A model generated the notes under the pieces. That model saw only the letters and a program-made list of their open reading frames with translations, was not told the DNA's origin and searched no databases. From the NCBI GenBank assembly GCA_022496205.1, contig WTXD01000042.1, positions 1-64,000 of the forward strand: DNA of 64,000 nucleotides. Direction: 5' to 3'. This stretch comes from Gloeopeniophorella convolvens. Lineage: Eukaryota > Basidiomycota > Agaricomycetes > Russulales. The translations under genes were made by a program, and so were the position numbers. This document shows positions 1-64,000 of the stretch, in pieces (position 1 is the first letter of the stretch; each line of letters opens with the position of its first letter).

Positions 1-161
1 CGCAGAGTCGCGTTCCACGAGTGCTAGGGCTCCAGAGCTGTAACTAAGTTAAAACTGAGGGCGAGAGGTCGGAACTAAGCAGAACAAGAAGGACTTAGCT
101 AGGCAATACCGTCCAGTTGTAGAATCGCAAAATTGGTCCATAACACGGTCTGTACGCCGCA
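1..161. other. Unassigned left edge
   Basis: No recognisable coding sequence. The integrase reading frame that follows becomes recognisable only from about position 162, so these bases are either strongly diverged polyprotein sequence or a further rearrangement of the gypsy element. Confidence 0.4.
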
Positions 162-384
162 GTGGCGTATCAACGACTTCAAGTAACTCTCACCCTCAGC
201 ACTGCATACCACCCTCAGACCGACAGCGAAACAGAACGAGTTAACCAAGAACTAGAACAGTACCTACGAGTCTTCTGCAACTATCAACAAGACAACTGGG
301 TTGACCTCATCCCGTTCATGGAATTTGCACATAATAATCGCCAACACTCAGCTACCCATATTGCACCCTTCCTAGCCTGGTATG

Positions 385-828
385 TGTCACGGGTGGAGTC
401 GGGGGCGACTCCGAGCGACGAGGGTCTCGAGGTGTGACCCACTGAGAGCCGGAGCTGACCTGTCTCGAGATCGGTGAAGTCGTGGTTCCGAGGGAGGCAA
501 TCGGCCTCCGGTACGTCGATAGAGAGCTGAAGTCCGTCACCTTACTTGGGAGCAAATCCCTCAGGTGGTATCCTTGTAACCTCGTCGATTGACAAAGGAG
601 AACAAGCTTAGGCTCGTCTCTGGTATTGAGCGTGTTTAAATACAGCGGAGCGGTCAATAATAGCACGAATGTTCCAGAGGATTCTACAGTATGAGGTCGA
701 GTCAGAACGGAGTAAAGTGGGGCAGGGGGATATGGATAAAGCGGCGCTCGGAGTAACAGAGTGATGGGGAAGTAAGCAGAGTACAGTAAGGAAAAGATGA
801 GCGTCCGACAAGACAAGAAATCGTGACA
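385..828 (+). mobile_element. Solo LTR, family S1 (copy 1), inside gypsy integrase
   Basis: A 444-bp insert with inverted ends TGTCACG...CGTGACA, flanked by the exact 5-bp duplication GTATG (380-384 and 829-833). It shares a block with the second S1 copy at 15393-15935 (for example the stretch around 575-608, ACCTCGTCGATTGACAAAGG). It has no internal coding region, so it is a solo LTR left after LTR-LTR recombination. Confidence 0.93.
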
Positions 829-1492
829 GTATGGCTTCCTCCCCGAATTCATTCCACCACCACAACTTGGTTCCAAAGTCGAATCCGCCGAACAACGTCT
901 CATACTACTCGAGCAAATCCGCACCGAAATCAAAGCGAGCTTAGAAAACGCTGCAGAAATCATGAAACGCTCTAGACCTGACAGACCAGAACACAAGTAC
1001 AAAGAAGGAGATCTTGTCTGGCTAGAAGCAAAGAACCTTCGTACAACACACCCAAAGGCGAAGTTAGCACCCAAACGTTACGGACCATTTAAAGTCGTCA
1101 CCTCCTACGCAGTCACCAGTAAACTCAAACTACCTGACCATTGGCACATTCACCCTGTCTTTCACAACTCACTCATTTCCCCATACAAAGAAACCACCAC
1201 TCACGGACCTAACTTTTCGACACCCCCACCTAAAATCATCGACGATGAAGAAGGACACTACGAGATTGAAACAATTATCAAGAGTCGAACCACTAGAAAC
1301 CGACGAGGTGTTCAATACCTTGTCAAGTGGAAAGGTTACCCTGACTCTAAGAATTCATGGGTCGCTTACTCGGAAATGAAACATGCCATGGAAACTGTTC
1401 ACTCATTCCACCAACGACACCCCTCTATGCCGCAACCACCATCACTCGCTCATGATAGACTTATCAATGCGCTTCAGGCGCAGCGCAATCAT

Positions 1493-1501
1493 AAAGAGGG
1501 G
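1493..1501 (+). other. Polypurine tract of the gypsy element
   Basis: Purine run AAAGAGGGGA directly upstream of the TGTCACG start of the 3' LTR at 1506; the expected site of plus-strand priming. Confidence 0.75.
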
Positions 1502-1505
1502 ATAA

Positions 1506-2160
1506 TGTCACGAACACTAGAGCCTCAAGGAGGTCGAACTGCTCAGAACACTAGAGCAAACCCAGCCCTACCGGTAAACACCCTACGCGTCGCTCACAAT
1601 GCGACGCGTACCACTCACATTGCGACTACAAGTCGAAATGCATCACGTGACCCTTCACCCCCATTCCTCGCCCTACTCCCTAATGGCCAATTAACCCTGA
1701 AATACCCCCAAGGTCCCGGACTAGGAATCTCTCAGAATGGCCATATTACTCGTCCCAAAGTAACCAGAACCTTGATCAAGGTGAAACGCTTCACGTGTCC
1801 TCTTTGGGACTCTGATTATCAAGAACTCCATGGGGCCTCAAACCCCACTCTGCGATGGAATCTAAGAAGCGTATCAGAGAGGAGAGGTTATGGGGAATCC
1901 CCTCTGGAATCCCCATCAGTAATTAAACCAGATTCATCTAGGGGGTCTCCAGTAGTATATAAGACCCCCATGTATCGCCCAGTGGTCCTCAGACTGTCCG
2001 TCTGTGGCACTCTCATCTGTACCTAGCACTGCAATAGCACTGTTAGTGTGTTCCTCCTTGTTCCTGCAATACTCGCAGCTCATCTTCCGCTTCCCCTCTT
2101 TGACACTCTCCAAACTATCTGCTACCCTCTCTGCGCGCACTCCGCAAGTGAGTCCTGACA
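1506..2160 (+). mobile_element. 3' LTR of the Ty3/gypsy element
   Basis: A 655-bp LTR starting TGTCACG after the polypurine tract and ending CCTGACA. A TATATAA box at 1956-1962 marks the likely promoter and start of R. The following sequence (from 2161, GCGTC) returns to the Plavaka-like transposase frame, so the retrotransposon lies inside that gene. The other target copy is outside the window. Confidence 0.85.
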
Positions 2161-2165
2161 GCGTC

Positions 2166-4371
2166 GTTGGCTTATAGTATTATAGAGCACCTTTTCGGAA
2201 CGTTTTGAGGCCTTGAGATTCAACTTCTATAGCATGTTTGTGCCTGACCTCCTGCATGAGTTTGAGCTCAGCGTCTGGAAGAATACGTTTGTCCATCTTC
2301 TTCGGATTCTTGTTGCACGTGGTGGAGACACCATTCAGATGCTCAATGAAAGGTGCGTGCCCTTTTTTGCTGGAAAACTTAGCTTAATAAACTACCTCAA
2401 AAGGTTTCGCTGGGTTCCAATGTTTGGATGCGGGACCATTCGAAGGTTTCCTGCCAATGTCGCTGACCTGAAAAGGATTGCCGCACGGGATTATGAAGAC
2501 ATCCTCCAGGTGAGCGACAAGTAACACCACTGCAGCTCTTTCGCGCTGACTTACCTGTCACAAATTAGTGTGCCATTCCTATCTTTGAAGGCCTCCTCCC
2601 CAGTCCTCATAACGAAATTGTCCTCGACCTTCTCTACATCATGGCAACATGGCATGGGTACGCCAAGTTCCGCTTGCATACGGACACAACTCTAGGCATT
2701 TTCGAGACTGTCACCATCGCCCTTGGCAAGATTGTGTGCCGCTTTGCAAACACGACCTGTGAATACTATCAGACACGCGAACTTAAGTGTGAGATCTCAG
2801 CCCAAGGTCGTTACGAGGCGCGTGTGGCTGCCAAGGGCAATGGCACAACCAGGACAACCGGATCAAAGGCGAAAAAGTACAAAGTACACCACACCTACAA
2901 GTTTCACCGCCTTGGTGACTACCCCACTGCAATTCAAAGATTTGGAACTTCAGACAACTACTCAACACAAACGGTAGGCCATTATGTGTGTGCGCCTCAA
3001 TCCTCTGATGCTATTCCTCCCTTAGGGTGAACTGGAGCATCGGCGTGTCAAACAGTTTTACGCACGCACCAATAAGATTCAATACACCCAGCAAATAGCT
3101 CACCATGAACAACACAAGTGTCTACTTAACTCAATCAATACCCGACTTCAGGCCGCCCAACTTGCAGCGCAAAGCTCTCCTCAGAATGATGACTCGTTAC
3201 CACCAACACTGCTGCGTCAGCACCACCACATTGGAGAATCAAATCGTGAGTATGACTATGTGACGCAATGGGCTTTCGACCACCATGATGACCCTGCGGT
3301 AAAGGTATATATGTCGCAGATGCTATTGGATACCTCTCACCTTGGAGTTCTTAGAACTTCATCCCCCGCTTACAAGACCACATTCTTTCTCGACTGTCCG
3401 GCCACGCGTTCGATGGGGATGAGCATGAGTATACTAACCTTGAGTGCAACACAGTCTCTTTCGTGAACGATCGGTTATACACACACAAATGGCTGCGTGT
3501 CAACTACACGACATACAATATGCAGCGTGCGCAAGACACCATCTCTATTAACAACCAACGTGATATCATGGTGCTTGCGCACGAAGATGACACCGAGGAC
3601 AATGCGCACCCATATTGGTATGCGCACATCATTGGTATCTATCATGCCTATGTCCGGTACAAGGGCTCTAGAGCTACCCAGACCCAGAGAATGGAGTATC
3701 TCTGGGTGCGATGGCTGGGACGTGACATGCGTCACCGCTCAGGGTTCTCCTTATGCCGTCTGCCACGTGTGGGCTTCCTCCCCTCCAATGATCCCAACTA
3801 CAATGCTTTTGGCTTTCTGGACCCTGCAGAAGTCATCCGTGCCATCCATTTGATTCCTGCATTTGCCCACGGACGCACCACCACCTTGCTCACACCTAAA
3901 TCAATGGCACATCGCCCTCAAGATGAAGGGCAAGACTGGGAGTATTACTATGTGAACATGTATACGTTTATTCTATCTATCTGTGGCACAAATTACTTAC
4001 TTGAACGCAGGTTTGCTGATCGAGACATGATCATGCAGTTTGTGGGCAGGGCCATCAGGCATATTTCTACCCACCATGCGAGCCAACGACTTACTCAAGA
4101 AACGGCCGAGATTGCTGCTGCTAGGCATACGCATGTAGGGGGACAAGAGGACCAAGATAGCCTCTGGGTCGATGAGGAAGACATCCAGGTTGACGCGGCA
4201 CAGGCCATCGTGGATGCGGAGGAAGGAGAAGAGGATATGGAGGCAATGGACCTCATTGGACAAGATGATGATGTCGATGACGATGATGATGGTGAGCAGG
4301 AGGTGGCACCTGGGCTTGAGGATAGTGAAGAACCAGAAGACGGTGACTTGGAGGGGTTTGCAGTGTATTAG
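2166..4371 (+). CDS. Plavaka/CACTA-like fungal transposase, C-terminal three quarters
   Basis: Matches a large agaricomycete DNA-transposon protein family that I associate with Plavaka-type transposases. The frame enters from the gypsy LTR and shows MFVPDLLHEFEL, RWVPMFGCGTIRRF, KRIAARDYEDILQ, then CAIPIFEGLLP after an intron at about 2512-2569. Next come the TWHGYAKFRLHTDTTL and YKFHRLGDYPTAIQRFGTSD blocks, an intron at about 2971-3026 and GELEHRRVKQFYARTNKIQ. A further intron lies at about 3306-3355, followed by DGDEHEYTN and RVNYTTYN, HPYWYAHIIGIYHA, LWVRWLGRD and NAFGFLDPAEVIRAIHLIPAFAHG. The protein ends with a very acidic tail. All splice junctions keep frame and no internal stop was found, so this part looks intact. 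The 5' part is displaced by the gypsy insertion. Confidence 0.82.
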
Positions 4372-4734
4372 AAAAGTTTTTTTTATGTATAAATCAAGGG
4401 CATTCGCGTCCACTACCTGAGAAATGCATAACGCATCATGCGTTTAGTTGCATGTGGTGAAGATAGGCAAGTCATGTGACTCTTTGTATCGTGCGCGACT
4501 CTTCCAATGCATATATTCTGTGAGCTCTCTGGCAGCTTCTCTTGTCACTTTCCCCCATACCCCCTTCCCCTCATCTTCCCTCCCCTCCTTTATATCTTGC
4601 AGAATGCCTTCTTCTGACTCTGAAACTCCTGATGGCAATAAAATAATAACTGAACTACTGAGTGGTGGCCTGAATAACTGCTGAAGGTATGTGCTGGTGA
4701 TAGGTTCGCGCGGCCGTATATATGTGACTAAAAT
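4372..4734. other. Intergenic gap between two transposon-type genes
   Basis: Contains the 3' flank of the Plavaka-like gene (T-rich run and TTTTATGTATAAATC just after the stop) and the 5' flank of the next gene. No other coding region or repeat recognised. Confidence 0.4.
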
Positions 4735-6488
4735 ATGTCTACAAGTTATGCCAACACTGCTCTGGGTCCATATCATCATGCTGCAAGGTGGATCACGCGT
4801 AGCGAGAACGCATTCATTAACTTCACGCGCCTATTTCACCATGCCTGGAAAGAGTTCCTGGGGAACAGCAGCATTCCACTGGTCGAAGCAAGCGAAGAAT
4901 CCGATGAAGATTTGGATGAAGATGATGAAGATGAAGATGCAGCTATACTACGGTATGAGTTTCGGTGAGATATATGCGTACTAAACTTGATATTCCACTT
5001 AGAGAAGCCAAGAAGGTTGTGTGCGCTCGGGAGCTTGCAACCTACCAACGTATCTGGAATGTCCTGGAGGCCCGAATCACATCCCTTGAAGATGACCTTT
5101 CCGGGTTCAAAAATGCGACCCAAAATATGGAGCGGCTCGCAGCCTACGTGTTGAGACGGACAGTGTCCTGGCGGCTCTGATTAGATTAGATATGGACCTA
5201 ATGATCAAGGACTATCTTATCTTGTGTACATAATGTTCTAGACTTAAGGCTGTGCTCAGCCTCACATTCGTTTCCGTGTTCCAGACTCTTCTAGGGCATT
5301 CCATGACCCACCTTGTACTCCGGTACCCACTCTTACTCCATTTCATGTGGGTCTTCTAGGCTTTCTAAGCAGTGTTTATCACATGCCATCTGTCGCTCCT
5401 TACTGTATATAAGGACCTCTTTCTTTGCCTCTATAGCCTCAGTCTTTTGACCTTCTCTGACTGAGGCAAGTACACTTACACTCCTTTCCTTTTCTACCTT
5501 AGACTTACTTTACCTTACAGCGTCACCTTGCGTGTCTTCAGGTATTGTGCTAATGTATAAGTCTTTTGACCTTCTCTGACTGAGCGTCACCTTGCGTGTC
5601 TTCAGTTGTCACTCCACCCTCTGCTGTGCTTCAACACTACGTGTGTAGGAGCTTTTATTAGTGGTAACCTGCTAACGCATAGAATTACTGTCAGATGACC
5701 CGACAGTGTAGCAGCACATGGTCTGATGATATTCGAGGCCTCCAGTCTACCGGCCTCACCTATGTATCATCTATTGCCCCCGAGGGAATTGCAGACCTCA
5801 ACTTGCTAATGCAAGAGAGCAAAGGAGCCTCGCGTGGATTTAAGCACCCAACGCTCGCACGGCTCCTCTGCCCCATCGAAGAACTCGAAGAATACATGGA
5901 AGATCCCGAGGCATGAGTTGTATCATCTAGATGATGTCTCGGTAACCTCACCATTATTCTAGAATGCGACAACTGTTTTTGAATGGGCAAAAGCGTGCCG
6001 CCACGGATTCACTTGCACCGTACATGTATCGTGATGGCCATGCAGACCCGAAGAGCATCACTGCGGGCCTGCTGGGCTCACAGCTCATTAAAAGGGTAGG
6101 TGTATGCATCCATATTCACTCATTACTGATAATAGACCACCTATTACAGACGTGGCGACACATTTTTCAAAGCCCAGCTTCAGGAGCTGCAAATGCGGCA
6201 GTCAATGCAAAACGAGGTCACGCCTTAGTAAATGAGCTCACAACAGTGACACCCCACACAATTGCTTATGCAACAATGCACGTACGTTTACACGGTCCTC
6301 ATCATGCGGGTGTCTGCTTATAGAATCCATAGACACGTTGGTTCATGTCCAGCCAGGATGACTGGCGTAGTTCTGATGGCGACGGAATTGATCAAGCGTT
6401 CTTTTATTGGAGCATCGTAGTGCTGTTCGAAAACAAGAAGATGCGTCCTTGGGGACCAGCTGCTCTAAAAGAGTGGACAAAGTTGTAG
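4735..6488 (+). pseudogene. DUF6698-like gene, interrupted by a solo LTR
   Basis: Resembles the basidiomycete DUF6698 family, common next to transposases and of unknown function. Exon 1 (4735-4952) ends in an acidic run. An intron at 4953-5002 has a CTAAAC branch site. Exon 2 (VVCARELATYQRIWNVLEARI...) stops at CTAC, where a T1 LTR is inserted right at an exon-intron border. After the LTR the intron ends at 5682 and the frame resumes (NYCQMTRQ). Diagnostic blocks follow: RGFKHPTLARLLCPIEEL, ITAGLLGSQLIK, then TWRHIFQSPAS, VTPHTIAYATMHV and FFYWSIVVLFENK. The donor after 5914 is unclear, so one splice may be broken. The stop at 6486-6488 may not be the original end. Confidence 0.7.
5149..5636 (+). 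mobile_element. Solo LTR, family T1 (copy A)
   Basis: A 488-bp LTR, TGTTGA...TCAACA, flanked by the exact duplication CTACG (5144-5148, 5637-5641). TATATAAGG promoter-like box near 5406. Long form: it holds two copies of the direct repeat AGTCTTTTGACCTTCTCTGA about 110 bp apart. Confidence 0.95.
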
Positions 6489-6538
6489 AAATAAATACCC
6501 TGGTATCGGGTGGTTCTCGAAAGTGCGTGGGGCGATTC

Positions 6539-6713
6539 TGTACGAAACGGAAGTGCCGCTCAGTATACTCGCACGCTGGCAAGGCGAGAACTTTGTGTTT
6601 ATTCACCTGTACGAAACGGAAGTGCCGCTGAGGCAGTTAAGTACAGGTTTGGCAATCAAACTAACTAAAGTATGCTCACCTCAGTATACTCGCGCGCTGG
6701 CAAGGCGAGAACT
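6539..6713 (+). repeat. Interleaved A-B-A'-B' direct repeats
   Basis: Unit A (TGTACGAAACGGAAGTGCCG and two more bases) lies at 6539-6560 and 6608-6629. Unit B (starting CAGTATACTCGC and ending GGCGAGAACT) lies at 6561-6592 and 6682-6713 with one mismatch. A and B are adjacent in the first occurrence and separated by 52 bp in the second. Confidence 0.85.
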
Positions 6714-6719
6714 GAGGTG

Positions 6720-7487
6720 GCTGGTGCTCGAACAGTCGGTTATCAACAGGCTCAGCCACTGCTATACAGTACCAAAATTTAAGCCACCCGGAAGCAAATG
6801 TGCAAGCCCTTGCAGGCATAGACAACGCGCATGACTTAGCACGAAACGGATCGCCGGGGCCCGGCCCGGGCCACCGGCACAGAAAGTACGAAGGTAAAAG
6901 GACTCGCGCACGTTTTTCCGCACGCGCACGCATAGAATATGAAGCGTATAGTAAATGAATAAGAACATACGAGATTCATTCCAACAAAAGTGAGTTCCTC
7001 TAGAATGAGAAAGCCGTTTCTAACTTCAAGGAATAGTGACATGTTTCCAGGCGGGAGCAAGGGCAGCAGGAAGCCTGGCTCTCTCTCCGTGCTTTTATCC
7101 CAAGGTGTTACAAATGGCGACCTGGCGCTTGACTTCAACCGACTGCGCCCTTCTGTCTCACCAACCTTGTCAACCCCTAGCCCGAGTCCTTCAGTGACAA
7201 CGGGCAACATCCCAAGCGCAATGGTGAACCACAGCCCGGCACCAGGCAATGGAAGCAACCCGACCCCGAGCTCGACACTAGGGGGTGACGCGGTGCCAGG
7301 CGCACCCACACCAGCGCCCACAAATGTCTCCAGTGGCCTGATGCAGCCATCAGGCCTAGGAGGTGCGCCAGTACCTGGAGACGGTGACAAAGAGGGGCCA
7401 GACGAAGGGGACGGGCAGCGTCGCCCGCCGAAGAGGACCTCCCCTCCTAGTAGCAGCAAGAACCCCCGCAAGAAGAAGAAGACGTAG
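6720..7487 (+). CDS. Ser/Pro-rich protein segment with a basic tail, possibly the 3' exons of the preceding DUF6698-like gene
   Basis: No family recognised. A frame from about 6730 (SATAIQYQNLSHPEANVQ...) runs to a possible donor at 6893. After an acceptor near 6989 a long frame follows, rich in Pro, Ser, Gly and Thr and ending in a basic tail (SSSKNPRKKKKT) at 7487. The composition resembles the C-terminal region of the second DUF6698-like gene at 25.7-28.3 kb, so this may be its counterpart, separated from its core by the repeats at 6.5-6.7 kb. The antisense strand is also open across 6836-7552, but with low-complexity content. Confidence 0.4.
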
Positions 7488-7489
7488 GG

Positions 7490-8240
7490 CCAAGTCGACT
7501 TGAAACCAGAAACGAGAACACAAATGCAAGGTGAGCTCTCATGCAAATGCACTGAGCGCGAGAACTAATGCGCAGAAGACCCACACCAGGAAAGCGAACT
7601 CATTGACTGCTGTACTGACAAATCGTAAGCAGATCTCATGTCCACATGTTTTCTTTGCTAACCGGAGTCGTCTAGATTCACTGATTATCATCTTGGACGC
7701 TTCAGCATATCGCTGTAAGCAAGACTTGAGAACGTGTGCCTGGACAACACATGCGTGCTGTGTATAGACATCAGACTGCGACCTGCATTGTAGCAAGAGT
7801 AAATTAATTCTAAATTAAACTGTTTTTATGGGTACATTGGTGCATGAACATGCAGGGGGTGCCGGAGGTGCAAGGGGTGCAGGAATGACCGGGGATGAGA
7901 GCAGCTTCAAGATCCTGCCGGTGCTGAGCGCAGGAACCAGTGCTAGCACGGCCAGAGAAGTGAGAACATGAACCGAGTGCAGCAGCGAGGAGTGGCACGA
8001 CCTGGAGGGAGGGAACAAGGGCGAGACTGGTGTGGATGAGCCCTGCACGGATTGGCTGGGGAAGCTTGCAAAATCCGGGGCGCGTGCAGCCGACCCTGAT
8101 ATGGCAGGACGAGATTCGTATCTCGGGCCCTTGCCTGATCTGACTAATCGAGAAAATGGTGTGCATGTGTGTGCATGGCGTGCAGGGGATGCAAGGCGCG
8201 GCAGGCCCCTGCCAGATCCGGTCCACGCTCATTTCGTGAT
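7490..8240. other. Gap without recognisable gene
   Basis: Both strands contain only short frames. Around 7850-7880 there is a short run of GGGGTGC-type repeats. Nothing assignable was seen. Confidence 0.35.
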
Positions 8241-8244
8241 GGGT

Positions 8245-8540
8245 GTGATGTCGCCCAAGATATGAGTGGGGGCGCGGTTCTTAAGCCAGACCGTGTGATG
8301 GATGCCTTCGCCCTAGAGAGATTTGGGCAGGCCACTATGGTGCATGATAGCGCGAACGCGCTCAAGAAGTCGGCGGTTGAGAGACTCCACGACGCCGTTA
8401 TGCTGTGGGGTGTCGTGTGTGGTAAGCCATCGTTCGGTGCCTTCTGAGTTCAAATAAGCTGTGAACTCATCACTCAAGTACTCTCCTCCTCGGTCTGAGT
8501 GGAGGACTTTGATATGCGCGTTTGTGTTGTGAAAAGCGGG
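8245..8540 (-). pseudogene. Ty1/copia integrase fragment
   Basis: Minus-strand remnant of a copia integrase core: HIKVLHSDRGGEYLSDEFTA (the DRGGE region), then TPQHNGVVESLNRRLLERVR and MHHSGLPKSL. A TAG at 8313-8315 replaces the tryptophan expected in the SLWGEA motif. The frame can be followed a little further (HHTVWLKNRAPTHILGDITP) before it degrades. There are no LTRs or RT nearby, so it is an isolated fragment. Confidence 0.88.
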
Positions 8541-8675
8541 GTGACTGTCGCAGCGGGGGGAAAATCGCGTTTGACGGAGCTCGTTACAAACGCGTGAGGA
8601 AACAGTACAAGTTACGATACGAATATATACTCGCTGCGACGTCACATGCTATGACATCATTGCCGAACGAGATTG

Positions 8676-10302
8676 CTACTCCAACAACTCCTTCAGGATC
8701 CTAATTGAATCAGTATCTTCGGCAGTATGTGGCATCGGGAGTCGTTCAAGGCGATTTAGCTACAGGGATGATGCTAATTGATATGCTGAACTTGGCAGGA
8801 GAGAAGAACGCACGAGGTTCACAACCTGGATTCGTTTCCACCATGCACGCATCATGGTGGCTTCGAGCTCACCCCCTGAATGCCCATTGTGATGAACTCG
8901 CATGAGGTCACCATTGTTGCGCTCATAGGCCCACACAGCCGTAGTGTAAGCCGCAGGACCAAGATGAAGGAATTGAGACCTGAGGTGGGTTGCGAAATGG
9001 AAATAAGGTGTTAGGTGGCACCCCATGCGTGCCCATGACTGAAACGATGTGTTGAGATAGTCACAACCACAATCGACGTCGTCAGGGGTTATAGACTGAG
9101 TGGAGAGGATGCGCACAGCCGCAGTAAATTGAAGGAGGTTGTCATAATGGCGTGATATATTGCGGTCAGCTTCCGCGCACTCGATATTCTCGTAGTCCGC
9201 ATCCGTTGGCTCAGCAACAGTGTCCTCGAGCCGCTCATGGAGACGGCGTCGCAGGAGCTTCTGAGTGAGCTTCTGAGATGCACGGAGCTTTGTATCCGGA
9301 AGAGACCTTGGCGCGTCTATGTTAGGGATGACGCCATCCACCTCCCATGCCTGGAAGATAGCGACAAACAAGACGCTGATAAGCGTTCGCCATTGGTCTG
9401 CCTTACTGCTGCTAGACTGGATGATCTACAGTCATGTAAGTTGACTTTGAGTAAATTCAAGTGCTCTAGGGACTCACATTTTTGGGCAATCGGCCAATTG
9501 ATGGGGGCCACCACATTGAATTTAACACATCCGCGATGACTTTGAGTGGCTGACGCTCAGCACGCGTGTGAACAGCGTTGAACATTCCAGCTTTGAAGAA
9601 TATGTTGCGAATGACGTGCTTGGTGACCACTGTCACATTGGTTCAGCATGCGTTTAGAAGGACAGCACTGCATACACAGTACTCATCTAGAAACATGCAG
9701 TGCATGTAATCAAAAAACCCCGAGCGCGATGGCATCCAGTTGGGAAGCAGGTTCATTGTTGACTAGCGCACCCCACGTTGCTGTAAGATGGCTGCCTGCA
9801 TTTGCTCATCACTGTCGCGTGCACGGAATGAATACTTGAGAAGGTTCCAGTTGGAACGCAAGGTGAAATCTATGGCCTCAAAATGAATCCGTGAGCACGA
9901 CGTCAGTGGACAGAAGGACGGGGTAGTAGCTTATAGCTACGCACGTTGTGGGTCGAAGGTCCTCGGATCAACTAACATAAAATACTGAGTCATGTCCGAC
10001 GGGCACATGGTCAACTTCAATGTGAAGCTTGCTGTTCCATTGAGCTTGCGGGTGGCCGGGAGATCTGATGCACCATGGTCTGCAAGACCGTGCACAAGGG
10101 CAGGCTGTGTGGACCCATGAACAGGAAAAGTCATCCCTGTGCTCAATCACGCGCGATCACATCAGCTCAAGAATTTCAATTTGTTATACACGTACCATCT
10201 CCGAGCTTAAGCATGTCCCGCATGAAAACGGGAAGAACCTCATTAAGCTCCTCTGTTGTTGGCTCATGAGGACCTGGAAGGACGAAGACGAGGAACGTCT
10301 CC
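8676..10302 (-). pseudogene. Tnp2-like transposase, C-terminal half (separated from its N-terminal half by the 13.2-kb KDZ element)
   Basis: Downstream half of a fungal Tnp2/CACTA-like transposase on the minus strand. From the KDZ insertion site the frame reads ETFLVFVLPGPHEPTTEELN, an intron, then HGLADHGASDLPATRKLNGT and a short cysteine-containing region. It continues with NIFFKAGMFNAVHTRAE, WWPPSIGRLPKN, LFVAIFQAWEVDGVIPNIDAPRS and FTAAVRILSTQSITP, then WARMGCHLTPYFHFATHL and YERNNGDLMRVHHNGHSGGE. The likely end is near 8676 (RILKELLE). N-terminal exons lie at 23531-25158. The two halves rejoin in frame (LREE + TFLVFVLPG) if the KDZ element and one target copy are removed. Confidence 0.85.
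10296..10302. repeat. Left target-site duplication of the KDZ element (CGTCTCC)
   Basis: Exact 7-bp copy of 23531-23537. Using one copy restores the Tnp2-like frame on the minus strand, which supports these as the true element borders. Confidence 0.88.
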
Positions 10303-10470
10303 GAGCCCTGGTGATTAACTTTGTAAAGTAAAACATGGTAATGTCCACTTTTTGGTTGTCAAATTTACCACTAATACTTGATACTATAGTATAGTAAGAT
10401 GATGCCTGTATTACCAGTGTTTTACTATAGACTATAGTGAATTGCATGTTGTGGTATGAGCACACCAATC
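10303..10470 (+). repeat. Left terminal inverted repeat of the KDZ element
   Basis: Pairs with 23345-23530 on the opposite strand. Shared landmarks from outside in are TTGTAAAGTAAA, GGTTGTCAAATTTACCACTA, GATGCCTGTATTACCAGTGT, TGAATTGCATGTTGTG and GAGCACA. Differences are mostly transitions. Confidence 0.88.
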
Positions 10471-11600
10471 ACCACTACAGTAAACTTAGTACAGTACTAT
10501 TGAGACCCTAGTAAATACTATGGTAAATACTACAGTAAAGTTAGTGTGGTAGTATCAGGGCCCTAGTAAATACTATGGTAAAGTCAGTGTGGTAGTATTA
10601 GGGCCCTAGTACATACTACAGTAAAGTCAATGCTGTAGTATTAGCACCTAGTAAATACTACAGTAAAGTCAGTGTGATAGTATCAGCCCCTAGTAAATAC
10701 TACAGTAAAATTAGTGCAGTACTATTAGGGCCTAGTAGATACTATAGTAAAATCAGTGTGATGGTATTAGCCCCTAGTAAATACTATGGTAAAGTTAGTG
10801 TGGTAGTATTAGGATCCTAGTAAATACTACAGTAAAGTCAATGCTGTAGTATTAGCCCCTAGTAAATACTACAGTAAAGTTAGTGTGGTAGTATTAGGAC
10901 CCTAGTACATACTACGGTAAAGTCAATACTATAGTATTAGTTGAGTATTAGCACCTAGTAAATACTACAGTGAAGTTAATATGGTAGTACTATTAGGACC
11001 CTAGTAAATACTATAGTAAAGTCAGTATGGTAGTATTAGCCCCTAGTACACACTATAGTAAAGTCAATGCAGTAGTGTTAGAACCCTAGTAAATACTATG
11101 GTAAAGTCAGTGCAGTGGTATTAGCCCCTAGTAAATACTACGGTAAAGTCAGTGTGATAGCATTAGCCCTTAGTAAATACTATGGTAAAGTGAGTGCAGT
11201 AGTATTACGGTCCTAGTAAATACTACAGTAAAGTCAATGCTATAGTATTAGCACCTAGTAAATACTACAGTAAAGTTAGTGTGGTAGTATTAGGACCCTA
11301 GTAAATACTACAGTAAAGTCAATGCTGTAGTATTAGCCCCTAGTAAATACTATGGTAAAGTTAGTGTGGTAGTATTAGGACCCTAGTAAATACTATGGTA
11401 AAGTCAGTGTGGTAGTATTAGCCCCTAGTAAATACTACAGTAAAATTAGTGCAGTACTATTAGGGCCTAGTAGATACTATAGTAAAATCAGTGTGATATT
11501 ATTAGAATCCTAGTGATTACTACAGTAAAGTCAATATAGTACTATTAGCACCCTAGTAAGTACTACGGTGAAGTGAATGCTGTAGTATCAGCACCTTATT
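10470..11600 (+). repeat. Left subterminal array of ~43-bp tandem repeats
   Basis: About 26 imperfect copies of a 42-44 bp unit, CCTAGTAAATACTACAGTAA followed by AGTCAGTGTGGTAGTATTAG and a short GC-rich spacer (GGCCC, CACC, CCC). Each unit holds palindromic TACTATAGTA-like cores. Variation between units is mainly single transitions (ACAG/ATGG/ATAG). Confidence 0.93.
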
Positions 11601-11619
11601 TACATCAGTGCAATCACAT

Positions 11620-11905
11620 GGATTTTTGGGAGCTGGAGCTCAAAACACTGGATATAACAAAAACATACAAAAGTGATGATGCACTGGTCATATCTTTGTT
11701 GGCAGTTGCATAGTTTTGCTGTGCATCATCACATAGTGGAGGCGGAGGCTGGGGTCGGTTATTGCATGCGAGAGCCAGGGAGAATCAGATCAAACGAGGC
11801 AGAACTGGGAGTAGCAGAGGCAGGGGGAGAGGATCCGGGAAAGCGGCCCGGCTGGAAGACTGAACGGAGCGCGACTTGCAACTCCAATAGCAATTGAGGA
11901 TGAGG
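11620..11905 (-). repeat. Subterminal module shared with two other sites
   Basis: About 285 bp next to the inner edge of the left array. Its reverse complement aligns along most of its length with 33765-34045 and partly with 35565-35740. Shared landmarks are GCAAGTCGCG, CGGGCCG, ATCCTCTCC, CAGCCTCCGCCTCCACT, GTTTTTGTT and GTTTTGAGCTCCAGCTCCC. No coding frame is conserved among the copies. Confidence 0.8.
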
Positions 11906-12316
11906 ATGCCAGAGGTGGGGACCCAGGCCCAGGGGCCAGACCAGTCAACCATACAAGTCCCATCAGCACTCGGAATGGAAGTCCTGCTGGAACTTGGGAC
12001 AGAATGCGGCTTCAACAATTTTTGATAGCCATACTTGTTGAATATACGTTCGATTTGCGGCAAACGCGCAGCATTTGCGCATCATATCATAACACATTTT
12101 ATACTACTTAGTAGTTCATAATAAAGTACGATGACTGGGTGCTAAACATGCTTGAAACCACGCATGCGCGACACCAACGAAAGGAGGGGAACAGTCGAGT
12201 GCAGGGTGAGCTCACGCACACACGCTGCACATGCGATCCAATTGCAACAATGCTACTATTCAAAGGTGTCATCGTCCTCACTACCGCTATGAACCCACGC
12301 TCCAGCGATATCATTC

Positions 12317-12400
12317 ACCCTCTCCTCCTCCTCCTCCTCCTCCTCCTCATCGTTGTCGTTGTCGTTGTTGTTGTTGTCGTCATCATCATCATCATCGGTT
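12317..12400. repeat. Trinucleotide microsatellite cluster in the 3' end of the KDZ gene
   Basis: Successive runs of CTC, GTT/GTC and ATC triplets. On the coding strand they encode the Asp, Asn and Glu runs of the transposase C-terminus. Confidence 0.9.
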
Positions 12401-15392
12401 GCCTCTTTTTGAACTGGCGCAACTGTGAGTGGGTACTGCTCGAGTGCCCATGGATCCGCGATCTTCAGGTTTGCTAATGCCGGCCGCCAGAGATTGATGA
12501 AGTTAGTTACAAAGTGGCGGCACACCGCCGCCTGCCGTTGAGCATATGCGTTGAGGCCAGAGACAATGTCCGGACGCCCATTTGGCCGAGCATCCACCTT
12601 GCTAAGCCACCAAGACAATCGCCACTCGAAATAGGTGACTGTGCGCTGCATTTCTGCTATGGTTAATTCAACCTCCTCGTTCTACCTATCGCGTCGCGCG
12701 CGTTGCTTGAACCAATCAATATGCATGCCTAAGTACCATAAGTAGTCAGTATGGAGGTCGCAGCAGAGTATCAAGTACTTGCTCTCGTTGATCTCGCCTT
12801 CAGCGATACCATTCTTGCCCTCGTCGCCTTGATCAGCCGCTGCCCCAGGTCGCACGAGCCAAATTCAACTCATCTCGTGGCGCCCCTCACTATTCTTGCT
12901 CAGCTGGTCCTTGTGTCGCTCTGCTGGAGTACGGTGTGCATCCTCAGGGTCATTAGCATGGGGAGAAACAATGTCTGATTTCCGAAGCTTCTTGAGGTGC
13001 TGGGTCTATGGCCCGTTAGGGTCTAAGACGAGGAGAGCCTCGTATGCTGCTCGATACCTCGCAACATGGCGCTCTTGCTTGGCTTCAAGATTGCCAATAA
13101 TACGGCGTGCCACAGTATTCTGTTTCTGACCCGGTCCATTGATTTGAATTTGCTTGTAACGGACTAAGCCCATCTTGACGTGAAGGGAACGGCGGAGGCT
13201 ATTGAGCGCGTCGTGGGCTTGGCCGACGCGCAGCCGCGCTTCTTTCTCGACAAGGCCAAACCCACATGAGTTGCGAAGATGTTCGGGGAGAGAGGACGGC
13301 AGGTGTAGAGGAATAAGTTCTGGAAGTGGTACATCAACGTCGTAAGGCACGCCGTCCGCAGCTTCCAGGTGGGGGATGCAGGGCATGTAGAGGCGCTGGA
13401 TGGCACGCCACCCGTTGATGCGCAGGAGAAGCGTGTTTCGCGTCTTGTAAAGGGCGATTTTTTCCTTCTCCGTGGTGCAGGATGGGACATTTGACGCAAT
13501 AATCCGCCTTGGTCGGCATGAATCAGGCACGGGAAAGAAAGAGGGAACGGTGCACGTACTGTTGTTCCTCCAGGTCCAACCCAACATCCAGGAGCATACT
13601 CACTGTAGTTTGGTGGAGTGAGTAAATGCCTCGCGCGGCTTCTTCAGATTCCTGCTTAGCCAATTCGAGGCGCACGTCATCCAAGGATGTCGCTAGCACG
13701 CGCGTGAGAGAGGGACGTCCGAAGGACGCGAAGACAACGCACCGACGAATTTCTCATCGTACGGATTGGGACGCGACCCATCCACTTCCCAGGCTTCAAC
13801 GTCTTTTCTCCACTCTTCGGTGAGTTTGGGGTCGAACACGTCGTCGAGCTGATCGAAAATCTTGACATTCTTGTCGCGATAGAACGCGGCTTCGAGGAGG
13901 TTCTTGCGTAGTGAGACACCTGAGAATGAGAATTGAGTTCTCCGGAGGTGTTTAACCGTGGATCCGTACCTATCCCCGTGATTTTCCGGAAGTTGATCGC
14001 GGCCATAATATCATCCAGAACTTCATGCCGCGTATGGGGTGCCATTTTGCGCGTGCTCAGGGCTGACGAGTTGATCTCGGCCCAACCCGTTTCCACCATT
14101 TCTCCATGAGTGCAGCCAACGTGACGTGTATAGTTGAATAAATAGGAACACTGACATTGAGGTCCGTGCGCATGGAGATGAAATTTGGGTACGGCCCACT
14201 TGATCCGAAGATCTTGCACATTGAGGCAGAGGGACTCCGGGTAGCGAGCAAGGTGGCTGAAAAAGTTTTTTGAATAGGAGCATGCTATATCGTACGAGAT
14301 GACAACGTCCTCGACGTCACGAGCATCAATGCCCAAGACTGACATTACCATGTAATTCATGGGTGCGAACCTGGATAAATCTCAGTCAACTGGATAATAC
14401 AGACATCAAGCACTTACGCTTCACCACGGAGAAGGTCTCCAGCGCAATGCTTGTGGTAAAAGGCGTGCCGAGCGCATACAACTGCGCCCACGCCGTTCAC
14501 TGCGAAGCGCTTCTTTGCGGGAGTGTTAGCGTGATCTACAGCAGAGAAATTGGAGTCGCAGTGCTTCATCTGTGAATCAGTCAGCGGCGGCGTATCGTAT
14601 CAAATGGGGAGGATCGCGAACGAACCTCAGCTTCATCGACATATCGTTTTATGTGGGCATCGTACTCTTCACTATTGACGAAATAAGACCACCCGGGGGC
14701 TAGCGCAACGTCGCGGAGACCACGATTCTTGAGTTTCAGCTTGAAGTTCGCGTCGACCGCGAACATAACGGAGAACTTCCATCTGACATGCACAAGTGAT
14801 CCTGACTTCTTCAGATACCCAGGCAAACGGCACATACCTCTCATCCTCGGGAATTTCAGTGATATCCTTGGGCATATTGCGTCCTGGTTGAGGGCACATG
14901 GGACAATCGACGCAGCACTCGCCCTGCGCGGTGCCTTCAATGCCAGTGGGGTCATGCGCACGCCCCAATCGTTTGGCCAGTTGGATGTTGCGAAATTCTC
15001 TCATGGCGCACGAGCATTCTATATACCTCCACTATAGTCTACGATGTCAGGACGCACACAGAGTACCAGAGTCGAGTTACATACCTTCGGCTTCTTTCCC
15101 GTCGAGTCGACCAGGTTTTGCAGAGAGTGGTAGTAGTCGTACATATTCACTTTACCGATGAGATTTAAGGCTTGATAGTGTTTGAGCAACCGAAATGTTA
15201 TCACGATACGCGGGCGCTCTGTCGTGGCAGGCCACCACGCGTTGCGCAGAAGTTGGACAAACGGGCACGATGATCCAATGCGGCCACAACCACAATAGCT
15301 TATGTGAACGTCTTGTACCCCGTTGAGGTCGACAACAGTGAGGGGTCCCGGCTTCGCTTCACGGTTGGGACACGGAAGGCCATCGTGCCCTA

Positions 15393-15935
15393 TGTCACGG
15401 CCTGAGCCGGCGCGAGCGAAGCTGACGAGGGCTGAGACGAGCGAGGTTCGACAAGTCGGTCTCGATGTGAGCCGGTTCTTGATGGTGCACGTGAATGTGC
15501 ACGCGATCCTGGGTAAGACGTGGTGTCTTCGAGTGGAGGCAATCGGCCTCCGGTATGTAGAATTCAAAGACTGGAAACCTCGCGATACTTGGGCGAACAA
15601 GTCCCTCACGCGGAATCCCTGGTAACCTCGTCGATTGACAAAGGAGAACAGGCTTAAGGCCTTAGAGTACTACTGCTACGCCTTAAGTACTACGAGAAGT
15701 GAAGGTTACATAACGTCCTAGTATCGAGTCATACCGAGTCGAAGCAGACTCAAGGTGGGTCTCCTAGGTAGAAGTACAATGGGTATCCAATGGCATAAGG
15801 GGCGCGTCAAGAACGATGAGGGAATAGTATGACGAGTGAAAGATAAGCGTCCCCGAGTCATGGAGCCGGAACGGAACTCGTATCGTACAAGTCGTGATGA
15901 GAAGAAAAAGAAAATGTATCGTACAAGTCGTGACA
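15393..15935 (+). mobile_element. Solo LTR, family S1 (copy 2), inside the KDZ/CxC2 exon
   Basis: A 543-bp insert TGTCACG...CGTGACA with exact duplication CCCTA (15388-15392, 15936-15940). Removing it restores RIQLG-HDGLPCP in the KDZ protein. It shares the block containing ACCTCGTCGATTGACAAAGG with copy 1. Near its right end the block ATCGTACAAGTCGTGA occurs twice, suggesting a local duplication that makes this copy longer than copy 1. Confidence 0.93.
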
Positions 15936-17038
15936 CCCTAGCTGAATCCGCAGACCGGCTTCACGCAGAGTGAACGAGTCCCAGTGTCCGTCTTCCCATT
16001 TCTGCGTGATGGCCAGCCTCAACGGTGCGTTCCTATCGAAGTCTCGCGAGACGTACCTGAAGAAGGTGCAGCGGGTTGTGGGCATGACACGCAGCCATGC
16101 ACACGTCGCACAGGAACCACAAGCCTGAGCACTCAGTGCATTTGAGCATGCCCAGATTCTTCTTGCACTGGCGGCACTCGGGAACTTGCTGATGCTCACC
16201 AAGGCCTTCGTGCCTGCAGAGCTCGTCGAGGTAGGTGTCGCAGAATGGAAGGAACGCTTCTAAGGGGTGGATCTGTGCGGCATCGGAAAGAGCTCATACA
16301 CGAAGGCCAGGATATACAACGTGCTCACCTTCTTTTGCACCGATCGCTTGTGCTTGAGTGGAGGGGAGGACGTCGTGACATTGACATCCGCGCCCATGGA
16401 TTCGACATCAAAATCCATCTGCTCACCGAATTGATGTAAGAAATCTTCTTCAGTATCCATGGGTTCATTGTGAATGTCTATGCTGGCTGGAGGAGAGCCG
16501 GGACGAGGTAAGTCAAGAGACTCCTGAGTAATCTGTTCTATTCGGTGGTTGAGGACGCCTTGGTGGTCCACGGATCCAGTGACGTGCGTGAACGAAATAT
16601 CATATCGGGCGCTTTGAGAGGGATTTGGACTGCGGGGAGTAGCTTTGGGGGGGCTGTCGTCAATGTGAGAGCCATCGTCGTGAGACACTTGGACCTTGCG
16701 CCGTTTGCGCGTGTTGCGTGGAGGCATGATGTTGCCGGGAGACCGCGCCGCGTTGGCGCCTGTTGGCACAGCACAATATCGACAAAGTTTGCGATGGAGA
16801 GTCCACTGTCTCCAACAAGTACTGCTATCCGAGATTTCGCATGCTGTATACCTCAAAGAGGCACAGGGTTGTATTCAAGTATGCAATAGAATCTCCATGC
16901 CATGCGAGAAAGTAATACGGTACAGAACGAGCCTTCCACTGGCACGCGTGATTCCGAACGAATGCGCGCGTTGCATGACGTCTCCTCAAATCCAGATCTG
17001 CAAGATGTACTACTACACATTTGTTTATCATACTCAAT

Positions 17039-17697
17039 CATCTCCCTAATTGCAGTTTTATCAATGCGGCGCTGCTCTTCAGACATATATTTTCCTGAAG
17101 TAGCTTTCTGGATTGACGATGCCAGGTGGGTCATTGAGTTCCGAGGAACTCGAAACTCGAAACTCGATCGCTTCTCGCACGCGTTACATGACGTCGTGTC
17201 GAGTCCCATCTACAACATATGCAACTTACAGCACATTTACCTTCATGTAGTACACTCTCAGCTCCCTAGGTTGTAGCATAATCAATGCAGCACTGCTCTC
17301 CAGAAATATAGTTTGCTGAAGTAGCTTTCCGGATTGACGAAGCCTAGCGGATCATTGAGTTCCGAGGAACTTGAGACTCGAAGTGCGCGTTGGATGACCG
17401 TCTCGCGCGTGTCGGATCCTATCTGCAATCTATCCAACTCACTACACATTCATTCACTACACTCTCTCAGCTCCTTAATTGCAGTATAATCGATGTGGCG
17501 CTGCTCTTCAGAAGCATATTTTCCTGAAGTAGCTTTCTGGATTGACGATGCCAGGCAGGTCATTGAGTTCCAAGGAACTCAAAACTCAAAACTTGATCGC
17601 TTCTCGCGCGCGTTACATGACGTCGTGTCGAGTCCCATCTGCAATATATGCAACTTACAGCACATTTGCCTTTATGTAGTACACTCTCAGCTCAAGC
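17039..17697 (+). repeat. Three ~215-bp tandem repeats between the divergent KDZ-element genes
   Basis: Copies begin near 17039, 17260 and 17469. Shared landmarks are CAGCTCC, GCGCTGCTCTTCAG, CCTGAAGTAGCTTTCTGGAT, TCATTGAGTTCC and TACACTCTCAGCTC. Copies 1 and 3 are closest to each other; copy 2 is more diverged. The array occupies the spacer between the KDZ start (16727) and the companion start (18363), a plausible two-way promoter. The rest of the spacer (17700-18360) holds no recognisable gene. Confidence 0.85.
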
Positions 17698-18362
17698 GTG
17701 CTTTATCATAGCTACGAAAACCTTTGTGATCAGCACCTGGGTGTTCACCCCTGCCTTGGCCTCCATAAACTTCCATCCACGATGTGGGCGGCTGCTACGG
17801 GGCGTGTTAGGGCGTGTTGGAGGCTGCCGGCGCAATGATTACCAGCACCGCGGAAGGAAACGACTACTGCTCCATGCGGGTACTCCTACAGGGTTGTGAG
17901 CGGGGATAGTGCCCATCGGCCAGAGACTCACTGGCTTGCTCTGAGAGCGATAAGGCCATGTTGCACTTGACGGTCACCACGGAAGGGCTTGGCACCTCAT
18001 GGCACATTGGCAAAAGTGGGTTAGGCCCGCGATTTCCACGGTTTGGATCGATCGCGCGTCGATTGGTGAGGAAAGCGATAGTAAGGTGGAAGGAGTGTCA
18101 GTAAGGGGCAGCACAGCGTACAGCGAAGACATGCGCAGACTGTATGTTCGATATGCCTTCCGGTTCGGACAGAAATCAGCTCGTCATCGAATGATACTCA
18201 CTCTATGAAGTCGCGTTGGGGGATACTTGTGGGAATGATACATTGCCGGGGATCTGAGGTGCTGGCGGCGTTGGGCTCGGGATCACGGCCGAAACCCTGA
18301 AACATCAGTGAGATGGCGATTTTCACTCAAGTTCGAACGGCGCGCATACCGCGCCCCGAATC

Positions 18363-21300
18363 ATGCCCATCTCTCGTAGTTTTCACCTTCACTCTCAACA
18401 ACATTCGCCTCGTAGTAAACTTCCCCTCGCTGTCATGTGGACTACTGAAGCACAACTTGGTTTTCTTTGGGGACTTGTCGACCGCTACCGGTATTTCCAA
18501 GGCAAACAACGCGTCGCAGACTTCTGGCCAGAACTATATGGAAAGTGGTTCGAAAAGTGGCCTGACACCGACAACAGCTTGGGACCCGGCAAGTCCATAC
18601 ACAAAGTAAGTTGCTCTGCCAGGTGTGCAGAACATTGACACTCACGAAATGTTGTAGCGCTTGCGCGAATGGTACAACAACCACGCGCGCAAGGGTGGTA
18701 AATGGCCATTGAAACAAGCTCCTTCCGATGATGAGAACGACCCGCTCGCTGGCGCGCTTACCTTCGAGGGTGAGCAGGGCGAGCTAGACCTCAACAACGG
18801 CACAGCTGGAGTACTGGTGGCCGGAGGCATTCAGGTAGCGAAAGCTCCCAAGAAGAGGAGGCCAAAAAAGCGCAGAAAGAAGGTCCTGGACTTGTCAGGG
18901 AAGCAACAGAGGAAAGACCGCGTATATCAGGCTTACATGGCGGAGTGCTGGTTCGACAACGGCCTCGGAGACAAGATCCACGCAGCATACAAGGAGCACC
19001 AGGCACTGCCGATCAAGCATAAACCCTGGGTCACGTTCATGAACAAGAAGGCAAGCGAATTGTGGGAGGATGAGAGGGAGTCCGTGAAGCAGAAGGTCTT
19101 GGCGCGCGTCGAGGGCGGGTCGATGAAGAACAACATAGCAGAGAGGGAGCTCCTCACAAATCCCGATCTCAGGAGAGAGCGAATCAAATACCTGAAAGAT
19201 CATGACGAGTTAGTACCACAGCGTCTTCGTTAATCGGACAGTCTCACTTACCGTGCTCACAGGGCCATAAAGTTGCTCCCAAAGACGGCCGTGATTGCCC
19301 TTGACAAGATCCGCGAGCAGACAGGGTTTGCTGCGACGCTGATCTTTGGCGGCTGCGTTCCAAGCCTGGGTGGGAGTATCAAAACATATGCGTCAGTCAA
19401 TATGGACCACGATCGCGCGACGCAGATGACTTACCTCACAGTAGTTTTCACACAGAGCTTCCGGACGGTCGTACATTTGCGAGAGGAAATTCGCAGTCAA
19501 ATCTACAGTCGAGAAGGAATATCTGTCGTGGATTAACACCGCGTTTCGTAAGTACCGATATTTGAAGGGTGGGGCGGATACTTACTACTCGTAGCTATGA
19601 GCGCACGGCTCATGCGAGCTCTACCAGGGACAGAGTCTCTCCTTACAAAACCTCAAGCCCAAGAGTTGGCGGCACATGCTAGGAGCGCTGCCCCCATGGA
19701 GACGCCGACTTTGCATAGTTCTCACTCGGCCTTGGGTAGCAAAGAAGATGACGCCGTGCGGCCTCACGATAGTGCCAGCTCCAGCACCCCTGACGAAACG
19801 AAAAGCGGAATGTCATCGCGCGCAAAGGGGAAGCAGCGCGCCAGGTCCACCAATGACACCTCCAGCGAGAGCGATTCAAGCGAGAGCGATACCGACAGCG
19901 AGTCTTCGACTTCGACCAGCGATGAGGAGGAGGACGAGCGCCGCCACGTGAAGAGTGGAGGCGGGATTAGCCACACCCCCACACCATACGAGCAGCTGCG
20001 CCTCGATAATATTGCGCGCAACAAGCGACTATTTCAAAAGATCAACGACGATCAGGCGGCGAGATTGAAGGCGGCGAAAGGGAGCTCACCTTCAGAAGAA
20101 ACGCCAAGCTCGTCCAAGGCACCGAGCACGAAGGCCGCAGGGGTCAAGCCATGGCCAGTCATCAGCGACCGTGTCCTACGTGAGAGGAAGTCCGATTCGT
20201 AAGTTGTCATCCGAGGAGTAATTAAAGTCCACTTACCGTAAATCCAAACAGGTCGGGCCCTACTGAGGAGACCGGTGCTGTGCAGTATCGTACAGGAGAC
20301 GAGCCCCGCGCGGCCACCCCCAAGGCCGCCGACAACGTTGTGAAGGAACCGCGGGACGCCGAGGACGACAAGCCGGAGGCAACCCCTGCTGTTCCAGCTG
20401 CCGCTAAAGGGGGGCATGATGGTGTTGCTGAAGGCACGACAGCACCTGGACAAGAGCACGCCGCTCAGTCGCAGAGCAAGGTGCCGCCTGGAGACGGTGG
20501 ATTCGGCGACCAGCCCCCAGATGTCGTCAAAGCGCCCGCCGATAGCACGGTGAAGAGCGCGGAGGTCGTCAGCTTGGATCGCACTCCGGGAAGTGACGCA
20601 CCTGTTTCACCCAAGGGTGCAGCACCCGTCCCCGCTCTCGTGCCTGTGCCCGCTCTCGTGCCCATTCCCGCATCCGTATCCGCATCCGCATCCGCCCCCG
20701 CGCCCATTCCCGCGTCCGCGTCCACGCTCGCACCCGTTCCCGTTCCCGTGCCCGCGCCCGCTCCCCCTCCTGCTCCCGCGCCCATGCCCGCGCCGGCGCC
20801 GGCGCCCGAGCCCACTCATGTTCCCACTCCTGCCCCCGTGCCCGTGCCCGTTCCCATGCCTGCGCTCGCGCCCGCTTCCGCTCCTGCTCCCGTTCCAGCT
20901 CTTGTTCCCATTCCTGTTCCTGTTTCTGTCCCCATCCTCGTTCCCGCGCCGGTTCCTGCCCTTGCCCTTGCGAACGCGATGGACGTGGCCACAACGCTGA
21001 CGATTGGCGACAGCACGTGGCCGCCGTGGTTCCGGGAAGCCTACGAGTTTCTGACTTCGCAGTCGAGTGACGAGCACTGGCAAGCAATGGTGACCCGGTG
21101 GGTGGTGTTGGGCGAAGGCGAGTCCGATGTTCTCCGACATTCGGATGGCCGCGCGTGCAACACAGCTTGCGCCAGCGAGCTGAAACTTTGATGGTAGATA
21201 GTCCGGATACTAGGCTCCATCATATCTAATTTCCGTAGTGTTACGTACGATACTTCCGTAGTTATCACGTTCCTTACTCACCGGGCCGTTTCTCAAACGC

Positions 21301-22116
21301 GTGACAAGTCATGAGGCCGAAATCCATTGAGGCAGGCCTGTACAGGGCCAAATGCGCGATATTGTGGACACCATTAGTCATGCCTCTGCCATTTATGGAC
21401 CCCAGGGGTCCTCCTGTATATAAAAGCCACCTGTAGGAACTGCAAATACCAGTGTCTCCTGCCACTACAGCTCTATCGCTCTCAAGCCTCTAGCTGGTGA
21501 GAATCAGTAGTTAATACTGTAGTATAGAGCAATACAGTAGCTGCGCTATGCCTGTTCAACAGGTGGCTTTCGAGACGAACCTGGGATTCCCTGAAGGAAA
21601 GGTTAGCAACTAGAACGTCTTGGGTTAGAGATGATACTGATCTTTCTTTAGTCCAAGAAAAACCGCTTGGACTCCACAGGACGGCCCGACCAGTACAACT
21701 GGTGGCAGAGCCGCCGACGCGGGTATGCAACACTGCCGCCAGACTTCGGGAAGACATCCGAGTTTGCCGTGGCCATCAAGACATTCTACACCGGGCTCCA
21801 GCCAGACGCACGCGGTAAATCATGGCCCCTGATGCGTGAGGCGTGCGATCCAGGTGACTGGAGCGAGCTGAACAAGGGCGGGAGGAAGGGGTTCTTGACG
21901 ATTCTCGTATTGCTCGCCTGGTGGCAGGGGCTTGAGCAAACGAGGAGAGAGAAAAAGGCGCTTTCCGACATGGTGGACGATGTCTCATGGGTGCTCGACC
22001 AGTTGCTGGCGGTGGAGCGGGGTGCGAAGCATTCGCGCGAAGACGATGACTCCGGGATATCGAAGAAACGGTGCGTTGTCCGTACTTGGCGGAATCCGGC
22101 CCGATGCTTACATTGA
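18363..22116 (+). pseudogene. Companion gene of the KDZ element (agaricomycete transposon-linked family, unknown function)
   Basis: Multi-exon plus-strand gene. Exon 1 (18363-18605) has MWTTEAQLGFLWGL and FWPELYGKWFEKWPD. An intron at 18606-18657 leads to an exon with RLREWYNNHARKGG, a lysine-rich stretch (KKRRPKKRRKK) and AYMAECWFDNGLG. Introns follow at 19209-19262, 19548-19594, 20199-20251 and 21602-21651. Later blocks are a Ser/Glu-rich acidic part, YEQLRLDNIARNKRLFQKIND, a long Pro/Ala/Val-rich repeat (20620-20970), WVAFETNLGFPEGK and WWQSRRRGYATLPPDF, and a WVLDQL end. These blocks recur in an unnamed agaricomycete family that I recall near KDZ/Plavaka genes. A one-base frame loss near 19485 and a V-family LTR at 21106 break the gene. 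The exact 3' end is uncertain. A DNA-binding or accessory role is only an inference from the basic patches. Confidence 0.72.
21106..21561 (+). mobile_element. Solo LTR, family V (copy 1), in the companion gene
   Basis: A 456-bp LTR TGTTG...CAACA with exact duplication GGTGG (21101-21105, 21562-21566). TATATAAAAG box near 21416. Excision restores TRWVAFETNLG. The second copy, same length, is at 54190-54645 on the other strand. Confidence 0.95.
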
Positions 22117-22440
22117 GTAATCCACCAGCACACGCCTCCGCTGAAACTCGGCATCGACTCGAAAATGCTCGCAAACATACGCTTCCCGGCCGCTCTTGAC
22201 TTATCTTCGACTGACCGCTTGTTTTTCCATAATATATTGTTCGCATAGTCCCTAGTAGAGGATGGGGCTTAGTATATACACAAAATACAATGATTTTTGG
22301 CCTTTCTGTGCAGTACATCGATATAAATGGAAGTGGAAGCCGGACCATACGGGCCGAAGAAATCACGGGGTCACCCCGGGCCATTATTGCCTCTGAAGTT
22401 TGAACATCTTACCACAGTGCTGATCTGGTGTCAATAGTGT
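22117..22440. other. Right inner spacer of the KDZ element
   Basis: Sequence between the companion gene 3' end and the right array. AT-rich (ATAATATATTG near 22230) with no gene recognised. It does not match the module at the left inner edge. Confidence 0.45.
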
Positions 22441-23345
22441 ATTGCCTCACTTACTAGTATAGTATTTACTAGATGATGCTACTACTGTAGCACTGATTTA
22501 CTGTAGTGTTTACTAGGGTCCTAATACTACCACACTAACTTTACTATTATATTTACTAGGGTGCTGATACTACTACACTGACTTTACTATAGTGTGTACT
22601 AGGGGTTAATACTACCATACTGACTTTACTATAGTATTTACTGAGGCCCTAATACTACCACACTAACTTTACCGTAGTATTTACTAGGGACTAATACCAT
22701 CACACTAACTTTACTGTAGTATTTACTAGGGTCCTAATACTACCATACTGACTTTACCATAGTATTTACTAGGGTCCTAGTACCACCACAGTAACTTTAC
22801 TGTAGTATTTACTAGGAGCTAATACCATCACACTAACTTTACCGTAGTATTTACTAGGTGCTAATACTACCACACTGATTTTACCGTAGTATTCACTAGG
22901 GTCCTAATACTACCACACTAACTTTACCGTAGCATTCACTAGGGGCTAATACCATCACACTGACTTTACTGTAGTATTCACTAGGGTCCTAATACTACCA
23001 CACTGACTTTACTGTAGTATTTACTAGGGTCCTAATACTACCACACTGACTTTACTATAGTATTTACTAGGGTTCTAATACCACCACACTAACTTTACTG
23101 TAGTATTCACTAGGTGCTAATACTACAGCATTAACTTTACCATAGTATTTACTAGGGTCCTAATACTACCACACTAACTTTACTGTAGTATTTACTAGAT
23201 ACTAATACTACAGCATTGACTTTACCATAGGAATTACTAGGGTCCTAATACTACACCACTGACTTTACTGTAGTGTTTACTAGGGGCTAATACTATGGCA
23301 TTGGCTTTACCATAGTATTTACTAAGGTCCTAATAGTACTGTACT
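22440..23345 (-). repeat. Right subterminal array of ~43-bp tandem repeats
   Basis: About 20 copies of the same 42-44 bp unit as in the left array, in opposite orientation (CTAATACTACCACACTGACT then TTACTGTAGTATTTACTAGG). Together with 10470-11600 it forms a mirror pair about 11 kb apart. Confidence 0.93.
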
Positions 23346-23530
23346 AAGTTTACTGTAGTGATAATTGATGTGCTCATATCACAACATGCAATTCACTGTG
23401 GTCTATAGTAAAACACTGGTAATACAGGCATCACTTTACTATACTCCAGTATCGAGTATTAGTGGTAAATTTGACAACCTTAAAATGAATGTTACCGTGC
23501 TTTACTTTACAATCTTAGCTGCCAGTATTG
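23345..23530 (-). repeat. Right terminal inverted repeat of the KDZ element
   Basis: Reverse complement of the left terminus; see the landmarks given for 10303-10470. Flanked by the CGTCTCC duplication at 23531-23537. Confidence 0.88.
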
Positions 23531-25158
23531 CGTCTCCTCACGTAGGTATCGAACGCTTCGTGGGTTGTTAAGGCATGTCATATACAAGGCGCCGGTCGAG
23601 TGTGTTGAGTTTTTCACTGATTGGAACCTGAGTTACAATGTTACGTTGAAAAGAGGGAGACTAGGACACCATTGAAGCACTCACCAGTCAAGATTGAGCT
23701 GGAAGACGAGTCCACAGGGAAGCGAGACAAAGCGCTGCTGGAGTTCGTGAACGTCAACGTCCTCAACATTCCACTGGTTCGTGCGCCGGCGTTCAAGCCC
23801 CGCCTGAATCGCGCGCCATCCCCATCCGTCGTAGATATCTCGCATCGGCGTGTGACGCCGAAGCATGACCTCATCTTCTCGGTCTTGTGATGGGGCGACG
23901 TGTCCGGGTGCATCGTCGTGGGTCCGCCAATGCTGTAATTGTTCGTATTTTCCCGGGCGTGATAGCATAAGACGAATCGCGGAGATTGGAGATACATATG
24001 AGAGGAGTTTTTTGGGAGTGCGTTTGAGGGTACCGTCCCGAAGTCGCTTGCTCGTGTAGAGGATCCCAGGACAGCCAGCCCTACTGCAGACAGACGATTC
24101 GGACTCCAAGATCTCTGCCCGAGTATACAAGTGCCAGCAGCGAGGACAAAGATAATAATACTTGATCAAGTCATCGGTGTTGACCTGGAGACGACGTTCG
24201 ACCATTCTCAAGGTAAGCGCGAAGTTTTCTAAGCCAGGAAAGTGCACTTCATCCGACTGACGTTGCCCAGATAAAAGTAGCTGATATGAGCCCTCGAGCA
24301 TGAATCTGACAGCCTCGCAAGTGGCACCCTTGAAGGAATGGGCAATAAACGCGCGAATATAAGATGCGCGCATGGCCGGTGGAGGCAGCGCAGCTGCCTG
24401 CGGCGACGAGCGAGGAGGGGAAGTCTCGGGGTTTTCCCGCACATTGCGTGCATCTCTACGTTACAAGTCTCGTGACTCTCCGCTCCCGTGACTCTCAGCG
24501 CCCTCTGCACTCTCCCCTATTCCACCGGATGGTCTTCAAACACGGAAGCGTCGGTAAGCACATTGTCGAGAGGGTCGTCGTCTGGAGGAACCTCCTCAAA
24601 GATAGCCGCGCGCGTCTCGAAGAGGTTCTGCATGAGTGGAGCAGGATCGTTCTCGTCGTTCTCGTCATCCTCGTCGCCGGGACGTGCGCCATCTTCCCAT
24701 TCGAGATTTTCGTGGGCTTCGTCTAGGTCATCAGGTTCAAGATGGTCCTCCTGTTCCGGGTGATTCTGGGAGTGAGCGTCGAGTTCGTGGTCCATGGAGT
24801 ATGCAGGAGATGGCGGCCGCATCTCGTCGTCTAGATCAAGTTCAGCCTGAGCGTCGTCATCGTCGTCACCCCAGCCAGGTCCAAGTTCCAGGTCATGAGG
24901 AGGATGAGAGGATTCTTGGGACGCGGACGCGTGCTCCGGGTCAAGATCAGGGGGCGGCGTAGTGGAGTCCAAGTTAGGGCGACACTGAAGGTTTGCCAAG
25001 GTTTGCGCTTGAGCACGGCGAGTGTCGTTCTGGCGATGTCTCCACTCGGTGTGTTTTGTCTGTTCTAGGCGTCCACCGCGACCGCGCGAGCACTGCGAGC
25101 AAGTGCACCAGACTAGGGCTGCCGTGCGCTTTGAGGTTGAAGTGCCACGACCCGGCAT
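23531..25158 (-). pseudogene. Tnp2-like transposase, N-terminal half
   Basis: Upstream half of the transposase whose C-terminal half is at 8676-10302. The start at 25158 (MPGRGTSTSKRTAALVWCTC) is followed by a Cys-containing motif, a long acidic region (WGDDDDDAQAELDLDDE) and an intron. Next are GATCEAVRFMLEGSYQLLL and a zinc-ribbon-like pattern (CPRCWHLYTRAEIL...CSRAGCPGILY). Then come RPGKYEQLQHWRTHDDAPGH, MRDIYDGWGWRAIQAGLERR, QFVSLPCGLV-type sequence, an intron at about 23633-23690 and STHSTGALYMTCLNNPR. The frame reaches LREE at the KDZ element border. It lies back to back with the DUF6698-like gene starting at 25747. Confidence 0.87.
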
Positions 25159-25746
25159 AACCAGAGCACCCAGAGGGACCGAGACGAGCGAGAATTAATC
25201 ACCGGCGGGAGGTATCGGCTGAGCGTCCTCGGGTCATGGGGGGATGGGGAGCAGGGGATGTGCAGGCGCATACAATCGAGTCGCAAGGCTATGTGCTGGC
25301 ACGCGGCACGACTTAGAACTTTCCGACGCGTCCTCGATTCTCATCACGTGTACGATATTTCGGCAGGACGGAACATACAGAGAATCTACTGCATTACTCT
25401 TTCCGGACACCTCGACTGCACCCCCGCCGAAACCTGGCCGGAATATCGTATCTCAGACAGGTTTTGTCCGCCGAAATTTTCGCATGATTTGCAGTGTGAT
25501 AGCTTGCAAACAATCCAGAAAAGTCATACTGAAGCCGCTTTGAGCATTGTGTGCATAGAAGAGCAAGGCATCGACCGTTTCAGGCCCCCAAAATGGGTTG
25601 GGGACCTCCAGAAGCTTCCATCAGGAAGTTCTTCGTGGTAAGTTCTGTCTGATTTATTGTTGAGCCAAGCGTTACGCTGGCTGGATTTGCGTCTCGTCTT
25701 TTCTCATACCCCATCCACCTCACCCCATCCTCTTCAGCATACAGTG
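25159..25746. other. Divergent intergenic region
   Basis: 588 bp between the start codons of the minus-strand Tnp2-like gene and the plus-strand DUF6698-like gene; presumably holds both promoters. No clear TATA box, repeat or coding region recognised. Confidence 0.4.
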
Positions 25747-28326
25747 ATGCCCCATCACCCGCGCCCTCGTTCCGATGGCTCGAGTGTCATAGATCCAGCA
25801 CTCCTGGGAGGTGAGTTTAGTAACGATTCGGATGCACCAGCCCAGTCCCGCACTGGTCCGAAAAAGAAGCGCGGACGCGGTACACAGGACCCTGCGGAGC
25901 AAGGACCCAAAAAAAAGCAAAAGACACCCACTCTCGTGAGCGGCAATATCCCATTCGATCAAAAACACCAGCAGGTGCTTGTATGCGCCAAGCTTCTAAA
26001 CAGTTATGTTCATATATGCCCTAAGGTTTGTTGCAGGCTGCCGCCTTCAGGCGGCTTGGGTCATAGCGTCAATCACCTTTGGCTTCGAGATCTCGGACAT
26101 CTTCCGCGAAGGCATGCTGCAAGCCCAAGGCCCACCACAAGAGCGCAGCGAATCAAGGTCCGATGCTGCCGAGTATGATGGCGGTGACGACTCAGACCCC
26201 ACTGAACATAACAACGCTATCAAAGATAAATGGTACGCCTCTTCATATGGTTCGCAACATAACCATGCGCATATACTAACATCTTTTATGGCGTAGGCGT
26301 TCCAAAGAGGCTGAAATGTGCCGCAAGGCATATGGTGACGTTATCAAACTCATGCCGCAGATCAAACCATGTTTATCGATTGAAGACGACGCCAAAATGC
26401 TTGAGTACAATGTTATCATCCAGGCGGTATGCGTATTGGGTTGCATATATTCAGCCAATATGCACTTATCGAGCCTACGCACAGATTCAGACTGGATGTA
26501 ACCAAGGGCGGACCAATGCCATTCGCCGCATCAAAGAGAAGGCAGAGCGTTATCTCACTTCAGGTCCGGACGGTAAACAGGTGCTTTCCAAGCCGATGAG
26601 CACTTCAAAAGTTAAACGCGGCTTCCATCACCCCGCTGCTTTGCCCTGGGGCACACCTCTATGACTGGCTCAAAGACCCGGTCGGGTAAGTGAACTACAA
26701 TGCATATACACACGCCACTGACTCTACGACTCATCCCAAGGGCGCGTGGAAACATTGAATCAGGCAGATATACACTGCAGAATATAGCATTCCCGGCCAT
26801 GTGCTACAAGGATTTTACCGTCAACGATGAGGATATCGAAGATGGCCTGTTCAAAAGCAACTGCCTTGTTTGCGTATGTGATTACTTTTCGGAGCTGCGC
26901 GCGAGCCTAAACTCTCCTCTACTGCTTCAGCGTGTTATCGACATTCTCTATGGCCCATCAGCTGTGGATGTCGACACAGCCACACTCCGGTCTGGGCATG
27001 AAGAGCATGGCTGCGCAGGAAAGAAGCATGACGTGACTGAGATCACCGTCTATTGTAGCCTTTGCTGCGGTTGTTGTAAGTAATTGCACTGGTTGCCTAC
27101 AACACGTGACTGAGCGCTCATCGCTTTATGATACACTTTGGCAGGGGCGCTATGCAATCACCTCACAGACCAAATGGACTGGACCGAGGGGAAGAGCTTC
27201 AACTATGGCGAGTTTTATAGATGCATCGTCTGGGCACTCTCGGACAAAACCGATGACTGGGCTGTCGACACGATGGAATGGTGGAACCCGTACGCACTTA
27301 TATTCCCCGCTTCACAACACTAACGTAGGTGACTTTTAGACAGATTTTTGGTTCCGAGTGTGGCAAGCAGAGCCCCGCATCCAAGGAGGATGGTATGGAG
27401 CTCGATAGCGCCTTCAAGTGGTGGGAGGGTCGTCGCTTGTCTCGTGCTCGGAAGGCTGCAGACCTTGCTAGGCCCCAAAATGGTATGTCTATCGATTCAC
27501 AAACGTATAACCTAACTACTTCGTTATAAAGGAGTTGAACCCGGGCGTAGCTCTTCTGGGACGAGTGCACCTGGATCGTCTGGATCCGGGTTGTCTCACC
27601 CATATCGGTTCCGAAACGACCGCCACCACCTCTCCTCCGGGCCAGAGCTCACCCGATGGAGATGAAGACGATGCTTGGAGCATGCCGTTCCCAACAGCAG
27701 CGACAATCGACCCACGCTTGAACCCTGCAAGCCAGCTTCTTCCTCAGGCTTGCCCTATAGGTCCCACTATGTTCAGTCTAGGTGGTTCTGGTATTCTCGC
27801 CGGTGCTCCAACTTGTGCTATTCCACATGCTCTCGGCGCTGCTCTGACCCATGCCCCTGCCACTCATGTGCCCGCTCTAACTCTGGATGTCTCTCCTACC
27901 CTCGCTCCTGCGCCGGTTCCTACTCCCGTCCCTACAGCACTTAGTCCCGCCACTTTCGCACCTGCCCTTGTGCCCACTCCCGCTCTTCCTTCAGCCTCGG
28001 CTCCGAACTTGAGTGCCACAGCTCCTGCTGTTCATCTTTCTCAGACTCACAATCTGGCTCCAGCTCCGGTAGCTCCGGCAGCTCCTAGTTCCTCGCCATC
28101 TCAGCCTCCTGGTGGCCCATCTGGCCTTCCATTCCCTCCTATGGCGTTACCCTCCTCAGAGGAACCAATAGACGATGTGGAGCAGCATGGCAGCAAGACG
28201 TCAAAGAAAACACGAGGTGGTAAAGGCGGCCGGGGTCGCCACCTACCTAATCAACGCCCACCTTCAACCCGAAAGACGACCCGACTCGCAGCAGCTACAG
28301 CTGCCGCCTCAACCCCTACTAACTAA
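25747..28326 (+). CDS. DUF6698-like protein with Pro/Ala-rich C-terminus
   Basis: Start MPHHPRPRSDGSS, then basic, NLS-like runs (GPKKKRGRG, GPKKKQK). After an intron come ITFGFEISDIFREGML, an acidic linker, MCRKAYGDVIKLMPQIKP, GCNQGRTNAIRRIKEKAERY and KVKRGFHHPA. Later blocks are ESGRYTLQNIAFPAMCYKDF, EDIEDGLFKSNCLV, DILYGPSAV, KKHDVTEITVY, FNYGEFYRCIVWAL and DTMEWWNP, with IFGSECGKQ at the end of the conserved core. The last exon (from about 27535) is Pro/Ala/Ser-rich and ends with basic RKTTRLAAATA. The gene has many ~50-bp introns. Family assignment rests on recalled motif order (HPA...LFKS...YGPSA...VTxxxxxY...WWN..FG). Function unknown; its divergent pairing with a transposase suggests transposon cargo. 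Confidence 0.65.
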
Positions 28327-28940
28327 TGCAGCCCGCGCGGTGAATACGACTATTACAAAAGCTTCATTTTGTTCTGGGCGGCAGGCATGTTTGCTGCTTA
28401 TTCCACTGACCTTGACTCTGTGCCCCGCGTCCCGTCATATCCGATGCCGACTAACTTATCTTGATCGCTTGTACTAACCAGTGCCGTATTCTCAATTCAA
28501 GGCTCGAGTTTATACAATGCAGTAAGCTACCAGATCGTCATAATTGCATCATACGTGTGTCTGTACTGTATAATGAATAAACGTATTGACTGGTAATGGT
28601 TCGAGTGTGAGCATTGTGATCACAGCCGATCGGGAGAGGTAGAGGATGAGGAGCGTCGATCATAACGATTGGAGCAGGGCAGGATGGTCACACCACGATC
28701 AGAATGGTCGTGCATCGTTCAGAATGATCGTGCGCCGGTTAGGATGGTCGTGCACTGGTGGGAACGCTAGACTCGGCCATTACGATTGCATCTGTTCGGC
28801 CTCTGATCGGGGCTGATCCTGCAAGTCTCACATCCGACCCGTGCTGATCAGCAACACACAAGTTGTGTCAGAACCCTCGTCAGCTGAACGCGCTGGTCGT
28901 GCTGACCGCCCCAGGTCAGCACTCATCAGCTACGGGACAT
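28327..28940. other. 3' flank and spacer
   Basis: Contains the 3' flank of the DUF6698-like gene (AATGAATAAA near 28570 could be a polyadenylation signal) and the 20-bp repeat listed separately. No gene recognised. Confidence 0.45.
28681..28760 (+). repeat. Four 20-bp tandem repeats
   Basis: Units AGGATGGTCACACCACGATC, AGAATGGTCGTGCATCGTTC, AGAATGATCGTGCGCCGGTT and AGGATGGTCGTGCACTGGTG stand head to tail with exact 20-bp period. Confidence 0.9.
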
Positions 28941-28944
28941 TTTG

Positions 28945-29249
28945 CTGATGATACCCTTCGGGGGCTCCTTACCCCCGAAGAGATCCTTGGGGGGCTATTG
29001 GACATCGGGGATACGAATAGAGCCAGCAATGAGGACGACCTACGTGAACAATTGGGTAGTGAATCAAACGAGAACGGAAGGGGAAACACACCCCGTCGAT
29101 GTCCTCCTTGATGATACCAGCATCCTTGAGGACCTGCTCGATAGGTTTCGTCGTCTTGCAGAAGAGGTCAAGGTTGAGCTCCTTGTTGCCGTCCTCGAAA
29201 GACTCGATCTCGAGGCGGGTAGACTACTGGGACGAGAGAGTGCGCTTGG
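28945..29249 (-). pseudogene. Duplicated internal fragment of the BiP pseudogene
   Basis: Same-orientation copy of the BiP segment at about 30175-30500 (the part around KRTLSSQ and [18 protein letters not shown], including the intron), lying directly behind the BiP stop codon. It lacks about 40 bp of the parent copy and has diverged. The junction falls one or two bases from the TAA. Confidence 0.82.
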
Positions 29250-29250
29250 C

Positions 29251-31445
<2,195 letters not shown>

Positions 31446-31449
31446 AAGG

Positions 31450-32075
31450 GTTAGAAACCGAGCCCATGTGGATGGTAGTGGATACGCACGCAACAGACGA
31501 ATAACTGATGTCCGCCAAAAGGACACGCAGAAGGTAGAAGGGGACAAGTGCATGGTGGGCGGAGCGAAATCGGACAGCGTAGGGAAATGGTTGCAAGACG
31601 ATGATACGGGGCACACCACTCGCCCGAGACGAACCGACGACAGTGCGGGATACTACGATAGTTCAGCGTAGTCGACGCAGATGCACCAAATCGGCTATAC
31701 CTTTGAGACGATCACGATACTCTGGGCCTCTTTCTGCGTGTTCAATGTAGTAAATGTGCGTTTGTGCCGCAGGGATGACGAGGAGGTGTGCGCGAGAGTC
31801 GTTTGGCAGTCGCGCGAAGTCGCGGCGCGGTCAGTCGGCGGTCCCGTTTTGGTCTTGTTGGGCACGCCAGTCCGACTTGGACAAGAACAGCCTTCTGGCG
31901 CCTCGTGGCGCGAGTCTAGCCTGTAAGTCAGGCTGATGACTGCGGCCGACCGCCGACCGACTTCCGACAGACTTCGTGCGAAAATTCCGACTACCAACTG
32001 ACTCGGCCCGACCACCGACTGACTAATGGGTAACTGACAGCGACCGTGTCGCGACTTCATCGTTTTTACTAAGCA
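31450..32075. other. Gap without recognisable gene
   Basis: May include diverged 5' BiP sequence up to about 31530. From 31930 to 32040 there is a loose run of CCGAC/CGACT-rich sequence. No confident feature. Confidence 0.35.
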
Positions 32076-33599
32076 TGTGACTATGTGACAAGCGCATACC
32101 AATCAATGCTAGGTTCACAAATCATAGAAACTTTTCCTCATCCGTAATCACATGTCCACCAGTTGCCATAAATGGTTTATTTGTTCTTCCGATCGCAGCT
32201 GTCCACTCCCGGCCTCCATAAACTGAGACAGGCCGGGCCTGCGCACGCGGGCGTCCGGACGCGTCAGGCCCTTTGTCACGTGGTCGGTATAAGGGTTCGC
32301 CGCCACCTCATTCTCGAACGCGCTTCATTCAACATGAACCATCTCCCGCGACCCATCGACATAGATCCCCACGACTGGGTTCGGCACCAGGAGCTCTCCC
32401 TCTTCGACCTGGAGACGTATCCTAAGTTCCGAGAGCTGCACAATCGTGTGCTCACTGAGTATGAAGCCTTGCCCGACGCCTCAGTGCCGAGGAACCAGGT
32501 CGAGGAATGGGCTTTTGGGTTTTCGAAGGCATTAGTACGTTCTCTACTTCTGTTTTCTAACAGATGGGTGACCGGAAAGGCAGTGCGACTATCACGACTT
32601 CCTTGAGGACCATGGCATCCGCACACCCGAGGACGACGAGGAAGTAGGGGAGGCGACCCAGGGAGCACTAGAGCGGGTCTTACCACTTGCAACGTCCTCG
32701 TGGCTGGCGGACCACCCGCACCTGCTACGCTGGCATGCGAAGGACATCCTGAAGCAGGACAGGGAGCGTGCGGCGGAGGCGGTGCGGCGCGAGGAGGAGG
32801 ACGAGGCGCGAGCAGGAGCGGGGCCGCTTATCAGGCTGCGGAGCACGCCAGCTCAGGACCTGCCGGCGTATCGCGCCCTGGTAGCCGCGCGCGATGGCCG
32901 GCTCATCACCATGACGGAGTACATAGACCGGCGGCGCGCGCTGTTGGAGGCTGACTTGCTCGACTACCCCGGAGACGACCCCTTCGGTAGGACGCCGCCT
33001 CCCTCCTACCCTGGCAGTGGCCGAGACGGGCAAAACGCATGAGCTACGCGTTTGGAGCGCGGGCGACCGCCTTCGTACGTTTTACATAGACTACTTCACC
33101 ATGCCCAGCCCCTTACGTTTATTAAATCGTTGCGTTGCGTCCCATGGGCCTCCGCTTCCTGCGTGTGAACACGCTGCGCGCGCCGTCGCCTACAGCCGTT
33201 TGCAGAACGGTTATCAGCTCGTTTTTTTTTGAGGGCTTTGTCTACGATCAGTGAACACGCGAGAGCAGGCAAGAACAGGACCCCGGAGAATCCCTATAGA
33301 TCTCTCATGGAAAAATAGCCGGAATTTGGCACTTTTTGGTCGGAAGTATGATGGTTCTGCACCGAAAACTGGTCCCATGACCGCTCGATCTTACATGCTT
33401 ATCAGCACCGAATCTGCCCGGCCTGGGAGGGGGTATCATGCAGACATCACCGAATTATGGAGGCCGGGAGTGGACAGCTGCGATCGGAAGAACAAACAAA
33501 CCATTTATGTCAACTGGTGGACATGTGATTGCGGACGAGGGAAAGTTTCTATGATTGTGAACCTAGCGTTGATTGGTATGCGCTTGTCACACAGTCACA
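32076..33599 (+). mobile_element. 1.5-kb element with ~145-bp terminal inverted repeats and a single gene
   Basis: Left terminus 32076-32221 and right terminus 33456-33599 are near-identical inverted repeats. They start TGTGACT(A/G)TGTGACAAGC and continue through TACCAATCAA, AATCACATGTCCACCAGTTG and TCCGATCGCAGCTGTCCACT to CCGGCCTCCATAA. One two-exon gene (32334-33042) fills the interior. No convincing target duplication was found (left flank TACTAAGCA, right flank GCGTTTCC). A piece of the same inner terminus also occurs at 35968-36001. The class is unknown; it could be a non-autonomous DNA transposon that has acquired a gene. Confidence 0.82.
32334..33042 (+). CDS. Two-exon gene inside the 1.5-kb inverted-repeat element, family not recognised
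   Basis: ATG at 32334 (MNHLPRPIDIDPHDWVR), 47 bp downstream of a TATAAG motif at 32288. Exon 1 covers 32334-32534; the intron at 32535-32583 has GTACGT donor and CAG acceptor. Exon 2 runs 32584-33042, giving about 219 residues without stops or frame shifts. Exon 1 contains LSLFDLETYPKFRELHNRV. Exon 2 starts CDYHDFLEDHGIRTPEDDEE. It has a charged, probably helical or coiled stretch (KQDRERAAEAVRREEEDEAR), then YRALVAARDGRLITMTEYID, and ends in Pro/Gly. No transposase motif, signal peptide or membrane segment is visible. It is one of the few genes here with a fully clean structure, which suggests a young insertion or selection. Confidence 0.68.
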
Positions 33600-33764
33600 G
33601 CGTTTCCGCGTGGTCGAAAGTTGAGGTTAGCTTCCATTTCGTGGTGCTTACCATGGTCTCGTGTGAACTCTGCATGCGCTATGGCTGGGCTATCCGTAGA
33701 GAGAGCACCTGGTGAGTAAGGAGAGCTTGTATAGCATCGATATGTACCATCTGTGGAAGTATCT

Positions 33765-34110
33765 ATTGGAGTGCAAGTCGCGTTCCGCCTTCGGACTTCC
33801 GACCGGGCCGGCTTCCCAGATCCTCTCCTGCTGCCTCCGCTACTCCCACTTCCGCTACGCTCGACCACTTTCTCTCTAGCACTCACATGCAAGAATAGAC
33901 GCCAGTCTCCGCCTCCACTGCGTGACGATGCGTAGAAAAACTACACAATTGCAGACGAAGAAATGACGGGCGCGTCATCACTTTATGTACGTTTTTGTTG
34001 CACCCAGCGTTTTGAGCTCCAGCTCCCGAAACTTCATGTGATTGTCCCCATGTGAATGCTGTAAAATACTCCTATTACATTGTAGTATATATTGTAGTAA
34101 CTGCTGGCTA
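33765..34110 (+). repeat. Relic of KDZ-type subterminal DNA
   Basis: Aligns with the reverse complement of 11620-11905 and continues at 34050-34110 into sequence resembling the ~43-bp array unit (GTGAATGCTGTAAAATACTC, ACATTGTAGTATATATTGTA). This suggests the remains of another copy of the same transposon family. Confidence 0.65.
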
Positions 34111-34999
34111 CGAATATTAGCGTTTCCACACTTCGCGTCGCCGCTTCCTCGTGTCCCCCCTTTGTTCACTCTCCCTCACTTGACTTTGCTTCGTGCCACT
34201 GCGCGTCCTTGTTTCGAACCTACCTCAACTTCACCAGTATCAGCGTGCATGGACTAGGGAGGTGCGCACGCGCACACCGGCAGCGCTCGCTGTGCGCTTG
34301 GCTCTCGCGCACCACCGCGCCCACGAAGGCATCTCCACCACTGCAGGCGTGACTCCTTCATCGCCACGGTGTGTGGTGCGCCTCGTTTGCATTTGCGAAG
34401 AATGGCAGCCTGTTGCGCATCGAAAAGCTGAACCTGCGCATGTGCACAGGCTCAGCAGCTACTGGTGCCTGTGGGGAGCATGTGTTCACCCAGATCCTGC
34501 ACGAGCAGGAGCAGAACGGGGCCCGCGGGGTCCACGTGTGCATGTGCGGCATGCACAGCGAGGTGGTATCACCATCTGCATTGTGCCGTGTGAGTGGGGG
34601 TTTTGCGCACAGGTGCTGCATGCACCAGTTTCAACAAAGGACCAGTCCTCCTACGAGGTGGTACACGAGTGGGGGGTAGATCGCAGATGCGCCGGGGCCG
34701 CTGTCAGACGTGCACAGAGGAGGACAGGAGATAGAGGGACATGCGTCGATGACGTGCACTGGCACAGTGTCCGAGTTGATTGTGTGCACCGCGCGAGTGC
34801 GCAGCGATGTCCTGCAACCAGAGGATGTAGTCGAAGCTGCCAGGCACGCTGGCCAGCGCTCTTAAAAGGCCTGTCGTTTGGACTTTGGGGCGTAGATCTG
34901 CAGACGGAAATCATGCACAAACAGCATCGGTGTGCACTTGAGTGCGTAGAGGCGGGTGGTGTATGTCGAATGGGGTGCACCGCTGGGCAGTATTATGTG
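34110..34999. other. GC-rich stretch without recognisable gene
   Basis: The plus strand is open for 270 codons (34193-35005), but the composition is rich in Arg, Cys and His and matches nothing known to me. A second frame around 34700-34860 (GHASMTCTGTVSELIVCTAR) looks more protein-like but is short. No call. Confidence 0.3.
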
Positions 35000-35503
35000 T
35001 GTTGAAGCGCAGCAGAAACAGGGTGCCAACTAGGCAAGCAAGAGCAAAGCTCAGTCAGTGAAGTCAACAGACTAAATGTCATTGGCGCAATACCTAGGCA
35101 AGCAAGAGCAAAGCTAAAGTAACTAGGTAAGCGCAAGTCCGGAAGTTCCGGAAGTAAAGTACTTGCCTCAGTCAGTGAAGTCAACAGACTGAGGCTACAA
35201 GGGCGAAAACAGCGTCCTTTATATACACAAAAGGAGTGTGGTTTGCATGTGATAAACAACAGCAACATGTGATAACCAGAGACCCATGTGAAAGCGGAAC
35301 TAAAGTGGGTCAACCGGAACTGCAGGTGGGTCATGGAAGGGCCCGGAAGAATCTAGAACAGGAACGAGAGTAGGTACAGCCTTAGGGGCTAGAACATAAT
35401 GATGTCATATACATTGTAGATCAGATAGCTCGCAGATCACCGAGTCCCTTATCTAATCTAGTCAGAGACGTCCTTCCTGTCCTGAGTCCTGTCCGTCTCA
35501 ACA
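35000..35503 (-). mobile_element. Solo LTR, family T2 (copy 1)
   Basis: A 504-bp LTR TGTTGA...TCAACA in reverse orientation, exact duplication ATGTG (34995-34999, 35504-35508). It lacks one ~22-bp GGAACTGCAGGTGGGTC-type unit present in the other T2 copies. Confidence 0.95.
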
Positions 35504-35564
35504 ATGTGTCACTGGAAGCGGGGGCGACAGCTTGAAGGAGGACCGGAATAGTAGGCAGATGCTG

Positions 35565-35740
35565 TTCGAGTCGAGCGCAAGTCGCGTTCAGTTGTGTTCC
35601 GCGCTCCGACTTCCAGCCGGGCCGCTCCCCCGGACCGTATCCCGATGCCCCCGTCCACTGCTCGCACTTCCGCACCGCTCGCCTCAATTCTCTCTAGCTC
35701 TCGCATCCGAAAATCGGCCCCAGCCTCAACTTCAAATAGC
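35565..35740 (+). repeat. Partial copy of the KDZ-type subterminal module
   Basis: Shares GCAAGTCGCG, TTCCAGCCGGGCCGCT, TCTCTCTAGCTCTCGCAT and CCCCAGCCTC with 11620-11905 (reverse) and 33765-34045. More diverged than the other two. Confidence 0.6.
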
Positions 35741-35967
35741 ACGACGATGCCGAACACAGGCTTCTGAGTGACCTCGTCCTGACACCCCCGACTCTGTACC
35801 ACTTCCGCCCGCATCGCCCTGTCTTGATCGAGCTCGCCACTCTATCGCCCCAGGGTTTGATGTGAGACTGTCACACCGTCAACAGCCAAATGCGTCTGGA
35901 CTTGTGTAGGGTTACACTATTATCTAGTATTTTTATTGCGTGTACCTGATCGATCGAGCATGAAAAT

Positions 35968-36001
35968 TGTCTGTTTGTAGCTGTCCACTCCCGGCCTCCA
36001 T
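35968..36001 (+). repeat. Fragment of the 1.5-kb element terminus
   Basis: TTTGTAGCTGTCCACTCCCG then GCCTCCATA matches the inner end of the inverted repeats at 32190-32220 and 33456-33490. The outer part of the terminus is absent. Confidence 0.75.
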
Positions 36002-36328
36002 ACCGAATAGCCCTGGTCCTGGGCACGTGAGGTACCGGTCTCCGCCACTGGCAGCGATCAACACAGCCAAACGGAGCAGGGTTGATGTGATTGAGCTCCG
36101 CGCACACCCATCCCTTGCTAGTCCTTACATGTCTAAGTTTTCGTAGTCAGCTACGAATTACAGTGGTCCGCACACCCCCATTTGCTCCCGGCACGGTGAG
36201 GCAAGCATGGCAACGAGATCCAGTAAGATTGAGTGACCAAAATTCAACCGAGCTTCCTGTTGTTGTGCTGTCATCGAGTTCGCGTCCTACTCACCTTACA
36301 GCCTCGCATTTCCAGTCGCGGCGTGACA

Positions 36329-37755
36329 ATGGAGAACCTCGATGACCTCTTGGAGGCCATACAACCTCCCAGCCTCCTGCTTGCAACGCTTCGGCCCAAT
36401 GGGACCATTACCGTTTCCGAGCTCCTCGATGCGAAATTGCCAGCCCAGCTTTCTGCAAAGCAGAGTGTCAGACAAAGCCTCGCAGAATGGTATTCCTGCG
36501 ACGAACCCACCCACCATCCTTCCTCCAGTTCCGACCTCCTCCTCCCACCATCGCAGATTTGCGAAACGGTCGATGGCGAACTGCGAAGCGCGCTACTGTC
36601 AGGCCAAAAGTCGGCCCGGCACCCTGTGGAGCTCACTACTTACCTGCCGCTATGGGTCGCGCGCGCATGGAAGTGGGCGAATGCCTTTCTTCGGACCCAG
36701 CGAACCTGGACAGCCTGTCTGCAATGGGTCAAAGTGAGCGCGGTCAAAGAGAACTGGGAGCGGGACTTCGTGCGTACCGTGACGGATGCCATCCTCGGGA
36801 GTCCGTGGCAATCAGGACTTTCGGGTCTGCAACGCGGCACTGTTACATCAACGCTCTTGGCCAAGAATCTGCTTTCGGGGGAGTGGCTTAACGACGACAC
36901 CATTGCATGTGTTATGGATGCTCTTCAAGCGAGCGAAGGTTGGACATCTTCTCGGGGGCAGGGCCTAGGAGTCGCAATCCCAAGTCTCTCAGCATTCCTA
37001 CAACAGGACTCCGAAAGCGGAAGCGTTTCCTACTGGGGGAATAGACTGGCTTCAAGCGACGTGACGCGTCTACTTGTCCCTTTCAACATCAATAATAGTC
37101 ATTGGATCGCTGTCGAAGTTAATGTTCCAAAAGGCAGGTCAATGTTGGAGACTCAATGCCATCTATTACTGCACCTTCTGCTGCGCGCATCCCGCAGGCC
37201 GTCACGTCGTGGCTCGAGCGATTCTTGCCGCAGAGCGCAGGAAAGTGAAACGTGGGCTTCGGCGCATTGGACACAGCACTGCAGAAGGACGAGAGTTCTT
37301 GCGGACTTGCCACAATCAGCACCCTCCATCGTTGCGTTGTTCCGGGTTCCGTCGAATGGGATGCGCAGAAGCCTCGGTGGATTCGCGCACTACTACGAAC
37401 GTTGTATCAACGTTACCATGGTGGGCCATCCTGGTACTCGACAGATTGCAATCGCTTACTGGTTTCTAGCAGCATAGCCGGAGCATGGTGGCGGAGACCT
37501 GGCTTGATGAGGCAGCCCCGCCTGTTGGGAGCGACTGGCCTCTCGCGGATGAACTGAACGGCCTCCGGGACAAAACTGGGATGGTGGAGGACGAATCTAG
37601 TGCACCGAGTGGAGGGGAGGGAAGTTCTCAGGCGGTTGTGCTGGCGCTAGGCTCTGGCAACAAGAAATCCGATCGCGTGGACCGTGGTAGCAAGGCGCAG
37701 ACGCAGCGAGTGGGCGCTGTGGGGAAGCCTGCTGACTCATCAGCAAAATGTACCC
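36329..37755 (+). pseudogene. Ulp1-like cysteine peptidase (C48) gene, transposon-linked
   Basis: Start MENLDDLLEAIQPPSLLL. The N-terminal region (VRQSLAEWYS, HPVELTTYLPLWVARAW) is as in agaricomycete Ulp1-like proteins near transposons. The peptidase domain shows LLSGEWLNDDTI, then the catalytic His in NNSHWIAVEV (37100-37102), Asp in VGDSM (37150-37152), and Gln and Cys in QKDESSCGL (Gln 37282-37284, Cys 37310-37312). So the full H-D-Q-C set exists, but in two frames: one shift near 37130 and an in-frame TGA at 37246-37248. A C-terminal frame (37485-37755) is cut by the mariner-like element at 37758. Ulp1-type peptidases cleave SUMO-like conjugates; the role in transposons is unproven. Confidence 0.82.
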
Positions 37756-37757
37756 TA

Positions 37758-39352
37758 CAGCAGATTCAGGAAACCTTGTCCTGCGCGCGTGCGAGCACTT
37801 TTTAATTCACAAAAATAAAATTAATCGAGAAAATCGAAAAAATCATCTGTGTCGTGCTGCTCGACAAGAACGACTCATCCTCGACGATCTACGCAATCAA
37901 AGTGACCTCTAGGCCTCAGGCCCACCTGCTCGAAGTGTTTTCCTCACATTCTCACGACTTTCACAAGCTCCAGCTCCTCCCTACGACTCAGCAAGCTCAA
38001 GCAGTCCATTCCATTCCCACCTCTTGCGCATCATCCATTGACACAGTTCCCATCCCGTAGTCTTTCGGAAAATCAACACCGGCATCAAGCAACGCGCTAT
38101 TGAACTTCTTCAGCAGGGCTGGACTATGTATGTGATTGTGGATGTGCTCGGAATCTCTGCAAACAGTGTAGACAGGTGAGAGGCGACGTTCGACTGATTT
38201 GGCTCACTCTTGCACCCCAAAACTTCCAAGGATGTCCGTGCATCCTTGCCCCGGGGATTGTTGAGGAGCTGCAGCAGCTCATCCACGAAGTACCCTTCCT
38301 TTACCTCGATGGAACTTGTAACTGGCTCGTATCTCATGATTTCACAATCTCGCGTCCAGCGCCCCATCGGACCCTCAAGGCATTTGGATTCACGCAGCAG
38401 TGCGATTAAGAGACTCTGGCAGTCACCAGTCTAGTGCTATTGCCGTTCGCGGCCTGCGTTCATCACGGTTTGCCTCCCACATGTAGCACTTCTCGTACGC
38501 GGTTCTATTCACTCTGGATTTATGCACGTTCCTCGCGCGGAACGCTGGACCTGAGGCCTGAGGCCTGAAGCTGAAGTTGCAGCATTTTGAGATGGCTTGA
38601 TGCGAGTGTGTGAACCAATCAATAATTTCTGCAACTGCAGCTTCTGTTCATCGACCCGCTGCAAGCACGAGCTGCGCGAGGGGTGGAGGTCAGTGGTGTA
38701 TGCGTTGTAGCTGAGTGAGTGGGCGAGGGGACGCACGAGGGCCGGGCTGAGGGCTTGATGGGCCCTCGCGCGCGGGTGCGGCGCAGTGGCAGCGACGTCC
38801 TTCGCGAGGCTGTAGCGCTCAACGCGGAAGCTGAGCGCTGAGCACTGAGCGTCGGGCCGTGCGCGAGGCGCACGATGCGCAGCGACGGTGCGATGTCCAT
38901 GTGTGTGAGCGCAGGGTGCAACATCGTCAAAAAGTCCTTCAGCTTGTTGCGCGTGCGCTCCCGTGCCTATTCTGCTATCACTGGCTGACTCCCAGCTCCC
39001 TCCTGCTCGGAGTGCCGCTGAAAGTCCTTCCCGCTACCCTCCATGCTATCAGCTAGTTTCGGGCGCCCTTCAATGCCGATCTCCTGCTCTCTTAGTGCTA
39101 TAGGGTTTCTCAAACTTCCCAAGCCACGGGGGAGGCAGTTCGAGCATTCCGGAGGCGTGAGGGAGTGGCTACGTGGTGCTGATAGGCAGTTCGGTCGTTG
39201 AGAAGTCGTTGGGGGCGTGGAGATCGTGAGGATGTGTCGCTCTCGTCGAGCAGCACGACAGGGACGATTTTTTCGATTTCTCCGATTTATTTTATTTTTG
39301 TGAATTAAAAAGTGCTCGCGCGCGCGCGAGACAAGGTTTCCTGAATCTGCTG
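37758..39352 (+). mobile_element. Tc1/mariner-like element, 1.6 kb, degenerate
   Basis: Inverted repeats of about 130 bp (37758-37895 and 39215-39352) start CAGCAGATTCAGGAAACCTT and share GTGCTGCTCGAC further in. The insertion is flanked by TA on both sides (37756-37757, 39353-39354), the target duplication typical of Tc1/mariner. The interior has only N-terminal transposase traces. The stretch 38450-39200 is unrelated GC-rich sequence without a catalytic domain. Confidence 0.88.
38060..38410 (+). pseudogene. Tc1/mariner transposase N-terminal fragment
   Basis: A helix-turn-helix-like stretch (GIKQRAIELLQQGWTMYVIV, DVLGISANSVDRW) up to about 38175, then after a frame shift IVEELQQLIHEVPFLYLDG and FTISRPAPHRTLKAFGFTQQ up to 38410. 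This order matches fungal mariner transposases. The DDE/D region is missing. Confidence 0.72.
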
Positions 39353-39354
39353 TA

Positions 39355-42300
39355 GTTTATCTGTATATATAACCGATTATCAATACTATCTTCACTATCA
39401 TTGATATCAATTCACATCTAATTCCCCTGAGGTTGATCAACCCATGTCTTGGGGTTTATGGAACTCACCAACTCAGATGCAAGTTGATCAAACAGCACTC
39501 AGTTGGTCAAGCTTGATGTAGTTTATAAATACAACCTTGCTAGATATGCCAAAGATGAGCCTTGATGAACCTCACAGCCAGTGATCACACGAGGACATAA
39601 GAAAACCAAGCACCCATAGTATATATTGAAGCACTATGCTATACAAGGTACACTAGAGGTGACATGCATGTTCATGTTCGCAGGCATGTCGCCGGCTGTA
39701 GGCTCAAGGCAGTCGTTCATCAGCTGCGTGCATGCACATGGTCAGCTGGCTCGCTCCCCGCAGTATGGGGGCACGCACCTGTAGGAAGCACTCCAGGCAC
39801 GCGCACAAGTGCTCTGGCCCGGTGCCGTCCAGGCCGTGCGGGAGGAGCAGGACGATGCTGCTCTGTTTCAGTCATCTGGCTATGCGGGGGCCGCACCACA
39901 CGCACCATGTGCGTGGTGCGGGCCGCACCACACGCACCAGAGATGAATGCTGCCCTGATGGGTTTCGAGCACGCACTCTTGGCAGATGCAATGAACATAT
40001 CAATGATGACCTGCCACAAACCATCATATCAGCCACAGCCCGCCGCAGCACCGAATAAGTTACGCACCTGGGCGCCATTGAAAAGGTTGCCAAACTGCTA
40101 GGGCGCGCGACGAATTGGCCAGGAATGTGCGTGTTAGCACTTGCCGCATTCGGGTGGGGTGAGCACGGTATGCACCTGCGCCTCCCAAATCAGCAGCAGG
40201 TTGGGCTTCTCCCAGCTCATACCATACTCAAACTGCACCATGCGGGAAGGAAGAATCAGCAGAAGCCCCTGCGCCGGAGATCAGAGAAGGGCGCGGATGC
40301 ACGCCGAGCACAGCCAGCTCGTTCAGCGAGCCTGTGAACGCCACAGGTGGTCAGCAACACGCGGATCACATCAGCGGAGAAGAGAATCATCTGCAGCGCC
40401 TAGCATCAGTTGCGCGAGAAGCCGTGCGGCCGACGTGCTCGAGCACATCGCACACGATGCCCATTTGCGGCGCGCGTTCGGCGCACACGTCCACAGGCCA
40501 CACCATGTCTGCCCACCAGCTCTGCCGCATGTCCGCAGCCGGCACGCGCATGTTCGCCTTAATCAGCTCCGTGTCGAGCCGAGTGCCACAGAAGACGAGA
40601 ACAAGCTCGCAGTGTGCGTCGTCGTGCACAACAAAGCCATGCATGCGCGACAAGGTTCATGAACTGTCCCGCATACATTAGCAGTGGCGCGTGCAGGAGA
40701 CGGAGGGGAAGGGGAGGCACACACGGATGCAACAAGCATGTTGCTGAGCAAGCACGGGCGCAGCATTTGGTACACTGCCGAGGCATAGCGCGCATAGTGC
40801 ACAAGCTCGTCGTACATGTTGGATGAATACCCACTGAATGGGACGTGGGGAGGGCATGTATTAAGGATACTTGTGTGCGTGGCAGCGCCGCGAAGGCGGG
40901 GACGAGGGTGATGAGGACAACGAGGGCAGCGATTGTGACTGACAGCAGAATTAGTAGTACTCAATAGAAGGGGATGTACCTTTATGATCCTATCTCCACT
41001 CCTGTAATTTCAGCTTGAGGAGGGGCCATAGGATAGGGGGAGAAACTGAGAGGAAAAGTGAGAGAGAGGGGAGATGGTGGTGTGAGGAAGAGAAGGGAAT
41101 AGAGCGGGATGAATCGATGATGCGTTGATGCGAGCAGTGATGTTGTGTGGTATCGGGTCCTGCCGATCATGCAAGTCATGGTCACCCGACACACCAACGG
41201 TTCGACTTAGTGCGAAAAGCTCCAAGTCTACCGCATACACACCGGTTGCCCTTGATCGTCATATCTCTCTTCAACTTCTCTAATGCTATGTACACCTGTC
41301 TCGTCTCCTGCGCCTGCTGCACTGCACTTGCACTATCCCACCCATAAACTGCCCGCGCCTCGCTCTGCCAATACCCCGCCGCACTCATGCTCGTTGCACA
41401 TTGTTTGACTGACCCAAGATCGCACACAAGGTGACCCGAGCAAATGCAGCAGCACAGGCCACAAACGCTGCATAAACTGCACCATCACAGCATAGCAGCA
41501 TGCAGCGACTCGGGCGCACTGCGTCGCTATGGCGCATGCAGCAGGGCTGCAGGTACAATGGGCTGTTGGGCTTTTTCCTGAATCACTCTATGTCTCAGCA
41601 TGCAGGTCTTGGGCCCCGGGCTCGACTATGTGCAGCGCATGCTAAGTGTGCGCCTCTGGCATTGTCTCGCGCTCCTTCATCCAAGTATGCATGCCCCCCG
41701 CTCTGTTCATGTTGTCCTCACGCTTGCTGATGAAGCGGCCGCATGCGCGCGTCATTCGCCGCATGCAGGCTATCTGAGTCAAGGTGCCCATGAAGGAGGA
41801 CGACAAGGACCCTGAGCTCGACGTGGAGGACGAGCTGCCCTTTGCACCCGCAAGCACGAATGGTGCGGCGCTCGGCACACCGTCAGCATTGTCACTGCGC
41901 CATCGTGGCAGCCGCAATCCATTGCATCACCATAGCGTGCGCTGCATCACACAACATACAACACACGTCAGCACGCTCGTGCCTGCCCTGCCCACGCCTG
42001 ACCGCACCCTGTCCATGGTGCAGAACCATCCCGTTTGTACTGGCACCCTGCGCACTTCCCCAGGCCGCCATGCAGAACTCAGGTGTTGAATGGGGTCGAT
42101 ATTGTAAGTACATCGTGCACGCTGTGCATGCAACACACCATTTTTGTTATCAATTTCATCCGCCACCAACCGCCTAGCGCTCGCACTCCCTCTTGCCACC
42201 GCCATTGTCCATCCATATTGCCTCTGTCGCCACTGTCCTCGCGCCATCACACATCCACCAATCCCAGCCAAAGTCACTGCCTCGCACCTTGTCAACAACG

Positions 42301-44397
42301 CTGCCAAGACATGAAAGCTCGATCCACGTGTTTTGAACCGTCTCGATATGTACTGTTTCCCTTACTTTGTTTCTGCTGCCAATGTTATCCGTCTCTCTGC
42401 TGTTCTCGAAACCCGCCGTCCAAACCCGTCCAAACCCGCTCACCGTCGTCTGTCGACTCGCAAATCACACCTGCGCTGATACCGAATCTCACGTTCCCGC
42501 GCTCGCACCGTTCTGACTTCTCGCGCCCGCGCTCTTGTCACTCTCAATATCTATCAAGCATTGTCAAGGGTGCTAACAAATTGATATGGCTAGATAACAT
42601 GACCTACGCATTGATGGCGGTTGATAACTACAAGACAGGGACCACGTGAGGTAGGTAAAGTAACATCTCACTATGTCATCGTGTTACCACTCGACATCTT
42701 GAGATGTCTTGTGCTTATCATCAAGAGTGCATCTCATCAACTCTCATCAATCCGGGTCGGTTTTGCTGATGGAGAAAGGAGTCAAGGCTATCCGCGTATA
42801 AGAAAAACGCACCTCAGAGAAAGTCTTGGGGACGCGACGTGGAGTGGGTGTTCAGCGATCCGGGGTCTCAAGCCTAAGTAGGAAGGCAAGTGGCAAAAGT
42901 GAGGCCAAAGCGCCTCCGAAGTGACCGGTTGATGTACATCTTGTTCCAGAAAATGTTGCGGGTTGCGTCTCGCGGTGCGCGAAAAAAGAATTAATTCGGA
43001 AAAATCGGAAAAATCAAAAAGCCATTCCACATGAATCTCACCGTTCTGCAGCTTCATCAGCAAATTCCCCAAATTATGTTTAGCTATGATCACCTCTTAC
43101 CATAGCCAACATAGCGACTGCCACGACCATAGCTTAGGTGTAGTGATCTCCGTTGGGATTTTTATGATTAGTCTGTGATCACCATGTTATCGTAGTGTAA
43201 ATCACAAAATCATGAATCTGGAGGTTATCATAGATTGCAATGATGATTACTAACAGCATGCACATACCGTGATGTTTTGCAATGATCACTCTCCAGTGCT
43301 ATAATCACACCACACCATTGATAGTCCACAATGATTTGCAGTATTTTCATCACATTATATTACAGATAGAGCACGGTAGCGGCCTCCCACACCTCACCAC
43401 CCTTGCATAGTGCATTAGGCTCATGTGCAGCCCACCTGAACCACCTGACCACCGCGCTGGGCGTGTTGTACATGCCTGCATCTGTGCCAAGCCACGTGTG
43501 CACAAGTGCGGCGCGCAGTACGGCACCTGTGGGTACGTGCATGCTGTGCAGCTCCATAATACCTATGCTGAGGGGCGTAGATGCAGCACCACACAGCACA
43601 GGCATGTTGAGGTGCAGCTTCATGAGAAATGCGAGGGATGGGAGCGAAGCAGGCAGTGGCAGGCCCAGCATGACAGCGCTCTCGGTGGCAGACTTAGTCT
43701 CGAGCTTGCAGATCATGAGTGCCTGTGCGGTGGCAAGGGCACATCTGCAGGCGGCGTGTGAGTGATGACTCTACAAAAACCCCCCCATCTTATTCCTTGC
43801 TTATCATGCTTACCAGTCTTATCTTTCTTAGCACAAGATTTCATGCTCTTGGAGCCAAATTTGGGCCTGCTTCCAGCCATCTTACAGCTTCCAGCTTATC
43901 TGGGCCTTCTGCCCAGCATATGCCTTCCTTACCAGTGTCTTGTATTTAGATTATATATACCTAATGCAAATCTACAATTTATATCTGCCGCCGCCACCAT
44001 TTCTGTGCACCTGCCGCCGCTGATCCTGTTCCCGCCGCTGGTCCTGCCATCCTCCATTGTGGCTGTGCATTGCTATGACCATTGACGCCGTTGCTGCTAT
44101 CGGCATTGTTGTTGCTGCCGGCATGGGTGTTGTCACCAGGGCATAGTAGTCGTGATTGTGCCCGTTCATGCCGCATGGCGTGGGCGTTCTCATTGTAACG
44201 TGTGGTAAATGCCACGTACTACGGTTCTGCTTGCCATTTCAGCTTGCCAGCCGAGCAGGCAGTAGCATGGGTGTGGCGGTCAGTACGTGGGCCATGTGCA
44301 GCTAGTGCGCGAGGCGCACCTTGCTGTGTTGGACGTGCCAGCTAGTCGGACACGCCCCGGCATGTAGGAGGCCACAGGGAGGGCACAGAGCGGGACC
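39355..44397. other. 5-kb stretch with no recognised gene
   Basis: The first 300 bp are AT-rich and may be an old LTR (paired TTGATCAA motifs, TATAAATAC near 39520), but no ends were found. The rest is GC-rich with CA/TG-rich content. Minus-strand frames at 40387-40653 (CELVLVFCGTRLDTELIKAN) and 43360-43716 (LPSLAFLMKLHLNMPVLCG) look protein-like, but I do not recognise them and cannot define splice sites. From 43100 to 43370 an AT-rich piece carries many ATGATCAC-like motifs and may be a small mobile element. Nothing here is firmly assigned. Confidence 0.35.
42948..43018 (+). repeat. Possible fragment of a mariner-like terminus
   Basis: CTCGCGGTGCGCGAAAAAAG followed by AATTAATTCGGAAAAATCGG resembles the inner part of the terminus at 37758 (GTGCGAGCACTTTTTAATTC and ATTAATCGAGAAAATCG). 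Only one side is present. Confidence 0.4.
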
Positions 44398-44877
44398 TGT
44401 TGAAATGGACAGTGTCCTGGCGGCTCTGATTAGATTAGATATGAACCTAATGATCAAGGACTATCTTATCTTGTGTACATAATGTTCTAGACTTAAGGCT
44501 GTGTTCAGCCCCACATTTGTTTCCGTGTTCCGGACTCTTCTAGGGCATTCCATGACCCACCTTGTACTCCGGTACCCACTCTTACTCTGTTTCATGTGGG
44601 TCTCCTAGGCTTTCTAAGCAGTGTTTATCACATGCTATCTGTCGCTCCTTACTGTATATAAGGACCTCTTTCTTCGCCTTTGTAGCCTCAGTCTTTTGAC
44701 CTTCTCTAACTGAGGCAAGTACACTTATGCTCCTTTCTACTTTCTTATACTTACACTACCTTACAGTGTCACTCTGTGTCCTTCAGGTATTGTTGTAATC
44801 AAGTCTTTTGACCTTCTCTGACTGAGCGTCACTCTGTGTCCTTCAGTTGTCACTCCACCCTTTGCTGCGCTTCAACA
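44398..44877 (+). mobile_element. Solo LTR, family T1 (copy B)
   Basis: 480-bp LTR TGTTGA...TCAACA, exact duplication GGACC (44393-44397, 44878-44882). Long form with two internal direct repeats. TATATAAGG near 44657. Confidence 0.95.
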
Positions 44878-44986
44878 GGACCATGGGGGGAGCAGAGGAG
44901 AGTGGGACCAATGAGGACAGAGTGGGTAGGGGTAAGGGCTGGCATGGGTGCGGAGGCGTGGTCAGCGCACTATTGAATGCGGACAG

Positions 44987-45466
44987 TGTTGAAGCGCAGC
45001 AAAGGGTGGAGAGACAACTGAAGGACACAGAGTGACGCTCAGTCAGAGAAGGTCAAAAGACTTGATTACAACAATACCTGAAGGACACAGAGTGACACTG
45101 TAAGGTAGTGTAAGTATAAGAAAGTAGAAAGGAGCATAAGTGTACTTGCCTCAGTTAGAGAAGGTCAAAAGACTGAGGCTACAAAGGCGAAGAAAGAGGT
45201 CCTTATATACAGTAAGGAGCGATAGATAGCATGTGATAAACACTGCTTAGAAAGCCTAGGAGACCCACATGAAACAGAGTAAGAGTGGGTACCGGAGTAC
45301 AAGGTGGGTCATGGAATGCCCTAAAAGAGTCCGGAACACGGAAACAAATGTGGGGCTGAACACAGCCTTAAGTCTAGAACATTATGTACACAAGATAAGA
45401 TAGTCCTTGATCATTAGGTCCATATCTAATCTAATCAGAGCCGCTAGGACACTGTCCGTCTCAACA
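44987..45466 (-). mobile_element. Solo LTR, family T1 (copy C), inverted relative to copy B
   Basis: 480-bp LTR in reverse orientation, exact duplication GACAG (44982-44986, 45467-45471). Only 109 bp separate it from copy B, so the two make an almost perfect 480-bp inverted repeat. Confidence 0.95.
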
Positions 45467-45902
45467 GACAGGAATGGCACGCACCAATTTTGGGCCAAGA
45501 CAGCTACACTGCCAGCAGCCACAACACGGTTTCTAAGTAATATCCGAAATCTATGATTCCACGCGTTCAGAACTAGTGAGATGATAGTTAGTGGCCAGGC
45601 ATTGAGAACATCGATTGAAAACGCTGAAATTTGACGATTGCAACGGCTGGGCTTGAATCATTGAACTGCCCCCTTTGGGCTAGGACCGCAGTGCTCACAG
45701 TCATGTTCATGGTGCTCGCGGCTGTGCTTGTGGTGCTCGCGGTGGGTGCACTGCGGGGCCCTGGGGTCACAGCTTTGATGGAAAGAAACTGCATCCGTGT
45801 ATTTCACTGGAAACTGAAGGATGGAATATGGTTTCATACAAAGCAGACACTACAACATTGACACTAGCAGTGCTGCTCTTTTGTGGTCTCAACAACTGAT
45901 GC

Positions 45903-47882
45903 CTACTCATTCTCATTGTTGTGGTACTGCTGGTCTCCCGTGTCCTCGTTCCCAACAGCTTCGGTAGGGTTAAAACCGTCCAGCGTGTCTCTTTTGTCTG
46001 CGTCCGGGATGCCACTGAGATCCCCGAGATCGAGTGGGTCGACCCCACGCTTCCGCTTGCGTGATGTGGTGGCAGACCCTTCCGCGGCAGCCTTGTCTGC
46101 CACCACCTCACGTGATATGATAGTGTCATACCATCTGCATGAGTGATAGTTGTGCGTGTCAGCTCTGAGTGACAATGCTCATACACGCAGCACTCACACA
46201 GCCCAGCCACCTTTGCTGCGGCTGTGGCCATATGACTTGGTGAGCTTCTGGAGCTCGTTCTCCATATGCTCCTAGAAGTGAGTTTCTTCACCTTTTCCGA
46301 GGCCCTTCTTCAGTATGGAACGTGTGATCTGACGCTAGTTGAGAGCATGTAAGCCGGGGAGTCTTCAATGCATGTGTGTGCCAAAGACATACCGCGAGGG
46401 CCATCTGCACATGGATTCCCTTGAGCGTGAATGAATCATCATGGCCTTTGTAGTATAGCTTGATCATTTTCTCCGAAAAGCGGGTAATCGATTCCTTTGC
46501 TTCGATAGAAGCAAAAATCTAACTCGATTTAACAAGGCTCGTGGACGGAGCATACAATAGTTGTGACTGACCTTAGTTCTCAAATTGCTGCGATCACCAT
46601 GCTGGTGAGCGCTGATGAATGCCTGCACAGCCTGTTGCTTGATAATGTTCTCCTTGTAATCAGGCATCTGCAGCTTGTCTTCGGCATGTATGTCCAACCA
46701 TTGCTAAGCACAACGTCGTCAGATCTCACTTGGGTTGATGGTCACAATCGTAGCATACCTCGATGCGTGGGATCAACATCTTCTTATAAGAGTTCACGGG
46801 CTGGATCAGGGAGTGCGTCATAATTTGGCGCAGCACATCCTCCTGGAGTTCGTTGAGTGACCAGGTCGTCTCCATGCTCTTCTTGATATCCTTGATGTCC
46901 TCAATGATTTGCTTCGTTTGGTTCAGCAAGCTTTCGGTTTGCAACCGGACGGACATGCTGAGTGCGGCTTGGAAAATTTTGGCATGAGTGGTAGCAATCT
47001 GGCGAAGAGCTGAATGAGTATAGAGTAATGTATGTGGCACTGAACACACTCACCTTTGCGAAATTGTGCAATAGAAGACAGGCCAGGGTGTGGAGTCCAA
47101 GGGTCGAGACAAGTTTGTCGATGTACTGGGCTTGCACCACCGTGCGCCTATTGATATGATCACTGTGGTTGGCCAGTATGTCGTCCAAGTTGTTAACTTC
47201 CAGGTCTCCTAGTCCTCCTACCATAAAGGTCGGTGTTGTGGTCTCAGTCGTAGCATACCCTCCTAAAGGGTTGCTTGCAGAGAACCTAGTAGGGCTCCCA
47301 GTTGATTGGAAGGACTGTGTTGAGACGGACAGTGTCCTGGCGGCTCTGATTAGATTAGATATGGACCTAATGATCAAAGACTATCTTATCTTGTGTACAT
47401 AATGTTCTAGACTTAAGGCTGTGTTCAGCCCCACATTCGTTTCCGTGTTTCGGACTCTTCTAGGGCATTCCATGACCCACTCTGTACTCCGGTACCCACC
47501 TATTCTCCGTTTCATGTGGGTCTCCTAGGCTTTCTAAGCATTGTTTATCACATGCTATTGTTGCTCCTTACTTGTATAAAAGGACCTCCTCTTTCGCCTT
47601 TGTAGCCTCAGTCTTTTGACCTTCTCTGACTGAGCGTCACTTTGTGTCCTTCAGTTGTCACTCCACCCTTTGCTGCGCTTCAACAGACTGTGATGAGCGT
47701 GTTTGGGTGAGCGACAGAGAACTCTGACTATTACCCGAACTTCGCGACTGCAAGTCTGAGATCATGAAGGATGCCTGAGGAGTGAGCGGTGGCATTCTGA
47801 AGTGCGAGAGAATGGCAGCACAGAGGATGGGACAGGGTGAAAATTTCGTGCATTGTGGCTCTGCCACTGCAGCATGTGGCAC
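45903..47882 (-). pseudogene. Multi-exon gene of unknown function, cut by a T1 LTR
   Basis: Probable start at 47882 (MPHAAVAEPQ). The first exon is interrupted by LTR copy D and continues in frame after it (SLTQTRSSQS + FQSTGSPTRFSASN). Further exons: NNLDDILANHSDHINRRTVV, LGLHTLACLLLHNFAK, LNQTKQIIEDIKDIKKSMET, DVLRQIMTHSLIQPVNSYKK, MPDYKENIIKQQAVQAFISA, FASIEAKESITRFSEKMIKL, then GIHVQMALA and ITRSILKKGLGKGEETHF. Each pair is joined by a short intron with a GT(A/G/C) donor and AG acceptor. An in-frame TAG follows at about 46270; beyond it the frame continues (ENELQKLTKSYG) to SRKRKRGVDPLDLGD and a stop near 45903. A coiled-coil character is likely in the middle. It resembles agaricomycete transposon-associated proteins, but I cannot name the family. 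Confidence 0.55.
47318..47685 (+). mobile_element. Solo LTR, family T1 (copy D, short form)
   Basis: 368-bp LTR, exact duplication GACTG (47313-47317, 47686-47690). It has only one copy of the internal ~110-bp direct-repeat unit. Excision restores the reading frame of the surrounding gene. Confidence 0.95.
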
Positions 47883-47885
47883 ATC

Positions 47886-48570
47886 ACTGTTCCTCCGTGA
47901 GTCAATTGCTGCCGCTCAAGACAAATCAATGCGGCCCAGTCGGCGTGGCCCTCCAGGCGTGCCCATGAAACGCTCAGCGCAAGACAGCTCCATAAACGCC
48001 TGAGATGACCCTCGCAGTGTTTGTTTGTTCAGAGACATGATGTGATTGATGTAGCAGTCTTTTGTGTCTAACTCACAGAGCGTGTTATTCAAGTGGGAGC
48101 CTCAAGCCAGTCTCAAGTCATGCCACCATACACTTGAAGGGGTGGGCGCTCAGCGCTCACGAACGAAAGAGTTGTCGGCAGGTCCCTGGCTAGTTGGAGA
48201 ACATAGGAGATATAGCTGAGAGGTGTCCATGACAATGTTACATCAGAGGCTCCAGTTGAGGGTTGCACACAACATGTGGAAAGCGACAAGGGACATGGGA
48301 GGTATGCAAAGACCGAAATACAACTTAGCGCCCCGTCACGCGGTGCAGTGGCAGATCAACATTCAACGTCCAGCACTTCTCGGATGCTTCCACGCCATGT
48401 GCGATGCAACCCCTCTGCATTGTCCGTCCTGCGGCATGCCGTTTTCATCATTCCGGATCCCACGCCTGCACCCTGTCAGCGCTCAGTGCTCAGTGCTCAG
48501 CACTCATCCACCCGGGGCCTCTTTCCTGGTGACCCGGTGTGTTCCTCCAGCCCCAGGACACCCTGCTATA
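47886..48570. other. Gap between two minus-strand genes
   Basis: No gene recognised. It includes the repeated words TCAGCGCTCAGTGCTCAGTGC near 48476-48500, a small simple repeat also seen in variant form near 38820 and 57880. Confidence 0.35.
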
Positions 48571-50037
48571 TCACCCCAAAGTCAGTTCCACCTCGAAATG
48601 TACAGTAGTCCTCAGTGTACTCACCTTGAGACTACAGCCAGTGCTGCTCTCAGCATGAGGCTCGGCGGCTTCTTTGAGGAGCTGTACTTGCAATTTCAGG
48701 TTCTTGATCTCGTCTTGGGCGTGCTTCAGCTCGTCTTGTGTGGCACGCAGCTTATTATCTGCCTCGGTCCACTTCTGGTGGTAGAGCTGTTCCTTCATCC
48801 TAAGCATGAATCGGAACCAGCATGGCCATCACATTGTGTGCGTCTGGGTGAGCATAAAATTGCATCAGTTAATGAACGTGCCCCTCACATTGTTTCGCTC
48901 ACCGATCAGCCTAAGTTGGAGCGTCTGTTGCGGGATGTCCTCACTCATGAGCATCTCCACAAGGATCTCATCACTTTTCTTCCACTCCCTATGCAGGAAT
49001 TCTGCCACCTTGGCCTCACGCTCGGCCCCCCATTGCGCCCTTTCTAGTTCTGTCTTAAGATCTTTCACCTTGCGCTCGAGTTGAGACATGGAGAACTCCA
49101 AAATGTGCTCTTCGTTCTGCACGCATTTGCAGCATTCGTGCTCGTCAGATATGCCTGAGTTTGGTGAGTGATACCCGCGTGATTCAGGATTCAAGCGTCT
49201 GTTGAAGCGCAGCAGAAACAGGGTGCCAACTAGGCAAGCAAGAGCAAAGCTCAGTCAGTGAAGTCAACAGACTTAGTGTCATTGGCGCAATACCTAGGCA
49301 AGCAAGAGCAAAGCTAAAGTAACTAGGTAAGCGCAAGTCCGGAAGTTCCGGAAGTAAAGTACTTGCCTCAGTCAGTGAAGTCAACAGACTGAGGCTACAA
49401 GGGCGAAAACAGCGTCCTTTATATACACAAAAGGAGTGTGGTTTGCATGTGATAAACAACAGCAACATGTGATAACCAGAGACCCATGTGAAAGCGGAAC
49501 TAAAGTGGGTCGACCGGAACTGCAGGTGGGTCAACCCGGAACTGCATGTGGGTCATGGAAGGGCCTGGAAGAATCTAGAACAGGAACGAGAGTAGGTACA
49601 GCCTTAGGGGCTAGAACATAATGATGTCATATACATTGTAGATCAGATAGCTCGCAGATCACTGAGTCCCTTATCTAATCTAATCAGAGACGTCCTTCCT
49701 GTCCTGAGTCCTGTCCATCTCAACAGCGTCGGCACTCACTGTCACAGCCAGGGTCCCATGCGGGCTGAACCGCATCATCAATGCATTCAGCAGCATCTGG
49801 ATATGTTTGTGATTCTGTGGTCTGACTATCCAGAGGGCCACCGTCATCAAAGAGACTGACGTGCCACGTCAGTCTCCACATCATCCTTGATAAAATTTTA
49901 CTCACGCCTGCATGGTTGTTGTAGACACTCTCACTGCACGGCACTGGGGCCTCGCTCCTGGCCCCAACTCCACCACAAGAATGCCGGGCTTCCCTGGCTC
50001 TGGGACAATGTCGGCGGAGGAAACCATGGATGATCAA
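48571..50037 (-). pseudogene. Coiled-coil protein gene, cut by a T2 LTR
   Basis: Family not recognised. The 5' part before the LTR (ending AAECIDDAVQPAWDPGCDSE) joins in frame to NPESRGYHSPNSGISDEHEC after removal of the LTR at 49200-49725. A heptad-like, charged region follows (MSQLERKVKDLKTELERAQW, EREAKVAEFLHREWKKSDE), an intron near 48805-48893, and a second such region (WTEADNKLRATQDELKHAQD, EIKNLKLQVQLLKEAAE). It probably encodes a long parallel coiled coil. Start and end are uncertain. It lies on the same strand as its two neighbours and may belong to the same original element. Confidence 0.5.
49200..49725 (-). mobile_element. Solo LTR, family T2 (copy 2)
   Basis: 526-bp LTR in reverse orientation, exact duplication GCGTC (49195-49199, 49726-49730). 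Highly similar to the copies at 35000 and 62867. Confidence 0.95.
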
Positions 50038-50039
50038 GT

Positions 50040-50890
50040 GAGCAAGAAGTGGTCTGCGTAGGTGATCGAGCCTTCAGTGTGCTCTCGATCACGGATCGGA
50101 GACATCCACCCCACTGATTGCCTCCAGCTCAGAGTTTGTTCATGCAGCCCCGCCTTCTCGCTCAATCTCTTACAAGTACAGAAAATATTTGGGGAAGGTA
50201 TTGTATTCCTCTACCGACTCTCGAGGATGCGCAGAGGCTCGAGTGACGAATTGCAGCATTAGTGATGGGAGGACAAGAAATATTACATGCGTGCGTTATA
50301 ATTGCGTCGCGCGTGGTTCACATTGTAGATTATTGTATGCGGCTGTTAAAGTCTGCTTTATACAAATTCTTGAGGTGATTGGACAATAGGAAGGGCAGAG
50401 TGAAGCGAACGGTGCAGAGTTGGGAGGGTCAGAAGTGAGGGTGCGGGGGCCGGGCCGGTTGGGAGTCCAAGATCCATGGTTGGCAGGGTGCGCGACTTGT
50501 GCATCCTCAGGAATTCACTTGGGACACAGGCTGCATGCCATCTGCAATGGCCCTATGTTTCTGGCGGTACCCATTGGACTATCGCAAAATTATCATCCCA
50601 ATGAGTACCAGTCTCGCCCCCTCCGCGTCCGCATCCGCGGGCTCATGTACCCCGTCCCCGAACGTGGCCTCGTCCTGCCCCCTGTACGAGCGCTTGTGCA
50701 GCTGGTGTACTTGGCCTAGAGTTTGGTGCGCTGGGAACAGCGTGCCGTCGGGCATTTTTCGGCGATTCTTCTTCCTCATGGGCTTGTTTACGGCGTGGTG
50801 TGACAGTGCCAAAGTGATGGGTGGGAAAGAAGGGAAAACCAACTTGCTCATCATCTGCAGGATGTCCAACGTGCCTCGACTGAGTATTGT
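50040..50890. other. Gap with a possible exon
   Basis: A minus-strand frame at 50579-50869 (KLVFPSFPPITLALSHHAVN, then KKNRRKM) could be a 3' exon of the gene ending near 50895 or a separate small gene. The rest holds nothing recognised. Confidence 0.3.
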
Positions 50891-53800
50891 GAGTTCATGC
50901 AGACATGTTAGTTGTGGGCAATGTCAAGGGGGCCGTGTCCATGCTGGGGAAATGCATGGCAGTCGTTGCGGGAATGGTACAAGAGGGCCTTGAAGGCGTC
51001 GAAGGGACATGAGGAGGAGGCATTGCATTCAAGATTTCCGCAGCCGCCCCTGGGCTGGAAGTACCATATAGCACGTCAGAAGCAATATTGTGTAGAGTCT
51101 TATCATGAGCGAGGTCACAGGCATCTGGCATCAAGTGCTCTCTGAGCAGTTGATGTGTTGGGGTTTCGAACCACGTTGCGAAACTTCGAAAAGCATGGAG
51201 TACCTGAGTGCTGTGCATCTGGGTGAGATTGAGGATTCTGTCATCGGGGTCTGTCGTGTGTGTGACTTCGTCTTCCAGCATGCCTGTATCTTCACGCTCT
51301 TGGCGAACCCGATGTGTGCACTCCGGCTTGCAGGAGTGTTTTGAGCAGTTGTGGAAGGTGTGAGCAGTGCACAAGACATCCTGTTGGTCAAGTTAGTTCG
51401 GTGATCTGTCACAATTAGGAGGTGTTCAACACGTTACCTCTGCCTTTGCAAGATGATACGGATGGGGACTTGATGAAGGTGCCACAGCTGGCATGAGGTA
51501 TTTGGCGTCCTTGTCCAGGACATCCCACTCCTGTACAACCACAAAAAGAGGCATATCCTCTGTTCCGAGTATTTCGATCACTCGCGCAAGGCATGTCTTC
51601 AATCCTTTGAGGTGCATTACAAAAGACCCTACGCGCGCTGTGTCTTTGTTGGTAAGCTGAAAGGCATGGTACGACACCGTCGTAAGGACGAGCTGGCTGG
51701 GGCATGACAGGCACGCAGTTTTCCAGGCTAGCGTCTCAGCCCATGTGATGACTTGTGGCTCATGGGATTCTGTGAGACTGATACATAGTGAGGTTGGATG
51801 CACTGCATCGCACATGTGGTCAAATACGTACTATTGAAATGCTGGGAGGATGCGTTCGCACGTTCACAAACTTGCTGGATATCAAGGAACCGAGAAAACT
51901 CTTCATCATTGGCCAATTCAAGAACGCCAGGCCCTGCACGGCGTTGAGAAGAAGTGTCACCTTCTTTCTCAAACACGACACCGCCGCTAACCAGATGGCG
52001 CGTGGCATGCATGAAATTCATAGCACACCCGATGTCTTTGCTTGGGGCCTGGCGGTTCGAGTGGACGCTTCGCAAATGGATGACATGGTTAAAGGACTCA
52101 AAGCCTTCAGTTGCTGTGAGCAACGGAGGGCCAAATCGGGTGATATGGGTGGGAAGGTGCAGGAGGATGTGGAACTTTGGTTTATTAAACCACCTCGTGG
52201 ACCACAGAGCTGTCGCCATGAGGAAATCATCGATACAAGCTTGGAGGTTGGTCTATAGGATTTACAATGGAAGATTGAGTGAGAACGAATCGCAAATGGG
52301 GACCATACACGCACAATGTACTTGTCGATAGATTCAATCCTGGGCTGGAAGATCAAAGGTGCTACATGACATAGCGCCATCCATGCTTTCCATGCAGGTG
52401 CGGGTAATAGTCCATAGAGTACTGCGGGCGCTACCTGCAGTATGATGCGGAAATCTCTGCCAGTAAGAGATCTGGCATATTGCACCAGAGTATGCCCACG
52501 GACCGGGCTGATTCCTAAGTCGAGCACCTCTAGGCTGGTTAACCTAGTCTTGAGAAGAGACTTTCCTGCAGAGTCTAGGCGGGACACAGCATCCCGCCAA
52601 AAGTACTTTGCCACCCCGAGTAATACCACGTGTAGGATTTCGACTGGCATGTCTCTAGCGAGATCCAGACCTTGAGAAGCTGTCAGATACACATTGATAT
52701 CTGGAAAAGGGTTTATTACTCACTCTCCAAACTAAGCAAAGGGTTGATCATGGTTTCAAAGGACAGGCCTTCCAGGCTACGCGCAATGTCCTCACGGACC
52801 CCATCCATCATCGGTTTTTCAATAGATTTGTTGAGCTCCTTGCAGGAAGCGATAGACTGTTTCAGTTTCACATGGAAGAACGATAGATGCTTATCCTTGA
52901 CGCCTGAAGCAGTCGCGAGCGGTTCTGCGCGTGAGGGAACCCCATCGAGGAAACATTAATGCTGAGATCGTACCGCGTCCAAGGTGTCCTTACGACTTCG
53001 TAGCTCAGAGACCTGAGGGGAGCGATGTTAGACCACAGACAAGTAAGCAACAGATTGATGTACTGACCTGCATGAATTGCAGCACGTGGGCCAATTCTGC
53101 CTCCAAACCCATCTCCTTATCGATTTTGTGCGCCTTGCACATGCGACAGAAACACTTGCCATTCAAACCAATGTGCGAGGACAGCTCGCTTTGCATTAGG
53201 TTGTCTCCGAGAACGCCGAGGACCCAGGGGATCGACAACACCTCCTCGGCCAACTCACAATCCCATGCCACTATGCCGTCCACTTCCGCTTCGCTTTGGA
53301 AAGAATGAGCTTAGAGTAATTTTCTATAAAAGCCTGAAAAGGACGCACCGCAGTTCTTGACACACGCGCTCACACATTTCGAGTGGCGATGCCAAGTTAG
53401 ATGTACAGAGGAAATGAATGTTGTAAGGCAGAAGCATCTGCTCTTGAGGAAGACCTGCAAGCACGAACAAGAGCGAGTCGTGCTTGTTCCACCTTTTGGA
53501 CATGTTGCCTGAGGTGTCATCGCAGTACAGGAAGATGGGAAGGGCAACCACGCGTCGACCATTTGCCTTGACACGCCAGGGATTCAGGAGGGACACAGGA
53601 TACGACTCAGGAGGAGTAGAACCTCCATCCTTTTGGCTGCGAATAATACCTTTTTATTGAAGACGTACGTGAGATCCCGAATCAGCTTCACAGCATGAAA
53701 GCGCACATGCCTTGGATTGAAGTGGGGCTGGGCAAACCATACTCCCTGTGCACGCTCTGGAGGGTAGGTAAACTCACAAAAAAACCCAACAATGGTATTT

Positions 53801-54189
53801 CCATGGTGGTAGTACCATCTATAATAAATGATCCGCTAGTAGAATCCACTTTAAGTGGATGCACACGAGCGTGCAATGCTCCTCCTCGCTAAAACCATCG
53901 AGTGATCCAAACCAGGCTGACCGTGCCGAGCGAGTCGAGGTTGGCAATTGCAGGCTCCTCCACAAAATAGTTCTGTCCATCGGTCCCTCGCGCCATAGGG
54001 CACCCAAGATGCCTATCGATTTCGGAACGCCAACGAGACCCATGCCAAGCGTCGGAGCACACACGCGGGGCGTCTTCAGGATAGAATTGAATATAGGGCC
54101 GCACCAGAGGATTACTGAGCTCCTGTAATTGAATTGTGGATGCTGAGCCAGATTACCAACAGGATAGAATTACTCTCACGTGCGATATG

Positions 54190-54645
54190 TGTTGAACAGG
54201 CATAGCGCAGCTACTGTATTGCTCTATACTACAGTATTAACTACTGATTCTCACCAGCTAGAGGCTTGAGAGCGATAGAGCTGTAATGGCAGGAGACACT
54301 GGTATTTGCAGTTCCTACAGGTGGCTTTTATATACAGGAGGACCCCTGGGGTCCATAAATGGCAGAGGCGTGACTAATGGTGTCCACAATATCGCGCATT
54401 TGGCCCTATACAGGCCTGCCTCAATGGATTTCGGCCTCATGACTTGTCATGCGTTTGAGAAACGGCCCGGTGAGTAAGGAATGTGATAACTACGGAAGTA
54501 TTGTACGTAACACTACGGAAATCAGATATGATGGAGCCTAGTATCCGGACTATCTACCATCAAAGTTCCAGCTCGCTGGCGCAAGCTATGTTGCACGCGC
54601 GGCCATCCGAATGTCGGAGAACATCGGACTCGCCTTCGCTCAACA
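54190..54645 (-). mobile_element. Solo LTR, family V (copy 2)
   Basis: 456-bp LTR in reverse orientation, exact duplication ATATG (54185-54189, 54646-54650). Inserted a few bases upstream of a splice donor of the host gene. Same length as copy 1 at 21106. Confidence 0.95.
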
Positions 54646-55133
54646 ATATGAGGCGACTGAGACTCGCACTTGAGAATACATTGCTGTGAGTGCCCTTCAC
54701 AAGGACGGGAGATGTCCCTGCTATGGACAGGATGGCCTCATGCTGTTGCTTTACTGTGTGGGGGGTTGGGAGCTGTCGCACCCCAAGTTTGATCACGAAC
54801 CAGCGGACAACGTCGAGCTCAGCTTCCGAGAAAACTGAGCGCAGGAATGCGCCGAGAACATCGATGAGGCAATGCTATAGAGATGATGTCAGGTGCGAGA
54901 ACCCAATGCCACAGAAAGGCGGCGGCGCACTCACCTCACGACTCTGCCAAGGCCACCAGTCCTCAGGATCTATAAATTCAACACCATCGACTATGAAGTG
55001 AGAGAGGCCGCAATGTAATGTGAGATAATGAAATGTGGCAGCACAAAGAGACTTACAAAAGCAGTCTGCCACGGAAGCCACACGATTATCAAAGGGTGGT
55101 TCGAAAGGATTGGCCTCACACAGGTCTTCACTG

Positions 55134-55502
55134 TGTTGAAGCGCAGCAAAGGGTGGAGTGACAACTGAAGGCACGCAAAGTGACACTCAGTCAGAGAAGG
55201 TCAAAAGACTGAGGCTACAAAGGCGAAAGAGGAGGTCCTTTTATACAAGTAAAGAGTGACAATAGCATGTGATAAACAATGCTTAGAAAGCCTAGGAGAC
55301 CCACATGAAATGGAGAATAGGTGGGTACCGGAGTACAGAGTGGGTCATGGAATGCCCTAGAAGAGTCCAGAACGTGGAAACGAATGTGGGGCTGAGCACA
55401 GCCTTAAGTCTAGAACATTATGTACACAAGATAAGATAGTCCTTAATCATTAGGTCCATATCTAATCTAATTAGAGCCGACAGAACACTGTCCGTCTCAA
55501 CA
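55134..55502 (-). mobile_element. Solo LTR, family T1 (copy E, short form)
   Basis: 369-bp LTR in reverse orientation, exact duplication CACTG (55129-55133, 55503-55507). Single internal unit, as in copy D. Confidence 0.95.
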
Positions 55503-56110
55503 CACTGGTCATCAATGCGCGTGGCGAAGACTCCTGCTCTACAGCAGGAGGATCTGGCTCGCTGTTGTCGTCCAGCTCATCCCAGACTAAAGACTGAGGC
55601 ACATGCGATGGCAGCCCTGGCGATGCGGGACGAGACTCCTCGTCAAAGGGCATGTCTGGCTTGTCCAGCACAAGATCACCACCAAAGTCGTCATAGAGCT
55701 GATCAGGTGGGTCGCTGGGCAGAGCAGGGCCATGTACAAAAGATGCACGGTCGTCGTGATCAACATCATCCGCCCCAGACACGTGAGAGAAGCTATTGAA
55801 GATCCTTCCAAGGACCTCGTCCATGACATTGCCGTCGTCACCCAAGTCATTGCCACGATTCCAATCAGGTAGGACATCAGACGGCAGGCGAGCAGGAGAC
55901 GACACAGTGGGAACAGGTTCAAGAGGGCGCGCGAAAATGTCGCTCGCAAGTCCTTGGGACGCATCTAAGGCAGGAAGCCTTCCGTCCAATCTGTGTGCAC
56001 GATCGACATGACGCTGGGTGTCTTCATGCCTCATGGCCTTAGATGTTGTGAGCCATGTACAGTTGTCGCAGATTTTGCACTTATATCTGCACTTCCTCTC
56101 ATCATAGAGG

Positions 56111-56554
56111 AAAACTATCCAACGGGCCAGTGTCAGAAGAGTATTATTGCATATCCGAACTCAAACTCACGGTGAGGATTAGACAGTTGCATCGCCTCTA
56201 GACCTGAAGTCGGAATGGCGAGGTCAGGCATTATGGCAAAGCTGGGGCATGGGCAGGAGGGGCATAGGCAAGAGGAGGGGCACTATCAAGACAGCGACGA
56301 GTCGTATGCCTGAGCACAAGTGACGTCATCTGACTCTACACAAATTTCACCCTAAGTGCCAACCATCGTTGTGAAAATGAGATTCTACAATGCATGAGAT
56401 CTACGATAACGGGGAAATCTATGAAAAAAAGCGCTATGTTGATTTGATGTTGATGGTAGCATAATAAAATCATGCTTGGGCCGCTAACGCATGACCCTCG
56501 AGATTGAAATCGTCGAAACCCAACGATTTGTCCGGCTACTATCGAAGACACCAG
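56111..56554. other. Upstream flank of the 50.9-56.1 kb gene
   Basis: Probably holds 5' exon or promoter sequence of the minus-strand gene. A small GAGGGGCA/GGGGCATG repetition lies near 56245-56282. No separate gene recognised. Confidence 0.35.
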
Positions 56555-57110
56555 TGTTAGGGTCCAGTGGTCTCTACGCTCGGAAACCTCGGATCTGGGT
56601 ATTTTGCCCTGCGAAGCCATCGGGTTGAGCTGGGTAGCAAAGGATGTGACCCCAGACTGCCCTTGAGCACAGATGCGAGCCTGTACGTTTGTATATTGCA
56701 GTTCCCTTTACTTCCTTTTCTTTCCTGGTTCCTTTACACTTTCGGGTCACAGGAAACCCTTGTACCTACCGGATTTGGCTTCGGGTTCCCACGTAGTCAG
56801 TAGTACTGCATCCTGTAGTGTTTTGGATCAAAAAGCTTCCTTTCCCTGGTGCTCCCATCTCATTTCGGGTCTGTGTCACGTTCAGAGACTCTCCCTCACT
56901 CACTGGAGGGCCCGAGGCCTTCCAGGACCTTCGGGTCAGCTTCAGGTTGTGTTCCTGCGGGTTCGGGTCCTTTCCTTGCGTTTCCAAGCGGATCCTTGCA
57001 GTCACTAGCTCATCCTATTGCTCATCCGACCACCCAATCCTCATCCCATCACCCCTGGCGACTATAGCAACTCCCCTCAGTCCACATCTCTAGCTGGACT
57101 CAGGATATCA
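56555..57110 (+). mobile_element. Solo LTR, family W (copy 1)
   Basis: 556-bp repeat TGTTAGGG...GATATCA, nearly identical to the reverse complement of 60743-61298. Flanks CCAG/CCGG would be a 4-bp duplication with one mismatch. TG...CA ends and TSD-sized flanks suggest an LTR. No internal coding region. Confidence 0.78.
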
Positions 57111-60100
57111 CCGGAAAACTATAAGAAATCGTGTTTTGCCCGCTGGCAGTGTACTGTGGCCAATGTAGCTGAGACCGAGAGAGGGCAGGGGGCGCCATAG
57201 CAGGAAGTAGTGGTGGGAGGGGCGGTGGAAGCGGAAGACGGGCATGGTGCGGAAAACTGAGAGCAAGAGCACGGGACAGCGCGTGGCAGGGGCTGCGGCC
57301 TAGAACAGAGAAGTAAGTTAATAGAGACAAGAGAAAGAGACTTACCTAGCACTGACCAACAATGGTGACGATGGGCAACGGTGAACTCGCCGCAGCTCGC
57401 TGGGCATTCACAGTAGAGCGCCGACCGCAGCGAGTGGAGCGCCGCGCGTGCAGATTAGCGCAGCGCCGTTTGAGGGCAATGCGGAAGGCGATGGCGGTGA
57501 GCCGGGTGAGGGTGCGCTGGGCGAGCCTATGGGCAGCAAGCTGGAAAGCGAGCTGGGCGAGGGAGGTGGCGATGCGGGCGCAGGGGACAAAGCTGGGTGC
57601 ATGCTGTCAGGTGCAATTGCTAACATCACCCAGGGGAGCCTAGTAGGGGGCGAGAGGCGAGGGTTGCATCATGGCGCGATTCTTCATTACCGAGAGGAGC
57701 GAGATGGTGTTGCCGACGAAGGCATTTGCAGCAGGAGGGGTGAGCGCGGGACCACCCTTGGCGTATTATCGAGCTTGACAACAGGCGCACGGGGATAATG
57801 GGGAGTGCGGGTGAGGGACGGTTAGTACGTGTGAGCAGACAGTGCATATAGCAGGCGCACCTTAGCACGACAACTCAGCGCTCAGCGCTCAGCCGCTGCT
57901 TTCGAGAAATGACAAGTCAAGCCATTTGACTCGCGTGGTAAGAACATGTGACATGCGTGTGAACTAACCGGCTGGACCCGGTGTCGTACAAAACTTTGCG
58001 ACGCGCGTTGTCACATCGTTTCACTCTCTTCTCCTCCCTCCATCTTTCCCCATTTTCCCTCTCCCTTTCCTCTTCCCTTCCCTCCCGCTGTACCTGCAAG
58101 CCCACTACCTGCAAGTTAGGGTCAGTATAGGATGGAACTGGGCATAGGGTGAGTGTTTAGCACGTCCTACATGGGTTTTCTGACTTTATGACTAGTGCAA
58201 GATCTTGCTGGCTTGTTGCTGCCTTGTCGGAAAAACAGGAACGGCATTGTCAATGCATTTTAATCGAATTAATGTAACTAATGTCAAATTCAGAGGGATG
58301 GGCTATTGTAATAGATCTAATTGACCCGGATTGCATAACAATGCGCATTAGAATGAGCATTCTAATTCACTCGGCAAAATAATCAATGTCATTGATATGT
58401 CCCTTAATGTAGGGGCCGCAATTGTAATGCAAAGGGGTAGATAATAATGAGGTGGCCAGGAATATAATGTCAAGCGATGGTTTACAATGACAATGAGGAG
58501 ATTGCAATCAGCCCGGAACATAATCAACCACCATCTAATCTTATAATCTGATTCGGATTCTTAGATGGACATTTTTTATCAGCGCACTGTCTATCCATAT
58601 GACAATAATGATGTATCTAGTTTCTGCTTTAAACTAGCTAACTACAGCTTTAGGTAGAGGCTTCCGTGTGCAAGGGAGGTGGCGAGGCAGCAACTATGCA
58701 GCACACACACATGACGAAGCTCAAGCAACGTCATGCACAGTGCCAGACACACAATAGAGAGGGCACCATGTGAGTGCATGCATCCTGCTGACAAATTCAA
58801 GCATGACCAGGTGGAGCTCAACTGTAGAAGTTGCGAAGCATCGTAGCAATGGAGTCGGCGGCAGTAAACCTCCCCCCAATTGGGAATATACAGGATGGAG
58901 AAGGGGGGGCAAAGTGAGATGGTGCGGGATGGTGCGATGGACCAGAGTTGGTAGGTGGAGGAGATGGCTAGATGTGGTTGAGACCAGCCCTTGTAGGAGA
59001 AAAATCAGTCGGAATCGAGGTGCGGGTGTGGGAAAGATGAAACATAGCAGTGATATTGGTGGCACGCAGGAGAAGGAGCCCGGAGATACTCCGCTATTCC
59101 ACAGAATGTACTTGTGGTACCGGCATGACGTGGCAGCCATTGCCACCCACAATGTCCTTGCCATGCTTCATCCAGTGCGGCAAGGTGCCCACAGACGACA
59201 GTGTCAATGAGTGCGCGCGTGCGGCGGCGTGCAGTGGGCACAGGTCTGGGCAGTCGATCGGTGCGCCCGGGAGTGCGAACGGTGGCAGCCTGGCAAAGTC
59301 CTGCATGCGCCGCCGCACGAGTAAGGTAGCGGATGCCAGGAACTGGCATGGTTTATATAAGCACAATCTCCCCTCGACTCTGCTCTCAAAATCTCTCCCC
59401 ACATTCCACCTTAGTTCAAATATAACAGCAGTAGGTTATAAGGGGATTCATTCCCTACAACTTTCAGCAATCGCTTCCCCAAAATCATCGAAATTGAGCT
59501 GGGAATTTCCACTCAAAGGTTTTCATTGGAATATGTATTTTCTGCCATGTACAAGTGAAATAAAATGCTTTTGGTGAAATTAATTGGAACACATTGTCGG
59601 ATTTGGCTGTCAGTGGTGGGCACTTATAGGGCGCTTATTAAGCGCTTAAGCTAGCGAATCTTGTGGCAAGCAAGTGGCAAGTGCTCATGGGCTTTGGGTC
59701 TCTGTCCCTGCATGACAATTTAACACTTGGTGGAGTCAGCAGAGGTGGAGGTGGGGCCTATTGAGCTCAGAAGAAGCAATATAGTCAACTTCCTGTCACA
59801 CTCACACTGCTCACTTGATGCCCATGCCCTGCATGGGTACTTGTCGACACATATTTTGGTCAGATTTCCGGGATTTGGCACTTTACGTACATAGGCGCCC
59901 GCTTACGTACCCCGTGCCAGTTCCTGGTGTCCGCTACCTTAGCAACACGCTCAGAGAGGCCTGCAGCGCGATGCAAAGCCCGTGGACCCCCCAGATGAGG
60001 ATAGCAATGACACCGCGCCCTCGCCGAAGAGGTACAGTGCGAGCGTGCAGGGAAACTGCAGGTACTGGATTGTGCCCGCGCCGTTCAGTAGCGTGCGCGG

Positions 60101-60742
60101 GATCGTGGGGGAGGGCACCTGTGTGGTTCATGGCAGGCATTAGTGGTGCACAGAGAGACAGAGGGAGGACACATACTCCCTCGGACGCTGCATGGGAATG
60201 TGGTCAGCAATGATATGGACGGTGGGCGCATCATCATTGGCTTGTGTTGCAGGCAGCGCATGGGCGCTGGGTCCTGAGGTGGGGCCTAGTGGCTCTGACG
60301 ACCTACCCGCTCTGTGTCAGCAGATGCGCAGAAGTGGCTGCATGGGGAGGCCTACCTTGATTGGGGAGTGCCCTAGTCAATGGAATGGTGTAGGCGGTCA
60401 TCAGGCACGAGTAACAGCAGCGGATGTGGTGCGGTGATCTCAGTGCCCGAGCACGGATGTGTTGATGTCAGAGGAAGGGGGCTTCGGGGTAGCAATGGCA
60501 GCGCAGGTACAGCAGTAGGCAGGGGCGGAAGCGCACATACGTTTTCTTATGGGGGTTGGCGTTAACAACTTGGTGGAGATGAGCTCATCCTCCCCGAGCT
60601 CCATACACCATGCCTCGAGCCCGCCAATGAGCAACACCAGTACATGCTTGAGAATCTTGTAGGACTCGGTCTCGTAGGTCGCATGCAGGGGGGCCACCCG
60701 GCACGACCATAGAGACGGCATTGAAATAGCCCATCTATGCGC
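57111..60742. other. 3.6-kb stretch between the two W repeats, no recognised gene
   Basis: Contains protein-like but unassigned frames on both strands: minus 60510-60710 (ETESYKILKHVLVLLIGGLE, AWCMELGEDELISTKLL), plus 59990-60140 (NCRYWIVPAPFSSVRGIVGE) and a Gly/Glu-rich plus frame at 57448-57640. Between 58180 and 58660 lies an AT-rich island with many ACAATG/CATTGT/ATAATG words, possibly a small decayed mobile element. A strong palindromic core GCGCTTATTAAGCGCTTAAG occurs near 59631. No family or splice model can be supported. Confidence 0.35.
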
Positions 60743-61298
60743 TGATATCCTGAGTCCAGCTAGAGATGTGGACCGAGGGGAGTTGCTATAGTCGCCAGGG
60801 GTGATGGGATGAGGATTGGGTGGTCGGATGAGCAATAGGATGAGCTAGTGACTGCAAGGATCCGCTCGGAAACGCAAGGAAAGGACCCGAACTCGCAGGA
60901 ACACAACCTGAAGCTGACCCGAAGGTCCTGGAAGGCCTCGGGCCCTCCAGAGAGTGAGGGAGAGTCTCTGAACGCGACGCAGACCCGAAATGAGATGGGA
61001 GCACCGGGGAAAGGAAGCTTTTTGATCCAAAACACTACAGGATGCAGTACTACTAACTACGTGGGAACCCGAAGCCAAATCTGGTAGGTACAAGGGTTTC
61101 CTGCGACCCGAAAGTGTAAAGGAACCAGGAAGGAAAAGGAAGTAAAAGGAACTGCAATATACAAACGTACAGGCTCGCATCTGTGCTCAAGGGCAGTCTG
61201 GGGTCACATCCTTTGCTACCCAGCTCAACCCGATGGCTTCGCAGGGCAAAATACCCAGATCCGAGGTTTCCGAGCGTAGAGACCGCTGGACCCTAACA
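60743..61298 (-). mobile_element. Solo LTR, family W (copy 2), inverted relative to copy 1
   Basis: 556-bp repeat in reverse orientation flanked by GCGC (60739-60742 and 61299-61302). Same length as copy 1, with scattered substitutions only. Confidence 0.82.
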
Positions 61299-61302
61299 GC
61301 GC

Positions 61303-61961
61303 TTTGGGGGAGTCTCTACTTAAGGCCTAGATGATTGGGCCAGTGGATAAGGGGGTCCAATTTGTTCTACATGCATGGCGCTCTGTTTCCCAATGGTCAA
61401 AGGACCTGGTACTGACGCTGGTTCATGCAGAGGTGAACTGTGAGGCTCATCCCTATGTACTACTGTATAGTAGGGTAGCGCAGTTGTAACAGGCGCAAGG
61501 TCTAGGGTGGTGTTCCCCGCCTTGTTATACACCAAAACCACTCCCACTTAAGGGCAGACGGCCAACCGTTCACTAGCCAAAAAGCATCACAAGGGGCTTC
61601 CCCCCTGCTTGCCTAAGGGGCCATAAGGGCCGCTCTTCTGGCTCCACACACAGCGGCTGACTACTGCACGCTGGTGGGTTTCCCCAGGAACATGTACAGT
61701 AGTGTAAGGTAAAAGTACTGTAAGTGCGCACTGTGGGGTAAGGAAGCTCACTATGGTTCTGCGTCGCCACGCTCTATCCCACAGCTCGCAGGAAGTCCGG
61801 TTAGGACCCAAGTGTTATGCACAATCCCATAGCCCAGCCAGGGAAGGAGGAAGGAAAAAGTGGAACAGAGGCTCGCCTTGTTGGGATGAAAGATGCAGTG
61901 TCTTGTCAAGGGAGCTTGTGTAAAATCTTCAGTGCAAGGTATTTAGGCAGGGCCCATAACC
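61303..61961. other. Gap without recognisable gene
   Basis: Only short frames. It may contain further LTR-like sequence, but no paired ends were found. Confidence 0.35.
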
Positions 61962-62446
61962 TGTTGAAGCGCAGCAAAGGGTGGAGTGACAACTGAAGGA
62001 CACAAGGTGACACTCAGTCAGAGAAGGTCAAAAGACTGATACATTAGTGCAATACCTGAAGGACACAAGGTGACACTGTAAGGTAAGGTAAGCATAAGGT
62101 AGAAGTGAAAGGAGCGGTAGTGTACTTGCCTCAGTCAGAGAAGGTCAAAAGACTGAGGCTACAAGGGTGAAAGAGGAGGTCCTTTTATACAAGTAAGGAG
62201 CAACGATAGCATGTGATAAACAATGCTTAGAAAGCCTAGGAGACCCACATGAAACGGAGTAAGAGTGGGTACCAGAGTACAGGGTGGGTCATGGAATGCC
62301 CTAGAAGAGTCCGGAACACGGAAACAAATGTGGGGCTGAGCACAGCTTTAAGTCTAGAACATTATGTACACAAGATAAGATAGTCCTTGATCATTAGGTC
62401 CATATCTAATCTAATCAGAGCGGCCAGGACACTGTCCGTCTCAACA
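61962..62446 (-). mobile_element. LTR, family T1 (copy F), without matching target duplication
   Basis: 485-bp T1 LTR in reverse orientation with intact TGTTGA/TCAACA ends. Left flank TAACC and right flank CTACA do not match. A copia gag fragment begins directly at its right edge, in the opposite orientation. Confidence 0.92.
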
Positions 62447-62866
62447 CTACACCATCTGGAGCTTCATTGAGAGCGACGCCACTTACCCCACAGTGGCTCA
62501 CAAGTGGGACAAGCTTAAGGAAACCTATGTGGGCATTGGGGCCACTACGGCCTTCAACAACTGGGTCAGCCTGACCCAAGTGCGGCTGGACAACTCCAAG
62601 CCAATGACACCTCAGCACAATGAGCTGAACGCGCTGAGGAACAACCTCACCTCTGCGGGCATGGGGGTCTCTGACCTCCAGTTCTGCCTCATCCTCCTCT
62701 AGGCCATGCCATCGTCATACGACATAGTGGCCTCCACCCTCCTCGCTATCAGCTTGCCCTCAAAGCTAGAGCATGACAAGATTGCGCAGACCATCCTCAA
62801 TGAGGAAATGCGCCATCAGTCCAATGGTTCTCTCAATGTGGCCAGGGTGCCCATCAAGGGCAAGGG
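62447..62866 (+). pseudogene. Ty1/copia gag fragment
   Basis: Copia-type gag (UBN2-like): ATYPTVAHKWDKLKETYVGI, FNNWVSLTQVRLDNSKPMT, NNLTSAGMGVSDLQFCLILL, then TAG (62700-62702) where the family has Gln, then LEHDKIAQTILNEEMRHQSN. Truncated on both sides by LTRs of families T1 and T2. No nucleocapsid knuckle, RT or integrase is present here. Confidence 0.9.
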
Positions 62867-63392
62867 TGTTGAGACGGACAGGACTCAGGACAGGAAGGAT
62901 ATCTCTGATTAGATTAGATAAGGAACTCGGTGATCTGCGAGCTATCTGATCTACAATGTATATGACATCATTATGTTCTAGCCCCTAAGGCTGTACCTAC
63001 TTTCGTTCCTGTTCTAGATTCTTCCAGGCTCTTCCATGACCCACATGCAGTTCTGGGTTGACCCACCTGCAGTTCCGGTCGACCCACTTTAGTTCCGCTT
63101 TCACATGGGTCTCTGGTTATCACATGTTGCTGTTGTTTATCACATGCAAACCACACTCCTTTTATGTATATAAAGGACGCTGTTTTCGCCCTTGTAGCCT
63201 CAGTCTGTTGACTTCACTGACTGAGGCAAGTACTTTACTTCCGGAACTTCCGGACTTGCGCTTACCTAGTTACTTTAGCTTTGCTCTTGCTTGCCTAGGT
63301 ATTGCGCCAATGACACTAAGTCTGTTGACTTCACTGACTGAGCTTTGCTCTTGCTTGCCTAGTTGGCACCCTGTTTCTGCTGCGCTTCAACA
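62867..63392 (+). mobile_element. LTR, family T2 (copy 3), without matching target duplication
   Basis: 526-bp T2 LTR with intact ends. Left flank AAGGG, right flank CAAAC. It joins copia gag on its left to gypsy gag on its right. Confidence 0.92.
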
Positions 63393-64000
63393 CAAACGAC
63401 CCCTACATCAGCACAGCCGCAGGCCAGACTCAACCTCATGGGAGTCGCACAGCACCTCAAAGAAACCGCTGCAACACTCCTTTCCCAGACATCTAATCCT
63501 ACATCTATACCAGCACGTGAGATGGCTGAAGAAACCCGAGTCGACTCCACGATCACCACAACCCCATGAAGCGGCAGGAAGCTCACCGGAGAAGCTCTGT
63601 TTATCTTTAATGGAGAATCCAAACGCTATGCCGACTTCATGCGGCAGTTCAACCTCTATGCCTTTTTAAACGACGATAACTTGATGTTCACTGACCCCCT
63701 AAAGAAAATCTCCTTCTGCCTCACCTACTTCCGAGGCACCATTGTAACTGACTAGGTACAGAGGCAGATCGAATGGCTTGAGAAAGTCAAAGAAAACAGT
63801 ATTCTCGACCCACCAGTACCCTACGCCATGAAGGAGACTGCTTGGACGGTGTCTAAAGACACCCTTGATAAGCAGTTCCTAAATCAAGGAATGGCAGTCA
63901 ATGCTAAACTCCTCCTGGCGAATCTGAAATACCATGCCCCCAAACCAATCGAGGAATACATTGGGAAGTTCCACACCCTTGCAGAGAGAGGAAACTTCCG
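63393..64000 (+). pseudogene. Ty3/gypsy gag fragment running off the window
   Basis: Gag of a Ty3/gypsy element. A plausible N-terminal part (MGVAQHLKETAATLLSQTSN...) lies at about 63438-63569. After a frame change come EALFIFNGESKRYADFMRQF, a TAG at 63753-63755 within the motif before VQRQIEWLEKV, KQFLNQGMAVNAKLLLANLK and PIEEYIGKFHTLAERGNF at the window edge. The LTR at its left belongs to T2 but is not followed by an obvious primer-binding site, so it need not be this element's own LTR. Confidence 0.82.

Follow-up and report, generated by a model that had tools for sequence, protein, structure and literature searches.

The 64,000-nucleotide stretch of DNA analysed in this study (the window), from the wood-inhabiting fungus Gloeopeniophorella convolvens (Russulales), carries a KDZ element within a Tnp2-type transposase gene, and this element is a jumping gene inside another jumping gene. 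Positions 10303-23530 almost certainly represent a single insertion of a cut-and-paste transposon of the KDZ superfamily, presumably of the DDE type, into the Tnp2-type gene; the inserted copy later decayed. The exact borders, the 7-bp duplication, the Tnp2-type insertion site, the decay and a family of 20 pairs with the same two tips were all observed (Table 1). The new details were inverted 42/43-bp arrays behind both ends, fold-back-like short derivatives and persistently different tips, and the fixed difference between the left and right tips was the most interesting part. The interpretation given in the initial annotation was supported in part; it had overlooked the related copies and, within the element, two nested solo LTRs, the 42/43-bp arrays and a stop in the transposase frame.

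Table 1. Features of the KDZ element and of the interrupted gene, in window coordinates.
Feature	Position	Strand	Description or basis
Tnp2-type gene, C-terminal part	8676..10302	-	Open frames and junction alignment
Left target-site copy CGTCTCC	10296..10302		Read in the sequence and flank table
KDZ transposon	10303..23530		13,228 bp; two tips recurring in 20 paired elements, 13 with exact 7-bp duplications
Left tip GAGCCCTGGTGATTAACT	10303..10320	+	First 13 nt the same in 20/21 left tips read
Left inverted repeat	10316..10527		89% to 23306-23517
Subterminal array	10523..11596	+	42-bp period, 25 copies
KDZ transposase gene, broken	12259..16727	-	Frames, domains, C369 comparison
In-frame stop	13006..13008	-	Missing in C369; annotated protein P0002 terminates there
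Frame with KDZ domain	13680..14381	-	PF18758, model positions 99-217
Frame with CxC2 PF18803	15022..15669	-	Gene part 15022-15392; remainder LTR
Solo LTR 1	15393..15935		TGTCAC...GTGACA, 543 bp, CCCTA on both sides
Gene 2, broken	18312..22113	+	Extent of the frames with C369 homology; exons modelled in the C369 copy alone
Solo LTR 2	21106..21561		TGTTGG...CAACA, 456 bp, GGTGG on both sides
Subterminal array	22497..23359	-	43-bp period, ~20 copies, orientation opposite to left array
Right inverted repeat	23306..23517		Partner of 10316-10527
Right tip, inward reading CAATACTGGCAGCTAAGA	23513..23530	-	First 9 nt the same in 21/21 rows
Right target-site copy CGTCTCC	23531..23537		Read in the sequence and flank table
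Tnp2-type gene, N-terminal part	23538..25158	-	Open frames and junction alignment

Insertion site in a Tnp2-type gene

The ends at 10303 and 23530, the CGTCTCC on both sides and the shared TTGTAAAGTAAA reported in the initial annotation were all present in the sequence as written. As also claimed there, taking out the element plus one target copy repaired the host gene in frame, the joined flanks forming one frame that reads VRYLREETFLVFVLPGPHEP. Stops between open frames elsewhere in the host gene may represent introns or decay. The PF02992 (Tnp2) profile gave no match in the host-gene pieces of the window, and none of its 7 matches in the genome scan fell in the window. PF02992 loci were examined on four of the six contigs with matches; C235 and C403 carried nearly identical genes. 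The best-looking of the four loci (C17) was chosen for alignment with the joined peptide, and 43 residues across the junction aligned gap-free, with 16/43 identities and an E value (1e-8) that is valid for a single comparison. The motif R[YF]-11 residues-PGP was present in all four loci, and its spacing was equal in the joined host sequence. The gap-free alignment and the equal motif spacing indicate that the element minus one 7-mer leaves a normal Tnp2-type stretch. The description of the host gene as Tnp2-like was upheld by the junction alignment and the RY-11-PGP spacing, but not by a direct Pfam match.

An uninterrupted relative of the host gene, proposed as a check on the insertion, was not found in the source genome at the DNA level (apart from one 150-bp piece) or at the protein level. 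This piece, of ~150 bp in the N-terminal host part (24376-24535), was repeated at C2, C388, C201 and C195 with 95-98% identity; the remainder of the host gene had no close copy. A weak match to a retroelement integrase (rve; 8316-8648, minus strand, E 0.00095, under the cut-off) adjoined the 3' part of the Tnp2-type gene.

Empty sites were searched for among the available sequences with two sibling copies, C28 and C398. For C28, all seven spanning alignments were with uninterrupted homologues, 80-89% identical and with no gap within 50 nt of the junction, although one of them (L012) extended just 16 nt beyond it; the 7-mer was single in these sites, in some diverged by 1-2 bases. For C398, four matches spanned the junction, of which window 1611-2160 was gap-free within 50 nt, two had one gap and one, weak (72%), had two gaps. 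Window 1611-2160, being homologous to the uninterrupted C398 target, is thus repetitive sequence as well. The 7-mer repeats might have pre-existed in the host, a case that had been raised against the insertion; the uninterrupted sites of the siblings instead held one copy of the 7-mer, sometimes slightly diverged.

Family survey and the two different tips

The genome (36.7 Mb, 404 contigs) was searched with tip patterns allowing up to 3 mismatches, and reversed patterns served as controls. The left tip, GAGCCCT[G/A]GTGAT, was present 28 times and the right tip, CAATACTGG, 22 times, compared to no match in the genome for either reversed pattern. Adjacent tips facing one another on the same contig were paired by hand. 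Each of the 20 elements obtained in this way combined a left tip with a right tip; 8 left and 2 right tips remained without a partner. The 21 right-tip rows represented 20 different right ends, one of which was entered twice. An additional pairing on C393 (12040-17914), using a right end twice, was listed and left out of the count.

Inspection of the flanks in all 20 pairs showed an exact 7-bp duplication in 13. Two pairs with common flanks (C221 and C399:54507) matched at 6/7 positions, and these copies are probably one locus. The duplication was absent from five pairs (C6, C399:57521, C70, C64 and C259); the flanks of C70 had one base in common, which is at chance level. No other duplication length greater than 1 bp was seen among the 20 pairs. 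When mismatched flank pairings were used as a control, a 7-bp match occurred in 1/420, between rows with a common flank. Other copies had been suggested as a check on the borders, and members ending elsewhere as evidence against them; both were looked for, and the 20 paired elements ended at the same tips. Two members on C399 (54507-57010 and 57521-60050) were oppositely oriented and separated by 510 bp; the former had the flanks of C221, and the latter had no duplication.

A KDZ profile scan of the genome gave at least 65 matches, 61 of them above the cut-off, as counted per exon (a lower bound). Other KDZ genes occurred in equal-score pairs (e.g. C31/C367 and C257/C401), which suggests either that contigs are duplicated or that further KDZ families have been active recently.

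One relative (C369, 88028-101333; 13,306 bp) had the tips of the window copy, GCCCCGC on both sides and an open transposase gene, with 10 exons in the gene model; the publicly recorded protein has 1,121 residues. This model was 98% identical to the public Gloeopeniophorella convolvens protein. The dN/dS between the window and C369 copies, calculated in frames picked by fewest stops and with stop codons skipped, was 0.075-0.289 for the transposase (five segments) and 0.178-0.449 for gene 2 (four segments), at dS values (0.7-1.2) near saturation. The low dN/dS indicates that both genes had been under purifying selection. The first subfamily includes eight short copies, which were 2.5-3.3 kb long and 87-98% identical among themselves. 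When aligned globally arm against arm, seven of the eight were 95.4-99.6% identical, and C373 was 79% identical. Local arm matches were made for four short copies: in C28, C285 and C398 the arms matched over 1.3-1.5 kb (99.5-99.6% identity, starting at base 16), and for C76 the two matches obtained had identities of 96% and 90%. The C398 copy contains 128 unread bases mid-element.

The termini of the window element had been described as collinear and inverted. This was accurate for the arms, which begin ~13 nt from the ends and match at 89% across 212 nt. At the extreme 18 nt of the two ends, however, just 44% matched. Ten elements were examined by ungapped end-to-end comparison, and the outer 18 nt matched at 44% in nine of them and at 61% in C369, compared to 81-100% for the adjacent 42 nt. 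Each tip was nearly constant across subfamilies, even ahead of near-perfect inverted arms.

This might indicate that the transposases require two unlike tips, a left and a right one. Selection would preserve the divergence of the outermost 13-18 nt, even as the kilobase arms behind them homogenise into near-perfect inverted arrays. Fold-backs would then persist as left-right alone, and the 43-bp arrays would be symmetrical binding platforms. We consider this tentative, with a nearly even chance of being correct. The tip difference may simply reflect common descent, two end types not being functionally required, to which we would give somewhat less than an even chance. The eight short copies are similar enough for their tips to have come from one founder; however, the tips were kept between the two large copies (window and C369) despite a dS of 0.7-1.2, which is near saturation, and none of the 20 neighbouring inward-facing pairs was left-left or right-right. 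Shared descent can account for part of the tip asymmetry; the bolder interpretation is that both end types are required.

It is very improbable that the true ends lie a few bases inward, where the two sides have CTGG or TTGTAAAG in common, with captured flank or filler making up the differing outer 5-18 nt: the fall in matching between the inner 42 nt and the outer 18 nt would agree with this, but the sequence already contradicts it, as the tips are constant at unrelated sites, the 7-bp duplications abut them exactly in 13/20 pairs, and they are absent from the uninterrupted sites of two siblings.

For movement of these elements, it is proposed that the KDZ protein would cut at the GAGCCC and CAATAC tips, and that the cut tips would be joined to the two target strands at positions separated by 7 bp. 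Putative binding sites of the KDZ protein are the inverted 42/43-bp arrays, the second gene may be an accessory of transposition, and the short fold-back derivatives could be mobilised by the transposase of relatives.

Gene content and decay of the window copy

The KDZ transposase and the second gene previously reported inside the element were both recovered, the former through matches to PF18758 and CxC2 and the latter on the plus strand. The E values for the KDZ domain (PF18758) were 1.1e-32 in the window and 4.3e-58 in the C369 model, and those for CxC2 (PF18803) were 1.3e-30 and 3.4e-36, respectively. The start of the transposase gene was placed manually, at the methionine that corresponds to the C369 protein start, and its end at the last long frame. 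A Foldseek search with the transposase model gave no match at E <= 0.001, and no Pfam match to a TET/JBP domain was obtained in the frames scanned, which included part of the short exons.

The inserts of 543 bp and 456 bp were present in many further places of the genome, with 85-98% identity, and these copies ruled out the stretches at 15393 and 21106 as the element's own sequence. Together with the TG..CA ends and the 5-bp duplications, the many copies identify both inserts as solo LTRs. The C369 copy could be aligned on both sides of LTR 1 but lacked it, and its gene 2 read continuously across the position of LTR 2. In the window, LTR 1 splits the CxC2 region of the transposase and LTR 2 splits an exon of gene 2. 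With a solo LTR in each gene and an in-frame stop in the transposase, the window copy is dead. The earlier description of the element as complete holds for the ends, with their 7-bp duplication, but for the ends only, because both genes are broken. The nested structure gives the order of events as the host element, then the KDZ insertion, then the two LTR insertions; decay proceeded by the insertion of two LTR retrotransposons, leaving solo LTRs, and by the addition of a stop codon. We give hardly any credence to an intact and autonomous window copy: both ends and both genes are recognisable, and the public gene model (P0002) passes LTR 1 as an intron, but this protein is a partial one of 768 residues that ends at the stop, and both genes contain solo LTRs.

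No homologue of gene 2 was found in two protein searches, in which 7995 candidates (many perhaps sharing low-complexity words alone) and 247 candidates were scored. In the genome, gene 2 was present in the window and in C369, with one weak match, containing two stops, in C38. A model of its C-terminal exon (pLDDT 54) was set aside. Window 17012-17693, in the interval that separates the element's two divergently oriented genes, contained ~3 repeats of ~210-bp units.

Comparison with known elements

Galileo and Tetris, fold-back DNA transposons of Drosophila, have long inverted arms with tandem repeats. Long inverted arms and tandem repeats were also found here, but the transposase superfamily is different (Galileo is listed as P superfamily in the text available), and the arms of the present elements retain different tips. 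Among the matches listed in a literature search, none joins KDZ or Kyakuja with fold-back, asymmetric termini or subterminal repeats.

In the available text of PMC12730594, Kyakuja-1_LB and -2_LB of Laccaria bicolor are reported with 7-bp duplications, CA..TG ends, no inverted repeats and a TET/JBP gene. The window element is similar in its KDZ transposase, its occurrence in the Agaricomycetes, its 7-bp target duplication and its right end ...TG. It differs in its GA..TG ends (left GA in 21/21 rows) and in its inverted arms with 42/43-bp arrays, and no TET/JBP domain was found in the frames scanned. It was classified at the level of KDZ elements: its duplication is as long as that of Kyakuja, but its ends and arms are of another form. 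Zisupton and Dileera also belong to the KDZ transposase superfamily, but have 8-bp target duplications according to the same text (PMC12730594), compared to 7 bp here. As described in the portion available of PMC12810828, the KDZ1, KDZ2 and KDZ3 elements of Cryptococcus neoformans, of ~9-11 kb, have inverted repeats (139-241 bp), as does the present element; they differ in having CxC1, 8-bp or 4-8-bp duplications and demonstrated movement, compared to CxC2, 7 bp and a dead copy here. Inverted-repeat motifs of KDZ elements in Marasmius are said in the accessible text of PMC8290104 to be characterised in a supplementary figure.

The value of the element for defining the superfamily is smaller than was initially stated, because 7-bp Kyakuja duplications (PMC12730594) and mobile Cryptococcus KDZ elements with inverted repeats (PMC12810828) are already published, as far as the available text of both sources goes. 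The element is a well-delimited example of a kind already known, a KDZ transposon with a 7-bp duplication and inverted repeats. Exact duplications in 13 pairs, together with uninterrupted sites for two siblings, fix the borders of this fungal KDZ family, and C369 adds a relative with an open transposase gene. Direct tests of the cut sites, of the 7-bp spacing and of a requirement for two unlike ends are consequently possible, and the fold-back-like short elements of this genome have ends in common with a KDZ transposon.
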